Of a DNA stretch of 64,000 nt, positions 1 to 64,000 are shown in pieces; the stretch's first letter is position 1, and every line of letters starts with the position of its first letter. The notes under the pieces were generated by a model that saw only the letters and a list, made by a program, of their open reading frames with translations, made no database searches and was not told the origin of the DNA. Both the position numbers and the translations under genes were made by a program. Origin of the DNA: Reinekea marinisedimentorum (GTDB lineage Bacteria > Pseudomonadota > Gammaproteobacteria > Pseudomonadales > Natronospirillaceae); the NCBI RefSeq assembly GCF_004341165.1, contig NZ_SLZR01000003.1:186001-250000 (forward strand), read 5' to 3'.

Positions 1-255
1 AAACAGTTGACCGGCATGTTCCTCAACAAAATACAGGTTTTCAGTGCCATACATTGGCAGGGCATTCAGTTGCTTCTCGATGGACTTTTCCTGCTCAGGC
101 TGCTGACCGGTCAGCAGCCAGCTGATGCCGGACTCAAAGAAGACTACCCGGTGCTCAATCTCAAAAAGTCCCAGACTCATCAGGGCCTCAATCGATTCAA
201 GGTGTGAACGTCCGAGATAACTGGGGCTCTTAACAATAATCAGGTTAAAACTCAT
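1..255 (-). CDS. tusC: TusC/DsrF-like sulfur relay protein, partial
   Basis: An open frame runs leftward from an ATG at 255 to the window edge, giving 85 N-terminal residues beginning MSFNLIIVKSPSYLGRSHLE. The small hydrophobic N-terminal strand and the following EALMSLGLFE helix fit the DsrE/DsrF fold of TusC. In the family TusC joins TusB and TusD in a complex that passes persulfide sulfur from TusA to TusE for 2-thiouridine synthesis in tRNA. It starts 9 nt after the tusD stop, so the two are an operon; tusB is expected beyond the edge. The C-terminus is not in the window. Assigned mostly from context and fold. Confidence 0.8.
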   Translation of the reverse strand, partial: MSFNLIIVKSPSYLGRSHLESIEALMSLGLFEIEHRVVFFESGISWLLTGQQPEQEKSIEKQLNALPMYGTENLYFVEEHAGQLF

Positions 256-264
256 CAGTCTCAG

Positions 265-651
265 CTACTTGAAGGTTATGATTCTATCGGCATCGACAAA
301 GCCAGATGCCCATTGGCCCAGCCCAGTCAGTTCAAAACAGCGATCGGCGGTCGCCATTGGCTGTTCATAGCGTTGGGCTTCGGTTTCATCCATTACACCG
401 CGGTTGGTTGCCGCGGCAATGCATAAAAACAGCGGGATGTTATTTGCAGCCAGGCCTTGCCAGCCGGCGAGCAGATCCAATTCATCGCTGGAGGGGCTTT
501 GCGCAGACAAGCCGGTATAGACCGCATCAAAATAAAAAAAACAGCGCACCACGATGTGGTTTCTGTTTAGGCAGAGCTGTGCAAATTGCAGTGCCTCTCT
601 GGCGGCGTTGCTGCCCAGCGGTGAACCGTAGACATTGAGCTGATATTTCAT
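265..651 (-). CDS. tusD: TusD/DsrE-like sulfurtransferase subunit
   Basis: A 128-residue protein, the usual TusD length. It has an N-terminal strand followed by AAREALQFAQLCL and the segment VRCFFYFDAVYTGLS, typical of DsrE-family sulfurtransferases. A cysteine in IPLFLCIAAATNRG (about residue 77) is the probable persulfide carrier, as in TusD Cys78. Role known for the family: the TusBCD complex accepts sulfur from TusA in the cytoplasm and hands it to TusE/MnmA for tRNA s2U34 modification. It is the first gene of tusDC and is separated from yccA by a strong terminator, so it has its own promoter in the short gap or depends on readthrough. Confidence 0.88.
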   Translation of the reverse strand: MKYQLNVYGSPLGSNAAREALQFAQLCLNRNHIVVRCFFYFDAVYTGLSAQSPSSDELDLLAGWQGLAANNIPLFLCIAAATNRGVMDETEAQRYEQPMATADRCFELTGLGQWASGFVDADRIITFK

Positions 652-702
652 AAGGCCTAAAAGGTTAAAGTGAATAGTGCAAGTAGATCATACAGTTGAA
701 AA

Positions 703-725
703 AAAAGCCGCATAAAGCGGCTTCT
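703..725 (-). terminator. Intrinsic terminator of the yccA-like gene
   Basis: GCCGC and GCGGC arms (707-711 and 717-721) enclose a 5-nt loop. Flanking A/T pairs extend the stem, and the minus strand then runs into eight T residues. It lies directly after the 744 stop codon, so it ends the yccA transcript before tusD. Confidence 0.9.
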
Positions 726-743
726 TCATAACCCGTTAGCTGA

Positions 744-1415
744 TCAGTCGTTGCCGGTTAAAGCAGCAACCAGGCTCAACAGATGGATAAACAGGTTGTA
801 GATATCCATATACAGGTTGGTTGTAGCGCGAATATAGTTGGTCTCGCCACCATTTACGATACGGCTGGTATCGAACAGAATCATCAGCGACATGATCAGT
901 ACGACGGCTGCTGAAATTGCAATGCTCAGAGCAGGAATGCTCAGGAAAATGTTTGCAATAATCGCCGCCACAATCACGACCATACCCACCATCAGGAAGC
1001 CCATCAGGAAACTGAAGTCTTTCTTAGTGGCCAGTGCGTAAAAAGACAGCGCAAAGGTCACAATGGCGGTACCACCCAGTGCCTGAGCAACAATAGCGGG
1101 GCCGGAAGGCATCGCCAGGTAGTAAGTAAGCATTGGGCCAAGGCTGGCACCCAGCAAGCCGGTGAACACGAATGTCCAGACAATCCCCATGCTGGATTCA
1201 TAAGTGCGTGGTAACACGAACCAAATAATACCTATGGCAGAAAACATCATGATCATGGAGACCATAGGCGAAATGCCAACGGCCATAGCAACAAGAGCTG
1301 TTACGGCACTGAATACCAATGTCATGGATAGCAACATGTAAGTATTCTTAAGAACTTTATTCGTTGCTAATGTCGATTGACGACCGACACTCGCAATCTG
1401 ATCGTACTGGGCCAT
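744..1415 (-). CDS. yccA: Bax inhibitor-1/YccA family inner-membrane protein
   Basis: A 223-residue protein with about seven hydrophobic segments after a short polar N-terminus, and the ending MDIYNLFIHLLSLVAALTGND. The MDIYNLFL-type C-terminal helix is a hallmark of the BI-1/YccA (UPF0005) family. E. coli YccA binds the FtsH protease and protects SecY when translocation jams. The start ATG at 1415 has a strong ribosome site, GGAGGTGG, 5 nt upstream. Next to tusDC here; E. coli yccA is likewise beside a tus gene (tusE). Transcribed alone: a divergent promoter region precedes it and a terminator follows it. Family clear; the FtsH link is inferred from homology. Confidence 0.9.
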   Translation of the reverse strand: MAQYDQIASVGRQSTLATNKVLKNTYMLLSMTLVFSAVTALVAMAVGISPMVSMIMMFSAIGIIWFVLPRTYESSMGIVWTFVFTGLLGASLGPMLTYYLAMPSGPAIVAQALGGTAIVTFALSFYALATKKDFSFLMGFLMVGMVVIVAAIIANIFLSIPALSIAISAAVVLIMSLMILFDTSRIVNGGETNYIRATTNLYMDIYNLFIHLLSLVAALTGND

Positions 1416-1634
1416 TTAAGCCACCTCCGGTTGATGTGTACGTTGTAATGCCTTAATTATGTGGGTAATCACCGTCAAATCAAGGTTTAGCAACTTAGTT
1501 TTACGATAAGAACGTTTTATTACAAGCCCCCGCTCTCATTAAAAAGTAGTAACTCGGGGTTTGACTATTCATACGTTTGAAAATTCGGTACGGATCCATC
1601 CTGTGCAATCTAACTCTTTGATCTTGTTAATTAA

Positions 1635-1663
1635 TTGCTGCAATTAGATTTAATTACAATTAT
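1635..1663 (+). promoter_or_regulatory. Candidate psrA promoter
   Basis: TTGCTG (1635-1640), a 17-nt spacer, then AATTAT (1658-1663). The match to the sigma-70 consensus is modest, 3/6 and 4/6, but the PsrA-type palindrome sits about 12 nt downstream of the -10, where it would block initiation. Confidence 0.4.
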
Positions 1664-1674
1664 CCTCAAATTTA

Positions 1675-1686
1675 AAACGATCGTTT
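1675..1686. promoter_or_regulatory. PsrA-type operator AAAC-N4-GTTT in front of psrA
   Basis: A perfect 12-bp palindrome, AAACGATCGTTT, 18 nt before the psrA start codon. It fits the published Pseudomonas PsrA motif of AAAC and GTTT half-sites 2-4 nt apart. Autorepression by PsrA is known in Pseudomonas, so this is the expected autoregulatory site. The same half-sites with the same spacing occur in the etf divergent promoter at 57875. Confidence 0.75.
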
Positions 1687-1704
1687 GGATTATCAGGAGT
1701 CACC

Positions 1705-2346
1705 ATGAGCCAGCCCGATACAGTGACAAGAATTCTTGACGCAGCGGAAGAGTTGTTTGCCGAAAAAGGCTTTTCGGAAACTTCGCTGCGCATGATCACG
1801 ACTAAAGCAAAGGTGAATTTAGCCGCTGTTAATTACCACTTTGGCTCCAAGAAAGAGCTGGTTCAGGCGGTTTTTGGCCGCTTTTTAACGCCGTTCACAC
1901 ACAAACTGGATAAAGAACTGGATAAACTTTCGGAGCTGAAGGCCGAGCCGAATTTCAATGATGTGTTGGGTGTACTGGTTAAAACCATGCTGGTTGGCGT
2001 AGAACCCGGTGTTCGCGATAAAAAGCTTTCCGTCTTTATGCGCTTGCTGGGCCTGGCTTATACGCAGGCTCAGGCGCACCTGCGCCGGTTTCTGTTTGCA
2101 AACTATGCCGTCACTTACCGGCGTTTTATTAACTACCTGAAGCAGGCGCACCCGGATTTATCTTCCAGGGAAATTTTCTGGCGCATTCATTTCGCCATTG
2201 GCTCGGTTGTATTTACCATGTCGAGCTTCGAAGTACTCAGAAATATGGCCATTGAAGATACCGGAGTTGACTCCAGCATTGAGGACGTAATGGGTCTGCT
2301 TATGCCATTTTTGAGCGCCGCGCTGGAGCAGGAATCGCCGGCTTAG
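1705..2346 (+). CDS. psrA: PsrA, fatty-acid responsive TetR-family regulator
   Basis: A 213-residue TetR-family protein. Residues 1-50 form the helix-turn-helix, with ILDAAEELFAEKGFSETSLR and NLAAVNYHFGSKKELVQAVF closely matching Pseudomonas PsrA. The ligand domain also follows it (SVFMRLLGLAYTQAQ and EIFWRIHFAIGSVVFTMS). In Pseudomonas, PsrA releases DNA on binding long-chain fatty acids and controls beta-oxidation, electron-transfer flavoproteins and rpoS. The ATG follows AGGAG at good spacing. A perfect AAAC-N4-GTTT palindrome lies just upstream, and another sits between etfBA and the ETF-QO gene in this window. I am confident in the orthology; the regulon here is inferred from the boxes. 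Confidence 0.9.
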   Translation: MSQPDTVTRILDAAEELFAEKGFSETSLRMITTKAKVNLAAVNYHFGSKKELVQAVFGRFLTPFTHKLDKELDKLSELKAEPNFNDVLGVLVKTMLVGVEPGVRDKKLSVFMRLLGLAYTQAQAHLRRFLFANYAVTYRRFINYLKQAHPDLSSREIFWRIHFAIGSVVFTMSSFEVLRNMAIEDTGVDSSIEDVMGLLMPFLSAALEQESPA

Positions 2347-2397
2347 TATTAATTTCCATAAGAAATGTGACTTTCAGCGCTCTAATTTATAGCGGAC

Positions 2398-2405
2398 AAA
2401 CGTTT
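2398..2405. promoter_or_regulatory. AAACGTTT palindrome upstream of the phospholipase D gene
   Basis: AAACGTTT within CAAACGTTTAC overlaps a possible -35 (TTTACA, 2403-2408). It consists of PsrA-like half-sites with no spacer, outside the 2-4 nt usually reported, so PsrA binding is uncertain. Confidence 0.3.
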
Positions 2406-2451
2406 ACACTAGCGTGCTGTTTCACTTAATAATCATTGGTATCTTAACGAC

Positions 2452-4002
2452 ATGATGAGGTTTAAAAACCTTACTTCTCAATTAATCCCTGTTTATCTGA
2501 TGCTGGTACTCTCCAGCTGTAGTGTGCTCCCAATAAATGAGGAGCCGCTGAAGCTTGCTGCATCAGATCAGAAAACAGAGACAACATTAAGCCGTGCGCT
2601 TGCTGGTGTGGTCGAGGAAAACCAAGGCAACTCCGGCCATCATTTGCTGCTGAATGCGCCCAATTCACTTTCCGAACGACTGTGGCTGGCCGATTTGGCC
2701 GAGAATACCCTGGATGTTCAGTACTTCCTCTGGAACAGCGATACATCCGGCAAGCTTTTCCTGCAAAGCCTGCTGGCAGCGGCTGAGCGCGGGGTTAAAG
2801 TACGCATTCTGATCGATGGCTTCAGCATTGCCGACAGAAACGACGAGTTAGCCTTAATTCAGACGGTGCCTAACGTTGAGGTGCGCGTTTATAACCCCTT
2901 TGTTGCTAAGACTGGCTTCGGCAGATTGGTGAGCTTTGCCATTTACTTTGAGCGGCTCAATCAACGTATGCACAATAAATCACTGATTGCAGACGGCACC
3001 TTGGCTATTGTCGGTGGCAGAAATATTGGTGATCACTACTTCGGTTACAGCGATGAAATGAATTTTTACGATGCCGATATTCTCAGTGTTGGACCTGTTG
3101 TCGAGGAGGTAACCGCAAGCTTTGAAGACTACTGGAACAGCCCGTGGGCTATATCGGTCAGTCAGCTCAACCCGGGTAAACAGTTGGCGGAGAACTCGTT
3201 CCCGCTTAAAGAGTTTTTATCGGAGGGCTTCAGTACCGAGCTGAACCAGCCGTACCAGTTTACTCAGCTTGAAAAAGACGCCCATCTGCAAATGCTGAAA
3301 GACGCCTTTATCTGGGCACCTTCTGAGTTTATAGCAGATACGCCTGCCGGTTATCAGCGTTTCGGCAATAACGATGAGCTAAAGCAGGTCGCCCGAAAGC
3401 TGGGAAGCATGATTCGGGAGGCGGAAGAAGAAATTATTATTGAGTCAGCCTATTTCGTCATGGATGAGCAGGATCTACAAGACCTCAAAGAAATCATCAG
3501 TAATGGGGTTGAAGTCAGTGTCCTGACCAACTCACTGGCTTCAAACAACCTGATTATCAATCATGCAAGCTATGCGCTGTTCCGTGATCAGATGCTGGAT
3601 ACCGGGATGAATCTGTTTGAGATGCGGCCTGAATTCTCTGTTTGCACTGAGCTTGGCTGCACCACCAATGATAAAAACGCACTGCACGCTAAGACGGCCA
3701 TTTTTGACAATGAAACGGTTTATGTCGGCTCCATGAACTTTAACCTGCGCTCGGCTTTCATTAATACCGAATCGGGAATGATCATTCACAGCCCTGAACT
3801 GGCTTTTCAGCTCAGGCAGGATGTTGGCCGCAAGATGAACCTGAACCACTGTTGGCAGGTAGCCAAGCTGGATGACGAAATCTTCTGGGTGGGTATGAAA
3901 GACGGGAATCTTGAAGTCACGAAAGAAGAGCCGCAGAGCAACTGGCTGAAACGTTTTGAAGTAGACCTGATTACCAAGCTTCCGGGTACGGCTTACTATT
4001 AA
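2452..4002 (+). CDS. Phospholipase D-family lipoprotein, cardiolipin synthase ClsC-like
   Basis: A 516-residue protein. The N-terminal signal ends in the lipobox LSSC with Cys23 as the lipid-modified residue. Two HKD phosphodiesterase motifs are present: HNKSLIADG at 174-182 with downstream GGRN, and HAKTAIFDN at 412-420 with GSMNFN. The lipoprotein signal, length and motif spacing resemble E. coli ClsC (YmdC), which makes cardiolipin from phosphatidylglycerol and phosphatidylethanolamine, but another phosphatidyl transfer is possible. Two ATGs in tandem open the frame and no strong ribosome site is visible. It follows psrA by about 100 nt with its own possible promoter. No ymdB-like partner is adjacent. 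Confidence 0.85.
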   Translation: MMRFKNLTSQLIPVYLMLVLSSCSVLPINEEPLKLAASDQKTETTLSRALAGVVEENQGNSGHHLLLNAPNSLSERLWLADLAENTLDVQYFLWNSDTSGKLFLQSLLAAAERGVKVRILIDGFSIADRNDELALIQTVPNVEVRVYNPFVAKTGFGRLVSFAIYFERLNQRMHNKSLIADGTLAIVGGRNIGDHYFGYSDEMNFYDADILSVGPVVEEVTASFEDYWNSPWAISVSQLNPGKQLAENSFPLKEFLSEGFSTELNQPYQFTQLEKDAHLQMLKDAFIWAPSEFIADTPAGYQRFGNNDELKQVARKLGSMIREAEEEIIIESAYFVMDEQDLQDLKEIISNGVEVSVLTNSLASNNLIINHASYALFRDQMLDTGMNLFEMRPEFSVCTELGCTTNDKNALHAKTAIFDNETVYVGSMNFNLRSAFINTESGMIIHSPELAFQLRQDVGRKMNLNHCWQVAKLDDEIFWVGMKDGNLEVTKEEPQSNWLKRFEVDLITKLPGTAYY

Positions 4003-4086
4003 AACCTCCGGTTCTATAAGCGAACATCTGAGCTGGTAAGCAATCAGCCAGCTGAAACAATAACTGAGGGCAGGCGAGCAGAATGC

Positions 4087-4845
4087 TCAGCCTGTCTCCC
4101 GCAGCTTCATACCTTCCATTTGCGAAACCCTGATGTCGGTTGAGCAGTCGATCAGCGTATCTATCAGTGACTCGTCATAAGCCTCGGTGGCACTGAGGTT
4201 AATCATCGATTTAGTCTGTCGCAAAGACAGATTGCTGTGTCGCAGAATTCGCTGAATGTTCAGTTCAGTAACCAGCTCCAGCTCCTCTTTAGGCACCAGC
4301 TTATGAATTAAACCGAGCTGAAGCGCAGTATGACTGGTGATTTTTTCACCGCTCAGCGCATAGTACCGGGCTGCGCGCTCACCGATAGCCTTAACTAGAT
4401 AAGGGCTTTGCAGCGCGGGTACCTGGCCGTACTCCATTTCCATAATGGTAAAGCTGCTGGATTCACATGCCAGCACAATGTCACAACAGCAGATAAGACC
4501 CACCGCGGCGGCATTGGCTTCACCGCGCACCGTCGCCAGAGTAGGGATAGGCATCTGATAAAGGGTATGAAACAGCCTTGAGAGCTGTTCGGAATCGTTC
4601 TGATGCTCAGCCCTGCCGGCATCAAGTCGTTGCTGGTGCCAGCTGGAATCCAGGCCGCGGCAAAAGTCGTCGCCTTCAGCGGTTATGCAGATGAGCTTTA
4701 AGTCTTCGTCCTGTTTGAATTCATCGAAAGCGGTTATCAGTGCACAAACCATTTCATCGTCGTATGCATTGCCGGTTTCAGGTCGATTCAGCGTGACACG
4801 CACCATACTGGCGTGGGGGTAATCTATAAGGATTGTTTCCTTCAT
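4087..4845 (-). CDS. Enoyl-CoA hydratase/isomerase family protein
   Basis: A 252-residue crotonase-fold protein. It begins with strands and VTLNRPETGNAYDDEMV, then DDFCRGLD, and the oxyanion-hole region around VRGEANAAAVGLICCCDIVLA, followed by a typical trimerisation C-terminus. Members hydrate, isomerise or cleave acyl-CoA thioesters. The family's second catalytic glutamate region is not clearly conserved here (EMEYGQVPALQSPYL), so the exact reaction cannot be assigned. It stands alone, convergent with the phospholipase D gene and downstream of rapA past a structured gap. No PsrA-type box is seen in its upstream region. Confidence 0.8.
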   Translation of the reverse strand: MKETILIDYPHASMVRVTLNRPETGNAYDDEMVCALITAFDEFKQDEDLKLICITAEGDDFCRGLDSSWHQQRLDAGRAEHQNDSEQLSRLFHTLYQMPIPTLATVRGEANAAAVGLICCCDIVLACESSSFTIMEMEYGQVPALQSPYLVKAIGERAARYYALSGEKITSHTALQLGLIHKLVPKEELELVTELNIQRILRHSNLSLRQTKSMINLSATEAYDESLIDTLIDCSTDIRVSQMEGMKLRETG

Positions 4846-4882
4846 ATTATTTTTCTTCTAGTTTTTGTTTTATTTGAAGGTC

Positions 4883-4936
4883 GTTCTCAGTGCCTGACCC
4901 GCAATGGAAGCCCAATGCGGAATCATGCCTGAGAAC
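4883..4936. repeat. Nested inverted repeats between rapA and the enoyl-CoA hydratase gene
   Basis: Outer arms GTTCTCAG (4883-4890) and CTGAGAAC (4929-4936) enclose a second stem, CCGCA (4899-4903) with TGCGG (4916-4920), continued after one mismatch by TGG/CCA. On the minus strand this lies after the rapA stop and before the next gene. It lacks a following T run, so it may be a terminator of unusual form, an RNA processing site or a cruciform. Confidence 0.45.
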
Positions 4937-4999
4937 AAGGTAAACCAGTTTTTAAGCCATTGCCAGTAAAAAACCGGTCCTGATTTTATAAAGACTCTG

Positions 5000-7648
5000 T
5001 TAGATAGAGCCTGGAGGCGCACAAAGGATTAAACGGGCGCTGCTGGTTGCAAACTCACATTGAGCCATGGCCTCCGCTTCATCTTTAATTTGATCGCTCA
5101 GCGCAGCGACGTCTTCTTCCGTTACCAGTTTGTTAACCGTGGCCAGGTACTTCATACGTTCCAGACGGGCAACATTGTGTGCTGTCAGGGCATCCGCTGC
5201 CTCGGCAGCAACAGCGCTGAAGCGATCTTTGGCAAACTGCTGGCTTAATTCATACAGCGGTGAAATACGATCTTTGGCCTGACGGATCATCTTGCGGGCA
5301 ATCTTCACAGGCATAGATTTTACCTGCTGCTGCAGAGATTCTTCTTTCAGAATGTCGTTCAAATCCTTATTGCCGCCTTCGAGCACCAGTGTACGGAATA
5401 CCGACTCAGTGATGTGTGGCTTAATAGCATGAACATACAGCTGAGGAATGGTGACCGACCACTGAACCTCCATCAGCAGGCTGCCGGCAGGTACCTGCTC
5501 GGTTTCCAGCACAGCAATACTGGCCTGGCCCAGGTCGGTGCCTTCCAAAATGTCCAGCAAACCCTGAATAAACGGATGCTCCCATGAAAGGAACAGCGTG
5601 TCTTCGCGCGAGCTGGCAATTTTCCGGTCAAAGGTAACCACAGCGCCACCATCCGGAATACCGGGCAGGGTAGGGATCATCATGTTGCTGGAAGGAATCA
5701 GCTCAAAAACGCCCTCTGAAATCGATTCAAAATGCAGGTTCAGCAGGTTAGCCGCCATTTCAACAACCGGTAGGGGGTGGTTTTCCTCCAGGCTTTCAAT
5801 CGCGCTTTTAATTTCGTTTGCCTCAGGCTGACGACAGGAGTTGAGCTCCAGCAGCACGTCACGGCCACTTTCAAGCTGCACAGTCAATTCAGCCATTTCT
5901 GCTTTGATTTCGTCAGCCAGTTGCGTGCTGGCATCCTGGAACCACTGCTCGGCGTACTTTTCATGAATAGCGCCGGCGGCCGGTTGAATCTGGTTGATGC
6001 AATCCAGTGTATTGTTGTACCAGTTGAAGCGAGCCAGGTCGTCGGAGTTTTCGAGCAGGAACGCATGAATCTGAATGGTTTGAGTTTGGCCAATACGGTC
6101 CAAACGGCCGATGCGTTGCTCGAGCATATCCGGGTGACTCGGCAGGTCCCATAAGATCAGGTGATGGCAGAACTGGAAGTTACGACCTTCGCCGCCAATT
6201 TCCGAGCAGACCAGAATTTGAGCGCCGTCCTCATCATCAGCGAAGTGGGCAGCGGCGCGGTCTCGCTCAATCAGGTCGAGATCTTCATGGAAAATGCTGG
6301 CATCGATCGCATACTGGTGGCGAAGTTGAAAACCGAGGTCTTTAGCATCTTCTTTGGTGTGAGTAATCAGCAGAATCTTTTCACTGCTGTGTGCCTTCAA
6401 CCAGCTGGCCAAAGCCTTGATACGGCTTTCGTCTTCGGCAAAAACTTCAACATCGGTTTTGCGCTCGTGGAAGCCATCAACGCCTTTACGCGTATTACGG
6501 TAAACCACACGACCGGTGCCATGGCGATCAAGCAGTGCGGCCAATGCGGCATTGTGTTCCTGCGGCCAGGAAATGCCCAGAGTTTCGAGCTGCTTAGCCT
6601 GTTCGGCACTGACCGTGTTGGCATTAAGCGCAGTAGCCAGCTCGGTCAGTTCCGAGAAGGATTCTTCATCTTTTTTGTATTGTTCAAAATCCGAGAAGCG
6701 TCCGGCATCCAGCAGCTGTAAGCGGCCAAAGTGAGCTTCCAGGCCTAATTGCTCGGGCGTTGCGGTGAGCAGCAACAGGTGGTCGGTGCGGGCAGCAATA
6801 GTAGACCAGTGAGGCACTCCAGGGTTGTTGGCCGTTGGAAGGTGGTGCGCTTCATCCACAACCAGCATGTCCCAGTCGTGAGAATCAATTTCAAGCAGGG
6901 TATCCAGGCTTCTCAGCTGTTTGTGCGTTACCAGGTGTACCTGGCCGATGGCGAAGTCGTGTTCGGCGTTTTGGTACATTTCACAGAACAGAGAGAAACG
7001 ACGGATTAATTCAACCAGCCATTGAGCCTGCAAAGCCTCAGGTACGGCAATCAGAATGCGCTTAGCACGACCCTGCTGGGCCAGGCGGTTGATGATCAAA
7101 CCGGCCTCAATGGTTTTACCGAGGCCAACCTCATCGGCAAGCAGGGCGCGAACATGGGTATGCTCGGTTGCTTTAATGGCAACGTAAAGCTGATGGGGCA
7201 GCAGCGTAGAGCGGGTACCCAGCAGGCCGTTCATCTGCGCGTTCCAGATAGCCTGTGTGCCTTTGTTCAGTGCAGAGCGGAAAGAGAACCAATTAGGGTG
7301 GTCGGTCTGGCCGGTCAGCAAGCGCATTACCGGGTTATTGCGCTTAACGGTATCTGAAAGCTCGGTTTCAGGCACCATCTGGTCATCGGTAGTCTGATAA
7401 ATCAACAGCCCGTTGATTTCATGAACCTCCTGAACCTCCAGAGAACCCTGATCGCGATGCTCCAGCGTATCGCCCACTTCTAATACCAGGCGTGTCAGCG
7501 GCGCGTCACGCAGGGCGTACTGGCGCTCTGTATCGCATTCAGGGAAATACAGAGTAACCGCTCTGGCATCGGTGCTCTGAACCATGCCCAATCCCAGTTC
7601 CGGTTCACTATCGACCAACCAGCGTTGACCCTGAATAAACTCCGCCAT
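5000..7648 (-). CDS. rapA: RapA, RNA polymerase-recycling SWI/SNF ATPase
   Basis: An 882-residue Swi2/Snf2 protein, shorter than E. coli RapA (968). The N-terminal Tudor-like region contains GQRWLVDSEPELGLGMV, the ATPase has Walker A DEVGLGKT (172-179) and Walker B DEAH (265-268), and the helicase C lobe ends with EQRIGRLDRIGQTQTI. In E. coli RapA binds RNA polymerase and rescues post-termination complexes using ATP. The ATG at 7648 has TAGAGG 6 nt upstream. It is divergent from the M16C protease gene, sharing a 238-bp intergenic region. The shortfall in length appears to be in the C-terminal part. Assignment is secure. Confidence 0.95.
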   Translation of the reverse strand: MAEFIQGQRWLVDSEPELGLGMVQSTDARAVTLYFPECDTERQYALRDAPLTRLVLEVGDTLEHRDQGSLEVQEVHEINGLLIYQTTDDQMVPETELSDTVKRNNPVMRLLTGQTDHPNWFSFRSALNKGTQAIWNAQMNGLLGTRSTLLPHQLYVAIKATEHTHVRALLADEVGLGKTIEAGLIINRLAQQGRAKRILIAVPEALQAQWLVELIRRFSLFCEMYQNAEHDFAIGQVHLVTHKQLRSLDTLLEIDSHDWDMLVVDEAHHLPTANNPGVPHWSTIAARTDHLLLLTATPEQLGLEAHFGRLQLLDAGRFSDFEQYKKDEESFSELTELATALNANTVSAEQAKQLETLGISWPQEHNAALAALLDRHGTGRVVYRNTRKGVDGFHERKTDVEVFAEDESRIKALASWLKAHSSEKILLITHTKEDAKDLGFQLRHQYAIDASIFHEDLDLIERDRAAAHFADDEDGAQILVCSEIGGEGRNFQFCHHLILWDLPSHPDMLEQRIGRLDRIGQTQTIQIHAFLLENSDDLARFNWYNNTLDCINQIQPAAGAIHEKYAEQWFQDASTQLADEIKAEMAELTVQLESGRDVLLELNSCRQPEANEIKSAIESLEENHPLPVVEMAANLLNLHFESISEGVFELIPSSNMMIPTLPGIPDGGAVVTFDRKIASSREDTLFLSWEHPFIQGLLDILEGTDLGQASIAVLETEQVPAGSLLMEVQWSVTIPQLYVHAIKPHITESVFRTLVLEGGNKDLNDILKEESLQQQVKSMPVKIARKMIRQAKDRISPLYELSQQFAKDRFSAVAAEAADALTAHNVARLERMKYLATVNKLVTEEDVAALSDQIKDEAEAMAQCEFATSSARLILCAPPGSI

Positions 7649-7886
7649 AACAACCTCTAATTCATTTTTGGGGCGCGTATTCTACGTATTTCGAAACAGG
7701 ATGAAAGCAATCAGGGTCAGTTAACAAAGCTTGCATTGACGCCCCCAGCCGACCTAAGCTTGAAGATTCCTGTTTCCGGGCGAATTTGGCGGCGACTAAA
7801 GTACCGCTGCCATCGCCCTTTAAAACGATTAAAACTGCCTCACTATAATAATGCAATTTTAGTCGGTAATTTAGGATTGACGCTTA

Positions 7887-10808
7887 ATGAATTTGAATAC
7901 TCCTTGCCCAGCGCCTCATAAAGCTTTCGCTCTGGTTGAATCCCGATACGTCGAATCACTCAATGTTCGCCTGGAGCATTACCGGCATACCAATACCGGC
8001 GCTGAACACTTTCATTTGGCCAGCGACAGTAAAGAAAATGTGTTCATGGTTTCGTTACGGACCATGCCTGAAGATTCAACCGGTGTTGCGCACATACTGG
8101 AACATACCGCCCTGTGCGGTTCTGAAAAGTACCCGGTTCGCGATCCATTCTTCATGATGACCCGGCGTTCGCTGAACACCTTCATGAACGCCATGACCAG
8201 CAGCGACTGGACGGCATACCCGTTTGCCAGCGAAAACGCCAAGGATTATGAAAACCTGCTCTCTGTTTACCTCGATGCGGTGTTTTTCTCCCGTCTCGAT
8301 GAGCTGGACTTCCTGCAGGAAGGCCATCGTCTGGAATTTGAAAAACCCGATGATGCCAATACCAAGCTGCAGTTTAAGGGCGTTGTCTTTAATGAGATGA
8401 AGGGCGCAATGAGCTCTCCGGTATCGCAGCTGTATCAGTCGATGAAGAGCTATCTGTACCCGACCAACACCTACCACTACAACAGCGGTGGTGATCCCGA
8501 ACACATTCCGGATTTGACCTACGCGCAGCTGAAGTCCTTTTATAAAACGCATTACCACCCGTCTAACGCCACTATTTTCACCTTTGGTGACAGACCTGCT
8601 GCCGACATCCAGGAAAGAGTGGAAGCCCAGTCTTTCAGCCGCTTCCAGCCGCTGGATCACAAGCTTTCAGTGCCCCTTGAAAAGCGCTTCAACCGTGTGC
8701 TTAGGGTTGAAGACGCCTATCCTCTGGAAGGCGACGTTGAAAACAAGAGCTACCTGACAATGGGATGGCTGTTGGGTGAAAGCGCTAATTTAGTCGAGCA
8801 GCTTGAAGCGCATCTGTTGAGCGACCTACTGTTGGATAACAGCGCATCACCGTTGCGTCATGTACTGGAAACCTGCGGTATCGGGACCAGCCCGTCACCA
8901 CTGTGTGGTCTGGATGACTCCAATCGTGAAATGATTTTCATGTGTGGTGTTGAGGGCACATCGGCAGATAAGGCCGGTGAATTTGAACAACTGATTCTGG
9001 ATTCTTTGGCTAAAATCGCCGAAGAAGGCTTTGATGAAGATGAAATTGAAGCCATGTTGCACCAGCTGGAGCTTTCCCAGCGTGAAGTAACGGGCGATAG
9101 CTACCCCTACGGTCTGCAACTGATTTTCTCCGTCACTGGCGCAGCAACCCATGGCGGCTCAGTCATTGATGCGTTGGATATAGACCAGGCACTGGATCAA
9201 CTGCGTAAAAATGCCAAGCAGTCGGGCTACATCGGGCAGTTAATTCAGCGCCAGTTGCTGAACAACGCTCACCGCGTGCGCATGACGTTTAATCCGGACC
9301 CGGAATACAAAGAATGCCAACAGCAGCATGAGCTCGACCGGCTGGCCTATATTCAGAGCAGGCTGACTGAAGACGAAACGAAAACCATCATCGAAAACGC
9401 ACAGAAGCTCAAGCTTCGCCAGGAGCAGCACGATGACGGCGAAGTTTTGCCCAAGGTGACACTGGCGGATGTAAACCCCGACGTTAAAACGCTTAAAGCA
9501 GACAAACAGTCGCCTATTATTCAGTACTCCGCCGGCACTAATGGTTTGGCTTACCTGCAATGGTACTGGGCTATTCCGCAATTAACGCCTGAAGAGCAAC
9601 AAATAATGCCGCTGTATACGGCGATGCTGCCGGAGCTTGGCGCTGGTGAGTTTGATTACCTGGAAATGCAGCAACAGCAGGCGGCGAAAACCGGCGCTGT
9701 GAACATGTACAGCATTTACAAATCCAACATTGCCGACACCTCCAACCTAAATGGCTATCTGGTACTCAGCGGTAAGGCATTGCAGCGCAACGTGGCCGAT
9801 TTAACCGCGATTATGCAGAAGCACTGGCAGGAAGCGCGCTTCGATGAAACCGACCGTATCTACGATTACCTAAACCTGATGAGCTCACGACGGGTTCAGG
9901 GTATTACTGGCAGCGGCCATACATTGGCGATGCAGGCGTGCTCTGCGGCCCATTCAGTTGGCAGCGCGCTAACCTACAACAAGGCAGGCTTGCCAGCGAT
10001 TGCGCGGCTGAGAGGCTGGATTGACGGTTGGGCCGATAACCGCTCAGAAATGAATGACTGGCTGGAAAAACTGGTTGCACTGCATAATAAATTCAAAGCG
10101 ATTACACCGCATGCGCTGGTAGTGGGTGAAAAGCATGATTTGGCCGGTTTCGAAAAAATTCAGCTGGACAGTGGTATGACCTTTGGGGCCGAGCAAAACT
10201 CTCCGGCACAAAACATTGCGCTCACCGAGAAGAAAAATGTGGCCTGGAGTGTCGATACACAGGTGAACTTCTGTGCGGCAGCCTATAAAACAGTCGCCCC
10301 AAGCCATGAAGATTCAGCTGCGCTCACGGTGCTGGCGGGAGTATTGCGCAACAACTACCTGCACCGGTCTATTCGTGAGCAGGGCGGTGCGTATGGCGGT
10401 GGCGCTGGCCATGACAACAGTAACGGCGTGTTCCGCTTCTATTCCTATCGCGACCCAAGGTTAGAAGAAACCTTAACTGATTTCTCTAACTCATTGAATT
10501 GGCTACAGGAAACGCCTATTGCTGAGGAGTTGGTTGAGCAGGCCGTGCTGGGTGTTATCGGCTCTCTGGATAAGCCCGGGTCACCTGCCGGTGAAGCCAA
10601 AGGTGCTTATCAGAATCAGCTGTTTAACCGCAGCGATGAGTTCCGCAAGCAGTACCGTGAGAAGATTCTGTCTGTTACCAGTCAGCAGCTGGTTGATGTT
10701 GCCGGTAAGTATCTGGTCGACAGCAACAAGACTGAGGCGGTCATTACCGATTCTGCCAATGCTGAGCGTCTGGCCGATAAGGGCTTTATCTGGAAGAAAT
10801 TGAAGTAG
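7887..10808 (+). CDS. M16C metalloprotease, presequence protease/insulinase type
   Basis: A 973-residue protein with the inverted zinc motif HILEH at 69-73 and the third ligand Glu170 in VVFNEMKG. It also has the M16C-type segments CGSEKYPVRDPFFMM and NTFMNAMTSSDWTAYPFAS. A C-terminal half carrying REQGGAYGGGA matches the second, inactive M16 lobe. The family clamps and degrades short unfolded peptides and includes mitochondrial/chloroplast PreP; no signal peptide is seen, so it is probably cytoplasmic. A TATAAT at 7844-7849 is a likely -10, with a weak -35. It is divergent from rapA and convergent with xthA. Confidence 0.9.
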   Translation: MNLNTPCPAPHKAFALVESRYVESLNVRLEHYRHTNTGAEHFHLASDSKENVFMVSLRTMPEDSTGVAHILEHTALCGSEKYPVRDPFFMMTRRSLNTFMNAMTSSDWTAYPFASENAKDYENLLSVYLDAVFFSRLDELDFLQEGHRLEFEKPDDANTKLQFKGVVFNEMKGAMSSPVSQLYQSMKSYLYPTNTYHYNSGGDPEHIPDLTYAQLKSFYKTHYHPSNATIFTFGDRPAADIQERVEAQSFSRFQPLDHKLSVPLEKRFNRVLRVEDAYPLEGDVENKSYLTMGWLLGESANLVEQLEAHLLSDLLLDNSASPLRHVLETCGIGTSPSPLCGLDDSNREMIFMCGVEGTSADKAGEFEQLILDSLAKIAEEGFDEDEIEAMLHQLELSQREVTGDSYPYGLQLIFSVTGAATHGGSVIDALDIDQALDQLRKNAKQSGYIGQLIQRQLLNNAHRVRMTFNPDPEYKECQQQHELDRLAYIQSRLTEDETKTIIENAQKLKLRQEQHDDGEVLPKVTLADVNPDVKTLKADKQSPIIQYSAGTNGLAYLQWYWAIPQLTPEEQQIMPLYTAMLPELGAGEFDYLEMQQQQAAKTGAVNMYSIYKSNIADTSNLNGYLVLSGKALQRNVADLTAIMQKHWQEARFDETDRIYDYLNLMSSRRVQGITGSGHTLAMQACSAAHSVGSALTYNKAGLPAIARLRGWIDGWADNRSEMNDWLEKLVALHNKFKAITPHALVVGEKHDLAGFEKIQLDSGMTFGAEQNSPAQNIALTEKKNVAWSVDTQVNFCAAAYKTVAPSHEDSAALTVLAGVLRNNYLHRSIREQGGAYGGGAGHDNSNGVFRFYSYRDPRLEETLTDFSNSLNWLQETPIAEELVEQAVLGVIGSLDKPGSPAGEAKGAYQNQLFNRSDEFRKQYREKILSVTSQQLVDVAGKYLVDSNKTEAVITDSANAERLADKGFIWKKLK

Positions 10809-10822
10809 CCTGAAACGGCGAC

Positions 10823-10865
10823 CCCCCGGCACTGCGGGCGAGATATTCGTGTGCAGTGCCGGGGG
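10823..10865. terminator. Perfect 13-bp hairpin between convergent genes
   Basis: CCCCCGGCACTGC (10823-10835) is exactly mirrored at 10853-10865 around a 17-nt loop, 15 nt after the protease stop and 12 nt after the xthA stop on the other strand. It probably stops both transcripts, but neither strand shows the T run of a classic intrinsic terminator. Confidence 0.6.
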
Positions 10866-10876
10866 CGGTTTACCAC

Positions 10877-11701
10877 TTACATTAAGTCTAAATTCAAAGT
10901 CAGCCAGGCGGGCGCATGGTCGCTTGGTTTTTCCATTCCGCGCACTTCGTAGTCGATACCAACATCCTGTATTAAATCCACCAGTGGCTGACTGATCATA
11001 ATGTGATCAATGCGCAGTCCGCGCTTAGGGTCATCCGCAAAGCCTTTGGAGCGGTAGTCAAACCAGCTGAACCGATCGTTAGTTTCAGGGTTAACGGCAC
11101 GGAAGCTATCCACGAGGCCCCAATGACGAACCCGCTCAAACCATTCCCGTTCTTCCGGAAGAAAGGCAGATTTACCTTCACGCAGCCAGCGCTTGGCGTT
11201 TTTCTCGCCAATGCCGATATCTTCATCAACAGGGGCAATGTTGAAGTCGCCCAATACGATCACCAGATCATTCGGCGTCACTTCGCTGTTCAGCCAGGTG
11301 AGGAGATCTGCATAAAACTTGCGCTTGGCCGGCCATTTTGTTTCGTGCTTGTTGCTTTCACCCTGAGGGAAATAGCCATTGACCACCCAGAGCATACGGC
11401 CATCTTTGGTTGGGTGCCGGGTAACTATCAGTCGGCGCTGGTCGTCTTCGCTGTCATTTGGAAAACCACAAGTGGAATCGACCTTGGTTCTGGCGAGGGT
11501 AGCTACGCCGTGGTGTGATTTCTGCCCCCAAACATGCGAAACCAGCCCGCTGTGCTCAAGAACATCGTCATGCGGGTACATGTCGGAATGCACTTTAATT
11601 TCCTGCAGCGCTAAAATATCGGGGTTATGAATTTCCCGAATGGCTGAAAGTTGGTGAAAACGTGCGCGAATACCATTGATATTAAAAGAAATTATTTTCA
11701 T
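10877..11701 (-). CDS. xthA: Exodeoxyribonuclease III
   Basis: A 274-residue protein of the ExoIII/APE1 family. Active-site blocks in order are FNINGIR, LQEIKV, GYFPQG, VLGDFNIAP, DSFR, SWFDYRS, RIDHIM and SDHAPAWL. It nicks DNA at abasic sites and degrades 3' ends during base-excision repair. The frame stays open upstream to 12010, but that would overlap tdk on the other strand and add about 100 non-homologous residues. MKIISFNINGIRAR at 11701 is the family's universal start, so I use it. E. coli XthA is 268 aa. Divergent from tdk with an 87-bp gap. Confidence 0.95.
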   Translation of the reverse strand: MKIISFNINGIRARFHQLSAIREIHNPDILALQEIKVHSDMYPHDDVLEHSGLVSHVWGQKSHHGVATLARTKVDSTCGFPNDSEDDQRRLIVTRHPTKDGRMLWVVNGYFPQGESNKHETKWPAKRKFYADLLTWLNSEVTPNDLVIVLGDFNIAPVDEDIGIGEKNAKRWLREGKSAFLPEEREWFERVRHWGLVDSFRAVNPETNDRFSWFDYRSKGFADDPKRGLRIDHIMISQPLVDLIQDVGIDYEVRGMEKPSDHAPAWLTLNLDLM

Positions 11702-11788
11702 TAACTGTTTTTCCGTTGAGCCTAGAGCAAGTAGCCCAGTATTATTGTCGACCTTAAAAATTAATGAAACTCGAGATACGCCCAACTT

Positions 11789-12373
11789 ATGGCCCAGCTT
11801 TATTTCTATTACTCTGCAATGAATGCCGGTAAATCCACGGCATTGCTTCAGTCTGACTACAACTACCACGAACGCGGCATGAAAACCCGCCTGCTGACCG
11901 CGCGCCTGGATAATCGCTTTGGCGACGGTCGCATTGCTTCGCGCATTGGGCTGGAAAAGCCAGCAGACACCTTCGTTGAAAGCACAGACCTGATTGAGTG
12001 GTACCAGCAACTGCCCGAGGTTGATTGCATTTTGATCGATGAAGCTCAGTTTCTAACCCGTAAGCAGGTTGACGACCTGGCTATGATTGTCGACCGTTTC
12101 GATACGCCAGTGTTGTGCTATGGCATTCGCACCGATTTCCAGGGAGAGCTGTTCCCGGGCTCTGAGCGGCTGCTGGCCATTTCAGACAAACTGACGGAGC
12201 TAAAAACCATCTGTCACTGCGGCCGCAAGGCAATCATGGTTGTTCGCATGGACGAGCACGGTAATGCCCTGGCCGAAGGGGCTCAGGTTCAGATCGGTGG
12301 TAACGAGCGCTATGTTTCTATGTGCCGAAAGCACTACTACGAGGCGCTGGGGCTGATCACGCGCGAAAACTGA
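11789..12373 (+). CDS. tdk: Thymidine kinase, type II
   Basis: A 194-residue protein with P-loop MNAGKST near the N-terminus, LIDEAQFL (Walker B), the lasso region [14 protein letters not shown] and the zinc cluster CHCGRKA with a later MCRKHY. This is the full architecture of bacterial type II thymidine kinase, which phosphorylates thymidine to dTMP in salvage. No strong ribosome site precedes the ATG. It is divergent from xthA and followed by a large inverted repeat. Confidence 0.95.
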
Positions 12374-12406
12374 TGACGAAAGTAATGGCTTAAATCCGTT
12401 TATTTT

Positions 12407-12452
12407 TGCGTTAGATCAGCCAAAACGCACTACAATATGGCAATCTAACGCA
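12407..12452. repeat. Inverted repeat TGCGTTAGAT between tdk and the kinase-like gene
   Basis: TGCGTTAGAT (12407-12416) and ATCTAACGCA (12443-12452) are exact 10-bp arms separated by 26 nt. A possible -10, TACAAT (12431-12436), lies inside the loop. It ends 24 nt before the next start, so it could be an operator pair or an RNA stem covering the downstream leader. Confidence 0.5.
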
Positions 12453-12475
12453 CTTGTTGTAAATGAGCTTTGGTA

Positions 12476-13123
12476 ATGGCAATAGATTATTTTTTGCATG
12501 GATCACCACTGGAAATTGTTCAAAAACTCGAAAGAGGTGTAGGAAACTGCACGTACCTGGTAAAAGACGACAACAATCATTACATCTGCAAGCACCTTAT
12601 CGACCTTCCCGACGAGTCACCTACGGCTAAAGACGCCCGCTTCCAAACTGAAATAGACTCTTACGAGCGTTTGCGTGAAACCAAGATCAGCATCCCGGAG
12701 CTGCTCGAAGCCAACTCAGAAAATCATTATCTAATAAAGGAACATATTGAAGGCGAGTTGGTTTCAGACCTGGTTAGCTGTGGCGCCATGACGACTGAAA
12801 TATTCATGAAGGCCTTTGAATTCTCTGAAGATTTAAAAGCCCACGACATCAACCTGGATTACTTTCCATCCAACTTTGTTGTGCGCAAGGGTGAAATCTA
12901 TTACATCGACTATGAAATGAACGCCTACATCGACGAGTGGGATTTCACGCATTGGGGAATCTACTACTGGCTGAACCAGGAAGGCATGAAGCTGTTCAAC
13001 GACACCAACAGATTGGATTTACTCCACCCAGATCAGGAAACGCCAAAACCGCGAACGCTGGGTTTTGAGCATACGGTGGCAGAACTTAAAGCGCTTTATC
13101 AGCATTCTGCCGCTCGTAAATAG
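12476..13123 (+). CDS. Small kinase-like protein of unknown substrate
   Basis: A 215-residue protein with a reduced protein-kinase/aminoglycoside-phosphotransferase layout. It has a glycine-containing strand GVGNCTYLVKDDN followed by CKHL (a possible nucleotide-binding lysine), a glutamate helix FQTEIDSYERL, a hinge YLIKEHIEGE, the catalytic-loop remnant LDYFPSNFVV (Asp and Asn kept at D-x4-N spacing), and YYIDYEMN in place of the metal-binding motif. I use the ATG at 12476, because a TTG two codons earlier lacks a ribosome site. No partner gene is evident. It may be a RIO-like or bacterial Ser/Thr kinase; the substrate cannot be told. Confidence 0.7.
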   Translation: MAIDYFLHGSPLEIVQKLERGVGNCTYLVKDDNNHYICKHLIDLPDESPTAKDARFQTEIDSYERLRETKISIPELLEANSENHYLIKEHIEGELVSDLVSCGAMTTEIFMKAFEFSEDLKAHDINLDYFPSNFVVRKGEIYYIDYEMNAYIDEWDFTHWGIYYWLNQEGMKLFNDTNRLDLLHPDQETPKPRTLGFEHTVAELKALYQHSAARK

Positions 13124-13132
13124 TAGACGCCT

Positions 13133-14005
13133 TTAAGCAGACAGGTGTTTTCTGGTGCGGATCAGCCACTGCGTAACAATGCCATTGTTCAAACCAAACA
13201 GAACAGACACGAAATACGCAGCCCCCAGGCTTGTAATAATGGTTGGGCTGGTCGGCACACTGACATAGTACGAAAACAGCAAACCTGAAACGCAGGCTAT
13301 AAATGCCAGTAGCACCGATAATAGTATCAGTGGCTCCAGCTGTTTAACCCAAAACCGCGCCACGGTTGCCGGTAAAATCATTAAACCTACCGACATCAAA
13401 GTGCCCATGGCATGAAAGCCACTGACCAGGTTCAGAACCACAAGAATCAAAAAGCCGTAGTGAGCAGCAGCGCCATAGCGACTGATCGATTTCAGGAAGT
13501 CTGCATCGATGCATTCCATAACCAATGGCCGGTAAAACACAGCAAGGGTAAGCAGGGTAATAGCGCAGATAATGAAAAGCAGAATAAGTGCGGTGTTATC
13601 CAGCGCCAGTGTGGAGCCGAACAGGACGTTCATTAAATCAACGTTGCTGCCAGACATGGAAATAATCATCACGCCAATAGCCAGCGACGTTAAGTAGAAT
13701 GCTGCCAGGCTGCTGTCTTCGGCTGTGTCTGTCTGGCGTGCTGCAACACCTGAAAGCAGAACCACGAGACTGCCGGCAATTAAGCCGCCAATGGTCATGG
13801 CGGTAACCGACAGCCCGGCAAACAAAAAGCCAATGGCGGCCCCCGGCAGAATTGCGTGCGACATGGCATCACCGGTCAGGCTCATGCGCCGGAGCATCAA
13901 AAACACGCCAATAGGCGCCGTGCTGATGGATAGCATTAAGGTGCCCAGCAACGCCCGCTTCATAAACAGAAATTCTGCAAACGGCCCGGTCAGTATCTCA
14001 AGCAT
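13133..14005 (-). CDS. Metal ABC transporter permease, ZnuB/MntB type
   Basis: A 290-residue protein with about eight membrane segments. The segments RMSLTGDAMSHAILPG and GFHAMGTLMSVGLMILPATVARF are the conserved loops of the ABC-3 family of Zn2+/Mn2+/Fe2+ permeases. It overlaps the ATPase gene by 8 nt and is the last gene of the unit. The substrate-binding protein (ZnuA/MntC type) is not in the window, so the metal is not determined. Confidence 0.88.
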   Translation of the reverse strand: MLEILTGPFAEFLFMKRALLGTLMLSISTAPIGVFLMLRRMSLTGDAMSHAILPGAAIGFLFAGLSVTAMTIGGLIAGSLVVLLSGVAARQTDTAEDSSLAAFYLTSLAIGVMIISMSGSNVDLMNVLFGSTLALDNTALILLFIICAITLLTLAVFYRPLVMECIDADFLKSISRYGAAAHYGFLILVVLNLVSGFHAMGTLMSVGLMILPATVARFWVKQLEPLILLSVLLAFIACVSGLLFSYYVSVPTSPTIITSLGAAYFVSVLFGLNNGIVTQWLIRTRKHLSA

Positions 14006-14732
14006 GATGCGATACCTCGCAGATATCGGCCTTCACATCGCCGAAGCCAATGCTGCTGGCACGGGCCAGATTTTCGGTGGTAATTACCTCAGCGGTTAGG
14101 CCAAAGCCGATCAGCTCGCGGGAAAGAATCATTGTTTTCGGGAAGTATTTGCGCACCAGTTCAAGGTTATGGACAACCGCGACAATGGTTGCGCCGCTGT
14201 TGTGGAGTTCGATCAGCACCTTCATTAAATCTTCAATGGTCTGCTCATCCACCGCGGCAAATGGCTCATCGAGCAATAGCAGCCGGGCGTTTTGGATCAG
14301 CTTTCTGGCGAATAAAACGCGCTGAAACTGCCCGCCAGAGAGCGCATTGATGGGCCGCTTTTCAAAACCATGCATTCCAACCCGGCGCAGCGCATGGTGG
14401 ATCTTCTCGCGTTGCTCTTTAGTAATGCGTTGGAATGGCCCGCTTTCATGCCACAGCCCGGTGGCCACAAATTGCTCGGCAGAAATAGGGAATTTCCGGT
14501 CAACCGCGCTCGATTGAGGCAGGTAGCTGATTTCGGTTTTGGATATGTTATTGAAAAGCACTTTACCTTCCAGAGGCAAGACATGGCCCAGAATGGTTTT
14601 CAGCAAGGTGGATTTGCCAGCACCGTTTGGCCCGATCAGAGCAATGAAATCGCCTTCACTGATGGTAGCGTTAAGGTGGTGAACAGCAGGGTGCCGGTTG
14701 TAGCCGATGGTGAGGTTTTCAAACTTCAGCAT
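13998..14732 (-). CDS. Metal ABC transporter ATP-binding protein
   Basis: A 244-residue ABC ATPase with Walker A GPNGAGKST, Q-loop region YLPQSSAVD, signature LSGGQFQRV, Walker B LLLLDEPFAAVDE and H-loop VVHNL. This is the nucleotide-binding partner of the adjoining zinc/manganese-type permease. Its ATG overlaps the stop of a 30-codon hydrophobic frame in TAATG form, and there is no good ribosome site of its own, which suggests translational coupling. An inverted repeat at 14857 could hold an operator. Confidence 0.9.
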   Translation of the reverse strand: MLKFENLTIGYNRHPAVHHLNATISEGDFIALIGPNGAGKSTLLKTILGHVLPLEGKVLFNNISKTEISYLPQSSAVDRKFPISAEQFVATGLWHESGPFQRITKEQREKIHHALRRVGMHGFEKRPINALSGGQFQRVLFARKLIQNARLLLLDEPFAAVDEQTIEDLMKVLIELHNSGATIVAVVHNLELVRKYFPKTMILSRELIGFGLTAEVITTENLARASSIGFGDVKADICEVSHHA

Positions 14733-14824
14733 TAGAGTACGCCCGCCAATAATAGGGCTACTAAAGCCAGAAAAACAACCACGGCAGAAATACGAACAGC
14801 TATATGTAAATAAAAGAAATACAT
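14732..14824 (-). CDS. Possible 30-residue membrane peptide coupled to the ABC ATPase
   Basis: ATG at 14824 opens MYFFYLHIAVRISAVVVFLA followed by LVALLLAGVL, one predicted membrane helix, and stops in TAATG shared with the ATPase start. It could be a small transporter subunit, a leader peptide, or chance. It has no clear ribosome site. Its support is the hydrophobicity and the exact stop-start overlap. Confidence 0.35.
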   Translation of the reverse strand: MYFFYLHIAVRISAVVVFLALVALLLAGVL

Positions 14825-14856
14825 TGAAACAGGGTACCGGGAAGAAAGTGAGCGGA

Positions 14857-14873
14857 ATGATACCTTATATCAT
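14857..14873. promoter_or_regulatory. Inverted repeat ATGATA-N5-TATCAT upstream of the metal ABC genes
   Basis: Exact 6-bp arms around CCTTA. The AT-rich form is compatible with a Fur/Zur-family operator but does not match a full Zur or Fur box. Confidence 0.35.
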
Positions 14874-14930
14874 AAGCATTTAAAGGGTCTTTCGTGTCGT
14901 CATTACGCCTCTGAAAAGGCTGGGCATTAA

Positions 14931-14950
14931 AAAGGGAGCATAGCCCCCTT
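14931..14950 (-). terminator. Terminator of the gcvR-like gene
   Basis: On the minus strand AAGGGGGC-TAT-GCTCCCTTTTT forms a 6-bp stem (one G-T pair) followed by five T residues, 25 nt after the stop at 14976. Confidence 0.75.
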
Positions 14951-14975
14951 AATTTTCTTTCTGACAGCCGGCTAT

Positions 14976-15482
14976 CTATTTAGCATCCGGAAATACCCTG
15001 ATATTGCCGCCCAATTTTTCAAGCTCAATTCTGAGCCCTTCAATGCTCAGCGCTTCAGGCAATTCCAGTGTTAAATGGGCTTCAAATACGCCGGTATTCA
15101 GGCCGATTACCGGGTACCGGTTGCTGTCCAGATGATCAATGACGACATCCAGATCATAGAGCAGGTGAGTAATATCGCTGGTCAGGCCGCTGCGGTCTTC
15201 CGCTTCAAGGGTAAGGCGGACAAGTGTTTTCTTGACGGGTTCTGAATCAGACACCTCATGAAAGCCAACGCTGATCCCTTCATAACTGCTCATCATTTCT
15301 TTGAAGGCTGGCAGTTTATCTTCGTCAATCTTCAGTTTTAACAGACCGGCAATCTGGCCATCCAGGTGGGTTACCTTGTTTGCAATCCAGGTGCCTCCCA
15401 TTTCAGCCGTCTTAACAGTGAGCTGTTTGATAAGGCCCATTTTTTCGGGGCCTACAACGGATACGATTAGCTGAACAGTCAT
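14976..15482 (-). CDS. GcvR-like protein with two ACT domains
   Basis: A 168-residue protein with two ACT domains: residues 1-80, opening MTVQLIVSVVGPEKMGLIKQ, and 85-168, with LTLEAEDRSGLTSDITHLLY. This is the plan of GcvR, which in E. coli binds GcvA and represses the glycine cleavage genes when glycine is low. The ATG at 15482 has AGAGG 7 nt upstream and begins at the first ACT strand; a longer frame to 15524 would add 14 residues without homology. It is monocistronic with a terminator. The family includes many uncharacterised ACT proteins, so the glycine role is inferred. Confidence 0.75.
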   Translation of the reverse strand: MTVQLIVSVVGPEKMGLIKQLTVKTAEMGGTWIANKVTHLDGQIAGLLKLKIDEDKLPAFKEMMSSYEGISVGFHEVSDSEPVKKTLVRLTLEAEDRSGLTSDITHLLYDLDVVIDHLDSNRYPVIGLNTGVFEAHLTLELPEALSIEGLRIELEKLGGNIRVFPDAK

Positions 15483-15613
15483 AAGCGAACCTCTTTTTAT
15501 TATGCCTATTATTAGTATAGGCACAGATAGACCATTACCTGATAACTGTGTAACTTTTTTTATGTAAGAGCGCCTTCGGTTTGATTTTTCTCAATTTTTT
15601 TAAGAAGTAAGCG

Positions 15614-15643
15614 CCACTAGTGGTGACTGCACCGCTAGCTAGC
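15614..15643. repeat. Two palindromes at the 3' end of the first recombinase gene
   Basis: CCACTAGTGG (15614-15623) and GCTAGCTAGC (15634-15643) are perfect palindromes, the second spanning the recombinase stop codon. They may be recombination or protein-binding sites. No second copy was found near the KfrA-like gene. Confidence 0.4.
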
Positions 15644-16825
15644 CCCGGAGCGAACCGGCCATACATAACGTTCCGTTACCGTCACAGAAGAGTGACCCAT
15701 ATGTTGCTTGGCTAACAGTAGGTCCATCTGTTGAATATTCACCGCATGGGTACACCAGGTATGGCGCAGCGTATGCGGGTGCAGTGCCAGCAACTGTCGG
15801 CTGTCGTGTGGTGTCCATTGGTTCAGGATTGTACCGGGAACGCCGATGCCTTCCGCGACCCACTGCTCGGTTTGCCTGCCAAGCGTGCGGAGCATCGCCC
15901 AAACAGAGCTGGCAGATACCGGTGCAGGCTGAGGCAGTGATTTAATACCGGCCCAAAGCAGCAGTGCCTGAGCCTTCGCATCAAAGCCATACGCCATGCA
16001 ATAGGCCTCAAACGCCTGGTTCAGCTCTGCCGACCAGGGCTGATCGACCCGGCTGTTGTGCTTGGCGCGGAAACGCAAGCGTAGCTTTCCGGGTTGAGCT
16101 TCATCCGGGAACAGGTTGTCCGTTGTGAGTGTAACCAGCGTTTCTACACGGACGGCGGTTTGGCTGAATAACATCAGCAGCCATTGCTTGGCTGTACGGC
16201 TTTGCTCGCTACCGCGAAATTGATCCGATGCCAAATAGGCAAACAATGCATCCAGCGCCTGAGCACTGAGTGCTTTGGTATAGAGGTGTAAATCATCATC
16301 AACATCCGTGATTTTCCGCTTGGCTTGTTCAACCCCTTTGGCTACACGCCGGAACGGATTGCCCTGAACCGGGCAGTGTGGGTCATCCTGAAGAAAAGCC
16401 AAGCAGCCGGAAATTAATCGCAACGCCGTTTTTATAGCATTACCGGCCAGAGGAGCGGTTGAACGAAACGGCCGCCATTGCGCATTGAATTCACCGTTAA
16501 CCAACCTTCGGACTGGCCTTACCGATACTTCAATCGGCTCTTTCGTGGCCGCCAGCCAATCTCGATAGCCGGCGGCATCATCGCTATTCAGCTCCGCCAG
16601 CGCCGGAATGTTGTGCTTGCGCATGTAATAGGCAAGGCGCAGTAATTCACCCTGAACTGCTTTACGGGTTGCAGGCGAACCACAGCCATTGCACAGGTAA
16701 CGATATACCCAGGCCGCATCAGATTCAGACCAGGCCCCCGTCGGCCTGTTAAAGCTTGCCAGGGTTTCAATAGGGGCCAGCCAGGCGAGCGTTGGGCCGA
16801 CCGGCAGCAGTGGGGCGGTTGCCAT
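15635..16825 (-). CDS. Tyrosine recombinase/integrase (first)
   Basis: A 396-residue tyrosine recombinase. The N-terminal SAM-like core-binding region spans about 30-190 and the catalytic domain about 200-396. Catalytic residues are Arg in TAVRVETL, the Lys region around RAKHNSR, His/Arg in HTLRHTWCTH, His in MGHSSVT and the nucleophile Tyr in TERYVWP. All are present, so it should be active. ATG at 16825 has GGAG 5 nt upstream and is preferred to GTG at 16831. It is divergent from a KfrA-like gene across an AT-rich control region with two inverted repeats. It is not XerC or XerD by sequence. Confidence 0.9.
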   Translation of the reverse strand: MATAPLLPVGPTLAWLAPIETLASFNRPTGAWSESDAAWVYRYLCNGCGSPATRKAVQGELLRLAYYMRKHNIPALAELNSDDAAGYRDWLAATKEPIEVSVRPVRRLVNGEFNAQWRPFRSTAPLAGNAIKTALRLISGCLAFLQDDPHCPVQGNPFRRVAKGVEQAKRKITDVDDDLHLYTKALSAQALDALFAYLASDQFRGSEQSRTAKQWLLMLFSQTAVRVETLVTLTTDNLFPDEAQPGKLRLRFRAKHNSRVDQPWSAELNQAFEAYCMAYGFDAKAQALLLWAGIKSLPQPAPVSASSVWAMLRTLGRQTEQWVAEGIGVPGTILNQWTPHDSRQLLALHPHTLRHTWCTHAVNIQQMDLLLAKQHMGHSSVTVTERYVWPVRSGAS

Positions 16826-16880
16826 GAACACTCCAGCGACAGTTTAAAGGGCTATTTTCGCACACCATCGTTATTTCTAT

Positions 16881-16900
16881 AAGATAATTTTAGTTATCTT
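16881..16900. promoter_or_regulatory. Inverted repeat AAGATAA-N6-TTATCTT in the recombinase/KfrA control region
   Basis: Exact 7-bp arms with a 6-nt centre, about 56 nt upstream of the recombinase ATG. Likely operator for an autoregulatory DNA-binding protein such as the adjacent KfrA-like protein. Confidence 0.55.
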
Positions 16901-16938
16901 AAAGAATCAACACTCATTGGAATATTAATTTTAAAATC

Positions 16939-16959
16939 TAGAATAAAAAGTATATTCTA
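16939..16959. promoter_or_regulatory. Inverted repeat TAGAATA-N7-TATTCTA in the recombinase/KfrA control region
   Basis: Exact 7-bp arms with a 7-nt centre, 47 nt upstream of the KfrA-like ATG. It differs in sequence from the repeat at 16881, so two proteins or two sites of different affinity may be involved. Confidence 0.55.
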
Positions 16960-17006
16960 TTAAAAACGCAGCAACTGCAGCTTAAAATCTGCCCGGGAGC
17001 CTAAAA

Positions 17007-18092
17007 ATGACCGTACAAAAACAACCTGTTACCGCCAGCACTGTTGGTGAAGCCATCTTCCAGTGCTGGCGGAATGGCCAAAACGCCACGGTAGAGGTCG
17101 TCATGAAAGCACTGGGCAGTACACACCGGCAAAAAGTGAATAATCTTATGGCTGAAGGGCGCTCGTGCGCCGCAGAAATGATCCAAACACGCGAAGCTGA
17201 AGCACAGCTGAAGGAAGACTTTCCTTCGGAAGCATTTGAAGCCATTCGTAGTTGGGCCAAACAGGTGGCTGAAATTCGCCTGACTGACTGGGAAAATGCG
17301 CTAAAAGCGCGTGAGTTGGCACTGCACGATGAACAGCAGGCCATGCAGACCCGGTTGCAAAGTACTCAGCAGCAGCTTGCCGGCCTGGAAGTTCAAAACG
17401 CCACCTTACAAAATCAGCTCACTGAAGCGGAGAAACAGGCAGACAAAAATCAGGCTGCCTTGCAGGCTAAATGCGATGGCTTGGAGCATGCCTTAGCTGA
17501 TGCGCGGGAGCGCGCCGGGCAGGCAGAAGCCCGACTGGATGTGACCAGCCAAGCCCTGAAAACCACTCAGGCTGACCTTGCGGAACAGAAACAAACCACT
17601 CGCAAACTGGCGGAACAGTGCGATGAGCTGAATCAAACCAATAAACAGCAGAGCACTCAACTGATTCAGCTGACGCAACAACTGGAAAGCCACAAAGTAC
17701 AAGCGGCAGAGCGTGACCGGAACTACCAAACACGCGAAGCCGCCTGGCTGACTGAGCGAGATGAACGAATTCGCAGTGAAACCGAAAGCACCCAATTACG
17801 GCAACAACTGCAAACCAGATTGGAAACTTTGCAAGCCGAATTCAGCGCATTACAGCAACAACAAAACAGCGCTGAGCAGGCTCAGGCCAGCCTAAAAGCA
17901 GATATCCGGAATCTGGAGCAGGCGCAAGCCATCACATTGGCTCAGTTGGAAAGTGAACGTAGCGGGCAAGAGAAAAAGGATCGGCGTTTAATTGAGCTAG
18001 AAAGGCAGAATGCAGCCTTGCAAGCCGAGTTGGCGCGGGCAGGCGAGGGGGCGGAGAAGGGGCTGCTGACCTCTGCAAATAAAACCGATTAA
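17007..18092 (+). CDS. KfrA-like DNA-binding coiled-coil protein
   Basis: A 361-residue protein. Residues about 10-115 form a helical DNA-binding domain of KfrA_N type (TVGEAIFQCWRNGQNATVEV, then VMKALGSTHRQKVNNLMAEG). From about 95 to 345 it is a nearly unbroken Gln/Glu/Ala-rich coiled coil. Plasmid KfrA proteins bind their own promoter and build filament-like structures that aid segregation. Here the gene is chromosomal and divergent from a tyrosine recombinase, a pairing I recall from other gammaproteobacteria but whose function is not established. It probably binds the inverted repeats upstream. The AT-rich control region contrasts with the coding sequence. Confidence 0.8.
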   Translation: MTVQKQPVTASTVGEAIFQCWRNGQNATVEVVMKALGSTHRQKVNNLMAEGRSCAAEMIQTREAEAQLKEDFPSEAFEAIRSWAKQVAEIRLTDWENALKARELALHDEQQAMQTRLQSTQQQLAGLEVQNATLQNQLTEAEKQADKNQAALQAKCDGLEHALADARERAGQAEARLDVTSQALKTTQADLAEQKQTTRKLAEQCDELNQTNKQQSTQLIQLTQQLESHKVQAAERDRNYQTREAAWLTERDERIRSETESTQLRQQLQTRLETLQAEFSALQQQQNSAEQAQASLKADIRNLEQAQAITLAQLESERSGQEKKDRRLIELERQNAALQAELARAGEGAEKGLLTSANKTD

Positions 18093-18124
18093 AACACTCA
18101 CGATACCGTTTTGAGCCTAAGCCG

Positions 18125-18589
18125 CTATATGTAGACCGGGAGTGGGCTTTTTTCAATGACCTGCCTGACCGAGAGATGGGTTTGAATGTCTTTTAAACTG
18201 GTGATGTTGTGCAATTTGCGGGTGAAGGCTTCATAGCTTTCCAGATCTTGGCTGACCACCTCCAACAGATAGTCATAACCGCCAGAAACGACATGAGCGT
18301 TGACGACTTCCTCGAAGTGGGAGAGGGCGCTTTCAAACTTCGCAATCGATTCAGCCTGATGGTCATTAAGATTCACCTCAACGAAGAACGTCAGGGTAAT
18401 GCCGGCCTTCTTCTTATTCAGGTTGACCTGAAAATTCTCAATCAGACCCTCATCTTCCATACGCTTCAGCCGGCGGGCGCAGGGTGACGGTGAAAGACCA
18501 ACGCGCTCAGAAAGATCCGCGGTAGAAAGCCGGCCTTCCTTTTGCAAAATCATAAGCATGTGCCGGTCAATTCTGTCGAGATTTATCAT
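18125..18589 (-). CDS. Lrp/AsnC family transcriptional regulator
   Basis: A 154-residue protein with an N-terminal helix-turn-helix (ILQKEGRLSTADLSERVGLS, then PSPCARRLKRME) and a C-terminal RAM/ACT-like effector domain with VVSGGYDYLLEV. Lrp-family octamers sense amino acids. Divergent from the EamA transporter gene across 128 bp that includes an AATAAT...ATTATT pair, so the transporter is the likely target, perhaps for amino-acid export. Confidence 0.9.
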   Translation of the reverse strand: MINLDRIDRHMLMILQKEGRLSTADLSERVGLSPSPCARRLKRMEDEGLIENFQVNLNKKKAGITLTFFVEVNLNDHQAESIAKFESALSHFEEVVNAHVVSGGYDYLLEVVSQDLESYEAFTRKLHNITSLKDIQTHLSVRQVIEKSPLPVYI

Positions 18590-18717
18590 TAGTGGAATCC
18601 ATCAATAATTTAGTCTTTGGCGAGATTATTCCCTAATTTTAGTTGTAATTACCAGTTAATAGCTGAAAGAAAGCGCCCGGTGTGATGAATAATTTGCCAG
18701 TCTAATTCGTCAGGATA

Positions 18718-19638
18718 ATGAATATGCAACAGGTATTAGCACCTGATTCCGATGTCGCGCGTCCGATTCGGCTATCGCCACAGCTAAAGGGATACGCTGC
18801 CATTGCGATGGTGGTGTTCATCTGGTCCGGGTTTGCCCTGACAATGCGGGCAATTTCCAGCTCAGGCCTGACAACCGCAGATGTCGCGCTGATCCGGTTT
18901 GCACTACCGGTGTTTGTGTTTGCGCCATTTTCCCGTAGGCAATGGCATGAAATTCGGCGTATTCGCTGGCTGGATGCGATGTTAATTCTGACGGCGGGAG
19001 TTCCGTTTTTCTATCTGGCGGCGCTTGGTGCGAAAACAGCGCCAGCGGCTTTTGTTGGAACCGTTCTGGCCGGAACTTCACCGCTTTTCGTTGCCATTCT
19101 GGCTGCCTGTTTCTCCCGGCAAAAAATTACGAAGAATCGGGGCTTTGCTCTGCTGCTGATTTTAGCCGGCGTTTTCAGCATGCTTTTTGGGCAATCCGGT
19201 CCGCTTACACAGCAGATGTTTAACGGGCTAATATTCCTGTTATTGGGCGGCTTGGTTTGGGCGGCCTTTACGATGAGTGTTAAACGTAGTCGGCTAAGCC
19301 CCATCAGCGTTGCCATCGTGATGTCTGGCGGTTCACTGGCAATTACCCTTTTATTGATTATGACGGGTATGGTTAAAAGCAATATTGGGGTCTTTTCACT
19401 GCACGATGCTATGCCATTTATCCTGGTTCAGGGGCTTTGTGTTGGAGTACTGGCGACGACGGGTTATTCCTACGCGGTCAGCCAACTGGGTTCGGCGAAA
19501 TCATCAACATTTGGCTCGCTTTCTCCCGCACTGACGGCATTGCTTGCTGTGCCGGTATTTCATGAATCGCTAACCCTATTCGTGGTTATCGGTGTCAGCC
19601 TGGCTGTTTTGGGTGTCGTTTTGTCGAACCGAAGCTAA
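18718..19638 (+). CDS. EamA/DMT-family inner-membrane exporter
   Basis: A 306-residue protein with ten predicted membrane helices in two EamA repeats (about 25-155 and 165-300), including the first-repeat FIWSGFALTMRAISSSGL and second-repeat GSAKSSTFGSLSPALTALLA. The DMT superfamily exports metabolites such as amino acids. The start follows AGGA closely; the second ATG at 18724 is equally possible. An Lrp-type regulator is divergently encoded, which suggests an amino-acid-like substrate. Confidence 0.88.
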   Translation: MNMQQVLAPDSDVARPIRLSPQLKGYAAIAMVVFIWSGFALTMRAISSSGLTTADVALIRFALPVFVFAPFSRRQWHEIRRIRWLDAMLILTAGVPFFYLAALGAKTAPAAFVGTVLAGTSPLFVAILAACFSRQKITKNRGFALLLILAGVFSMLFGQSGPLTQQMFNGLIFLLLGGLVWAAFTMSVKRSRLSPISVAIVMSGGSLAITLLLIMTGMVKSNIGVFSLHDAMPFILVQGLCVGVLATTGYSYAVSQLGSAKSSTFGSLSPALTALLAVPVFHESLTLFVVIGVSLAVLGVVLSNRS

Positions 19639-19766
19639 GCCCAGTTGCTTTGAATTTATAAAGTTATGCTCTGCTGTTAGGCAGTATGCTGTAAACGCTC
19701 GTCTTGCTCACCGAAGTCTTAATATTCTGTAAAATGCCTGAATACGAGCAAAAACACAGAGAGTCA

Positions 19767-20801
19767 ATGAAGCTAACCACCGAACAACAAAGCGCAATAT
19801 ACCAAGCAGCCAAGTGCCGGACGATAATCGATGTAACGCCAATGCAGTCGCTGTGGGCCGGTCAGGGAGAGCTGGTCCGGATGTTACTTTCAACCGCAGA
19901 ACGTGGTTCTGCAGCAGAAAAGACAAAGTCACTCGTTGTAAAGCAGATTATTGATAAGCCTTCAGGCGGCCACCCCAGAGGCTGGAATACCACACTATCG
20001 CAACAACGCAAGCGCCGTTCTTATCAGGTTGAACTGCATTGGTACCGTCAGTTTGCTTCTTCGTTAAATTCGGCAGCACGTATGCCAGGGCTCGTTTACT
20101 CTGAAGCATCCAACCACGGCTTGCTATTAGTGTTGGAAGACCTGGCCGTCGATTACCCGGTAAGATTTACTGCCGGTCAGGATGACCGGCCAACGGATAG
20201 CCAAATTCAAAGCTGCATTCATTGGCTGGCGCAGTTTCACGCCCGCACGCTCCAGCACAACTCTGAAGGCTTGTGGCCGGTTGGCGGTTATTGGCATTTA
20301 GATACCCGACCTGACGAGTGGCAAGCCATGCCAGAAGGCGAACTTAAACGTTTGGCCGGTGCCCTGGATGAGCAGCTCCGTGCCTGCCCGTATCAATCAA
20401 TAATCCATGGCGATGCAAAACTGGCCAACTTCTGTTTTGACGCCAGTGGTAAGAAGGTGGCCGCTGTAGATTTCCAGTATGTAGGGAATGGGCCGGGTGT
20501 AAAAGACCTCATGCTTTTATTAAGCAGTGTGATGCCGGATGAACGGCTGGTCACCGAAGCACACGGCTGGGTGGAATATTATTTTGAGCAACTGTCACTG
20601 GGATTAAAGAAATGGCAAAAGGGCGTCGATGCAGACGAAGTTATTGCAGCATGGCGTCCACTTTACCCGGTGGCCTGGGCAGATTTTCATCGCTTTCTGA
20701 AGGGGTGGAGCCCGGGGCATTGGAAAATTGGTAGATATTGTTGGCAGGAAAGCAATAAATGCCTTTTGGAGCAACAAGGAATTGAAAGGCGACTAGTTTA
20801 A
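19767..20801 (+). CDS. Phosphotransferase of the aminoglycoside/choline kinase superfamily
   Basis: A 344-residue protein with the catalytic loop SIIHGDAKLANFCF (Brenner motif H-G-D-x4-N), metal-binding VDFQYVG, and an upstream LLLVLEDLA hinge. The C-terminal region with YWQ and HW residues resembles the ecdysteroid-kinase-like group. Substrate unknown. I use MKLTTEQQ at 19767; the frame is open from 19704, but the extra 21 residues look unlike a protein N-terminus. It stands alone between the EamA gene and the AT-rich accessory gene. Confidence 0.78.
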   Translation: MKLTTEQQSAIYQAAKCRTIIDVTPMQSLWAGQGELVRMLLSTAERGSAAEKTKSLVVKQIIDKPSGGHPRGWNTTLSQQRKRRSYQVELHWYRQFASSLNSAARMPGLVYSEASNHGLLLVLEDLAVDYPVRFTAGQDDRPTDSQIQSCIHWLAQFHARTLQHNSEGLWPVGGYWHLDTRPDEWQAMPEGELKRLAGALDEQLRACPYQSIIHGDAKLANFCFDASGKKVAAVDFQYVGNGPGVKDLMLLLSSVMPDERLVTEAHGWVEYYFEQLSLGLKKWQKGVDADEVIAAWRPLYPVAWADFHRFLKGWSPGHWKIGRYCWQESNKCLLEQQGIERRLV

Positions 20802-20976
20802 TGAGTTAGCAGTCCCAATCATTTAAACCATGCAAAGTAGGCTTTTATCTAAAGTGTATTAATAGCTTAATCAAATCTATATTGATAAATCGAATTCAAA
20901 GGTGTAAGTGTCAAAATAGTACAGAAAAGGTATCGACTTTTTGAGTGAAATAAAAATATTGTAGGTGATCAATAAA

Positions 20977-21780
20977 ATGGCTAAGTCTGTTCTTGGTAAG
21001 TGTAACCTTTGTAATAGAGAGAATGTTGAGCTTAAAAGTTCTCATTACCTTCCAAATTGGGGTTATAAGGCTATTCAGAAGAGCCCAGAAGGGGGGAGGC
21101 AAAAGCGATTAATTCGAGTAGATAGAAATAAAATTTACTACCCAAAACAACAAATCCGAAGTTACTTGTTGTGTGAGAAATGTGAAATAGCATTTTCGAG
21201 TAGAGAGAAATGGGCACGTCAATACTCTCACGCTGGTGACTTACCAATTATCGATAATCATGAAGAAGTTACAAGAATCTCTGGAGCTACGCTTTGTCTA
21301 TTCCCACAAAATGTAGACATTGAGGCTTTAAAGTACTTCGCATTAAGCGTCTATTGGAGGTTTTCAGTAACAGGAGACAATAAAACCCTACAACTAGGAC
21401 CTTATGAAGAGCGTCTAAGAAAATACTTACTCAATGGAAGGGGAGAGCTAAACAGTATTTATTTGTTTATGTATTTAATCGACGATACAGGATCAATTCC
21501 TTCTGACAAAATGATGCTTATTCCTAAGGCTATAAAAAGAAACAACCCATCTCATTGGGTGCATGTGTTTCAAATTATCGGTTTGAGGTTTCATATGCTG
21601 ATTGGAAAAAAACTTCCTGAAAACTTAAAGAACACTATTCCTTCCTTCGATTTAATTAGAAATGGTAATAGTTTTTTAAAAGTCAGCTCTAGAGAGGATG
21701 CACTATTAGAAACTTTAGTAAATGAATCTATGAATGTTCCACTGACTAAAAACGTTCTAAGGGATTTCCCTGAGAATTAA
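20977..21780 (+). CDS. AT-rich accessory protein with a paired-CxxC (HNH-like) N-terminus
   Basis: A 267-residue protein, not recognised as a named gene. The N-terminal 60 residues carry GKCNLCNREN, then LKSSHYLPNWGYK, then LLCEKCEIAFSSREKW. The order CxxC, SHxxP, LCxxCE is seen in a group of HNH/zinc-finger hypothetical proteins common in mobile and defence loci. The remainder is helical and unclassified. Codon use is AT-rich, unlike both neighbours, which points to recent acquisition. ATG at 20977 has AGGTGAT about 7 nt upstream; GTG at 20965 is an alternative. It lies just before the second recombinase cassette. Nuclease activity is a guess. Confidence 0.7.
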   Translation: MAKSVLGKCNLCNRENVELKSSHYLPNWGYKAIQKSPEGGRQKRLIRVDRNKIYYPKQQIRSYLLCEKCEIAFSSREKWARQYSHAGDLPIIDNHEEVTRISGATLCLFPQNVDIEALKYFALSVYWRFSVTGDNKTLQLGPYEERLRKYLLNGRGELNSIYLFMYLIDDTGSIPSDKMMLIPKAIKRNNPSHWVHVFQIIGLRFHMLIGKKLPENLKNTIPSFDLIRNGNSFLKVSSREDALLETLVNESMNVPLTKNVLRDFPEN

Positions 21781-21843
21781 TAATACCTACTTGTGCGCAT
21801 GCAGCAGGCACAAACGGATGATAGCCTGCTATTGATAAAACCC

Positions 21844-21869
21844 TATGTCCAATACCAAATCGTACTTGC
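21844..21869 (+). repeat. Left copy of candidate recombination core site
   Basis: TATGTCCAATAC (21844-21855), CAAATC, then GTACTTGC (21862-21869). The two arms are imperfect inverted repeats of one another (TCCAATAC against GCAAGTAC, 5 of 8) around a 6-bp centre, the layout of a tyrosine recombinase core site. An inverted copy with a different centre lies at 23207-23232. Confidence 0.65.
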
Positions 21870-21924
21870 TGCGGGTTTGAATGCTATTTATAGTAACCGT
21901 CAATTACCTTAGAACCCAGTAGCC

Positions 21925-23151
21925 ATGCCGACTCCAAAGCCGTACCCGTTATTCCCTAAGCTCTCTGAATTCAAAGAGTTCCACAGCGCCGACTATAGCA
22001 GCTTGCCTGAAATACTGGATGAACCATGGAAAAAACAAGACTGGGAACAGGGTTTTGATTTCCTGACATTTATTGCGCGTAATAAGTCGGAAAACACCTT
22101 TATCCGGTTTCGCAGCGAGGTTGAAAAGCTGCTGTTGTGGCTGTTCCTGATTAAGCAGCAAAAGCTGGAGTCGTTACGCCGTAACGATATTCTGGAGTTT
22201 ATCGACTTTTTCTGGTCGCCACCGAAACCCTGGATCACCTTTAATAACCATGAACGTTTTGAGCTGATCAACGGTGAATTCAAGCCTAACGCAAAATGGA
22301 AGCCATTTAAGGTGTCGGTGCCAAAAGGCTCCAATCAGAAACCGGATAAAGCCAAGTATCGGCCTTCACAGCAGAGCCTGGCATCGTTATTCACGGCGCT
22401 GAACGCCTTTTTTAAGCACATGACCGAAGAAGAATATTTACTCGGCAACCCTGTGCCATTGGCTAAAAAGAATTGCCGGTACTTTATAAAGGATGCTCAG
22501 GTTAAGAATATTAAGCGCCTTACTGAAGACCAGTGGGCCTATATGATTGAAACCTGCCATCAATTGGCTGAAACCGATGCTTACTACGAGCGTAATCTGT
22601 TTTTGATTGTCAGCCTGAAAAGCCTGTTTTTACGCATCTCTGAGTTTTCAGATCGTACGGAATGGCAGCCGACGATGAGTGATTTCTGGCAGGATCACGA
22701 CGGCAACTGGTGGCTTAAGGTTTATGGCAAGGGCCGTAAATTGCGTGACGTTACGGTGCCGGATAGCTTCATTGAATACTTGAGGCGTTATCGTGTGCAG
22801 CAGAATTTACCGCCGTTGCCATCGCCAGGCGAAGCAAACCCGATTATCTATAAATTGCGTGGCGCCGGCAGCCCAACGGGCCGGCAGCTTAGCCGGCTGG
22901 TACAGGAAGCTTTCGATAAAGCCTATGAACGTATGGCTCGCGAACAAGGCCCGGAGCCAGCACAGCAGTTAAAAGAAGCCTCAACACATTGGCTGCGGCA
23001 TACCGGCGCCAGTATGGAGGTTGAACGCGGGCGTGCCATGAAAGATTTATCGGAAGATTTAGGCCATGCCAGTATGGCAACGACCGATACGGTATATGTT
23101 CAGTCCGAAAACAAGAAACGCGCAGAAAGCGGTAAAAACAGGAAGATTTAA
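21925..23151 (+). CDS. Tyrosine recombinase/integrase (second)
   Basis: A 408-residue tyrosine recombinase. N-terminal core-binding region about 50-190, catalytic domain about 200-395. Catalytic set: Arg in FLRISEFSD, Lys in YGKGRKLRD, His and Arg in HWLRHTGAS, His in LGHASMAT and Tyr in DTVYVQS. The set is complete, so it is probably active. It is dissimilar in detail to the recombinase at 15635. Exactly this gene is enclosed by inverted copies of a 12-N6-8 core-like site (21844 and 23207), so it looks like a one-gene mobile or invertible cassette inserted between the AT-rich gene and cbpM. Confidence 0.9.
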   Translation: MPTPKPYPLFPKLSEFKEFHSADYSSLPEILDEPWKKQDWEQGFDFLTFIARNKSENTFIRFRSEVEKLLLWLFLIKQQKLESLRRNDILEFIDFFWSPPKPWITFNNHERFELINGEFKPNAKWKPFKVSVPKGSNQKPDKAKYRPSQQSLASLFTALNAFFKHMTEEEYLLGNPVPLAKKNCRYFIKDAQVKNIKRLTEDQWAYMIETCHQLAETDAYYERNLFLIVSLKSLFLRISEFSDRTEWQPTMSDFWQDHDGNWWLKVYGKGRKLRDVTVPDSFIEYLRRYRVQQNLPPLPSPGEANPIIYKLRGAGSPTGRQLSRLVQEAFDKAYERMAREQGPEPAQQLKEASTHWLRHTGASMEVERGRAMKDLSEDLGHASMATTDTVYVQSENKKRAESGKNRKI

Positions 23152-23167
23152 CTAATAATTTAACTAC

Positions 23168-23185
23168 AGCGGTTTTATGCCGCTT
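23168..23185 (+). terminator. Weak hairpin after the second recombinase
   Basis: AGCGG-TTTTATG-CCGCT, a 5-bp stem 16 nt after the stop, with only a short T-containing tail. Confidence 0.35.
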
Positions 23186-23206
23186 CTCGCCGCCTTATGT
23201 GCTATT

Positions 23207-23232
23207 GCAAGTACTGCCAAGTATTGGACATA
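23207..23232 (-). repeat. Right copy of candidate recombination core site, inverted
   Basis: On the minus strand: TATGTCCAATAC (23232-23221), TTGGCA, then GTACTTGC (23214-23207). It is identical in both arms to the left copy and differs at all six central positions. It lies 56 nt from the cbpM stop. Confidence 0.65.
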
Positions 23233-23287
23233 AGAGCGTATAACCCGAACTCTTTTATACTGAAACTTAAGCACGGCCGTTTTATTG

Positions 23288-23602
23288 CTATTGCTGCAAT
23301 CTATCCAGTCGTTCCCGCAGTTCTTCCAATTCATCCAGCAGATCGAGCGCCAGCGCTACCCCGGCGGCATTTACACCCAAATCTCTCTGCAAACGATGCG
23401 CACGGCGAACGCGCTTAATGCAAACGCTACTGAAGCGCCAACTGTCCGGTTCAGGGCCGTAAGGCTCAATGACACCCAGTTCGACCAGTTCAATGAGTTT
23501 TTCGGCGCTCAGCGCGCTAACCCGACTTAACTCCCCCAGGCTGAGTGAAGGTCGTTCATCCAGAATTTGCCCGGAGATTAAGGTCATTAAGGTTTTAGCC
23601 AT
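23288..23602 (-). CDS. cbpM: Chaperone modulator CbpM
   Basis: A 104-residue MerR-like helical protein with the segments LSLGELSRVSALSAEKLIEL and GVIEPYG. CbpM binds the J domain of CbpA and inhibits its co-chaperone and DNA-binding activity. It starts 2 nt after the cbpA stop, the usual arrangement, so the inhibitor is made with its target. It is the last gene of the chaperone run; the recombinase cassette begins just beyond. Confidence 0.88.
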   Translation of the reverse strand: MAKTLMTLISGQILDERPSLSLGELSRVSALSAEKLIELVELGVIEPYGPEPDSWRFSSVCIKRVRRAHRLQRDLGVNAAGVALALDLLDELEELRERLDRLQQ

Positions 23603-23604
23603 AA

Positions 23605-24561
23605 TTAAAGCCTCAGCCCTGCTCGTGGATTGAAGTTACAGGCCTGCCTGAAGTTTTCATAGGCCTTTTTGGCGGCTTCTGTATCTGCTTTGGGCAATGC
23701 AACCTTGATGACGACGTACAAATCGCCCGCTTCTTTTGCCGGAATACCGCGTCCTTTTAAGCGTAGCTTCTTACCGGTGCCGGAACCTGCAGGTATTTTA
23801 AGGTCAACGGTGCCGTCTGGCGTTGGTGTTTTAACTGTTGCACCCAGCGCGGCTTCCCACGGCGCAACCGGAAGATCAATAAAGACGTCTTTGCCTTCCA
23901 CTTTATAGTAAGAGTGCGGTTTAAAGCTCACTTCCAGGTACAGATCTCCCGGCTTACCATCACCGACACCCGGCTCACCCTGCCCGGCAAGGCGAATGTG
24001 TTGCCCCTGGCGCACACCTTTAGGAATACGCACATTCAGCACGCGTTCTTTAATGTGTGGCCGGCCATCGTTACCGAGCACCGTATGCTTAAGCGTGAAG
24101 GCTTTTGGCCCGCCACGATAGGCATCCTCTAAATCGATAACCACTTTGGTATGGGTGTCGCCACCACGGGCATGAAAACCCCGTTGCGTATGTCCGCCAA
24201 AACCCTGTGAAAATCGTTGCCCAAACAGGCTTTCAAAAAAGTCACTGAACTCGGCCGAATCGGCGTTGGTGTAGCCGCCACCCTGAAATTCAAAACCCTG
24301 ATCCCAATCCGGTGGTGGTCGGAAATCCTGCCCTGACTGCCAATTTTTACCCAGCTGATCATAAGCAGAACGTTTTTCAGGGTCTTTGAGCACTTCATAG
24401 GCTTCATTGACCTCTTTAAAACGTGCCTCGGCATCCGGTTCTTTACTGACATCCGGGTGATACTTTCGGGCTAACCGCCGGTAAGCACGCTTGATCTCGT
24501 CCTGACCGGCGTCGCGTTTTACCCCAATCACGTCGTAGTAATCTTTAAATTCCATACTCAC
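23605..24561 (-). CDS. cbpA: DnaJ-class co-chaperone CbpA
   Basis: A 318-residue protein: J domain at 5-70 with the HPD motif in RKYHPDVSK, a Gly/Phe-rich linker (about 75-130), then two DnaJ C-terminal domains without the zinc-finger region. CbpA stimulates DnaK and partly replaces DnaJ in E. coli, and is a curved-DNA-binding nucleoid protein in stationary phase. Followed by cbpM and preceded by clpB, with a hairpin in the 78-bp gap. Assignment is secure because of cbpM. Confidence 0.92.
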
Positions 24562-24608
24562 ACTTCTGTATATTGGCGAGTTAATAATGACCGTGGTGAA
24601 GATAGCCT

Positions 24609-24632
24609 CTGCCCTTCCAAAAGGAAGGGCAG
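24609..24632. repeat. Perfect 10-bp hairpin between clpB and cbpA
   Basis: CTGCCCTTCC-AAAA-GGAAGGGCAG with no T run on the minus strand. It may attenuate readthrough from clpB into cbpA or protect mRNA ends. Confidence 0.55.
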
Positions 24633-24639
24633 TAAAGCA

Positions 24640-27243
24640 CTAGTCCTCTTCAACGACTTCTGCATTGGCAACGACACTGAACACAATGTTTTTGTCATCG
24701 CGACTGGCGACCACTGTATCGCCCGGTTTAAATTTTCCACCGAGAATCTGTTTCGCCAGCTCTTTTTCGATTCGCGCTTTAATGACACGCTTGAGCGGAC
24801 GCGCACCGAACAATGGGTCGAACCCAGCTTCGGCGATTAAGTCGATTACGGAGTCGTCAACCTCCAGTGCTAGTTCGTTTTCAGCCATTCGGGTTTGCAG
24901 ATAAGCCAGTTGAATGCGCGAAATGTCGCGAATTTCATTCTGACGTAATGGGTGGAAGACCACCGTTTCATCCAGACGATTAATAAACTCCGGCCGGAAA
25001 TGCTGACCCACCACTTCCATGACACTTTCTTTCATCTGTTCATAGTGCTCGTCACCGGCCAGCTCCTGAATCAGCTGACTTCCCAGGTTAGAGGTCATTA
25101 CTATGACGGTATTTCGGAAATCAACCGTGCGGCCCTGGCCATCGGTCAGGCGACCATCATCCATAACCTGCAACAGAATGTTGAATACATCCGGGTGAGC
25201 CTTTTCAACTTCATCGAGCAGAATGACGGCGTACGGGCGTCTGCGTACCGCTTCCGTTAAGTAACCACCCTCTTCGTAGCCGACATAACCGGGAGGCGCA
25301 CCAATTAAACGCGCAACCGAATGCTTTTCCATAAACTCGGACATATCAATCCGCACCATGGAATCTTCAGTATCGAACAGAAACTCTGCCAAGGCTTTGG
25401 TAAGTTCGGTTTTACCGACACCCGTTGGGCCAAGGAACAGGAAGCAACCGTTCGGGCGTTTAGGGTCGGAAAGACCGGCGCGCGAGCTGCGAATAGCATC
25501 GGAAACAGCTTCAATAGCTTCTTCCTGGCCAATCACCCGCTTACCTAACGCCTCTTCCATATGCAGTAGTTTTTCGCGTTCGCCTTCCAGCATTTTAGAT
25601 ACTGGGATGCCGGTCCAGCGGGAAACGACTTCGGCAATTTCCTCTTCGGTAACATTGTTACGCAGCAGTGTCATTTCATTTGATTCAGCGGCCTGTGCGC
25701 CTGCCAGCTGTTTTTCCAGCTCGGGAATACGGCCATACTGCAGCTCCGACATGCGGGCTAAATCGCCGGCACGGTGTGCCGCTTCCAAGTCTATTCGGGC
25801 ACGATCCAGCTCTTCCTTAACATGGGTAGCTCCCTGCAAAGAGGCTTTCTCTGCCTTCCATATCTCTTCCAGATCTGAGAATTCTTTTTCTAAACCGCCG
25901 ATATCGTCTTCCAGCAGTTCCAAACGTTTTTGTGAGGCCTGATCCTTCTCTTTTTTCAGCGCTTCACGCTCCATTTTCAACTGAATTAATCGGCGATCCA
26001 GTTTATCCATCTCTTCGGGCATGGAATCAATTTCCATGCGAATACGGGAACCGGCTTCATCGATCAGGTCAATTGCTTTATCTGGCAACTGACGATCGGT
26101 AATGTAGCGGGTTGAAAGTGTTACCGCAGAAACAATCGCCGAGTCGGTAATATCGACACCATGATGAAGTTCGTACTTTTCTTTTAAACCACGCAGAATA
26201 GCAATGGTGTCTTCCTGAGTGGGTTCATCAACCAACACCTTCTGGAAGCGTCGCTCAAGCGCAGCATCTTTTTCAATGTACTGGCGGTACTCATCCAGCG
26301 TGGTTGCGCCTACGCAATGCAGTTCGCCGCGCGCCAGTGCCGGTTTCAGCATGTTGCCGGCATCCATTGCGCCATCGGCCTTGCCCGCACCAACCATGGT
26401 ATGAATTTCATCGATGAACAGAATTATGGCGCCTTCCTGTTTGGAGACATCATTCAATACCGCTTTCAGGCGCTCTTCAAATTCGCCACGGAATTTTGCA
26501 CCGGCAATCAGCGCTGCCATATCGAGCGATAACAGGCGTCTATTCTTCAGGCCTTCAGGTACTTCGCCGTTAACTATGCGTTGCGCCAAGCCTTCAACGA
26601 TGGCGGTTTTACCGACACCGGGTTCACCAATCAGCACCGGGTTGTTTTTTGTGCGGCGCTGCAAAACCTGAATGACACGGCGAATTTCATCATCGCGGCC
26701 AATCACCGGGTCTAGCTTGCCCTGCTCGGCTCGCTCGGTCAGGTCGATGGTGTACTTTTCCAGTGCCTGACGCTGTTCTTCGGCGTTGGGGTCATTCACA
26801 GTTTGGCCGCCACGCACTTCATCAATGGCTTTTTCCACGGCGGCTTTCGTCGCGCCGGCGGATTTAAGCAACTCACCCAGGGTGCCTTTTTCTTCAATGG
26901 CGGCAAGCAGGAAAAGTTCGCTGGAAATATATTGGTCGTTGCGCTTTTGCGCGAGCTTTTCCACCTGGTTAAACAGCCGGTTTAAATCATTGGAGATGTG
27001 AACATCACCGGCATCACCGGTAACGCTGGGTAATCGTTCAATGGCCTCGCTCAACTCTGAACGAAGCTGGTTTGTATTTGCGCCAACTTTTGCCAGTAAA
27101 GGACGAATTGAACCACCATCCTGGTTCAACAAAGCAGACATAACATGGACTGGCTCGATGTATTGGTTATCGTGCCCTAGTGCCAGGCTTTGGGCATCAG
27201 CCAGAGCCAATTGGAACTTGCTGGTTAATTTATCGATTCGCAT
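24640..27243 (-). CDS. clpB: ATP-dependent disaggregase ClpB
   Basis: An 867-residue Hsp100. N-terminal Clp repeats (1-145), AAA1 with [15 protein letters not shown] near 205, a long middle coiled coil (about 400-525), AAA2 with [15 protein letters not shown] near 605, and a C-terminal small domain. It threads aggregated proteins with DnaK to refold them. Heads the minus-strand order clpB-cbpA-cbpM. The only promoter I can see is sigma-70-like at 27271; no clear heat-shock (sigma-32) CCCCAT -10 element is visible. Confidence 0.96.
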
Positions 27244-27270
27244 ATTGAGGGCTCCAAGAGCATATTTAAC

Positions 27271-27299
27271 ACTATAGAAGTTGCGTTAACTGTTCGCAA
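27271..27299 (-). promoter_or_regulatory. Candidate sigma-70 promoter of clpB
   Basis: On the minus strand TTGCGA (27299-27294), a 17-nt spacer, TATAGT (27276-27271), 28 nt before the start codon. Good spacing and a 5/6 -10. Confidence 0.6.
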
Positions 27300-27461
27300 T
27301 TCAACCCTCAGACCTGTTAGAAAACTATTTTTTACAAGCTCTTTTAATATTATTTTTGTACTTAATAAGACTGTGTTTTTTTATTTTGTAATAAGAAAAC
27401 AGAGGCTGGAACCCAATGACCATTGTTTGATTTTTAGCAACTTCTGCTGTTCAAAAAATTA

Positions 27462-28142
27462 TCATCTGTTGAGCCAGAGGGTCATGGTTGTGCTGCTATC
27501 GCTGCCGTATTCAAAGCGAAAAACCTTACCCTTCTGCAGAATTAGAACATTGGCCCGCTGCTTGGACGGGACCAGTTGCAACATACCGACTTCGTAGTCT
27601 GAAAGACGAAAAACCTTTGAACCTTTGACTGCCCAGATAGGTTTGTTAAGCAGGTAAGCCGTGTTACGTAAACCACTCTCCGTTTGATCGCCGCAATCCA
27701 GGCTTTCAGGTTCTACGTTAAAGCTCTGATAGGTCAGCCACTCCGGTGTGACCGGTTGTTCAAAAAGGTGCTGTGGCAAGGGTTCATAGCCTAACAATTC
27801 AGAGCGAACATCAGTAAAGGCTTCTGCTTCGTAGCTATAAGCCAACAGTGAGTTACCCTGATATTGCAGCTCTACCGTTTCTTCCAGATCATCCAGGGTA
27901 ATAACCTCTTCACCCACATAGGGGATGGTGATTTCGCCGTCTTCAAGCTGAATAGAGGTGGTGCGGTTTAATGAAGAGCCCAAATCAATTAACGAGCCGC
28001 TGAAGCGCAACCCGTAATCGACAGGCATCAGTTGTTGTTGCCGGCTCAGCTCCCTTTTGAACTGAAGACAATCCGCTGAAAAATCCTCAGCCAGACAGGC
28101 AAAAGCGGTCGTTAAAACTGAAAGAAAAATTACTCGCTGCAT
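27462..28142 (-). CDS. Secreted protein of unknown function
   Basis: A 226-residue protein with a signal peptide (MQRVIFLSVLTTAFACLAED, cleavage near residue 18). The rest is acidic and rich in beta-prone segments, with cysteines at DCLQF and LDCGDQ that could pair in the periplasm. I do not recognise a family. ATG at 28142 has GGAG 8 nt upstream; the GTG at 28151 would add three residues. No operon partner is evident: clpB upstream regions and the P-type ATPase flank it with gaps over 100 bp. Confidence 0.72.
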   Translation of the reverse strand: MQRVIFLSVLTTAFACLAEDFSADCLQFKRELSRQQQLMPVDYGLRFSGSLIDLGSSLNRTTSIQLEDGEITIPYVGEEVITLDDLEETVELQYQGNSLLAYSYEAEAFTDVRSELLGYEPLPQHLFEQPVTPEWLTYQSFNVEPESLDCGDQTESGLRNTAYLLNKPIWAVKGSKVFRLSDYEVGMLQLVPSKQRANVLILQKGKVFRFEYGSDSSTTMTLWLNR

Positions 28143-28254
28143 CGCTAACACTCCGTTAAATCAGAAAGCTGTGCCAGCTAAAAGAGTTGCCTCTGCTGTA
28201 AAAGTAGCCGCTTAAAGCTAAAACGGCTATGTCATGTTTGCGGGTAAAAGGCAC

Positions 28255-30948
28255 TCAGGATACCGAGCGCCAGATCAGCTTTTCAACTTCGACAATAAAG
28301 AGGATGGGCACGGCCGCCGTAAAAATCATCGCCCAGCTGCCAAGCCCGATTGGCGCTGTACCAAACACCGCCTGGAACAGGCCAAAGTATGTCAACAACA
28401 GCTGGAACACAGCAATAGCCAACAGCGCTATCACCGTTGGCAGTATGCCGTTCAGGAATGAGCGATGGAAAATATGCGAATGCAGGAAACGGCAATTCAG
28501 CAGATAAAAGGCTTCAATGGTTACCAGCGCATTAACGGCTATGGTTCGCGCCTGATCAATATCGACTCCGGCGTTTCTGGCATGCGAAAACAACCAGTAC
28601 ACGGTGAGTGCGCTGTAAACGCCGACCAATAACATTCTGCCAAGCAATGGCAAGGTAATCAGGCTTTGCATGCGTTTTCTGGGCTTTCGTTCCATCACGC
28701 CCTGTTCCGGAGGTTCAAAGGCCAGCGCCAATGCCAGAGTAATGGCGGTCACCATGTTCACCCATAGAATCTGCGCAGGTGTAATGGGCAACAGGCGGCC
28801 GGCAAAAATGGCGATGATAATCACCAGTGCCTGCGCCATGTTAGTCGGCAACACAAACACGATGGATTTCACAATGTTGTCATACACCGTTCTGCCTTCT
28901 GCCACGGCCAGCCGAATGGTGCTGAACAGATCATCGGTCAGCACTATATCGCTGGCTTCTTTAGCGGCTTCGGTTCCCTTCTTACCCATGGCGACGCCGA
29001 TATCTGCCTGACGCAGAGCCGGCGCATCGTTCACACCATCGCCAGTCATTGAAACCACATGTTGCCGAGCACGCAGCGCCTGCACCAGCTGCAGCTTATT
29101 GGCCGGACTGGTGCGGGCGAAGATATCGACCTGCTCAGCGGTTTCGGCAAAGGTATCTGCATCCATTGCATCCAGCTCACTGCCGGTTACAACACGCTCC
29201 GCGCGCAAGCCTAACTCTCTGCCGATGGCACCGGCGGTAATTGGGCTGTCGCCGGTAATCATCTTCACCCGAATACCTGCAGACTGGCAATCAACGATGC
29301 TGGCAATAGCCTCCGGACGTGGCGGGTCACTGATGCCCACCAGGCCAATCAGGGTTACGTCGCGCTCGATCATTGCCTGGCTCAACTCGCCGCTGTCTTC
29401 AACAGACCGGTAAGCCAATGCCATGACCCTCATACCCCGTTCAGCCATGTGGGTAATGGCCGCGTGCCAGTAATCATGGTCCAGCGGTTCAGGCCCATTT
29501 TCCCCCTGCTGAAAATGACTGAATGACATCAGCCTGTCGGGAGCGCCCTTAATGGCGAGAAACTTCGAGCCCTCAGGGTTGTGATGCAGAGTTGCCATAT
29601 ACCGGCGGTCGGAATCGAATGGCAATTCATCTGTTTTACCCCAGTCATGCCGGACTGACGCCGGCACCAGGCCATGCTTCATTGCCAGAGCCAGTAACGC
29701 GCCTTCAGTCGGGTCACCATGCAACTCCCACTCACCTTCATGCTCGCGTATGTTGGCATCGTTGCAGAGCAATGCGACATGACAGGCCAGGTTAATAGAG
29801 TTTTGAGCTAATGGCGGAATATTGCTTTCGTTCGCTTCATCAACGATCGTGCCGGATGGGCTATAGCCTTCCCCGGTCACTTTAAAGGCATGACCGGCGA
29901 CAATAAGTTCCCGCGCGGTCATGGCATTCATGGTCAGTGTTCCGGTTTTATCCGAACAGATAATATCGACAGCACCCAGCACTTCTACGCTGGCCAGCCT
30001 GCGTACCAGTGCATTTTGTTTGGCCATGCGCATCACACCAATAGCCAGTGCAATGGTGACGATGGCCGGTAACCCTTCCGGGATCGACGCCACCAGAATA
30101 CCGATCGCCGCCTGAAACATATCCTGCAACGGGTAGCCTTTCACAAAGAATCCGAACAGCAGTACAAACACCGAAACGATGCCGATACCCATGCTGAGCT
30201 GCTTGGCAAACTGCTCCAGCTGTATCTGCAGGGGTGTTTTGGGTAGCTCGGTATGCTGTACCATTTCAGAAATTTGACCAATCTGTGTATCCACACCGGT
30301 CGCGCAAACCACGCCACGGGCCATACCGCTGGTAACCATCGTCCCCATAAAGGCCATGTTGGTGCGCTCTGCGAGCGGTGCAGCCTGTTCAATCGCGTCA
30401 GCTTGTTTGCTCACTGCGTGAGATTCGCCGGTTAAAGGCGATTCATCACAGCGGAAGTCTTTGCAGTAAAACAGCCGCACATCTGCCGGCACTCTGTCGC
30501 CAGCCTGAATGACAACAACGTCACCCGGAAAGATCATCGAGCTTTCCACGCTCAGCATAGAACCATCGCGCACAACCAGGGTATGCGTTTTCGACATGGA
30601 TTTAATCGCCTGAAGCGCCTGTTCGGCTTTGCCTTCCTGAACAAAACCCACGATCGCATTAATGACCACAACCAGAGCAATAACACCGGCATCGATATAG
30701 TGCTGCAGCAACAGGCTGATAAACGCACTGCCCAGAAGAATGTAAATCAGTACATTTTTAATCTGTAACAGGAACCGTTTCCACGCCGGTGTGGGGCTGG
30801 GCAGCGGCAACGCGTTCAGCCCATAGGTTTGCTGCCTGTCGGCAAGCTCCTTCGAGCTTATGCCAGCATCGGTCGTGTTGTACGCTTTGAAAACATCCTC
30901 GATAGAAGACGCATGCGCCTGACTAACATAATTGGATGATTGATTCAC
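28255..30948 (-). CDS. P2-type cation-transporting ATPase
   Basis: An 897-residue P-type ATPase. Actuator TGES at 173-176, M4 motif PEGLP at 290-294, phosphorylation site DKTGTLT with Asp333, hinge MTGDGVNDAPAL, and M5-M10 containing NMVTAITLALALAFEPPEQG. The PEGLP motif and length fit Ca2+-type/PMR1-like bacterial pumps of the PacL group; the ion is inferred. The GTG start at 30948 has AAAGGAG 7 nt upstream. It follows a PsiE-like gene by 26 nt, probably as an operon. Confidence 0.9.
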   Translation of the reverse strand: MNQSSNYVSQAHASSIEDVFKAYNTTDAGISSKELADRQQTYGLNALPLPSPTPAWKRFLLQIKNVLIYILLGSAFISLLLQHYIDAGVIALVVVINAIVGFVQEGKAEQALQAIKSMSKTHTLVVRDGSMLSVESSMIFPGDVVVIQAGDRVPADVRLFYCKDFRCDESPLTGESHAVSKQADAIEQAAPLAERTNMAFMGTMVTSGMARGVVCATGVDTQIGQISEMVQHTELPKTPLQIQLEQFAKQLSMGIGIVSVFVLLFGFFVKGYPLQDMFQAAIGILVASIPEGLPAIVTIALAIGVMRMAKQNALVRRLASVEVLGAVDIICSDKTGTLTMNAMTARELIVAGHAFKVTGEGYSPSGTIVDEANESNIPPLAQNSINLACHVALLCNDANIREHEGEWELHGDPTEGALLALAMKHGLVPASVRHDWGKTDELPFDSDRRYMATLHHNPEGSKFLAIKGAPDRLMSFSHFQQGENGPEPLDHDYWHAAITHMAERGMRVMALAYRSVEDSGELSQAMIERDVTLIGLVGISDPPRPEAIASIVDCQSAGIRVKMITGDSPITAGAIGRELGLRAERVVTGSELDAMDADTFAETAEQVDIFARTSPANKLQLVQALRARQHVVSMTGDGVNDAPALRQADIGVAMGKKGTEAAKEASDIVLTDDLFSTIRLAVAEGRTVYDNIVKSIVFVLPTNMAQALVIIIAIFAGRLLPITPAQILWVNMVTAITLALALAFEPPEQGVMERKPRKRMQSLITLPLLGRMLLVGVYSALTVYWLFSHARNAGVDIDQARTIAVNALVTIEAFYLLNCRFLHSHIFHRSFLNGILPTVIALLAIAVFQLLLTYFGLFQAVFGTAPIGLGSWAMIFTAAVPILFIVEVEKLIWRSVS

Positions 30949-30974
30949 ACCGCTACTCCTTTCGCTGTTGTAGC

Positions 30975-31481
30975 TTATTTAGGTTCGTTGTTTAGTACGT
31001 CAGTTTGGCTTGGCGAGGCCGGTAATTCGTTCTTCTTTTCATTTTTTGGCATCATCTGGAAACTTGGAGCGCCAACCAGCATCCAGTAACCAACGCTTAA
31101 AGAAAGAATGACCAGAGCCAAGCCGATAATTTCAAGATCGGTGACTTTATCCAGATCCAGTATGATAATTTTTCGTGAAACGGCCATCAGTGCCGTCGCC
31201 AGAACGATCTTTACGTGAATAACTTCATCGCGAAGATAAATCGTGATGTTGACGAAAATCTCTATGGCAATCAGAACCGCCATAAAGGCGCCAAAGGTTG
31301 AGAGCAGGTCCTTCACGGTAATAATCATTATTGGCTTGGTGGTCAGCTTCTGAACGATAGTCCAGGCAACATCAATGACGCCCATCGCAATGACCAAAGT
31401 CATCAACACCGCGAGGATTTTGACCATAACTTTGATAAAAACCTGAAGCCTGTTTATCAGTTCACTTTCTTCTGTTTGCAT
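30975..31481 (-). CDS. PsiE-family membrane protein
   Basis: A 168-residue protein with four predicted membrane helices and the PsiE-family core DLLSTFGAFMAVLIAIEIF and HVKIVLATALMAVSRKIII. PsiE is phosphate-starvation inducible in E. coli, with unknown function. The start has AAGGG 6 nt upstream. First gene of the unit with the P-type ATPase, so it may accompany that pump. No Pho box is seen upstream. Confidence 0.82.
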   Translation of the reverse strand: MQTEESELINRLQVFIKVMVKILAVLMTLVIAMGVIDVAWTIVQKLTTKPIMIITVKDLLSTFGAFMAVLIAIEIFVNITIYLRDEVIHVKIVLATALMAVSRKIIILDLDKVTDLEIIGLALVILSLSVGYWMLVGAPSFQMMPKNEKKNELPASPSQTDVLNNEPK

Positions 31482-31858
31482 GTTTCGCCCTTTGATCAGG
31501 AGTGATGGTTAAGTGCTTGAATTGCGAAGAGGGTTATCAGATGGCTTACGGAACCGGTCAGCCTTTCACTCAGTATTTTGAACGAAATTACGGCCTTGTC
31601 CAACAAATTCAGCACTTGCCTGACTGCTCTAAACTGAGCCCTGTAACAGTAAACATAGCACCTGAATCTACTTATGGTTTTTCTTGGTGATAACGCAACA
31701 ACAATGCATTATATATGCCGCTTTAACAGTCCGACTGTTTGGCGCTCAGGAACTCAGCCGGAATATGGCTTGCGACCTACACGATAACGACGAACCAAAC
31801 TATATTTCTTAGACCAACCAAGATTTCACAGATTAACCCTGCTAATGGTGAACCCACT
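31482..31858. other. Gene-free region upstream of the UspE-like gene
   Basis: This 377-bp divergent region holds no convincing gene. AACAGTC-C-GACTGTT (31725-31739) is a 15-bp palindrome, and TTGGTG (31684-31689) with CATTAT 17 nt later is a weak promoter candidate. An open frame at 31502-31690 has no ribosome site and ordinary chance composition. Confidence 0.5.
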
Positions 31859-32779
31859 ATGACCACTCAATTTAAAAATATCCTTTGCTACATTGATCCT
31901 GTGCAAAGTGCAGATGCGACACTGGCAACCGCCGTAAAATTAGCAAGTGAAAACAATGCCCAGTTAACACTGGCCAGTGTCGTACGCCCTATTCCGCATG
32001 TCAGTTCTTTGCAGCCAGCCTATGCCGAAATCCAGAAAGACCAGCTAAATACACTGGCTGAAAAAATCTCCAGCAAAGCGCTATCGGTTAAGACCGAGCT
32101 TATTGTCAGCGACCTGGGCGCTATCGATGTCGTTAAACTTGTGCATGAGAAAGCCTACGATTTGGTCATTAAGCCGGCGGATCATGGCGTCATTGGTAAG
32201 GTAATGAAGTTTGGCAGTCAGGATTATCATCTGTTGCGCAAGTGCCCTTCACCGGTGTGGGTTAACAAGCAGGATCAGGATCCTAAGTCATTTAAGATTC
32301 TGGCCGCGGTAGATGTTGACCCGCTGCAGGAAGAAAACAAAGAACTGAATCAGGCAATCATTGCGCATGCAAAGTCTTTAGTCAGTGCCTTTGATGGTGA
32401 ATTGCATATTGTGCACGCCTGGGGCTTGCCGACAGAAACCAAGAATGCCCTATTCCATTTCAATAAAACCAAAGCCGCCTATGAAGAAGCCTTGCAGACA
32501 CTGAAAGGCAAACACAGCGAATGGTGGGACACATTCCTCAAAGAAAGTGGTCTGAGCGAAGGTTCATACCATGCCCACTTCCTCAATGGCAGCGCGGAAG
32601 AAGTTATTCCTGAGCTGGCGGATTCGATCTGTGCCGATGTTACCGTGATGGGGACCGTCGCCCGTACCGGTATTCCGGGCTTCTTTATTGGCAACACGGC
32701 TGAAAAGATTCTTTCCGATCTTAACAGCTCGGTACTGGCCATTAAGCCGGTTAATTTTGTTTCACCGATTCTGGAATAA
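31859..32779 (+). CDS. Tandem universal stress protein, UspE-like
   Basis: A 306-residue protein with two Usp domains, residues 1-145 and 150-306. The second ends with VMGTVARTGIPGFFIGNTAEKI, which carries the G-x2-G-x9-G nucleotide-binding pattern in modified form. Length and plan match UspE (about 316 aa), which supports stress survival and motility in E. coli. I chose the ATG at 31859 where the first Usp strand begins (MTTQFKNILCYIDP); the frame is open 120 nt further upstream without homology. Followed by the DUF502 gene 46 nt on. Confidence 0.88.
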   Translation: MTTQFKNILCYIDPVQSADATLATAVKLASENNAQLTLASVVRPIPHVSSLQPAYAEIQKDQLNTLAEKISSKALSVKTELIVSDLGAIDVVKLVHEKAYDLVIKPADHGVIGKVMKFGSQDYHLLRKCPSPVWVNKQDQDPKSFKILAAVDVDPLQEENKELNQAIIAHAKSLVSAFDGELHIVHAWGLPTETKNALFHFNKTKAAYEEALQTLKGKHSEWWDTFLKESGLSEGSYHAHFLNGSAEEVIPELADSICADVTVMGTVARTGIPGFFIGNTAEKILSDLNSSVLAIKPVNFVSPILE

Positions 32780-32825
32780 ACTGCCGGTTTTGCGGTTATG
32801 TATTTAAGGCTGACAGGGTAATGTT

Positions 32826-33443
32826 ATGACCAAGCTTAAAAATTTTCTGATTACAGTCACTATCGGCGGCCTGGCGGTTATTTTGCCAATCGCCATTCTG
32901 CTGAAGATTTTTCTGTGGCTCTATAACTGGGCCATTAGCCTAATACAACCCATTACCAGTCTGCTTGTTGAAACCACTCAGGCCAGCCAAACGCTGGCCC
33001 AATGGCTCTCGTTTTTCAGTGTTATCAGTAGTTGCTTTCTGGTAGGTCTGTTGGTCAGAACGGGCTGGGGCAAGTGGCTTCACGATGGACTGGAGCGGCT
33101 GCTGCTTACGCGCATACCCGGCTATAAAATGCTGAAAGAACTGATGGCAAAGCTGCAGCCGGAACAGGGGCAAAAATTCACCCAGCCGGTGCTGGTTCGA
33201 TTAGGTGAAAATACCGGTGAGTTTCTAGGTTTTATCACTGAAGAATACGGCGACGATCGCTTTGCGGTGTTCATACCGACAAGCCCCAGCCCAATGAATG
33301 GTTTTGTTATTCAAACAGACATCAGCCGCCTGCGCTATGTGAACGTTTCTGCTGAAACGATGATGAAATCGGTGATTGCCTGCGGGGTTGGCTCCACCGA
33401 AATCATTAACAATGCCGATGCTTCCTCGCAGTCGAAGGCCTAA
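32826..33443 (+). CDS. DUF502-family membrane protein
   Basis: A 205-residue protein with two N-terminal membrane helices (8-35 and 60-82) and a soluble C-terminal domain containing GYKMLKELMAKL and AVFIPTSPSPMNGFV. The TxxSPxSG-like loop and layout fit DUF502. Function unknown. Probably co-transcribed with the UspE-like gene; ends 4 nt from the convergent mscS-type gene. Confidence 0.8.
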   Translation: MTKLKNFLITVTIGGLAVILPIAILLKIFLWLYNWAISLIQPITSLLVETTQASQTLAQWLSFFSVISSCFLVGLLVRTGWGKWLHDGLERLLLTRIPGYKMLKELMAKLQPEQGQKFTQPVLVRLGENTGEFLGFITEEYGDDRFAVFIPTSPSPMNGFVIQTDISRLRYVNVSAETMMKSVIACGVGSTEIINNADASSQSKA

Positions 33444-33446
33444 CCG

Positions 33447-34325
33447 TCAGTTAAGGTCGCGCTTCTGCTCTGCAGAAGCCTCAGGCGTTCGCGGTTCTAC
33501 CATGGTCACTGGTATCGCATCCGTTTCTGACCCGGCGTAGAGGCTCAGGTGCGGGAACGGAATTTCAATACCATGCTCATCGAATGCCAGCTTAACTTCC
33601 TCAAAGATGCTGTTTTTAAGCTTTAAAAAGTTTTCCCGTTGCGCCCAAACCGAGAGCTGAATATCCATAGAAGAGTCACCGAAGCCCTGAAAGATAAAGA
33701 GTGGGTCTGGTTCTTTCAGGCACAGCGGGTTTCTATCGGCCACCTCTAACAACACTTCTTTCACTTTGCTGATGTTCTCCCGGTAAGCCACACCCAGCAG
33801 CAGATCGAAGCGACGAATCGGGAATTTAGTCAGGGTGGTTACTTCCGATTTAATCATGGTTTCATTGGGAATGCGTACAAACAGGTTATCGAAGGTTCTC
33901 AGCTTTACCGAGAGCAGATCAATAGAGATCACCTCCCCTGTCGTGCCACCGACACGAATAACATCCGCGATGGAAAAAGGCCGCTCGACCATTAGAAACA
34001 GTCCACTGATCAGGTTAGAAGCCGAAGTCTGGGAAGCAAAACCAACCGCCACCGTTAAGATACCGGCGGCCCCTAACAACAGGGAAAGATCAAAGCCCAA
34101 TTGGCGCAATGCAGAAACGACGAACAGGCCCCAGATGACGTAAAAAACACTCCGTTTTAGCGCCAGTTGGCTGTGTGCTGTTAGCGCTTTCGGGAAAAAC
34201 TTTATCGCCGCAGCACTGGCTAAGCGGGCAATAAAGAAACCACCGATAATCAATAGCAGCGATCTGCTGAAAACAAACAGCCGAGTCACTTCCAGAAATT
34301 CAATCAGGCTCTTTAACTCTTCCAT
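33447..34325 (-). CDS. MscS-family mechanosensitive channel
   Basis: A 292-residue protein with three to four membrane helices, the pore helix region LLLGAAGILTVAVGFASQTS (TM3), then GLFLMVERPFSIADVIRVGG and the beta domain with VKLRTFDNLFVRIPNETM, as in MscS. It opens under membrane tension to release solutes at osmotic downshock. ATG follows AAAGG. The DUF432-like gene lies 25 nt upstream in the same direction, so the pair is an operon. Confidence 0.9.
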   Translation of the reverse strand: MEELKSLIEFLEVTRLFVFSRSLLLIIGGFFIARLASAAAIKFFPKALTAHSQLALKRSVFYVIWGLFVVSALRQLGFDLSLLLGAAGILTVAVGFASQTSASNLISGLFLMVERPFSIADVIRVGGTTGEVISIDLLSVKLRTFDNLFVRIPNETMIKSEVTTLTKFPIRRFDLLLGVAYRENISKVKEVLLEVADRNPLCLKEPDPLFIFQGFGDSSMDIQLSVWAQRENFLKLKNSIFEEVKLAFDEHGIEIPFPHLSLYAGSETDAIPVTMVEPRTPEASAEQKRDLN

Positions 34326-34350
34326 AGATTACTACCTTTGGGCTCTCAAG

Positions 34351-35127
34351 TTATAAAAACAGGCTGCTGATGCGCCTGATAAAGGTGCGTTTTTCAGACA
34401 GGACCCGAGGTTCGCTCACCCGAATAGATTTACCGGCTTCAATGGGAGCCTCTTTGCTGATTTCCAGCTCGGCGTCATCGTCTTCACCCCGAATAATGTT
34501 CACGACCTCTGTCCACAAATGGTGGCTTTCATCACTGAACAGCCCCAACAACGGCACGGGTACATTGAAGCGGTCTATGACCAGAACTTCACTGTGTTGG
34601 TTGGATACGCAAATCGGGGTAATAGCACGGTACGGCGCTCGTTCCAGTGCATTCAGCTGTAAACGCGCGTCGGTATACTTGGCATAGCAGATTTCGCCGC
34701 TGATCGTGGAAGACCCGAACCAGGAGTCTGAGGGGCGCCAGAACGGCACATCGAGTATCAGGCTATCGTTCTTTAACGTGCGCGCCTGAAACCACAATGG
34801 CGTACTCACATACAGCCTCGCTCTTTCGCCAGGCAATATTTTCAGTGGCGTTGCCGGGCGCGTAACAAAGGAGCGGTCTGCCAGCGCGGGCAGCACGGAA
34901 AGGTGCTCTGTTGTGCCGTGTTGCAGGTTGCGGCTTTGCTTCCTGATATCCAGCAGTTCCGGATCATGCCAGTCACCCATCACAACAGGCGAGCGGTTTT
35001 CCTGCTCGGCTTCAAGGTTCCACGTTACCCACTCGCCTTCAAGGCGACTGATGACAATGGCCCGGGCACCAATTTGCCAGCTGAGCTTTTGTTCTAAAGA
35101 TACTGAAACCTCACCCCACCAATGCAC
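34351..35127 (-). CDS. Soluble protein paired with MscS, DUF432-like
   Basis: A 258-residue protein with no signal or membrane segment. It is rich in beta strands with tryptophans (HWWGEVSVSL, EWVTWNLEAE, FWRPSDSWFG). I read it as DUF432-like because such proteins are recalled next to MscS channels, but the match is from memory. The GTG start at 35127 has GGGAGG 7 nt upstream, far better than ATG at 35208. It leads the operon with the channel gene and may modulate it. Confidence 0.6.
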   Translation of the reverse strand: MHWWGEVSVSLEQKLSWQIGARAIVISRLEGEWVTWNLEAEQENRSPVVMGDWHDPELLDIRKQSRNLQHGTTEHLSVLPALADRSFVTRPATPLKILPGERARLYVSTPLWFQARTLKNDSLILDVPFWRPSDSWFGSSTISGEICYAKYTDARLQLNALERAPYRAITPICVSNQHSEVLVIDRFNVPVPLLGLFSDESHHLWTEVVNIIRGEDDDAELEISKEAPIEAGKSIRVSEPRVLSEKRTFIRRISSLFL

Positions 35128-35362
35128 GTTAGCGCCTCCCGGTGTAATAGTTGTGCTGAATATACGGCGCTGCCGCCGGCTGCGAATGTTGTGGCTGCCA
35201 GGTGGCAATGCCGCGCCTCGTTACCCGCCAGTATAATCCAGGTTTGCTTGGTTAAGGCAAATGAACAACGTCTTTGCATGCAGCAATGCACGGAAATAAA
35301 GGAATGGGCAGGCTCGGCCCCACTGCAAAGGCCAACAGAAATGAGCAGTGCCTGAAGCAGGG

Positions 35363-35650
35363 TTATAGGTTTCGTATGCGGTTGGTTTTATCGAGCAGAA
35401 ACATAGGGATAAAAGCGCCGGTTTCGGAATCGAGTTCATGGATAAATGCGTATTCCAGTTCGTCATACCGGAACATAAACTCCTGATAGCCCTGAACATC
35501 TATGCTGAACACAAAATACTTACCTACCTGATACCGAAAGTAACCCTCCCATAAGTGAGACATGGTTTCGATTCGGTACTTTTGCATTTCAGTAAAAGGG
35601 TTATTAATTCGCCCTCTGGAATTTTGCTTTACCAGAACATTCACATTCAA
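35363..35650 (-). CDS. Short hypothetical protein
   Basis: A 95-residue protein, rich in aromatic residues (MSHLWEGYFRYQVGKYFVFS) and acidic C-terminal half. No known motif. The start has a weak GGGCAATTGA upstream. It lies alone between the DUF432-like gene and the tct operon terminator. It could be a real small cytoplasmic protein or a chance frame; composition favours real. Confidence 0.5.
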   Translation of the reverse strand: MNVNVLVKQNSRGRINNPFTEMQKYRIETMSHLWEGYFRYQVGKYFVFSIDVQGYQEFMFRYDELEYAFIHELDSETGAFIPMFLLDKTNRIRNL

Positions 35651-35736
35651 TTGCCCTATTCGCTGTATAAGTAAGTTTGAGTCAGAAACTCAGAAAAAGC
35701 GAACTGGAACCCGGTCTTTTAATAATGTTTACGGAT

Positions 35737-35764
35737 AAAAAAAACGGAGCGATGAATGCTCCGT
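35737..35764 (-). terminator. Intrinsic terminator of the tct operon
   Basis: On the minus strand ACGGAGC-ATTCATC-GCTCCGT is followed by eight T residues, 21 nt after the tctA stop. Confidence 0.92.
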
Positions 35765-35784
35765 CGGGTAGGTTTTAGCCAGTT

Positions 35785-37278
35785 TTACGGGTTTTCAGAC
35801 TCTGCCTGGCGAGCCTTCTTATGCCGCCTCATTGTAGAGTAAACAGAGAACACTGCTAACAGAATAAAGGCCAGCGCGATTGGGCGCTCATACAGGAACG
35901 ACCAGCTGCCTTCAAACATCAGTAAAGATTTACGTAGGTTCTGCTCGGCCATGGGGCCCAAAATAATAGCCAGAAGGATCGGCGAAGATGGTACATCCAT
36001 TTTTGATAACAGGAAGCCCAGCACCCCGAAACCAATGGCAATGCCGACATCGAACATTGAGTTGTTTATGGCATACGCACCAACAATCGACAGGAAAATA
36101 ATGATGGGAATCATCAGTATCTTCGGTACTTCGGTGATTTTGCAGAAGAAGCGAATACCCAGTAAGCCAACCAACAGCATGATGATGTTACCAACCAGCA
36201 TAGAGCTGAAAATGCCGTAAACAATCTCTGGATTTTGCGAGAACAACAGCGGCCCCGGTGTTAGGCCCTGAATAATAAGCGCACCCAGCAGCACCGCTGC
36301 AACGGCATCACCCGGCACACCCAGGGTTAACAGGGGTACCAGCGAACCACCGGTTACACCATTATTACCCGCCTCAGCGGCAGCCAGACCCTGAACAGAA
36401 CCCTGACCGAATTCGTCCGGGTTTTTCGCGACACGCTTGGCTTCGTTGTAGCAGACAAAGGCCGAAATATCGGCACCCGCGCCCGGTACAGAACCAATAG
36501 AGGTGCCCATGAGCGCACTCTTAAAGGCCGTTGGCAGCATGGTTTTTAAATCTTTGAGGCTGAGTAGCTTGTAATTGAATTCACTGTTCGCCTTGGCCTT
36601 CAGGAACAGATGCTCTAGCTGGGTCAGCGCTTCCGAAATAGCAAACAGGCCGATCAGTACCGGAATAACATTAATACCACTGTAGAGATCCATAATACCA
36701 AAGGTAAAACGCGGAACACTGGTCACCGGGTCTAAACCGACGGTAGAAACCAGCAGGCCGATGGTGCCGGCCAGCAGACCTTTAAGGATGTTTTTCGATG
36801 CAACACTGGCAATAATGGTTAAGCCAAAGAGGGCCAGTGCAAAATATTCCGGCGCATTAAAGCGCAGAGCAAACTTCGCCAGCATTGGCGCAATGGCAAT
36901 TAAAACGATTGTACTGGTTAAGCCACCAATAAAGGAGGCAACTGCTGAAATGCTCAGCGCTCTTGCTGCCTGGCCCTTCAGGGTCATTGAATAGCCATCG
37001 AGCACCGACGCCGCAGAAGCGGGCGTACCTGGGGTTTTCAGCAGGATGGCAGCAATTGAACCGCCGTAAATTCCGCCAATATACACACCAATCAGCATAA
37101 CCAGTGCCGCGGTAGGTTCCATACCAAAGGTAAACGGCAGCAGAATAGCCACACCCATGGTTGCGGTTAAGCCCGGCAAAGCACCAAGCACAACACCACC
37201 GACAACACCGAACAACAGAACCGGTAATACGGTTGGACTGAATGCGGTAGCAAGACCGCCAATTAAATACTCAAACAT
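35785..37278 (-). CDS. tctA: Tripartite tricarboxylate transporter large permease TctA
   Basis: A 497-residue protein with about 12 membrane segments. It has the TctA signatures LPGLTATMGVAILLPFTFGM, YGGSIAAILLKTPGTPASAA and GTSIGSVPGAGADISAFVCY. TctA is the transport channel that takes up citrate-like or other carboxylates with TctB and the periplasmic TctC. Last gene of the operon, 9 nt after tctB, followed by a strong terminator. Confidence 0.94.
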   Translation of the reverse strand: MFEYLIGGLATAFSPTVLPVLLFGVVGGVVLGALPGLTATMGVAILLPFTFGMEPTAALVMLIGVYIGGIYGGSIAAILLKTPGTPASAASVLDGYSMTLKGQAARALSISAVASFIGGLTSTIVLIAIAPMLAKFALRFNAPEYFALALFGLTIIASVASKNILKGLLAGTIGLLVSTVGLDPVTSVPRFTFGIMDLYSGINVIPVLIGLFAISEALTQLEHLFLKAKANSEFNYKLLSLKDLKTMLPTAFKSALMGTSIGSVPGAGADISAFVCYNEAKRVAKNPDEFGQGSVQGLAAAEAGNNGVTGGSLVPLLTLGVPGDAVAAVLLGALIIQGLTPGPLLFSQNPEIVYGIFSSMLVGNIIMLLVGLLGIRFFCKITEVPKILMIPIIIFLSIVGAYAINNSMFDVGIAIGFGVLGFLLSKMDVPSSPILLAIILGPMAEQNLRKSLLMFEGSWSFLYERPIALAFILLAVFSVYSTMRRHKKARQAESENP

Positions 37279-37286
37279 AGCGGCCT

Positions 37287-37736
37287 CTAGTAAAACATTC
37301 CTTCAGGTAATGAGATAAAAAATACTTTGGCGAACAGGTAGTAAATCGCAAATACGAACACCCAGGCGACAATGTAATACAGCGGCTTCTTTACTTTCAG
37401 GAAGACCAGATAGCCGGTAAAGCTGATTAGGCTTGCGATCAAATAACCAACGACAGAGATCAGTACCGCATACAACACCAGGAACACCAGGCCCAACAGA
37501 GACATTTTTGACACGATGGCCTTTGCTTCTGTCGTTTCAACCTTTTTCACGAAGTGCTGAACGATCAGGGCAATACAGATAGCGATTTGCCCCAGAATAA
37601 TCACCGTTGGGAAAAATTTGGCACCTACACTGGCATCCTGCGAGTACAGCGGCATTTGAAACTGAGGGATCAATGCCAATACAACGGCACTGAATGCGAT
37701 CAGAATGACAGGAAATATGACTTCTCTATTAAGCAT
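37287..37736 (-). CDS. tctB: Tripartite tricarboxylate transporter small permease TctB
   Basis: A 149-residue protein with four predicted membrane helices and the short charged loop typical of TctB. Sequence conservation in this subunit is low, so the call rests on size, topology and position between tctC and tctA. Confidence 0.88.
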   Translation of the reverse strand: MLNREVIFPVILIAFSAVVLALIPQFQMPLYSQDASVGAKFFPTVIILGQIAICIALIVQHFVKKVETTEAKAIVSKMSLLGLVFLVLYAVLISVVGYLIASLISFTGYLVFLKVKKPLYYIVAWVFVFAIYYLFAKVFFISLPEGMFY

Positions 37737-37809
37737 GGGAAATACCTTGAAAACATTTCTCGTACCTAAGCCGGCAGCATTGCGCAGCCGGCTTTCAATT
37801 CAGTACGAA

Positions 37810-38736
37810 TTACTTAACCAGTGCACCCAGTGCAGCGGTATCTTCTTTCACAAATGCAGTGAACTCTTCAGCGTTCATGTTGTGAATGGTCATAGCGCCT
37901 TTGGCCATGAAGTCTTTGAATTCCTGAGAAGCCATTGCTTCGTCGAAGGCTTTGCCCAGAATTTCAATGATTTCAGCCGGAGTGCCCTTAGGAGCACCAA
38001 TACCACGCCAGGTACCGGAAGTTACGTTAACGCCCTGTTCAACCAGTGTTGGAACGTCTGGAATTAAGGCAGTGCGCTCTTTAGACATAACACCCAGAGC
38101 CTTCAGCTGACCGGAACGCAGCTGAGAAATAGCCTCACCCGGAGTCACCATAGTTACAGCCGTGTGACCACCCAGTACCGCAGGGATAGCTTCAGAAGCG
38201 CCGTTGTAAGGAATCGCATTCAGTTTGATGCCCTGATCTTTTTCCAGAGTCATCAGGTAGAAGTTAGGTGCCGCAGTTGAAGCGAACTTAACTTTGCCCG
38301 GATTCGCTTTTGCATCAGCGATCAGATCATTGATGTTTTTGTATGGGCTGTCAGCAGAAACCAAAACGACAGCAGGGTCGAGGTTAACCAGACGGATCAG
38401 CTCAAAGTCATCAGCATCGTGCTGCATTAAGCCCATTTGTGGCAGAGATGCAATCTCACGAGTCACAACAGTCAGGGTGTAGCCATCCGGACGGGACTGA
38501 GCGCCGAAGCTCATACCTACTGCACCGGAACCACCCGTACGGTTCATTACTGTGATGTTCTTACCCAGAATATCTTTCGCACTGTTAGCAATGGTACGGC
38601 CAACAGCATCTGTACCGCCGCCGGCACCAAATGGCACGATCAACTTAATGTTTTTAGCAGGATAGTCAGCAGCAAAGGCGGATGCAGTTGCCAGAATACC
38701 TGCAGCTGCGATAACGGTTTTAAGTAGTTTTTTCAT
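37810..38736 (-). CDS. tctC: Tripartite tricarboxylate transporter substrate-binding protein TctC
   Basis: A 308-residue Bug-family periplasmic protein. Signal peptide MKKLLKTVIAAAGILATASA cleaved after AFA, then YPAKNIKLIVPFGAGGGTDA, the canonical start of TctC/Bug proteins, and a GDP/Asp-containing pocket region. It captures the carboxylate and delivers it to TctAB. The ligand cannot be told from sequence. Its mRNA position after the 157-aa gene and before tctB suggests high expression of the binding protein. Confidence 0.92.
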   Translation of the reverse strand: MKKLLKTVIAAAGILATASAFAADYPAKNIKLIVPFGAGGGTDAVGRTIANSAKDILGKNITVMNRTGGSGAVGMSFGAQSRPDGYTLTVVTREIASLPQMGLMQHDADDFELIRLVNLDPAVVLVSADSPYKNINDLIADAKANPGKVKFASTAAPNFYLMTLEKDQGIKLNAIPYNGASEAIPAVLGGHTAVTMVTPGEAISQLRSGQLKALGVMSKERTALIPDVPTLVEQGVNVTSGTWRGIGAPKGTPAEIIEILGKAFDEAMASQEFKDFMAKGAMTIHNMNAEEFTAFVKEDTAALGALVK

Positions 38737-38784
38737 TTATATAACCCTTTTTTTTACTTATTTAGGTTTCTAAGATTTGCAACT

Positions 38785-39258
38785 CTATTGTTTTCTGTAT
38801 CGTTGAGTAGGATTGTCTATTTTTTGAGTTTGATAGCTGTGCATTGTCAGCTGCTCAAATGCCAGAGCAATCCAACTACTGATCAGCATATCGAACCATT
38901 GTTCTACGCCACTGCAGGCGACAACAACATTCCCATAGACGAAGGAACCGTAAAACAACACATCGTCATCCCGTAGCGAGGTTGGATGCAGTGTTTGATG
39001 ATTAATGTTAGCTGAAGAATCACGCCATGCCTGAAAAGCTTTCTTTCTGGCCAGTTCATCAAAGGGCGCAGGCCACTCTTCATTTTTGATTGAGGTTTCA
39101 TAGAGGATGGCATCTTCAAAGCTGGACTCCCAGGGCTTCAGGCGTGGGTCCATGATGACAATGTGCAGCTCTTTTCGATTGGTTTGTTCAAACAGTTTTT
39201 CGATTGCAGGTTTCACAACCTCCACTGCTTCCATTGCCAATTGTTTTGAATCTTTCAT
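38785..39258 (-). CDS. Hypothetical protein heading the tct operon
   Basis: A 157-residue soluble protein, not firmly recognised. Segments HIVIMDPRLKPWESSFEDAI and GNVVVACSGVEQWFDMLIS, with an ARKKA helix between, recall the GlcG/HbpS fold (small-molecule or heme binding), but similarity is weak. It is 48 nt upstream of tctC and directly after the operator-flanked promoter, so it is expressed with the transporter and may help handle the imported compound. Confidence 0.7.
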   Translation of the reverse strand: MKDSKQLAMEAVEVVKPAIEKLFEQTNRKELHIVIMDPRLKPWESSFEDAILYETSIKNEEWPAPFDELARKKAFQAWRDSSANINHQTLHPTSLRDDDVLFYGSFVYGNVVVACSGVEQWFDMLISSWIALAFEQLTMHSYQTQKIDNPTQRYRKQ

Positions 39259-39424
39259 ACGTATCCTCTGTTATTTTGATGCCTGCACCGGTGATGCATA
39301 CAGCCCTCATCGACGGCAAATAGCACATTTCTGGAATTAACGACAAAGCGATAAATACGACCTGAAAACCATTTTTTGTTATTAAGCCGAACCGGCCTGT
39401 TTTAATTGGATAGTTTTCCTGTCT

Positions 39425-39440
39425 GTTTGGTTGACCAAAC
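39425..39440. promoter_or_regulatory. Downstream tct operator
   Basis: GTTTGGT-TG-ACCAAAC, exact 7-bp arms. TTGGT-N2-ACCAA is the form bound by FadR-type GntR regulators such as UxuR/ExuR. It lies about 23 nt past the -10, and its centre is 53 bp from that of the second site. Confidence 0.7.
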
Positions 39441-39462
39441 ACCTGCCTTTCATTTGTGGAAA

Positions 39463-39491
39463 ACTATAGCAGATGAAAATTGGTCGACCAA
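39463..39491 (-). promoter_or_regulatory. tct operon promoter
   Basis: On the minus strand TTGGTC (39491-39486), a 17-nt spacer and TATAGT (39468-39463). The -35 lies inside the upstream palindrome, so a bound repressor would block polymerase. Confidence 0.65.
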
Positions 39492-39492
39492 T
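39479..39492. promoter_or_regulatory. Upstream tct operator
   Basis: ATTGGTCGACCAAT is a perfect 14-bp palindrome of the same TTGGT-N2-ACCAA class as the site at 39425, and it covers the -35 element. Confidence 0.7.
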
Positions 39493-39616
39493 AGCTGAGA
39501 GGAAATAAATAGCGGCTTAACGTTTCTGCTGCCGCTTGTAAGGAGTCTGTAAGAGAGGCTTTAGCTTGCATGTTTCAGAGCATTGGCCTGGCGGCTACGG
39601 TACGCCAGCCGTGGCT

Positions 39617-40312
39617 TTAGAATATTCCTAAAGACTCTGCAGTGACCTGTAAATACAGCTCGTTCCAGACCAGGTCTTCGACCAATCGATCAACCAATAA
39701 ATTTGCGCTGGATTGACATTGATCATCTAAAAACATCTGCAGAGCAACCTTGCAGTTGTCTGAAAGGCTCTTACGAGTTTCCGCTATTTTCAGGTAATTT
39801 CGTGCACAACCTTCCAGTTCAGGCCAGCTGAGGCTGGCCAACCGGTGATTCAACTGCTTCAACCGCTCCATTTCTTTTCTGGCTTTTAAGCCCTGAAGTG
39901 CAGCTTCCAGCCCTGTTTCTATGGCTTCACTGAGGGTTTCGATACTGGAAAGCTCTTTAAATTCAACCAGTGTGGCGTGTGCCTGAGGTGTTAGGGTTAC
40001 ATTGACCGGCTTGGTCAGCATACGTTTATCGCGACGCCGACGCTTTTTAGCCGACAGCGACTTTCTCATGCGGCTACGATCCTGTTCGGTCAGCGAGTGA
40101 TCAAGTATAAGCTGCACCTTACGGAAGTCTTCTTTAGCGGGACGTTCAAGAGCGCGCCACTTGGCGATGCGCTCCTGCAAGCCATGAATACCGATTTCAT
40201 GGACCGGATGATCCGGCATTGCTATCCATTCAGTCCGCTGAGACTGGTAGTCCAGCCAGTCGAGGCAATCGTGCCAGTCTTTCGCATTTATTTGGTATCG
40301 TGGGCGCGCCAT
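39617..40312 (-). CDS. MatP-like ribbon-helix-helix protein
   Basis: A 231-residue protein. An N-terminal helical region (1-80) is followed by basic MRKSLSAKKRRRRDKRM, a beta strand KPVNVTLT at 101-108, and helix LSEAIETGLEAAL. This order resembles E. coli MatP (helical bundle, RARRKR-type linker, strand plus TLSETI helix), which organises the replication-terminus region by binding matS. The protein is longer than MatP (150 aa) with an extra C-terminal helical part. ATG at 40312 has AAGGA 6 nt upstream. Similarity is by pattern only; a plain RHH regulator is the alternative. Confidence 0.55.
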   Translation of the reverse strand: MARPRYQINAKDWHDCLDWLDYQSQRTEWIAMPDHPVHEIGIHGLQERIAKWRALERPAKEDFRKVQLILDHSLTEQDRSRMRKSLSAKKRRRRDKRMLTKPVNVTLTPQAHATLVEFKELSSIETLSEAIETGLEAALQGLKARKEMERLKQLNHRLASLSWPELEGCARNYLKIAETRKSLSDNCKVALQMFLDDQCQSSANLLVDRLVEDLVWNELYLQVTAESLGIF

Positions 40313-40377
40313 ATAGAGTCCTTGTTAGCATAAGGCCTAATATAACGCACAATATCGGCTACCGTGTAGTCGTTATG

Positions 40378-41046
40378 TCAAATTATGCCGTTTTCCAGAG
40401 CCTTTAAAACTGCACGGGTTCGGTCTCGGACACCCAGTTTGGAAAGGATATTAGAAACATGGTTTTTAATGGTGCCTTCAGATTTGAAGATCGCTCGGGA
40501 TATCTCTTTGTTCGAATAACCGCCAGCCATTAAACGCAGAATTTCGACCTCTCTGGCGGACAGTGGCTCCTGAACCGGGTCCTGCTCTACCTTGCTGATG
40601 CCCTGCTTTTGCAGTTCGGTAAAGCCCTTGATCACCCGCTCTGTAACCGCCGGCTGTATCATGGTTTCACCGCTGAACACCTTGTCGATTGATTCAACCA
40701 GAACGTCGAGCGATACGTCTTTCAGCAGAAAGCCTCTCGCACCGGAGCGAATGCCCTTCAGCACCAGTTCATGATCGTCGAAGGTGGTCAGAATAATGAC
40801 CGGAATTTGCAGACCCATGCGGGTCATCTGTTCAATTGCCGATATGCCGTCCATTTTCGGCATACGAATATCCATCAGAATTAAATCTGGCTTCAGCTCG
40901 GGAATCAGCTGCAGAGCCTCTTCACCATCGCCAGCCTCACCGATAATGCGAATGTGGTCGGTCAGGTTGAGAAGCGACTTAATGCCCTCTCTGACCAGAT
41001 TTTGATCATCAACCAGCATAATATTGATGCTTTGCTTGCTTGTCAT
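40378..41046 (-). CDS. NarL/LuxR-type response regulator
   Basis: A 222-residue protein: receiver domain 1-125 with acidic pocket VDDQN, phospho-acceptor Asp in LILMDIRMPKMDG, Thr/Lys switch residues (LTTFDD, LLKDV), then a LuxR helix-turn-helix at 160-220 (LSAREVEILRLMAGGYSNKE). Its ATG overlaps the sensor kinase stop in TAATG form, so translation is coupled. Signal and targets unknown. Confidence 0.92.
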   Translation of the reverse strand: MTSKQSINIMLVDDQNLVREGIKSLLNLTDHIRIIGEAGDGEEALQLIPELKPDLILMDIRMPKMDGISAIEQMTRMGLQIPVIILTTFDDHELVLKGIRSGARGFLLKDVSLDVLVESIDKVFSGETMIQPAVTERVIKGFTELQKQGISKVEQDPVQEPLSAREVEILRLMAGGYSNKEISRAIFKSEGTIKNHVSNILSKLGVRDRTRAVLKALENGII

Positions 41047-42218
41047 TAAGCGATAACCCCTGTTGCAGGTACAAATAGATTCATATTGAACCCGTTATTA
41101 ATAAAGAACTCCACGCTTCCACCCAGGCTTTCTATCCGTTCGCGCATGCCTTTCAGGCCGTTACCTTCGGCTATTTCAGTTTTGATCCGGCCATTATCAA
41201 AGACCTCAACGGTTATGCCATCGGAATTCTGATAGACACGGATGTCCATCTTAGTTGCATTGCTGTGCTTCAGCGTATTGGTGATGGCTTCCTGAACGCA
41301 ACGAAACAGCGTTTCTGCGGCCTTGCTGTTGCCAATCAACACATCATCACTGTATTGAAGTGAGATATTCAATGACGGCACCTGGGTGATCAATGCATCG
41401 AGAGCATCCTTCAGGTGCAGCGCAGCACTTTCACGCATTTGACTGACAGACTCGCGAACATCCTGCAGCAGGTGTTTGGCCAGCATATGGGCTTCAACGG
41501 CGCTTTCTTTGCAATCATCTTCTTTGCAGATGTAGGTTAAATACTGCAGCTTCAGAATAAGCGCCGTTAAATTGTGACCCAGGCCATCGTGTAAATCGCG
41601 GGAAATACGCAGCCGCTCACTCTGTTTGGTGGATTGTTCCAGCAGCTCCTGGGTTGCGACTAACTCCCTGTTAAGGGTCGAGATATGTTCCCGGGCGATA
41701 ATCTCCTGAATGACCCGTTGCGCCATACGGAAGGCAACCAGCTGAAAAGCTCCGCTCACGGCGGCTATCAGCATTGCATCTTCATAACCGCTTAACAGGT
41801 TCAGGCAGGTATCGAGCAAAATAAGGCCGAGTACGATAAAAATTGACGTAAGCCGGCTGAAACAAATGGGCGTTTGCGCAGCGATCGCAATAGTCAGCAG
41901 CGTATTGGCCGCAACACCGGGGTCGTTCAGGGTGCGCAGGAACAGCATGGTGATCAACTGACCAAAGTAACCCAGCTTGCGAATACGGTTGTCATACTGG
42001 TTAAAAATATGAACCCTTGTTTTATTGTAGGGATTGTCCCGTGTGGTGAGGTAGAAGCAAACAATAAACAGCAGCAGGCCGACCACAATTGAGATCAGCC
42101 TCAGGATGCCTTCCTGAGTATCGGTTGGATGGGCGCTCAAGGTTAAATAACACACAACTGACCAGGCGATATAACCCAGCATGCCCTCCAGTTTTTGAGC
42201 GAGGGAATTTTGATACAT
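41046..42218 (-). CDS. Sensor histidine kinase, NarX-like (HisKA_3)
   Basis: A 390-residue protein. About five to six membrane helices occupy residues 10-165, then a coiled linker, the HisKA_3 box RLRISRDLHDGLGHNLTALI with the phospho-accepting His, and a C-terminal ATPase domain with NTLKHSNATKMDI, FDNGRI and GNGLKGMRERIESLGGSVEF. It phosphorylates the adjacent NarL-type regulator. I use ATG at 42218; a GTG at 42239 is possible, and neither has a strong ribosome site. Confidence 0.88.
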   Translation of the reverse strand: MYQNSLAQKLEGMLGYIAWSVVCYLTLSAHPTDTQEGILRLISIVVGLLLFIVCFYLTTRDNPYNKTRVHIFNQYDNRIRKLGYFGQLITMLFLRTLNDPGVAANTLLTIAIAAQTPICFSRLTSIFIVLGLILLDTCLNLLSGYEDAMLIAAVSGAFQLVAFRMAQRVIQEIIAREHISTLNRELVATQELLEQSTKQSERLRISRDLHDGLGHNLTALILKLQYLTYICKEDDCKESAVEAHMLAKHLLQDVRESVSQMRESAALHLKDALDALITQVPSLNISLQYSDDVLIGNSKAAETLFRCVQEAITNTLKHSNATKMDIRVYQNSDGITVEVFDNGRIKTEIAEGNGLKGMRERIESLGGSVEFFINNGFNMNLFVPATGVIA

Positions 42219-42346
42219 CTCGATAGAGTTACATTTCACGAATAAACACCAATTTTATTTGTCATGCCTGCCCCTTTACAGTGGCTAAGGTCATGCCTGT
42301 ATATGGAATGTCAGGGCAATGTTATGAAATTTCGGCGGGCTGGTCT

Positions 42347-42472
42347 TTGGTAAAGTGCAATTTATATCGATTTAGGCTGTTTGGATTGATAATGGCGGGC
42401 AGTGCTGGGTTTGCGGCATGCAACAGCAACAGCTTTATGGATCAACTAGAAGTGAACAGGCGGGCCCAATAG
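42347..42472 (+). CDS. Possible 41-residue lipoprotein
   Basis: From a TTG at 42347 the frame reads a basic N-terminus (VKCNLYRFR), a hydrophobic stretch LFGLIMAGSAGFAA, then a Cys followed by NSNSFMDQLEV. This is the shape of a small lipoprotein, with a non-ideal lipobox (FAAC). There is no clear ribosome site. It is divergent from the sensor kinase gene. Could be chance. Confidence 0.3.
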   Translation: MVKCNLYRFRLFGLIMAGSAGFAACNSNSFMDQLEVNRRAQ

Positions 42473-42489
42473 TAAGCTAGAGCCCGCCT
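42458..42489. terminator. 8-bp GC-rich hairpin downstream of gor
   Basis: AGGCGGGC (42458-42465) and GCCCGCCT (42482-42489) enclose 16 nt, 12 nt past the gor stop. There is no strong T run on the minus strand; on the plus strand TTGATTCTTT follows. Confidence 0.55.
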
Positions 42490-42501
42490 TGATTCTTTAG
42501 G

Positions 42502-43875
42502 TTACGCCTTACGGCCAACAATACGGGAGACAGTACTCATGGTGACGAACTCTTCCGCAGCGGTTGGGTGAATGGCCACAGTATTGTCGAAATCTTCCTT
42601 AGTGGCGCCGGCCTGCATGGCTACGCCGATCCCCTGAATAATCTCACCGGCATCATTACCGGCCATATGGCAGCCAATAACCTTGCGTGTTTCGGCATCA
42701 ACCAGCATCTTCATTAACACCTTATGCGGGCTGCCCGAGAGTGTGTTTTTCATTGGACGGAATTTAGCCTCATAAACCTCTACCGCATCGTATTGTGCGG
42801 CGGCCTGCTCTTCAGTTAAGCCGACGGTACCGATGTTGGGCTGACAAAATACGGCCGTTGGGATCATTGAGTAATTAACCGGTTTCGGGTTCTCACCAAA
42901 CAGATTTTGAGCGACAAACATGCCTTCTTTAATGGCAACCGGCGTAAGCTGAGCACGGCCAATGACATCACCCACGGCATAGATATTCGGAATATTGGTC
43001 TGGTACTGGTCGTTAACATCGATGTTACCGTGATGGCTTAATTGCACACCTGCAGCGTCCAGGTTTAATGGGTCGACCAAGGCTTTGCGCCCTGTGGCAC
43101 AAATGATCTCGCCCACCGTCAGCGTTTCACCGTTGTTCAGTGTCGCCAGCAGGGAGCCGTCGTCCTGTTTATCGACCTGTTCAATTGTTGAGTGGTAATG
43201 GATGCGTACGCCGCTGGTTTGCAGCTCATCGGATACAAACGCCCGAACGCCGTTATCAAAACCACGCAGAATGGTTTCGCCGCGATAAACAATGTGGGTT
43301 TCGACACCCAGCCCGTTAAGGATGCCGGCAAACTCGACAGCGATATAACCGCCACCAACAACAATCATGCGCTCCGGCAGCTTATCCATGTAGAAGAATT
43401 CATTGGAAGTCAGGATATGTTCGTTGCCCGGAATCGCCGGCTTGAACGGCCAGCTGCCGGTAGCAATAAGAATATTGCGCGCGCTGATGGTTTGATCACC
43501 CACCTGAACCTCATGCGCAGATTTAAAGCAGGCATGCCCGTTAATGATTCTTACATGGTTGTTTTCCAGAATATTCCGGTAAATACCGTTCAGGCGCTCA
43601 ATTTCTGTGGTTTTATTATCGCGCAGAACAGCCCAGTCAAACCGAGGTTTTTCATCTACCGTGTAGCCATAACCTGCGGAATCTTTAAAACTTTGCGAGT
43701 ATTCAGAGGCATAAACGAACAGCTTTTTAGGAACACAGCCAACATTAACACAGGTGCCCCCCAAGTAACGTGATTCGACAACCGCAACTTTCGCACCGAG
43801 TTGAGCGGAGACTCTGGCAGCACGCACACCGCCAGACCCGGCACCAATAACCAAAAGGTCGTAATCAAAGTTCAT
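42502..43875 (-). CDS. gor: Glutathione-disulfide reductase
   Basis: A 457-residue flavoprotein. FAD-binding GAGSGGVRAAR, the redox disulfide GGTCVNVGCVPKK with Cys42 and Cys47, NAD(P)-binding VVGGGYIAVEFAG, FAD motif NIYAVGDVIG, and the C-terminal HPTAAEE with the catalytic His. It reduces oxidised glutathione with NADPH. The start has AAAGGAC upstream. Monocistronic. Confidence 0.95.
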   Translation of the reverse strand: MNFDYDLLVIGAGSGGVRAARVSAQLGAKVAVVESRYLGGTCVNVGCVPKKLFVYASEYSQSFKDSAGYGYTVDEKPRFDWAVLRDNKTTEIERLNGIYRNILENNHVRIINGHACFKSAHEVQVGDQTISARNILIATGSWPFKPAIPGNEHILTSNEFFYMDKLPERMIVVGGGYIAVEFAGILNGLGVETHIVYRGETILRGFDNGVRAFVSDELQTSGVRIHYHSTIEQVDKQDDGSLLATLNNGETLTVGEIICATGRKALVDPLNLDAAGVQLSHHGNIDVNDQYQTNIPNIYAVGDVIGRAQLTPVAIKEGMFVAQNLFGENPKPVNYSMIPTAVFCQPNIGTVGLTEEQAAAQYDAVEVYEAKFRPMKNTLSGSPHKVLMKMLVDAETRKVIGCHMAGNDAGEIIQGIGVAMQAGATKEDFDNTVAIHPTAAEEFVTMSTVSRIVGRKA

Positions 43876-43933
43876 TTACTGTCCTTTTCAATTTAATTTT
43901 TTGAACTGTTAATAGTTAACAGTGAGTTAGACA

Positions 43934-43956
43934 GCGCAACGGCAGGATGGTTGCGC
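43934..43956. terminator. 7-bp hairpin after the GNAT gene
   Basis: GCGCAAC-N9-GTTGCGC lies 24 nt beyond the GNAT stop on the minus strand, without a T run. Confidence 0.4.
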
Positions 43957-43979
43957 AAAAGATTATGGACATATTGGGG

Positions 43980-44636
43980 TCAGCTGGCTGAAGTATCAAT
44001 ATAATTTGGGTTTGGCCTGAACAGCACAAATTCCTGTAGCTGATCGAGTTGCAACTCAGTGAATACCCGGTAATCCAGGCTCTGATAAAATTCCAGATAA
44101 CGGTTGTTACCTGTATCGATAAACAGACCGATGGAGTTTTGATCCTGATCGGCGACCTGATGGATGGCCTCAAGCAGCATCTTACCGATCCCCTGCTTTT
44201 GAAAATCCGGATGAACGCCAATTAAACTGACCATTCGGTGGTTCTTGGCAGGCAAGCTACGCTGAACCTCCGCAAAGTACCTTAAAAAGCGCTTGGTACC
44301 CTCCAGGCCGGCGGTCAGTATCATTTTCAGGCGCCACAGTAATTGGCCGGAGATATCGGTTTTAAGCTCAAGATCACTGCAAAATGCCACGCCGAGCAGC
44401 CGTTCTTCAGATTTGTGAATTGCGCCGAACATCAGCTCGCCGCGGTCCATATGAAGGCGGATAAGCTCTCGCAGGGTAGCCCGGATGCGTTGTTTATAGC
44501 CGGGCTGGTCAGCATCAAACAGGTAACGATAGGTGGGTTCCTCGATATAGGAGTGAAACAGCAACGACCGGGCCTGACGGCTGTATCGTTCATCGATGCG
44601 GACAATCTCTACTTCTTCTAATTTCAGTTGCGGCAT
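43980..44636 (-). CDS. GNAT-family N-acetyltransferase
   Basis: A 218-residue protein with the GNAT acetyl-CoA motif LIGVHPDFQKQGIGKMLLEA (Q/RxxGxG/A at QKQGIG) and the downstream strand SIGLFIDTGNNRYLEFYQSL. The N-terminal extension SLLFHSYIEEPTYRYLFD is shared with uncharacterised GNAT proteins. Substrate unknown. Its promoter region contains an exact 18-bp tandem duplication. Confidence 0.85.
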   Translation of the reverse strand: MPQLKLEEVEIVRIDERYSRQARSLLFHSYIEEPTYRYLFDADQPGYKQRIRATLRELIRLHMDRGELMFGAIHKSEERLLGVAFCSDLELKTDISGQLLWRLKMILTAGLEGTKRFLRYFAEVQRSLPAKNHRMVSLIGVHPDFQKQGIGKMLLEAIHQVADQDQNSIGLFIDTGNNRYLEFYQSLDYRVFTELQLDQLQEFVLFRPNPNYIDTSAS

Positions 44637-44648
44637 CCTACTACCCTT

Positions 44649-44684
44649 TATATCGGTTTAGCCTATTATATCGGTTTAGCCTAT
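44649..44684. repeat. Tandem 18-bp direct repeat in the GNAT promoter
   Basis: Two exact copies of TATATCGGTTTAGCCTAT (44649-44666 and 44667-44684). On the minus strand the junction creates a perfect TATAAT (44670-44665) 28 nt before the start codon, so the duplication itself builds the -10. Confidence 0.75.
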
Positions 44685-44724
44685 TGAGTCGCCTTCTCAG
44701 GCGCACTCAAGCAGACGACAAGCA

Positions 44725-45213
44725 CTACTGTTGTGCATACAGGGTGACCCGAACAGAAACAAAACCGGCATTTGCGCGATCTTCCATCGTCAGCTCTGAA
44801 TGGAAGACGCCCGATTGCTGCAATGCCCCCAGCCAGAGCACGACTGAACGGTAACGTACATCTTCCAGCCAGACTTTCAGCGAATCGCCGGAAGGCTCAA
44901 ACCGCTGAATCTCAAAACCATTGCGTGCAGCCTGACGGCGGACAATGGAGTTCAGGTCATTCACCGAAGCTGCCGGTGCTGAGCTGCTGTTGGCAAGCGC
45001 CAGAGGAGCCAGCTCCACCAGTTGCTGATAGGTTTCTTTCGCCGAAGCCAGTTCAGCAATTTTTTGCTGCTTCCCGTTCAGCGTAGGCACAATTAGGCCA
45101 AAAATAAAAAAAGCCAGTAGCAATGAAGTTATAAGAATCTTCAATGCCGCCTGATCACGGTGCGCCAGGCTGTTCCACTTTTCTGTTAAAGGAGACATTA
45201 GGGATTCAAACAT
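44725..45213 (-). CDS. gspM: Type II secretion inner-membrane protein GspM
   Basis: A 162-residue protein: short cytoplasmic N-terminus, one membrane helix (about 25-45), a coiled segment and a ferredoxin-like periplasmic domain ending in GFVSVRVTLYAQQ. GspM contacts GspL in the assembly platform. Last gene of the operon; its start overlaps the gspL stop. Confidence 0.88.
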   Translation of the reverse strand: MFESLMSPLTEKWNSLAHRDQAALKILITSLLLAFFIFGLIVPTLNGKQQKIAELASAKETYQQLVELAPLALANSSSAPAASVNDLNSIVRRQAARNGFEIQRFEPSGDSLKVWLEDVRYRSVVLWLGALQQSGVFHSELTMEDRANAGFVSVRVTLYAQQ

Positions 45214-46457
45214 TAGACTGTCTCCTCCAGTACGGCCTTAAAACGGGCTCTAAAACGATCGTTATCCTGGTTGGCTGAATATTCAACCTCATAACCCTTG
45301 CTCTTTAGCCGGGTATTCAACTGTTCAAACAGGCTGTAGGCATCTGCACTGCCCTGCGCACTGATCACCAGTGTGAACAGTGCCTCTTTGCGCTGCAGAT
45401 TAAAGCGGAAATCTTCCATTTCAATCTCAGATGCGGCATCCGTTAAATCATTCAAAAACTGCAAAGAAGACAGAACAGCGCCATCCGCGCTGATGTTTCC
45501 GGCAGCCGCTGCCCGCATTTCACGAACCATCAGCGGCCGTTGAATGCGCTTGTTTTGACCAAACACCTGGAGAAAAACGGATTCATTCGCCTGCCAGGTT
45601 TGCTCTATTTGGGAATTTAACTGCATGTTGACGGCAACGTTATAACTTAACCAAACAACCGTAGCGGCCGCCGCTGCGATCGCCAGTGGCAACCAGGCTT
45701 TGCGTTCAGTTTTCCGCACAGTCGGGCTAAAGGCCCCTTGCAGGATATTGACCGGATGGTGTTGAAAGGCATCTGCATCGAGTGCTTCAGACTTTTCATC
45801 CTCAACCAGCCATTGCACCTGGTAGCCGGTAACCTGCAGCTCGTTGGCCAGCATCTTCGCCGGGCCTTCGGAATCGTCACTGGTAATCAGAACCGTAGCG
45901 TCTTCAGGCAGTGCCTGTTGCTCAGACCACAGATCAAACCACTGGGAAAACCCACTGACATGCACCTGCAGCTGCTTACCACCGTGCTTAACCGTCACTG
46001 TTTGCTGCTGAACTTCCAGGTGCACATCGGTAATCTGACTGCCTGCTTCGCCGGGAATACGAGAATAAGCCTGAAGCACCGCAATGCCCTGTGCTTTTAA
46101 GGTATTGAGAATCTCCCTGAGCTGTTCTGCATTGGTTGCCAGAACCGAGGCCTTGCCGTTGGCAGGCTTGCCTGTCAGCACAAGATGAACATTATCAATG
46201 TCATCCGCCAGGTAGTCTTCACAGGCGAACTTAAGCGTTTCGCCCGTTAAACGGCGAGCCTTTGCCGGGACATCGATATCGATGTGTGAAAACCAAACCT
46301 CAGGCAAAAGCAAACGGCAGGTTAGCGCGCTGAGGTTTTTCCGTTTCTGCTCAGATATCAGCTGTTCAAGTGGCCCCTTCCCGGTTTCACTGTCTGACGT
46401 CCAGAGCCACTCCAGCTCAGAAGCACTTTTCCAGCTGAGGATTAATTGAATACTCAT
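45213..46457 (-). CDS. gspL: Type II secretion protein GspL
   Basis: A 414-residue protein: an actin-like cytoplasmic N-domain (about 1-230) that docks GspE, a membrane helix near 260-280 and a periplasmic ferredoxin-like C-domain. It links the ATPase to the inner-membrane platform. Overlaps both neighbours by one base. Confidence 0.9.
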   Translation of the reverse strand: MSIQLILSWKSASELEWLWTSDSETGKGPLEQLISEQKRKNLSALTCRLLLPEVWFSHIDIDVPAKARRLTGETLKFACEDYLADDIDNVHLVLTGKPANGKASVLATNAEQLREILNTLKAQGIAVLQAYSRIPGEAGSQITDVHLEVQQQTVTVKHGGKQLQVHVSGFSQWFDLWSEQQALPEDATVLITSDDSEGPAKMLANELQVTGYQVQWLVEDEKSEALDADAFQHHPVNILQGAFSPTVRKTERKAWLPLAIAAAAATVVWLSYNVAVNMQLNSQIEQTWQANESVFLQVFGQNKRIQRPLMVREMRAAAAGNISADGAVLSSLQFLNDLTDAASEIEMEDFRFNLQRKEALFTLVISAQGSADAYSLFEQLNTRLKSKGYEVEYSANQDNDRFRARFKAVLEETV

Positions 46458-47446
46458 TATTGCTCCAATTCTTCATCTGACTGCGCATCAGTTGAAGTAT
46501 CTATTTTAACCGGATCCCCCGGAATATGGTTAGCCTCGGATACCGACCGGTTTCGTCCGTACAGCGTTACATCACTTCCGTTGCGGTACAAAAGGCTGGT
46601 AGTTCGGTGCACCCTGTTTTCAAAACTGACTTCGGTATAGAGCTCAAACCACTCTGAATTCACCGAAAGGCTGCTGATGTAACGATCTTCGTCTTCGTTA
46701 CTCTCAAAAATTTCGTGATCAAGAAAATCGGAGGTGCTGTCGTAGCCCTCCTCTTCACGGTTGGCAACCAACTCTTCAGCTGAACTGTCATCAATATAGG
46801 AGGCGATCGACTGGATCACCGCCACCGGTGCAGTATTCACATTCAGGGCACTTCCGGCAGGTAATGCACTGAGATAAGGTGCAAGTTCACTGTATGCATC
46901 ATAACTGACCGACTTCAACAACAGCAGCTCGCTCACGTCTGCCATTAAATGATACGACGGCGCATACGGCGGTTGCTGGTCGTTATAATCCTGATCAATG
47001 CTGCTTTCCGAGTCGAACCAGTTCAGCAGTTCATCGGCTATGTCTTCATCCTGCTCTAAAAGTGTTAAAAGCCGTTTAAAGCCCTTGGCGGCATTGGCGC
47101 GGTTACTTCCGTCAGTAGATAACCAGTTGAGGTTAAAACGCCCCTGCAGATCATTTAATTCGGCACCCAACAGCCAGCCATCAGCTGGCGGGTATACGCT
47201 GGTCGTGGTGCTCCAGGCTTCGTAGAAGTTATCGTTATCGGTGTATTCAGCATCCAGATACAAACCGACCGTGGCGACACCCTCTGCACTTTCGGTGTAG
47301 GCCTGAGCCTGACTGATAAACAGCATCTGGCGAGTGCGCTCAATCTGCAGCCGTTGTTCATACTGCATCTTTGCCGCCACGATAATTAAGATTGCAAAGA
47401 CCAGCATGACCTGAATAAGCGCAAATCCGCGCTGATTTTTAATCAT
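46457..47446 (-). CDS. gspK: Type II secretion minor pseudopilin GspK
   Basis: A 329-residue pseudopilin. Prepilin leader with cleavage after KNQRG and before FALIQVMLVFAILIIVAAKM, then a large alpha-rich domain containing LNVNTAPVAVIQSIASYIDD. GspK lacks the Glu5 of the others, as is usual, and caps the pseudopilus tip with GspI and GspJ. Confidence 0.92.
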   Translation of the reverse strand: MIKNQRGFALIQVMLVFAILIIVAAKMQYEQRLQIERTRQMLFISQAQAYTESAEGVATVGLYLDAEYTDNDNFYEAWSTTTSVYPPADGWLLGAELNDLQGRFNLNWLSTDGSNRANAAKGFKRLLTLLEQDEDIADELLNWFDSESSIDQDYNDQQPPYAPSYHLMADVSELLLLKSVSYDAYSELAPYLSALPAGSALNVNTAPVAVIQSIASYIDDSSAEELVANREEEGYDSTSDFLDHEIFESNEDEDRYISSLSVNSEWFELYTEVSFENRVHRTTSLLYRNGSDVTLYGRNRSVSEANHIPGDPVKIDTSTDAQSDEELEQ

Positions 47447-48150
47447 CAGGAGTCACCCTCATCCGAGCTGTAGGCCTCTGTTGGAATGGCAAACAAACGC
47501 AGATGCTGATTCTGAATTTCGCCGGCTGTTATGTTCAATTCTACGGCTCGAGCGATCGAGTCAAACTCTTCGGTTTCTATATTTCGGGCAGGAGGCTCAG
47601 TCTCATAGTCATTGCTTTTTGCGGTCTTGTTATAAACGTAGAAGCGCCACTCCAGTGCGGAGACCGGTCGCAGCAAAATTTGGCTGTGCCAGACAGAGTC
47701 ACCGTTATCATCCAGGTGCGCACGGTAACTGCGTACTAAACAGTCATTTGGGTTTTCATCCCCATCGATTTCAAGCCAGGGGCAAAGATCACTGCCGTTC
47801 TCTTCCAGGCTGTACCGGACACGCTGCAAAGATGAGCGTTCATAACTCATGATCCGGCTTGTAGACCAGCCGTTTCGGGTTAGGTACAAACCGTCGAAAT
47901 CCATGGCGAGGGCCTCCTGGTAATCACCATAGGCATCTTTTACTGGTCGGTTAGGTACAAACTGCGAAAAATCCTGCTCGATCACCTTAAATGCCCGGCT
48001 CAGCCGGGTGAGTTCTTCGGTCTGCAACGCCAGAGTATCGCGTGTAGTGACGCTGGTATGGAACAGACGGAAGGTACCAATGGCAATAATCGCGCCCAAA
48101 GCCAGCGCGACCAGCAGCTCAATCAGGGTTAAACCCAGCTGGCGGTTCAT
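47446..48150 (-). CDS. gspJ: Type II secretion minor pseudopilin GspJ
   Basis: A 234-residue pseudopilin with leader MNRQLG and cleavage before LTLIELLVALALGA, followed by a beta-rich domain ending near AVELNITAG. It forms the tip complex with GspI and GspK. Its ATG overlaps the gspI stop by 4 nt. Confidence 0.92.
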   Translation of the reverse strand: MNRQLGLTLIELLVALALGAIIAIGTFRLFHTSVTTRDTLALQTEELTRLSRAFKVIEQDFSQFVPNRPVKDAYGDYQEALAMDFDGLYLTRNGWSTSRIMSYERSSLQRVRYSLEENGSDLCPWLEIDGDENPNDCLVRSYRAHLDDNGDSVWHSQILLRPVSALEWRFYVYNKTAKSNDYETEPPARNIETEEFDSIARAVELNITAGEIQNQHLRLFAIPTEAYSSDEGDS

Positions 48151-48533
48151 GAGCCATTCACCTTGCCAAGGGTGGCGCGCAGGGTGTCGACATAGTTTTC
48201 TTCATCTTTCAGGCGCGCATTTAACTGAACATGGCGTAAATACGAGCCCAGAATTTCAGAGTCTTCTACCTGAACTTCGATATCCACGACCCAGGTTTGG
48301 CCGTTGTATTCGTATTCCCGGTCGCTGCTGCCCGAGCGCGGAAAACTGCTGTCGAGCTGCATTTCAGTCAGCACGTTCTGGTTTATCCAGCGGCCCTGCA
48401 GTTGTTCATCCAGTTGACGGGCATTACGCAGAGACTGGATGTTGGTCAACGCAATGGCCGATGCCAACAGCGCAAAGACTGTCAGCGCAATCATCACCTC
48501 GATTAACGTAAAGCCACGCTCAGAGCGATACAC
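48147..48533 (-). CDS. gspI: Type II secretion minor pseudopilin GspI
   Basis: A 128-residue pseudopilin. I use a GTG start at 48533, giving the leader VYRSERG and mature FTLIEVMIALTVFALLASAI. This start has GGAGG 6 nt upstream, inside the end of gspH, and gives a normal leader; the ATG at 48560 would add nine residues. Overlaps gspH by 14 nt. It nucleates the pseudopilus tip. Confidence 0.9.
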   Translation of the reverse strand: MYRSERGFTLIEVMIALTVFALLASAIALTNIQSLRNARQLDEQLQGRWINQNVLTEMQLDSSFPRSGSSDREYEYNGQTWVVDIEVQVEDSEILGSYLRHVQLNARLKDEENYVDTLRATLGKVNGS

Positions 48534-49071
48534 GATTGGCCTCCAAACGGTTAAAGCCATCCGCCTTTATCTGAATCAGCTCATCGTGGTAACGGGTGCT
48601 TCCTATGCGGAAAAGAAACGAGGGTTCATACTCTTCAGAGCTGAACAGAATGACATGCGGGCTAAGGGTTTCGTGATCGGAAATACCGGATTCAAAGGCG
48701 ACCCATTCATTAGATTCGATGTCGAGCAGTAGCTCGAACGTCAGGTTCTCAGAGTCGTTACTGTAGTTAACCTGGTCCAGAACCTCCCAGACAATATCGG
48801 CTTCTCCGGCGGCACGGTCGCCTTCTCTCCAGGTGAGCGTAGCGATACTCGATTCCATGAAATAGAGGCCAATATCCGTGTGGCTCATCAGCACATAATC
48901 CTGTTGCTGTGAATACCAGTAGATGAAGGTTTCAGCCGTAGATTGTGCCTGATCAAGCGGGTCGGAATTAGAAACCGCCAGGCGAACCGTAGCAGCGGCG
49001 ACACCGATGATCAGTACGACCATCATGAGTTCTAGTAGGGAGAAACCCCGTTGTGCTGCCCGGATTGCCAT
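48520..49071 (-). CDS. gspH: Type II secretion minor pseudopilin GspH
   Basis: A 183-residue pseudopilin with leader MAIRAAQRG and mature FSLLELMMVVLIIGVAAATV, then a beta-barrel-like domain. GspH joins the tip to the GspG shaft. Its 3' end carries the ribosome site for gspI. Confidence 0.9.
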   Translation of the reverse strand: MAIRAAQRGFSLLELMMVVLIIGVAAATVRLAVSNSDPLDQAQSTAETFIYWYSQQQDYVLMSHTDIGLYFMESSIATLTWREGDRAAGEADIVWEVLDQVNYSNDSENLTFELLLDIESNEWVAFESGISDHETLSPHVILFSSEEYEPSFLFRIGSTRYHDELIQIKADGFNRLEANRVSL

Positions 49072-49081
49072 AAACTAACGA

Positions 49082-49504
49082 TTAAAGATTCGCTGAGGAA
49101 ATATCGGCGTTTATGCCTTCGCCACCTTCGCTGCCGTCTGCTCCGTAAGAGATAACCTCAGGCGTGCCGCTTTCATTGATGTAGCCGTATTCTGATTGCC
49201 ATGGGTCCATCGGAGCCTGGCTCAAATAAGGACCGCGCCAGTTTTTAGGTTCCGGATCACCGCTTGGTTTGGCAACCAATGCTTCCAGACCCTGATCAGT
49301 TGATGGGTAATGCGAGTTGTGTAACCGGTACATCTCAAGAGCCTGAGAAATGGTTTTAATGTCGGTTTGAGCCGCAGTAACCCGTGCTTCATCACCTCGC
49401 CCAACAACATTGGGAACAACGAGGCCCATGATGATTCCGAGAATCACCAGAACAACCATCAGCTCAATTAATGTAAAACCTTTATTTTTGTTCATCACTA
49501 ACAT
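49082..49504 (-). CDS. gspG: Type II secretion major pseudopilin GspG
   Basis: A 140-residue protein: leader ending NKG, mature FTLIELMVVLVILGIIMGLV, and the calcium-binding end with DPWQSEYGYINESGTPEVIS and SEGGEG. GspG polymerises into the pseudopilus that pushes exoproteins through the outer membrane. ATG at 49504 follows AAGG; ATG at 49495 gives a shorter, more usual six-residue leader and is equally likely. Confidence 0.95.
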   Translation of the reverse strand: MLVMNKNKGFTLIELMVVLVILGIIMGLVVPNVVGRGDEARVTAAQTDIKTISQALEMYRLHNSHYPSTDQGLEALVAKPSGDPEPKNWRGPYLSQAPMDPWQSEYGYINESGTPEVISYGADGSEGGEGINADISSANL

Positions 49505-49523
49505 CCGTTTGCCTTTAGTACTG

Positions 49524-50735
49524 TTACCCGGCCATTGTGTTCATTTGCATAATTGGCAACACAATCGCCAGGACGATTAATAATACAATACCGCCCATAA
49601 TGAGAATCATGAGTGGTTCAAATAAACCCAATATGGTTGAAATCAAATCCTGAACGGAGCGGCTTTCTGCATCCGATGTTTTCTGCAGCATGGCATCCAG
49701 CTCGCCACTGGCTTCACCGCTGCCGATCATATGCAGCATCATCGGCCGGAAGTAACCCGCCTCATTTAATGCCCGGTGCAGCGAAGTACCCTCACTGACC
49801 AGTACGGCAGCCTGCTCAACCTTTTTCTGAATTTCCAGATTAGATACCACCTGAGCCGCAATCTTCATGGAATCAACCAATGGCACGCCACTGCTGGAAA
49901 GCATTGCGACCGTCCCGATAAACCGGGAGGTATTAAAGCCAAGGCTGATACGGCGGATGAGCGGTAATTTCAGGTAGACCCGGTGGGTTTTAATGCGTCT
50001 TTCGGGTTTATGGTTAAACCGGTTAAAGCCAAGCCAGAGCAGTACACAGCCAGCGAGAAAATAGGGCCAATAAGATTGGATAAGCTGACTGGCCGCCAGC
50101 AGGAATTTGGTGGGGCCGGGCAGGTTTTGGCCGGTCGCCACAAAAACACCCACAATGTCGGGCACCACGGAATTCAGCAGGAACGCCACAATACCCAGAG
50201 CGACGAGCGTGAGGATAACCGGGTAGATACTGGCCATTTGAATCTGCTTGCCAATACGTTGCTGCTCTTCCATGTAGTCTGCCAGGCGGTTCATGACCTG
50301 ATCGAGGTGACCACTGTGCTCACCGGCATTAACGGTCGCCTGATACAGCACCGGGAATGCCCGTGGGAAGTCTTTCAAGGCCGTAGCCAGGCTGTGCCCT
50401 TCCAGAACCTTGCCCCGAACACTCAAAATTAACGACCGAATGCGTGGTTTTTCAGATTGCTCCGCTGCGGCTTTCAAGCACTCTTCCAGTGGCATGCCGG
50501 AACCGATCAGTGTCGCCAGTTGACGGGTCACCAGTGCCAGGTCGGCAACCGTTAATCGCGGTGTAAACAGATTGAAGGAGTCACCCTTTGCTCGCTTCTG
50601 GCTGGCATTAACAGACTGAACGAACATGCCTTTGTCGCGCAGCTGCTGGCGAACCTGGCGCGAGCTGTCGGCTTCAATGATGCCCTTTTTCTTTTTACCG
50701 GCACTGTCTAAGGCAATGTATTCAAAAGCAGCCAT
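49524..50735 (-). CDS. gspF: Type II secretion platform protein GspF
   Basis: A 403-residue protein with two GspF repeats (about 70-195 and 270-395) and three membrane helices, including YPVILTLVALGIVAFLLNSV and the final LMILIMGGIVLLIVLAIVLP. It is the central inner-membrane platform and binds GspE. Overlaps gspE by one base. Confidence 0.94.
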   Translation of the reverse strand: MAAFEYIALDSAGKKKKGIIEADSSRQVRQQLRDKGMFVQSVNASQKRAKGDSFNLFTPRLTVADLALVTRQLATLIGSGMPLEECLKAAAEQSEKPRIRSLILSVRGKVLEGHSLATALKDFPRAFPVLYQATVNAGEHSGHLDQVMNRLADYMEEQQRIGKQIQMASIYPVILTLVALGIVAFLLNSVVPDIVGVFVATGQNLPGPTKFLLAASQLIQSYWPYFLAGCVLLWLGFNRFNHKPERRIKTHRVYLKLPLIRRISLGFNTSRFIGTVAMLSSSGVPLVDSMKIAAQVVSNLEIQKKVEQAAVLVSEGTSLHRALNEAGYFRPMMLHMIGSGEASGELDAMLQKTSDAESRSVQDLISTILGLFEPLMILIMGGIVLLIVLAIVLPIMQMNTMAG

Positions 50736-52204
50736 CAGTAACTCCGGTTCACCCGTAACACTTCTTCAATGGTGGTAATGCCCTGAAGCACCTTAACCTT
50801 GCCATCATCGAGAATAGAATGGGCATCTTTGCGGGCGTAGGTTTCCAGTTCAAGATCACCGGCTTCACTGTGAATAAGGCCACGCAGCTGTTCATCTACG
50901 CGAATCAGCTCGTAGACCCCCACACGACCGCGGAAACCGGTGCCTTTGCAGGCGGAGCAGCCATTGGCCTGATAGATCTCCTGGGTGCTGTCTTCGCTGA
51001 GCGATAAGAAAGCCCGTTCACTGGCATCGGGTGAATGCGCGGTTTTGCAATCCGGGCACAGCGTACGCACCAGGCGCTGAGAAACCAGGCCAATTAAGCT
51101 GGACGCTAACAAGAAGGGTTCAATGCCCATGTCCTGCAAACGGGTAACGGCACCCACCGCCGAGTTGGTATGCAGCGTACTTAAAACCAGGTGGCCCGTT
51201 AAACTCGCCTGCACGGCAATTTCTGCGGTTTCCAGGTCACGGATTTCCCCGATCATGACGACATCCGGATCCTGACGGAGGATGGCGCGTAAACCACGGG
51301 CAAAGGTCATATCCACCTTGGTGTTTACCTGCGTCTGACCAATCCCCTGCAGCCCGTATTCAATCGGGTCTTCAACGGTCATGATATTGCGGACCTGACT
51401 GTTTAGAGACTGCAGCGCTGCATACAGACTGGTGGTTTTACCGGAACCGGTTGGGCCGGTTACCAGAATAATGCCGTGAGGCCGGGAGATGAGGTCTTCA
51501 AATTTAGCCAGATCTGATTGAGACAGGCCGAGATGACCGAGGTCTAATCGCCCTGCTTTTTTATCCAGCAAACGCAAAACAACACGCTCGCCATGGTTGG
51601 CCGGTATAGTCGATACACGAAGGTCAACCTCCCGCCCGGCTACGCGCAGCGAGATGCGCCCGTCCTGCGGTAACCGCTTTTCGGCGATATCGAGCCGCGC
51701 CATAACCTTGATACGCGAAACCAGCAGTGGTGCCAGCGCCCGCTTGGGCTGTACCACCTCTCGCAGAACGCCATCGACCCTGAAACGGATAGACAGGCGT
51801 TTTTCGAAGGTTTCGATGTGGATATCGGACGCACCTTCGCGCACGGCTTCGGTGAGAATGGCATTGATCAGGCGGATAATGGGAGCGTCATCAACCTGAT
51901 CCAGCAGGTCAGTCGTTTCCGGTACTGAATCCGCCAGGCTGCTCAGGTCCATCGCATCACCCAGGCCCTCGACCATTTGCATGGTCTCATCAGAATCTGT
52001 CTGGTAAGCGCGGTTCAAAGCTTCAGAAAAATCGGCTTCGTTAACAGCGGCCAGTGGTAACACAGCCTCGACGATGCGCTGTGCTTCCTGAATGGCCGTG
52101 AGATTGACATCTGGGCGATAGAGAATTCGAACACCATCCGAATAATGGTAGTCAACGATGACACCGTGACGCTTGGCGAACGAAAAAGGAAGCTGTCTTT
52201 CCAT
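50735..52204 (-). CDS. gspE: Type II secretion ATPase GspE
   Basis: A 489-residue secretion ATPase. N1E region 1-100, RAVDGVLRE-type N2E domain, Walker A GPTGSGKTT at 250-258, Asp box MTVEDPIEYG, Walker B DPDVVMIGEIRD, His box LVLSTLHTN, and a CPDC...CSAC zinc site typical of GspE. It powers pseudopilus assembly. First gene of gspEFGHIJKLM; a TATAGT in the 105-bp upstream gap is a possible -10 with a poor -35. Confidence 0.95.
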   Translation of the reverse strand: MERQLPFSFAKRHGVIVDYHYSDGVRILYRPDVNLTAIQEAQRIVEAVLPLAAVNEADFSEALNRAYQTDSDETMQMVEGLGDAMDLSSLADSVPETTDLLDQVDDAPIIRLINAILTEAVREGASDIHIETFEKRLSIRFRVDGVLREVVQPKRALAPLLVSRIKVMARLDIAEKRLPQDGRISLRVAGREVDLRVSTIPANHGERVVLRLLDKKAGRLDLGHLGLSQSDLAKFEDLISRPHGIILVTGPTGSGKTTSLYAALQSLNSQVRNIMTVEDPIEYGLQGIGQTQVNTKVDMTFARGLRAILRQDPDVVMIGEIRDLETAEIAVQASLTGHLVLSTLHTNSAVGAVTRLQDMGIEPFLLASSLIGLVSQRLVRTLCPDCKTAHSPDASERAFLSLSEDSTQEIYQANGCSACKGTGFRGRVGVYELIRVDEQLRGLIHSEAGDLELETYARKDAHSILDDGKVKVLQGITTIEEVLRVNRSY

Positions 52205-52309
52205 GAATTAGACCGGTTATTTAATGTTCAAATTAGGTTAGCACTATATTCTAAGTTGTTGATATTGGGTTAAATCTTGTAACACTTTACAACAACCTGA
52301 AGCATTAGT

Positions 52310-54469
52310 TTACCCTAGCCAGCGCTGCATAACCTGAACCAAATCCTCATATTGCAACGGCGTTATCAAAAAATCATCAACACCTGCGGTCAGACATTCT
52401 CTTTCGATCTCTGCCGATTGCTCGGACGTCATTACAACGATAGGTACATGCTGGTCGGCTTCTTTTTCCAGTAAACGAATGGCTTTAGTGGCTTCAAGGC
52501 CGCTCATGCGTGGCATCTGGTAATCCATCAGCACGAAGCTGTACTGCCCTTTCTCAAACAATTCGACGGCTTCTTCGCCATTTACACAGGTATCAACCTG
52601 AACGCCAACCTGCTCCAGCAGTTTGAGTACGACCTTTTGATTCAAAAGGTTGTCTTCGGCAACCAGTACCTTAGAGTTTTCACAGCGGTATTGGGCTATT
52701 TCCGGCACTTCAACAGGAACTTCGTCTACTTCACGCAGGGCCTCAAGAAGCTGATCACGCGCCACCGGTTTTTCAACGAATATAAAGTTGGTGGTCAGCT
52801 GATCCAGCAATTTGCGCTGCAATTCAGAGGCATACAGCACATAGTGCGATTTACCGCCGAAGCGGGCGACAAGAATATTGATACGCTCAATCTGTGAAAT
52901 GGCTTTTTTATCATCGACCGGTACGTTGATGAAAACATAGTCAGTTTCAATATCGGTATCGATCTGCATTAACTCATCCAGCGTCCACACTGCGACTTCC
53001 ATATTCCAGCTGGTAAATTCCGCCAGCAGAGAGCGCTCGTTCTGAGGGCTTAAATCGATCAGTAAGATAGATTTACCCGCCATGTATTTGGCTGGCTTAA
53101 AGGAGCTGGCCTGCTGGCTGGTTGAGGTAATCGGAAGCTCAACGGAGATTTTGTGCAGATCGTCTTTTGAGCTGGTGCTCAGCTGAGCGCCAAGGGCTTT
53201 GAACTGGGCCGTTGCCACCATCAAGGTCAGCTGGTCAGCTACATCTTCATCTTCAGGCAAAACGTCCAGTTGCCGTTCTATTGCCGCTAACAGGTCGTGC
53301 TGATCGAAATCGCTGTTTAAAAAGTAGAAGTTTAAAATCAGCAGCTCATTCTGGTGGCTGCTCTGGGCACCGATCTTAACGGTAATTTCGCCCTGATCCG
53401 CCATATCAATGGTGAAATCGAGCATTCGGCGGAACGCATTGGAAATCCACTGCGGGTCGGCTTCAATGCGCTCAGGCACATCCGGCTGATACAGATAAGA
53501 CAGCTCGCGGCCCTTTTCATGGGCCTTTACACCCATTTCGGCAAGTGCATTTTCAAGCGTTTTACGCAGGTTAAATACCGTGGATTCAGGCACCGAGGAC
53601 TGGTCGCGCTGCTCAATGAAGGCTTCCAGATCGGTAATCAGGTCGAGCATGGAATATCCGGAACGCTTGGCAATGTTGAGCATGCCCTGGTTTTCAACAT
53701 CGTTGTCATCGACTGAGATCATACCGATAACACCGAGCAGACCATTCAATGGGTTCTTGACCCGGTGCAGTAACTGGCGGATAAAACGCCGGTTGGTTTT
53801 ATTCTGAACCGTGCTGGCTTCTTGCGCCTGTTCGAAGGCTGAAAGCCTCAGCTTGTATTCGTGGTTGCTGGACAGGAACGACCACACCAGCTCGGCCATT
53901 CGCGCACCGGTGCCAACCAGATAAAAATAGGTAACGATTACACCGATACCGACCGCCAGATTCACCGGCCCGCTCTGGAAGGCCAAATAAAATATCGCCA
54001 ATGGCCCGAGCAGCACAGCCAGGTATATACGCACCGTTTTATCGTACAGTGAATACACAAAGGTGCCGCCGGCCGCAATCGCAGAAGTATAGAGAATGCC
54101 CAGTAACATCATGGGCTCCTCTGGCATGGTGATAAGCCGGTAAACAATATAAACGGACCAGATTGCCGCATGCATCAGCCCGGAAAAAATAAAGATTTCC
54201 CGCCATCTGGCTGGGCCTCTGGCGTACCAGCTTTCAAACTGGGCGATCATAATGAATCGCCAGGCGGTCATCACAAAGAGTGCTAATCCAAACAGGTAGA
54301 CAAGTTTTGGGGCATCATCACTCTGCAACAGGTGCCATTCAATAATGATAAACATTACAAAATGCAGTAGCGCGCTGGGGAGACCCTGACGACTCAGGGT
54401 TTGGTCGATTTTCTTAAGTATGGACCGGTCTTTTTGTGCTTTATATATCGGCTGAAAAAAGAAACTCAT
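52310..54469 (-). CDS. Hybrid histidine kinase-like protein with degenerate ATPase
   Basis: A 719-residue protein. About six membrane helices (35-195), an H box at QLLHRVKNPLNG with His235, then an ATPase-shaped region (300-447) in which the N box, DTGxGI box and GxGLGL box are all unrecognisable. Next is a pseudo-receiver (466-582) with Asn/Val where the phospho-Asp should be, and a C-terminal receiver (600-719) with intact acidic pocket AEDN, Asp649 in LMDYQMP and Thr/Lys. It probably receives phosphate from another kinase or acts as a scaffold. Divergent from the PstS-OmpA fusion. Confidence 0.82.
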   Translation of the reverse strand: MSFFFQPIYKAQKDRSILKKIDQTLSRQGLPSALLHFVMFIIIEWHLLQSDDAPKLVYLFGLALFVMTAWRFIMIAQFESWYARGPARWREIFIFSGLMHAAIWSVYIVYRLITMPEEPMMLLGILYTSAIAAGGTFVYSLYDKTVRIYLAVLLGPLAIFYLAFQSGPVNLAVGIGVIVTYFYLVGTGARMAELVWSFLSSNHEYKLRLSAFEQAQEASTVQNKTNRRFIRQLLHRVKNPLNGLLGVIGMISVDDNDVENQGMLNIAKRSGYSMLDLITDLEAFIEQRDQSSVPESTVFNLRKTLENALAEMGVKAHEKGRELSYLYQPDVPERIEADPQWISNAFRRMLDFTIDMADQGEITVKIGAQSSHQNELLILNFYFLNSDFDQHDLLAAIERQLDVLPEDEDVADQLTLMVATAQFKALGAQLSTSSKDDLHKISVELPITSTSQQASSFKPAKYMAGKSILLIDLSPQNERSLLAEFTSWNMEVAVWTLDELMQIDTDIETDYVFINVPVDDKKAISQIERINILVARFGGKSHYVLYASELQRKLLDQLTTNFIFVEKPVARDQLLEALREVDEVPVEVPEIAQYRCENSKVLVAEDNLLNQKVVLKLLEQVGVQVDTCVNGEEAVELFEKGQYSFVLMDYQMPRMSGLEATKAIRLLEKEADQHVPIVVMTSEQSAEIERECLTAGVDDFLITPLQYEDLVQVMQRWLG

Positions 54470-54579
54470 ACTGCTGCCATTAAGAGCTTATTAAAAAGCT
54501 AACTATACGCACATCTATAGCCAGACCCAAGATTACAGCGTTAAAAAACAGGCTGGGCTTCCGCAATAAAATCACAACT

Positions 54580-54613
54580 CCGTCAGCAGACTGTCACAAT
54601 CCCAAAATATACT
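54580..54613 (+). promoter_or_regulatory. Pho box and -10 of the PstS-OmpA gene
   Basis: CCGTCAG-CAGA-CTGTCAC (54580-54597) matches the PhoB box of two CTGTCAT-like 7-mers 4 nt apart (11 of 14 positions). TATACT (54608-54613) is the -10, 10 nt after the box, the standard Pho arrangement in which the box replaces the -35. Confidence 0.8.
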
Positions 54614-54643
54614 CGCGCCGTTTTTTAATCTGGGAGATTCAAA

Positions 54644-55981
54644 TTGAAAAAAGTTATGTTGTTGCTGTTAGCTTTGCTGCCGGCATTGTCTATTTCATCT
54701 GACTTACTGGACACCAACCTGACCACCAATGAACGCGACTATCTGTTTGAAATTCACGGCTCTAACACCATTGGAGCAGAGCTTGCCCCTGCCCTGCTTA
54801 TGCGGTGGATGCAGAGCTACAACTTTACCGATGTTCGGGAAACGTTAACCGCGGTAGAAAATGAAAAAGAAATTTCCGGCACCAGTCCGGCTGGCCAGCG
54901 GGTTAAGGTGTTTGTTGCCGCTCATGGCTCCAGCACCGGTTTCAAGCAAGTTAATGCCGGTGTAGCGAGCCTGGCAGCGGCTTCCCGGCCGGCCAAAACG
55001 TCCGAAAACGAGCTGTTTCCGGGCATAGACATCACCGACTATCGACACGAAACGGTCGTCGCAATCGATGGCCTGGCGGTCGTCGTCAACCCCAACCTGC
55101 CTGTTGATGAGCTGACGGTTCCGCAGGTGGGTGAATTGTTTTCCGGTGAAATCAAAAACTGGAAGGAACTAGGTGGCCCGGACCTGCCGGTTTCTGTTCA
55201 TGCCCGCGATGATCGCTCCGGTACCTACGACACCTTTGCAACTCTGGTACTCAAGCGCGGCTACAGGCTGACAGGCAGTGCAAAGCGCTATGAATCTAAT
55301 GAGGTGCTTGCCAATACCGTTGCCATGCAACCCGGCGCCATCGGCTTTACGGCCTTTGCTACCGTCAACAATGCCAAGCCCGTTAAGATCAAAGACGGCA
55401 ATGCAGACGCGACGCTGCCTACCGAATCAACCATTGCGACCGAAGACTACCCGCTTTCCCGTCGCCTGTATTTGTATCAGCCTGTTGAAAACAATGAGTA
55501 CGCGGCTGAGTTTCTTAAGTTCGTGAAAGGTGAAGTTGGGCAAAATGTCGTTGCCGAAACCGGCTTTATCTCGCAAAACCTGAAAAAGCTTAATATGGAA
55601 CCGATCGGCACACTGCCTACCGGCTATTCATTTGTCATGGAGCAATCTTTAAGGGTAACGACCAACTTCCGTTTTAAGCCGGATAGCAACGATCTGGACA
55701 ACAAAGCTCTGGATGACATCAACCGCTTGGTTGAGTTTATGTCTCAGCCGGAGAATCAGGGTAAAAAGCTGATTCTGGTTGGCTTTTCCAATAAGCAGCG
55801 AGACGAATTCAAAGCCCGCGTACTTTCTGAAGCCAGAGTGATGAAGGTGAAGCACGAGCTTGGCGAAGTTGAAATTGAAGCTTCTGCCATGACCGGCTAC
55901 GGCGAAATTAAACCCGTGGCCACCAATGAAGACATTCAATACGCACTGCGAAACCAGCGGGTAGAGGTTTGGCTTCGCTAA
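54644..55981 (+). CDS. PstS-like phosphate-binding protein fused to an OmpA domain
   Basis: A 445-residue protein. TTG start at 54644 with GGGAG 7 nt upstream, giving a proper signal MKKVMLLLLALLPALSISS; the later ATG would lose the lysines. Residues 30-320 are a PstS-type binding domain (IHGSNTIGAELAPAL, ARDDRSGTYDTFATLV). Residues 335-445 are an OmpA-like peptidoglycan-binding domain (FRFKPDSNDLDNKALDDINR, LSEAR, GYGEIKPVATN). It may capture phosphate at the cell wall in the periplasm. Controlled by a predicted Pho box. Confidence 0.9.
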   Translation: MKKVMLLLLALLPALSISSDLLDTNLTTNERDYLFEIHGSNTIGAELAPALLMRWMQSYNFTDVRETLTAVENEKEISGTSPAGQRVKVFVAAHGSSTGFKQVNAGVASLAAASRPAKTSENELFPGIDITDYRHETVVAIDGLAVVVNPNLPVDELTVPQVGELFSGEIKNWKELGGPDLPVSVHARDDRSGTYDTFATLVLKRGYRLTGSAKRYESNEVLANTVAMQPGAIGFTAFATVNNAKPVKIKDGNADATLPTESTIATEDYPLSRRLYLYQPVENNEYAAEFLKFVKGEVGQNVVAETGFISQNLKKLNMEPIGTLPTGYSFVMEQSLRVTTNFRFKPDSNDLDNKALDDINRLVEFMSQPENQGKKLILVGFSNKQRDEFKARVLSEARVMKVKHELGEVEIEASAMTGYGEIKPVATNEDIQYALRNQRVEVWLR

Positions 55982-56013
55982 GTTCGGCGATGGCGTAGGT
56001 TTATTAGTGACGT

Positions 56014-56042
56014 AATAAAGCCCACAGCAAGTGGGCTTTATT
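56014..56042. terminator. Bidirectional terminator
   Basis: AATAAAGCCCAC-AGCAA-GTGGGCTTTATT, a 12-bp perfect stem with A/T flanks, between the PstS-OmpA gene and the convergent etfA. Confidence 0.92.
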
Positions 56043-56070
56043 CGTTAAGAGCTTACGTTCCCTGACTGTT

Positions 56071-56997
56071 TTACAGCGCTTCGGCCAGCTCCGGCAGTAC
56101 ATCAAACAAGTCTGCTACCAAGCCGTAATCAGCCACCTGAAAGATAGGCGCCTCTTCATCCTTGTTGATCGCAACAATGTATTTACTCTCTTTCATACCA
56201 GCCAAATGCTGTATTTGCCCGGAAATACCGACGGCGATGTACAGTTCCGGCGCTACAATTTTACCCGTCTGGCCAACCTGCATATCGTTGGGCACGAAGC
56301 CTTCGTCTACTGCGGCTCTTGATGCGCCAACGGCAGCGCCCAGTTTATCGGCTACCTTGTAAATCAGATCGAAGTTGTCACCGTTTTGCATGCCTCGACC
56401 ACCCGATATTACAACGCCGGCGGCCGTCAATTCAGGCCGGTCTGATTTAGCCAGCTCTTCACCAACAAAGGCACTGATTGCTTCACCTGGTGCGGCCGCG
56501 ATAGATTCAATGGCTGCTGACCCGCCGGATTCACAGGCGTCAAAAGCGGTACCGCGTACGGTAACAACCTTGACTGACTCACTGGACTGAACGGTAGCAA
56601 TGGCGTTGCCCGCGTAGATTGGTCGCTTAAAGGTATCTGGAGACTCAACCGAAATGATGTCTGAAATCTGTTCTACATCCAGCATCGCAGCAACACGGGG
56701 CATAAAGTTTTTGCCGGAGGTGGTAGCCGCCGCCAGTATATGACTGAAACCTTCAGCATTGGCGATGACCAGACTGGCCAGTGGCTCTGCCAACGCATAC
56801 TGGTATTGGTCGTCATCGCACAGCAGAACCTTGCTGACGGGTGCCAACCGGGCAGCCTGCTCAGCAACTTCGCCACAGTTTTTTCCGGCAACCAGTACCA
56901 CTATTTCATCGGCGCAGAGTGCTGCAGCCTTAACAACGGAAGCCGTTACGGGTGCCAAATGCTCATTGTTGTGTTCAGCAATTATTAGACTTTTCAT
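56071..56997 (-). CDS. etfA: Electron transfer flavoprotein alpha subunit
   Basis: A 308-residue protein with the EtfA FAD signature region [20 protein letters not shown] and [20 protein letters not shown] near the C-terminus. It forms the FAD-carrying heterodimer with EtfB that takes electrons from acyl-CoA dehydrogenases. Its start overlaps the etfB stop by 4 nt. Confidence 0.95.
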
Positions 56998-57746
56998 GAC
57001 AACACCTTCGCTTCATTTTTCAGTTTATCCAACAGCTCTGTAACACTGGCCACCTTAATACCCGCTTTACGCGTAGCAGGGGCTTCAACCTTGAGCACTG
57101 AAACGCCGGATCGCTCTTCGACGCCAAAATCAGCCGGTACTTTTTTATCCAGCGGTTTACGCTTGGCTTTCATAATATCCGGCAGTTTTACATAGCGCGG
57201 CTCATTCAGGCGCAGATCGGTGGTAACGATAGCAGGCAGCTTTAAGCTGACGGTTTGCAGGCCGCCATCAACTTCACGGGTGACATTCACTTTGTCGTCA
57301 GCCATCTCAACCTTGCTGGCAAAGGTACCCTGAGCCAAACCCGTCAAAGCTGCCAGCATTTGCCCGGTTTGGTTGTTGTCTGTATCGATAGCCTGTTTAC
57401 CCATCATCACCAGGCCCGGTTGCTCTTCATCGAAAATTGCTTTCAGTATTTTTGCAACAGTCAAAGAACTTGCAGGCTTTTCAACCTGAACCAGAATGCC
57501 CCGGTCGGCACCAATTGCCATGGCACGGCGAATTTGTTCCTCGGCTTTAGCGTCACCGATTGAAACAACCACGACTTCCGTAGCAACACCCTGCTCTTTC
57601 AGCCTTACAGCTTCCTCCACTGCAATGTCACAGAATGGATTGATATCCATCTTAACGTTTGCAAGATCGACATCGGTCTCATCCGCCTTAACACGGACTT
57701 TCACGTTGTAATCAATTACACGCTTTACCGGTACCAGAATTTTCAT
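56994..57746 (-). CDS. etfB: Electron transfer flavoprotein beta subunit
   Basis: A 250-residue protein opening [20 protein letters not shown], with the EtfB signature [20 protein letters not shown] and the ending of a long coil. It holds AMP in the ETF dimer. First gene of etfBA, transcribed from a promoter region shared with the ETF-QO gene and containing a PsrA-type box. Confidence 0.95.
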
Positions 57747-57847
57747 AGCTACCTCGGTTTTCTTATTTTATGACTACGATTTCCAGGTTCGCCTTCATGC
57801 CAGCCACTCTCTGAAACTGACCTCGACTAACCCCTGGCTGTAATGAT

Positions 57848-57876
57848 ATTTAAGTTGTTTCAAACAAAAATTTCAA
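57848..57876 (-). promoter_or_regulatory. Candidate etfBA promoter
   Basis: On the minus strand TTGAAA (57876-57871), a 17-nt spacer and TTAAAT (57853-57848). The -35 touches the PsrA-type box. Confidence 0.5.
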
Positions 57877-57886
57877 ACAGTTGTTT
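57875..57886. promoter_or_regulatory. PsrA-type operator in the etf divergent promoter
   Basis: AAAC-AGTT-GTTT, the same half-sites and spacing as the box before psrA. It overlaps the -35 of the etfBA promoter and the -35 position of a possible ETF-QO promoter with TATAAA at 57906-57911. A related GTTT-C-AAAC lies at 57857-57865. Confidence 0.75.
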
Positions 57887-58037
57887 TAATTATCAGCGCA
57901 TTGTGTATAAACTTTGGACTAAAGGTTGATGAAAAGGCCCTCAGCCGAATTGAATCAGCACTTTATTAATAACAATAATTCACAGGTAAGGCCGGTTTTG
58001 ATCGGACTATTGCCTAAAGAGAGTTCTGGAGGTTCTT

Positions 58038-59693
58038 ATGGAACGCGAATCCATGGAGTTTGATGTCGTAATCGTTGGTGCAGGCCCCGCAGGACTGTCT
58101 ACCGCCATTAAACTGATGCAGGCTTCGGCCGAAACGGAAAGCCCTTTATCCGTCTGCGTTATTGAAAAGGGCTCTGAAGTTGGCGCTCATATCATTTCCG
58201 GCGCGGTATTTGAGCCCGAAGCATTAGCGGAGCTGTTTCCGAACTGGAAGGACCTGGACACGCCGGTTAAAACACCGGTCAAGCGAGACGAAATATACGT
58301 ACTGCCTTCGGAAAGCAAGGCCCGCAAGGTGCCGCACTTCTTCGTACCGGAGACGATGAATAACGAGGGTAACTATATCATCAGCCTGGGCAATCTTTGC
58401 CGCTGGCTGGGTGAACAGGCAGAAGCACTGGGGGTTGAGATATTTCCCGGCTTTGCTGCAGCGGAGGTTTTATACGATGAACATGGCGCGGTAAAGGGTG
58501 TTATCACCGGAGATATGGGCATCGCTGCCGATGGGTCAGAAAAAGACAGCTACATGCCCGGCATGGAACTGCACGCCAAAATAACGGTGTTTGCGGAAGG
58601 CGCCCGTGGACACTTAGGCAAACAACTGATCGCCAAATACAGCCTGGATGCCAACAGCGATACCCAGCACTTTGGCTTGGGAATCAAAGAACTGTGGCAG
58701 GTTGACCCGAGTGTTCATGACCAGGGCCTGGTGATTCACTCAGCTGGCTGGCCGCTGGCAGAACACGACGCTGCCGGTGGTGCTTTTATGTATCACCTGG
58801 AAGATAACCAGGTTGTTGTTGGGTTAATTACCGATCTTTCTTACAGCAACCCCTATGTTTCACCCTACGATGAGTTTCAACGCATGAAGCTGCACCCGCT
58901 TTATGCCAAATACCTTAAAGGCGGCAAGCGGGTATCTTACGGTGCCAGAGCTATTAACAAGGGCGGCCCGCAATGCTTACCAAAAATGCATTTCCCCGGT
59001 GGTCTACTGATTGGCTGTGATGCCGGAACCATGAATGGCGCTAAAATAAAGGGCTCTCATGCCGCCATGAAGTCTGGCCTGCTGGCCGCTAAAACCATTC
59101 TCAAACAACTGAAAGATGGCCTGGAGTATGGCCAGGATCTCAGCGGGTTCGCGCAGGAGTTCGATCAAAGCAGTTTGAAATCTGAATTGCACTTCCAGCG
59201 TAACTTCAACCCTGCGCAACACCGCTGGGGTAACATTATCGGCTCTGCCTATTCGTTTGTAGATATGAACATTTGTCGTGGCAAGCTACCGTGGACGTTA
59301 AAAGACCCGATAGCCGATTACCAAACGCTCAAGCCCGCACAGGGTTTCGAACCCATTCATTACCCTAAGCCGGACGGCCAGCTGACCTTCGATAAGCTCA
59401 GCTCGGTCTTTTTATCGAATACTAACCATGAAGAGGATCAGCCGGTTCACCTTAAGCTGGCCGATGAAGCGATTCCGGTATCTACAAACCTGCCAATGTA
59501 TGATGAACCAGCGCAGCGCTATTGCCCTGCCGGTGTTTACGAAATCGTAGCGTCAGACAACGGTAACAAACGCCTGCAGATCAATGCGCAAAACTGCCTG
59601 CACTGCAAAACCTGCGACATAAAAGACCCGAGTCAGAATATAACCTGGGTTACGCCCGAGGGCTCTGGTGGGCCAAACTACCCGAATATGTAG
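58038..59693 (+). CDS. Electron transfer flavoprotein-ubiquinone oxidoreductase
   Basis: A 551-residue protein. N-terminal FAD site VVIVGAGPAGLSTAIKLMQA, the membrane-associated quinone-binding region and a C-terminal 4Fe-4S ligand set CPAGVYE...CLHCKTCDIKDP. It passes electrons from ETF to ubiquinone at the inner membrane. ATG at 58038 has GGAGG 5 nt upstream. Divergent from etfBA with a common PsrA-type box, so the whole pathway is likely induced together. Confidence 0.95.
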   Translation: MERESMEFDVVIVGAGPAGLSTAIKLMQASAETESPLSVCVIEKGSEVGAHIISGAVFEPEALAELFPNWKDLDTPVKTPVKRDEIYVLPSESKARKVPHFFVPETMNNEGNYIISLGNLCRWLGEQAEALGVEIFPGFAAAEVLYDEHGAVKGVITGDMGIAADGSEKDSYMPGMELHAKITVFAEGARGHLGKQLIAKYSLDANSDTQHFGLGIKELWQVDPSVHDQGLVIHSAGWPLAEHDAAGGAFMYHLEDNQVVVGLITDLSYSNPYVSPYDEFQRMKLHPLYAKYLKGGKRVSYGARAINKGGPQCLPKMHFPGGLLIGCDAGTMNGAKIKGSHAAMKSGLLAAKTILKQLKDGLEYGQDLSGFAQEFDQSSLKSELHFQRNFNPAQHRWGNIIGSAYSFVDMNICRGKLPWTLKDPIADYQTLKPAQGFEPIHYPKPDGQLTFDKLSSVFLSNTNHEEDQPVHLKLADEAIPVSTNLPMYDEPAQRYCPAGVYEIVASDNGNKRLQINAQNCLHCKTCDIKDPSQNITWVTPEGSGGPNYPNM

Positions 59694-59710
59694 TTGCATA
59701 ACCAATAAAC

Positions 59711-59733
59711 AAAACCCCGGTTACCGGGGTTTT
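59711..59733. terminator. Bidirectional terminator
   Basis: AAAACCCCGG-TTA-CCGGGGTTTT, a 10-bp stem with T run, between the ETF-QO gene and the convergent DUF1285 gene. Confidence 0.93.
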
Positions 59734-59756
59734 AAATACTTAGTTTCTTGCAGAAA

Positions 59757-60275
59757 TCACAACCGACCAAGCAGAAAGCGAGACTTTCCGCTGGTAAGCC
59801 AAAGCTGATCACCCTCAAGGCCATTGTGCGACAGTGCAAAGGTTTGCAGGCGATACATAACATTGCTTGAAACGCGTGCCAGCAAGTTACTTCGCCAGGT
59901 AACAACGGGGCAATCGTCGTTTTCAATGCTGAGCGGGTGATGCGCATCCAACAGTTGTTTATCGCCCAGATTATTGGTCAGCACCCAGGCACCATCGACG
60001 AGCTCTTCATCGACTATAACAAAGGGCGTCGATTCCACAGCTATTTTCATTTTTTCGACTGGCGTAACGAGAAAGTATTCGCCACCCTCAAAAACCAGAA
60101 TGTTAGAAAACATCCTCACCATAGCTTGTCGATTAATCGCCTGCCCTTCATGCAGCCAGCTGCCATCCCTGAGAATTTTTATATCAATGGTGCCGCAATG
60201 CGCGGGGTTCCACTGCTCGACAGGCGGCAGTTTCGCAGAAGAGATTGCCTTTACAATTTCATCGAGCGCTGTCAT
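59757..60275 (-). CDS. DUF1285-family protein
   Basis: A 172-residue protein beginning MTALDEIVKAISSAKLPPVE, with CGTIDIKILRDGSWLHEG and VRMFSNILVFEGGEYFLVTP, matching DUF1285. Function unknown. The ATG at 60275 overlaps the upstream TetR-type stop (ATGA), so the upstream 41 codons in the open frame are not needed. It ends the pilZ-tetR run. Confidence 0.85.
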   Translation of the reverse strand: MTALDEIVKAISSAKLPPVEQWNPAHCGTIDIKILRDGSWLHEGQAINRQAMVRMFSNILVFEGGEYFLVTPVEKMKIAVESTPFVIVDEELVDGAWVLTNNLGDKQLLDAHHPLSIENDDCPVVTWRSNLLARVSSNVMYRLQTFALSHNGLEGDQLWLTSGKSRFLLGRL

Positions 60276-60886
60276 TTCAGTTTGCCTAATACATTGACAG
60301 ATTCCAGCAGAAAGCGCGTAAAACCACGCCGGTCCAGGATCAGTTCGTGGAAAAAGTCTGATTCTGACAGTTGCGAAAACCCGGAAGCCAGCGCCCAAAC
60401 CAGGCCGTAGTAGAAGCGTATATTTTCAGCATCTATCGGTTTCGATTTCGGCATTTTCGATTGCACGATGCCGGTAAACTCATCAACATGCTGACGCCGT
60501 AACACCTGCCACTGCAAGTAACGCTCGCTGTTGCAGTTTTTCTCCATCAGCGTTTGTTCCAGCCGCGTTAGTACTCGGTATTTATCGATCTGCTGAATAC
60601 GGAAATTCAAATAGCTTTCCAGCAGCTCAGAAACCGTTCCGTATATTTTTAAATGACTGAATATCGGGGAAAGCTGCAGTTCGTCATTCAGCAGAATGGC
60701 GGCATAGAGGTCTTCTTTACTTTCGAAATATTTGTAAAAAACAGATTTGGCGACACCGGCTGATTTTATCAGCTGGGTCACGGTTATTTTCTTTTCATTG
60801 TGAATGATAAAAAGATTGAGAGAAGAGGTAATCAGCGCCTTTTCGGCTGCGCTTGGTTCCTGTATAGAAAAGTTTTGATTCAGCAT
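60272..60886 (-). CDS. TetR-family transcriptional regulator
   Basis: A 204-residue protein with an N-terminal helix-turn-helix (KKITVTQLIKSAGVAKSVFY, then KYFESKEDLYAAIL) and a ligand domain of unknown specificity. I take ATG at 60886 (TAAGGG just upstream); a TTG at 60934 would place the start within a 27-bp palindrome that probably is its operator. Co-oriented after pilZ; overlaps the DUF1285 gene. In Pseudomonas a TetR gene holds the corresponding place near tatD and pilZ. Confidence 0.82.
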   Translation of the reverse strand: MLNQNFSIQEPSAAEKALITSSLNLFIIHNEKKITVTQLIKSAGVAKSVFYKYFESKEDLYAAILLNDELQLSPIFSHLKIYGTVSELLESYLNFRIQQIDKYRVLTRLEQTLMEKNCNSERYLQWQVLRRQHVDEFTGIVQSKMPKSKPIDAENIRFYYGLVWALASGFSQLSESDFFHELILDRRGFTRFLLESVNVLGKLK

Positions 60887-60923
60887 ATCCCTTACCGATT
60901 CAAAAGGTACAGTAACAGCCAAT

Positions 60924-60950
60924 AACTCATACAATTACATTGTATGAGTT
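60924..60950. promoter_or_regulatory. 27-bp palindrome before the TetR-type gene
   Basis: AACTCATACAA (60924-60934), TTACA, TTGTATGAGTT (60940-60950): exact 11-bp arms. It contains the pilZ stop codon and lies 38 nt before the TetR ATG. The form is that of a TetR-family operator. Confidence 0.7.
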
Positions 60951-61288
60951 GGTTTGTCTGAATTTAACGCACCTGCGAGGTAGGTTTCGATTTTATCTTT
61001 TGCTGCTTCATTCTTTTTAGAAAACTGCACACCTATACCGGTCGCACGGTTGCCCTGTGCGCCGCGGGGTGTAATCCAGATCACCTTGCCTGCCACCGGA
61101 ATTTTTTCCGGCTCATCCATCAGGGTCAGCAGCAGGAAGACATCATCACCGACATTAAAGCGCTTATTGGTCGCAATAAACAGTCCGCCATTTTTTACAA
61201 ACGGCATATAAGCAGCATATAAAACCGCCTTGTCTTTCATTGTAATGGTTAGAATACCACTTCGTGCGCCACCGAATTTCGGGTTCAT
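60935..61288 (-). CDS. pilZ: PilZ-domain protein, type IV pilus PilZ
   Basis: A 117-residue PilZ-domain protein, the same size as P. aeruginosa PilZ (118). It lacks the RxxxR c-di-GMP motif at the N-terminus, as PilZ itself does, and has FVKNGGLFIATNKRFNVGDD and VAGKVIWITPRGAQGNRATG. It is needed for pilus assembly through PilB/FimX in Pseudomonas. ATG at 61288 overlaps the holB stop and has AGAGGA upstream. Confidence 0.9.
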   Translation of the reverse strand: MNPKFGGARSGILTITMKDKAVLYAAYMPFVKNGGLFIATNKRFNVGDDVFLLLTLMDEPEKIPVAGKVIWITPRGAQGNRATGIGVQFSKKNEAAKDKIETYLAGALNSDKPTHTM

Positions 61289-62247
61289 TGAATTCCTCTC
61301 AAAGACAACCACTTTGCAGCCAATTCTTCAGCCATCAACTGTGGGTTCAGATTAGCCTGCCTATTTATAGCGGATAGTTTACCTAGAATATAGTCTCGAA
61401 ACTTAAAAAGTGAAGTTGTGTCGACAGGGTCAAATATTGACAGAACCGCTTCTGAAATAGCTTCCGCCTGCTGCCCTGCTCCCTGATGACGCCTAATGGC
61501 GGTATCGACCCATAGCATTATCTGCGTCAGGGTGTCTGATATATCCTGTTTATTAATGTAGCTACTCAGAGCGACAAAACCGCTGGCCGAACTGAATTCA
61601 GACTCGCGCTCACGCCAGTTTGCGATATCGGCCTCGGTCAACTGAGCGGCCCTAAGCGGACTGCCATTGGCCATGGCCAGCGCGGTAGCCACATCAAACT
61701 GGAAGCCATTGGCCTGAAGAAACAGCACAGACTGCTGGTAGTCTGGCTTGGTCAGATTTTGAATGCGGCAACGTGAACGCAATGTAGGCAACAAACGGCT
61801 CAGCTCACCGGTTTCCAGCAGGATAAAGGTGTTGTTGGTGGGCTCTTCGAGAACTTTCAACAAAGCATTGGCAGCGTTCAGGTTCATTTTTTCCGCAGCT
61901 TCGATATGCACCACCTTATTGCCACCCTGCTGTGCCGTGGCGGTCACCTTTTGCACAATATTTCGGATCGCATCGACTTTAATCGTCAGGCTTTTGCCTT
62001 CCGGTTCTATTTTCAGATAGTCCGGGTGATGGCCGGCTTTCAGCATCAGGCAGGATTTACATTGTCCGCAGGCTTCCGTTTCATCTACCCGACTGCATAA
62101 CAGCTTAGTCGCCAACTGCGAAGCAAAAGCACTGCAGCCATCGCCACTTTTGCCGACAATCATCAAACCATGCGGCAAAACCTTTTTCTGATACTGAGAT
62201 ACGGTTTTCTGAAAATCCGAGTGAAGCCAGTCAGGTATTCTACGCAA
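61285..62247 (-). CDS. holB: DNA polymerase III delta-prime subunit
   Basis: A 320-residue AAA+ clamp-loader subunit: P-loop-like GKSGDGCSAFA, zinc site CSRVDETEACGQCKSCLMLK, sensor region NALLKVLEEPTNNTFILLET and SRC in TLRSRCRI. It helps the clamp loader load the beta clamp. Overlaps tmk by 8 nt, in the conserved tmk-holB order. Confidence 0.93.
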   Translation of the reverse strand: MRRIPDWLHSDFQKTVSQYQKKVLPHGLMIVGKSGDGCSAFASQLATKLLCSRVDETEACGQCKSCLMLKAGHHPDYLKIEPEGKSLTIKVDAIRNIVQKVTATAQQGGNKVVHIEAAEKMNLNAANALLKVLEEPTNNTFILLETGELSRLLPTLRSRCRIQNLTKPDYQQSVLFLQANGFQFDVATALAMANGSPLRAAQLTEADIANWRERESEFSSASGFVALSSYINKQDISDTLTQIMLWVDTAIRRHQGAGQQAEAISEAVLSIFDPVDTTSLFKFRDYILGKLSAINRQANLNPQLMAEELAAKWLSLRGIQ

Positions 62248-62860
62248 AGTAAGCCTCCAAGGCAGTTAACAGCTCTTCAGTTACTTTCTCTACCGGATTA
62301 TTCGCGTTAATGCGAATGAACCGCTGCGGGTGCGCCTGCGCACGTCGTTCATAGGCGCTGCGGCAACGGTTAAAGAACGCCATACTTTCCTGTTCAATTC
62401 TGTCCAATTCACCGCGAGCTGAAGCACGGGCCAGGCCGACTTCTGCATCGCAATCAAACCAAATGGTGAGATCCGGCTGAAAATCATCAAGTACCGTTAG
62501 CTCCATCTCGCGTATCAGGGCTTCATCCAGGCAGCGCCCACCGCCCTGATAGGCATAGGTTGCATCGGTGAAACGATCGCTGACAACCCAGTCGCCGGCA
62601 GCGATTCCGGGCCTGATCAGGCGCTCGACATGCTGCTTGCGCGAGGCAAACACCAGTAGCAACTCAGCCACGGGGTCTATTTCTTCCTCGTGGTGATCCA
62701 GAATCAGGTTTCTGATTTTTTCAGCGACTGGTGTGCCACCCGGTTCACGGGTACGAACAATCTTATGGCCACGGGACGCCAGCCATTCTACAAGTACCTG
62801 AGCCTGTGTGGTTTTACCGGCGCCTTCAAGGCCCTCGATAGTGATAAATTTACCGGTCAC
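62240..62860 (-). CDS. tmk: Thymidylate kinase
   Basis: A 206-residue P-loop kinase: GLEGAGKTTQAQVLVEWLAS, DRX motif VVSDRFTDATYAYQGGGR, and an Arg-rich lid region. It makes dTDP from dTMP. Overlaps mltG by 4 nt and holB by 8. Confidence 0.95.
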   Translation of the reverse strand: MTGKFITIEGLEGAGKTTQAQVLVEWLASRGHKIVRTREPGGTPVAEKIRNLILDHHEEEIDPVAELLLVFASRKQHVERLIRPGIAAGDWVVSDRFTDATYAYQGGGRCLDEALIREMELTVLDDFQPDLTIWFDCDAEVGLARASARGELDRIEQESMAFFNRCRSAYERRAQAHPQRFIRINANNPVEKVTEELLTALEAYFA

Positions 62861-63906
62861 TGGCTCTCCTCCGCCGCAGGTGAAGACTGATAGTCTTTGC
62901 GTCGCCCAAAGCGCTGATACTTAATGACAGCATTATTGTGCTCTTTCAGCGTTGATGAAAAGTAATGAGTTCCATCGCCCTTAGCGACGAAATAGAGTGT
63001 GTTTCCTGCTGCCGGGTTCAATGCCGCGAATATGGCATCTTCACCTGGGTTAGCAATAGGCGTAGGAGGCAATCCATAACGTGTATAGGTGTTATATGGC
63101 GTATCGGTACGCAAGTCTTTGCGGGTGATGTTGCCATCGAAATCCGGCCCCAGGCCATAAATCACGGTCGGGTCTGTTTGCAGCCGCATACCGATGTTAA
63201 GCCTTCGGGTAAAAACACCAGCGATTTCAGCGCGCTCAAAAGCTGCGCCGGTTTCTTTTTCCACAATGGATGCCAGTATCAGTGCTTCATAGGCAGAGTT
63301 CACCGCAGCATCTTCAGATTTATTAAGCCACTGACGCTCAAGCACCTGCTGCATTTTCTTATACGCCAGGCTGAGAATTTCCAGATCGCTGGTGCCGGAT
63401 TCAAACAGATAGGTATCCGGATACAACCAGCCTTCCAGGTTTTTTAATTCAGGGTCTATCTTTGCTGTTATTTCCGCGACCGACATGTTGGCCAGAGTCT
63501 GATCTAAATGCTCATGAGCCTGCAGTGCAGTTAAATAATCACGAACCGTTTTTCCTTCAATGAACTGGACTGAGCGCAATATTTTATCGCCACGGATAAA
63601 CTGATCGATAATCTGCTCAACACTCTGGTTCGATGCAATCTCGTATTCACCGGATTGAATGTTGGTCTTCTGGTGATAGCGCAACCAGAGTTCATGAATT
63701 CTGGGGTATTCAATCCAGCCTTCCGATTTAAAATCGAGCAGAACACGCTTTACTGAGGAACCCTTCTTAACAATATAGGTCTGCGCGTCATTCTCGAAGG
63801 CAACGGTTCTATTCAGTTCATTATATGAAAAGCTCAGGATCGCCAGTCCAATAGCCACCACTAACAGAAAGACCAAACCCAATAATTTCTTGGCTAAAAT
63901 GCTCAT
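62857..63906 (-). CDS. mltG: Endolytic transglycosylase MltG
   Basis: A 349-residue YceG-like protein: N-terminal membrane anchor (10-30), then LysM-like region and catalytic domain with LASIVEKETG (catalytic Glu) and RLNIGMRLQTDPTVIYGLGP, ending in PIANPGEDAIFAALNPA. It cleaves nascent glycan strands at the inner membrane. Start overlaps the pabC stop by 4 nt. Confidence 0.94.
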   Translation of the reverse strand: MSILAKKLLGLVFLLVVAIGLAILSFSYNELNRTVAFENDAQTYIVKKGSSVKRVLLDFKSEGWIEYPRIHELWLRYHQKTNIQSGEYEIASNQSVEQIIDQFIRGDKILRSVQFIEGKTVRDYLTALQAHEHLDQTLANMSVAEITAKIDPELKNLEGWLYPDTYLFESGTSDLEILSLAYKKMQQVLERQWLNKSEDAAVNSAYEALILASIVEKETGAAFERAEIAGVFTRRLNIGMRLQTDPTVIYGLGPDFDGNITRKDLRTDTPYNTYTRYGLPPTPIANPGEDAIFAALNPAAGNTLYFVAKGDGTHYFSSTLKEHNNAVIKYQRFGRRKDYQSSPAAEESQ

Positions 63907-64000
63907 AAGTTCCAGTTGTAATTAAGATCTACTTTTTCCGACAGAATGCGGTTATCGATGCTGACAACCGGTACCATTCCGATCAGACTATTTGTCAGCG
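63903..64000 (-). CDS. pabC: Aminodeoxychorismate lyase PabC, C-terminal fragment
   Basis: The last 31 residues of a frame entering from the window edge, starting LTNSLIGMVPVVSIDNR and ending YNWNL. TNSLIG-VPV is the conserved C-terminal block of PabC (aminotransferase class IV), which makes 4-aminobenzoate for folate. pabC-mltG-tmk-holB is a common order. The rest is outside the window. Confidence 0.8.
   Translation of the reverse strand, partial: LTNSLIGMVPVVSIDNRILSEKVDLNYNWNL

Follow-up and report, generated by a model that had tools for sequence, protein, structure and literature searches.

The tyrosine recombinase gene described here and its dif-like sites very probably (at a probability of about 0.86) form a single-recombinase dif/Xer module for chromosome dimer resolution, which is of the XerL kind and replaces XerCD/dif. 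This reading is based on the position of the locus at the replication terminus, the convergence of KOPS motifs on it, the pairing of the recombinase with a palindromic site, and the apparent absence of XerCD/dif from this genome together with the anticorrelation of the two systems across genomes. The window, i.e. the whole stretch of DNA that was analysed, comprises 64,000 nucleotides of a 420-kb contig, and its relevant features are listed below by their position in the window.

5663..5675, forward strand: two overlapping KOPS (GGGNAGGG), the nearest on the left, aimed at the locus
20965..21780, forward strand: AT-rich gene (GC 0.357), weakly similar to HNH-type proteins (HlpB, E 0.0021), to the left of the left site
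21844..21873, forward strand: left dif-like site, TATGTCCAATAC-CAAATC-GTACTTGCTGCG; the recombinase gene lies about 80 bp downstream of it
21925..23151, forward strand: tyrosine recombinase gene (408 aa, XerL-like), the single gene between the sites
23145, no strand: point at which the cumulative GC skew of the 420-kb contig peaks, marking the replication terminus, at a distance of 58 bp from the right site
23203..23232, reverse strand: right dif-like site TATGTCCAATAC-TTGGCA-GTACTTGCAATA, an extra downstream inverted copy and the better-scoring dif candidate
23978..23985, reverse strand: nearest KOPS on the right (GGGCAGGG), which lies about 750 bp away from the right site and is aimed at the locus

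The recombinase gene and its two sites at the replication terminus

The encoded protein belongs to the tyrosine recombinase family (Pfam PF00589, E 3.3e-11), and judging from the sequence motif its catalytic tyrosine is probably residue 391. Scores against the models of known Xer recombinases were far from the respective cut-offs, amounting to 55.7 bits for XerC (cut-off 335.15), 43.1 for XerD (cut-off 329.6) and 29.5 bits for XerS (cut-off 267), and the protein was likewise far under the cut-offs of the integron models. XerA (E 5e-4) was the sole match with a solved structure. The homologue of Reinekea forsetii is 71% identical, and a protein encoded on a plasmid of L. fallonii, which is not the XerL of L. 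pneumophila itself, shows 36.3% identity over 99% of the window query. No second homologue was found in this genome at E<=0.001. The right neighbour of the locus is cbpM. The AT-rich gene on the left, for which the defence-gene models gave no match, is a mere neighbour as far as shown and possibly recent cargo at the terminus.

According to the original prediction, the gene is bracketed by two inverted sites with identical arms and entirely different centres. The pattern search bore this out: TATGTCCAATAC-N6-GTACTTGC is present at 21844-21869 (+) and 23207-23232 (-), 20 of 20 arm bases are the same in both sites, and the centres CAAATC (left) and TTGGCA (right) have 0 of 6 bases in common. With up to three mismatches allowed, the pattern has two matches in the window compared to none in 100 dinucleotide shuffles, and in the 4.23-Mb draft genome (62 contigs) these two are the only exact copies. 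When scored by the palindrome of the relatives, TATGTCCAATAC-N6-GTATTGGACATA, both sites fit a 12-N6-12 format, with agreement at 20 of 24 positions for the right site (23203-23232) and at 17 for the left site (21844-21873), 17 being also the top value among 270 shuffled flanks. In each site the outer arm is a perfect consensus arm and the inner arm is weak, both inner arms being GTACTTGC. The score matrix gave 26.6 bits for the right site and 14.3 bits for the left one, and the inverted-repeat pairing from arm to arm amounts to 8/12 and 5/12, respectively. A further candidate at 20886 (15/24) was dismissed as a chance match, since it reached 4.0 bits against 14.3 and 26.6 for the two sites.

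The left site is in the position that is usual among the relatives, and the right site is the extra one. The left site has the same place and orientation as the single upstream site of R. forsetii; the right arm of the latter also starts with GTACT, so that the asymmetry of the arms has a parallel in the genus. One of the two window sites seems to be the dif of this organism.

The locus is at the replication terminus. The cumulative skew forms a plateau around 23138-23178, and skew values over 20 kb of the 420-kb contig turn from positive to negative across the locus. Of the KOPS motifs on this contig, the sequence of which we take to be GGGNAGGG, 29 out of 30 are aimed at the locus, with 15 forward and 1 reverse to the left and 0 forward and 14 reverse to the right. 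The term dif-like core sites, as used in the original prediction, thus proved right, and more literally than it was meant.

For comparison, 400 kb around the gene were analysed in five closed genomes (G003, G009, G008, G142 and G084). In G003 the skew maximum is 13.1 kb from the gene, the KOPS ratio changes from 22:4 to 3:19, and a 12/12 palindrome (12-6-12) is located within the KOPS convergence interval, 6.3 kb from the gene; in G009 the skew maximum is 3.4 kb away, the KOPS ratio changes from 20:1 to 1:22, and a 10/12 palindrome of the same format lies within the convergence interval at 3.5 kb, palindromes of at least 10/12 alone being frequent (35-74 per 400 kb). G008 carries a perfect palindrome 84 bp from the gene; the skew maximum is 15 kb away and the KOPS optimum (13:5 then 0:18) is about 60 kb from the site. 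In G142 the skew has one sign around the gene and is near zero about 190 kb away, and a perfect palindrome is found where it nears zero, at C1:506925 of a stretch examined up to 515000. The sites of G003 and G009 were first found by palindrome sharing and those of G142 and G008 by regular expression; as the score matrix was partly trained on these four, its ranking there is circular. In G084 about 190 kb separate the gene from the apparent terminus; the skew maximum is close to where the stretch ends (5.6 kb), and no palindromic site was found in the 400 kb. Out of 26 named loci, mostly from Colwellia, only 16 have skew of opposite sign to the left and to the right of the gene (about 10 kb), with KOPS ratios of 10:1 (left) and 0:5 (right). 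A skew change at the gene was seen in none of ten Marinomonas-type loci (L090-L098, L100), which contradict a terminal position of the gene as a general rule.

Sites, clades and XerCD/dif in other genomes

The flanks were compared for 54 clade homologues, consisting of 13 from the search of 145 relatives (window included) and 41 of 58 further loci, while 17 of the 58 were left out (a duplicate genome copy, more distant Marinomonas and Pseudomonas proteins, and fragments). Of the 54, 43 have a site that scores 18/24 or better in the 300 bp before the gene; many loci come from one genus and are not independent. None of 270 mononucleotide-shuffled flanks reached this score (maximum 17). Nine of the 54 have no site at this level. 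L051 has 17/24 upstream, L061 has its arms around an 8-bp centre, the site of L082 is 1.6 kb upstream of the gene, little upstream sequence is present for L074 and L081, and for L004, L050 and L052 no site was found within reach. In L087 (Colwellia sp. C2M11, 7493-7522) the palindrome upstream of xerL is reduced to its gene-side half, a pattern that would fit an insertion into dif. TCTTCA is the centre of the site in 27 of 45 site-bearing loci, i.e. in 26 of 32 loci labelled Colwellia or Cognaticolwellia and in one uncultured Alteromonadaceae locus. The arms are perfect (12/12) in L011, L013 and L017; the usual Colwellia site has 11/12.

A downstream site was found in two of the 54 loci, namely in the window (20/24) and in the Colwellia MAG L057 (19/24). 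The search for the site beside homologues, as proposed originally, was successful for a single upstream site, whereas paired flanking sites were found in the window only: among the 54 loci it alone reaches 17/24 or more on both sides within 300 bp, and homologues thus do occur without the pair. The weaker side reaches 16/24 in L011 and L058, a value that shuffled flanks reach as well, and 15/24 in L057. Similarly, a scan for inverted or direct pairs over 400 bp gave 18/20 for the window and at most 16/20 in 29 other loci.

For the distribution across the relatives the recombinase was called at E<=1e-50, dif at up to three mismatches and XerD at the cut-off of the curated model. In this draft genome no canonical dif was found at up to three mismatches and no XerD-grade protein, the best match to the XerD model having an E value of 8.1e-23. 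Among the 145 relatives, 51 have the recombinase. XerD over the cut-off is present in 4 of these 51 compared to 85 of the 94 others, and canonical dif in the same 4 compared to 80 of the 94; nine of the 94 lack both the recombinase and XerD over the cut-off. A class-level sample of 369 genomes, five of which are common to the set of relatives, gave a similar result: the recombinase was found in 46, XerD over the cut-off in 0/46 with it and 273/323 without it, and dif in 1/46 (G321, a fragmented assembly) and 228/323, respectively. Here, 50 of the 323 genomes without the recombinase are also without XerD over the cut-off. Fisher tests gave p < 1e-19 for the anticorrelation of the recombinase with XerCD/dif, with kinship ignored and the genomes not being independent. 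We infer the absence of XerC from the same search, because XerC-like proteins of the relatives match the XerD model at about 1e-85.

Both states occur within seven family labels (f15, f23, f29, f82, f173, f181 and f185), which suggests that the swap of XerCD/dif occurred several times and in several families. Seven recombinase genomes (G001, G020, G035, G081, G272, G282 and G439) have intermediate matches to the XerD model below the cut-off (E 1e-56 to 1e-76), and some genomes, e.g. G010 and G077, have neither system. Both systems are present in full in G067, G074, G116 and G138, where the distance from the gene to dif is 5.3 kb, about 55 bp, about 65 bp and 0.8 kb, respectively. In the XerD-keeping genome G116 the recombinase gene next to the canonical dif is found at C8:235648-236851, and in G074 (L027) a perfect 12-6-12 palindrome is located on the side of the gene opposite to the canonical dif.

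A tree of the homologues, which took in 31 of 42 rows, unveiled two well-supported groups. Wherever sites were found, they are of the TATGTCC type in the first group (G000, G002, G004, G006, Colwellia and plasmid members) and of the TATTTCC type or similar in the second one (G003, G009 and Marinomonas), the site for G142 in this group being taken from a family member outside the tree. G000 and G003 belong to the same genus but to different clades, and the modules thus seem to have been exchanged.

Some members of the family were observed on extrachromosomal or apparently mobile DNA. Two MAGs of uncultured Pseudomonadales share 9.5 kb at 100% identity (L051 1-9496 and L053 8490-17985), a stretch which brings its own xerL, preceded by a dif-like site, in addition to the native xerL beside or near it, and which is accompanied by efflux-type genes (identified by eye). 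Judging from this stretch, xerL modules seem to travel on islands. A related gene with an upstream dif-like site was also found on large plasmids of Pseudomonas aeruginosa, Agarilytica and Alteromonas and on a 680-kb replicon of Pseudoalteromonas (L120, position 11907; L121, 9919; L122, 9919; L123, 7791).

Proposed mode of action and possible origin of the second site

In the proposed mechanism FtsK would pump the terminus along the KOPS to the septum after replication. A recombinase tetramer would then bind both arms of the dif-like site on each sister, and strand exchange at the borders of the 6-bp centre would split the dimer into two monomers. Recombination between the left and the right site, i.e. 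a flip of the gene, would be largely blocked because the centres mismatch, and exchange between each site and its counterpart on the sister would stay possible. FtsK control, binding, catalysis and dimer resolution by the window recombinase are all predicted. A point against this explanation is that both window sites fall short of the consensus (20/24 and 17/24). Some members of the family may serve plasmids, since large plasmids carry the pair of gene and site as well.

As to alternatives, the original prediction interpreted the locus as a minimal single-gene element or as a recombinase which inverts its own cassette. As the main function of the locus this is not supported, and the element survives as a hypothesis on its origin. 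A switch in which the recombinase inverts its own gene would explain why inverted arms flank the gene; it is, however, highly improbable given that the centres share 0 of 6 bases, that the relatives mostly have one site and that the locus is at the terminus. Mismatched centres normally block completed exchange, as is the case for Xer and Cre. It is also quite improbable that a gene for the multimer resolution of a plasmid or chromid has ended up in the chromosome by chance. The gene with its upstream site is indeed found on the four records of the plasmid collection that were examined (three large plasmids and the 680-kb Pseudoalteromonas replicon), but such a gene would account neither for the terminus position and the convergence of the KOPS nor for the lack of XerCD/dif in the same genomes.

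Two further hypotheses concern the origin of the second site. On the one hand, dif may have been duplicated, such that the left site is the ancestral, decaying upstream dif and the right site an inverted copy that took over; the unlike centres would prevent recombination of the two sites with each other, and this sub-hypothesis is compatible with the dimer-resolution module. It is a serious candidate, though at somewhat less than even odds. The left site indeed corresponds in position and direction to the only site of R. forsetii, and the right one scores higher and is nearer to the skew peak. A copy should, however, share the centre of its template, yet the two sites agree in 20 arm bases and in none of the six centre bases. 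On the other hand, the segment of about 1.36 kb between the centres may be an xerL-dif circle that was inserted into a resident dif, and thereby a minimal, IMEX-like element. Insertion of a circle would convert A-N6-A' and B-N6-B' into A-N6-B' / gene / B-N6'-A' with one centre from each partner, so that identical arms with unrelated centres are what is expected if a circle with its own site entered a resident site. The product would still act in dimer resolution. This origin can be put forward tentatively. It agrees with the perfect consensus in both outer arms and GTACTTGC in both inner ones, with the distance of the left site from the gene, which is the usual one and would follow if the circle brought this site along, with the two recombinase clades within one genus, and with the short distance of about 55-65 bp between the gene and the canonical dif in G074 and G116.

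Furthermore, the lone dif of G002 is consistent with a circle insertion. In this genome, which is of the same genus as the window genome, a site without a recombinase gene lies in the syntenic interval between xthA-tdk and betA-BADH (names assigned by eye), and the gene is 16 kb away; in G004 and G006 the same interval holds both the site and the gene. Consequently, gene and site do part company, and a conserved site is found without the recombinase beside it. Both this and the homologues that lack the flanking pair are outcomes which the original prediction had named as refuting it. Against an inserted circle stand the lack of other homologues among the 54 loci with at least 17/24 on both sides, the fact that no circular form was seen, and the outcome of the search for an empty site, which the original prediction had suggested for related strains. 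The neighbour genes are present in few relatives (cbpM in 3 of 21 genomes and the left neighbour in 5 of 21, each count including the own genome), and no empty site was found at their loci: nothing above 15/24 was detected in seven loci of relatives (L125, L126 and L247-L251) except for a 17/24 match in G014 (L250 and L251, same place), which we counted as background.

A broader speculation, which we consider unlikely, is that xerL and dif form a cassette which moves by itself into dif sites, the canonical dif of XerCD among them, and thereby swaps the resolution systems. If this were true, the window would represent an insertion into a dif that was already of the XerL type, and G074 and G116 would represent a landing beside the canonical dif before the loss of XerCD.

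Comparison with known systems

The dimer-resolution module proposed here resembles several known systems. With XerCD/dif it shares the terminus position, the polarity of the KOPS, the 6-bp centre and presumably the function; XerCD/dif, however, uses two recombinases and a different 28-bp site. The difSL/XerS and difH/XerH systems likewise have a single recombinase whose gene is beside its dif, but XerS has 356 aa and difSL an 11-bp centre (PMC5357621), compared to 408 aa and 6 bp here. In IMEX/pdif modules DNA is bracketed by dif-like sites of unequal sequence as well; IMEXs rely on recombinases of the host (PMC9765430), whereas in the window the recombinase is encoded by the very gene between the sites. 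Strand-biased circularizing integrative elements also combine a tyrosine recombinase with 6-bp spacers and inverted terminal motifs, but they need intA, tfp, intB and srap (PMC10214605, PMC9345347). As there is only one gene between the sites here, an element of this type was rejected.

A survey from 2009 listed Colwellia psychrerythraea and Saccharophagus degradans (among larger chromosomes) as well as Legionellales as being without dif/Xer and raised the question of a substitute (PMC2731167). For Legionellales, XerL answered this question, since it was found experimentally to be a single recombinase for chromosome dimer resolution (Nicholson et al. 2022, PMC9765430); it is also treated in PMC11472951 (Legionella pneumophila and Acinetobacter). 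The homologue search described in PMC9765430 was carried out in Legionellales databases, and our own search by titles and the beginnings of abstracts, with subscription papers and preprints outside its range, gave among the papers listed no report of an XerL-type system outside Legionellales. A candidate recombinase with its site can now be named for Colwellia, the Reinekea-type genome and many other, often marine, Gammaproteobacteria.

The likeness to dif/XerL includes a site of roughly 30 bp near the GC-skew maximum, the occurrence in genomes without XerCD/dif and the existence of plasmid-borne members (PMC9765430). It may extend to the position of the catalytic tyrosine (387 and 389 in Legionellales; 391 here by motif) and to the long inverted repeats in the arms, which are less complete in the window (8/12 and 5/12) than in some relatives. 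In contrast to L. pneumophila, where site and gene are more than 400 kb apart (PMC9765430), the site usually adjoins the gene here, and the hosts are a Reinekea-type genome, Colwellia and other Gammaproteobacteria. Finally, the window genome differs in having two inverted sites with different centres, and this two-site variant together with the genomes that have both systems may show how a chromosome-maintenance system gets replaced.
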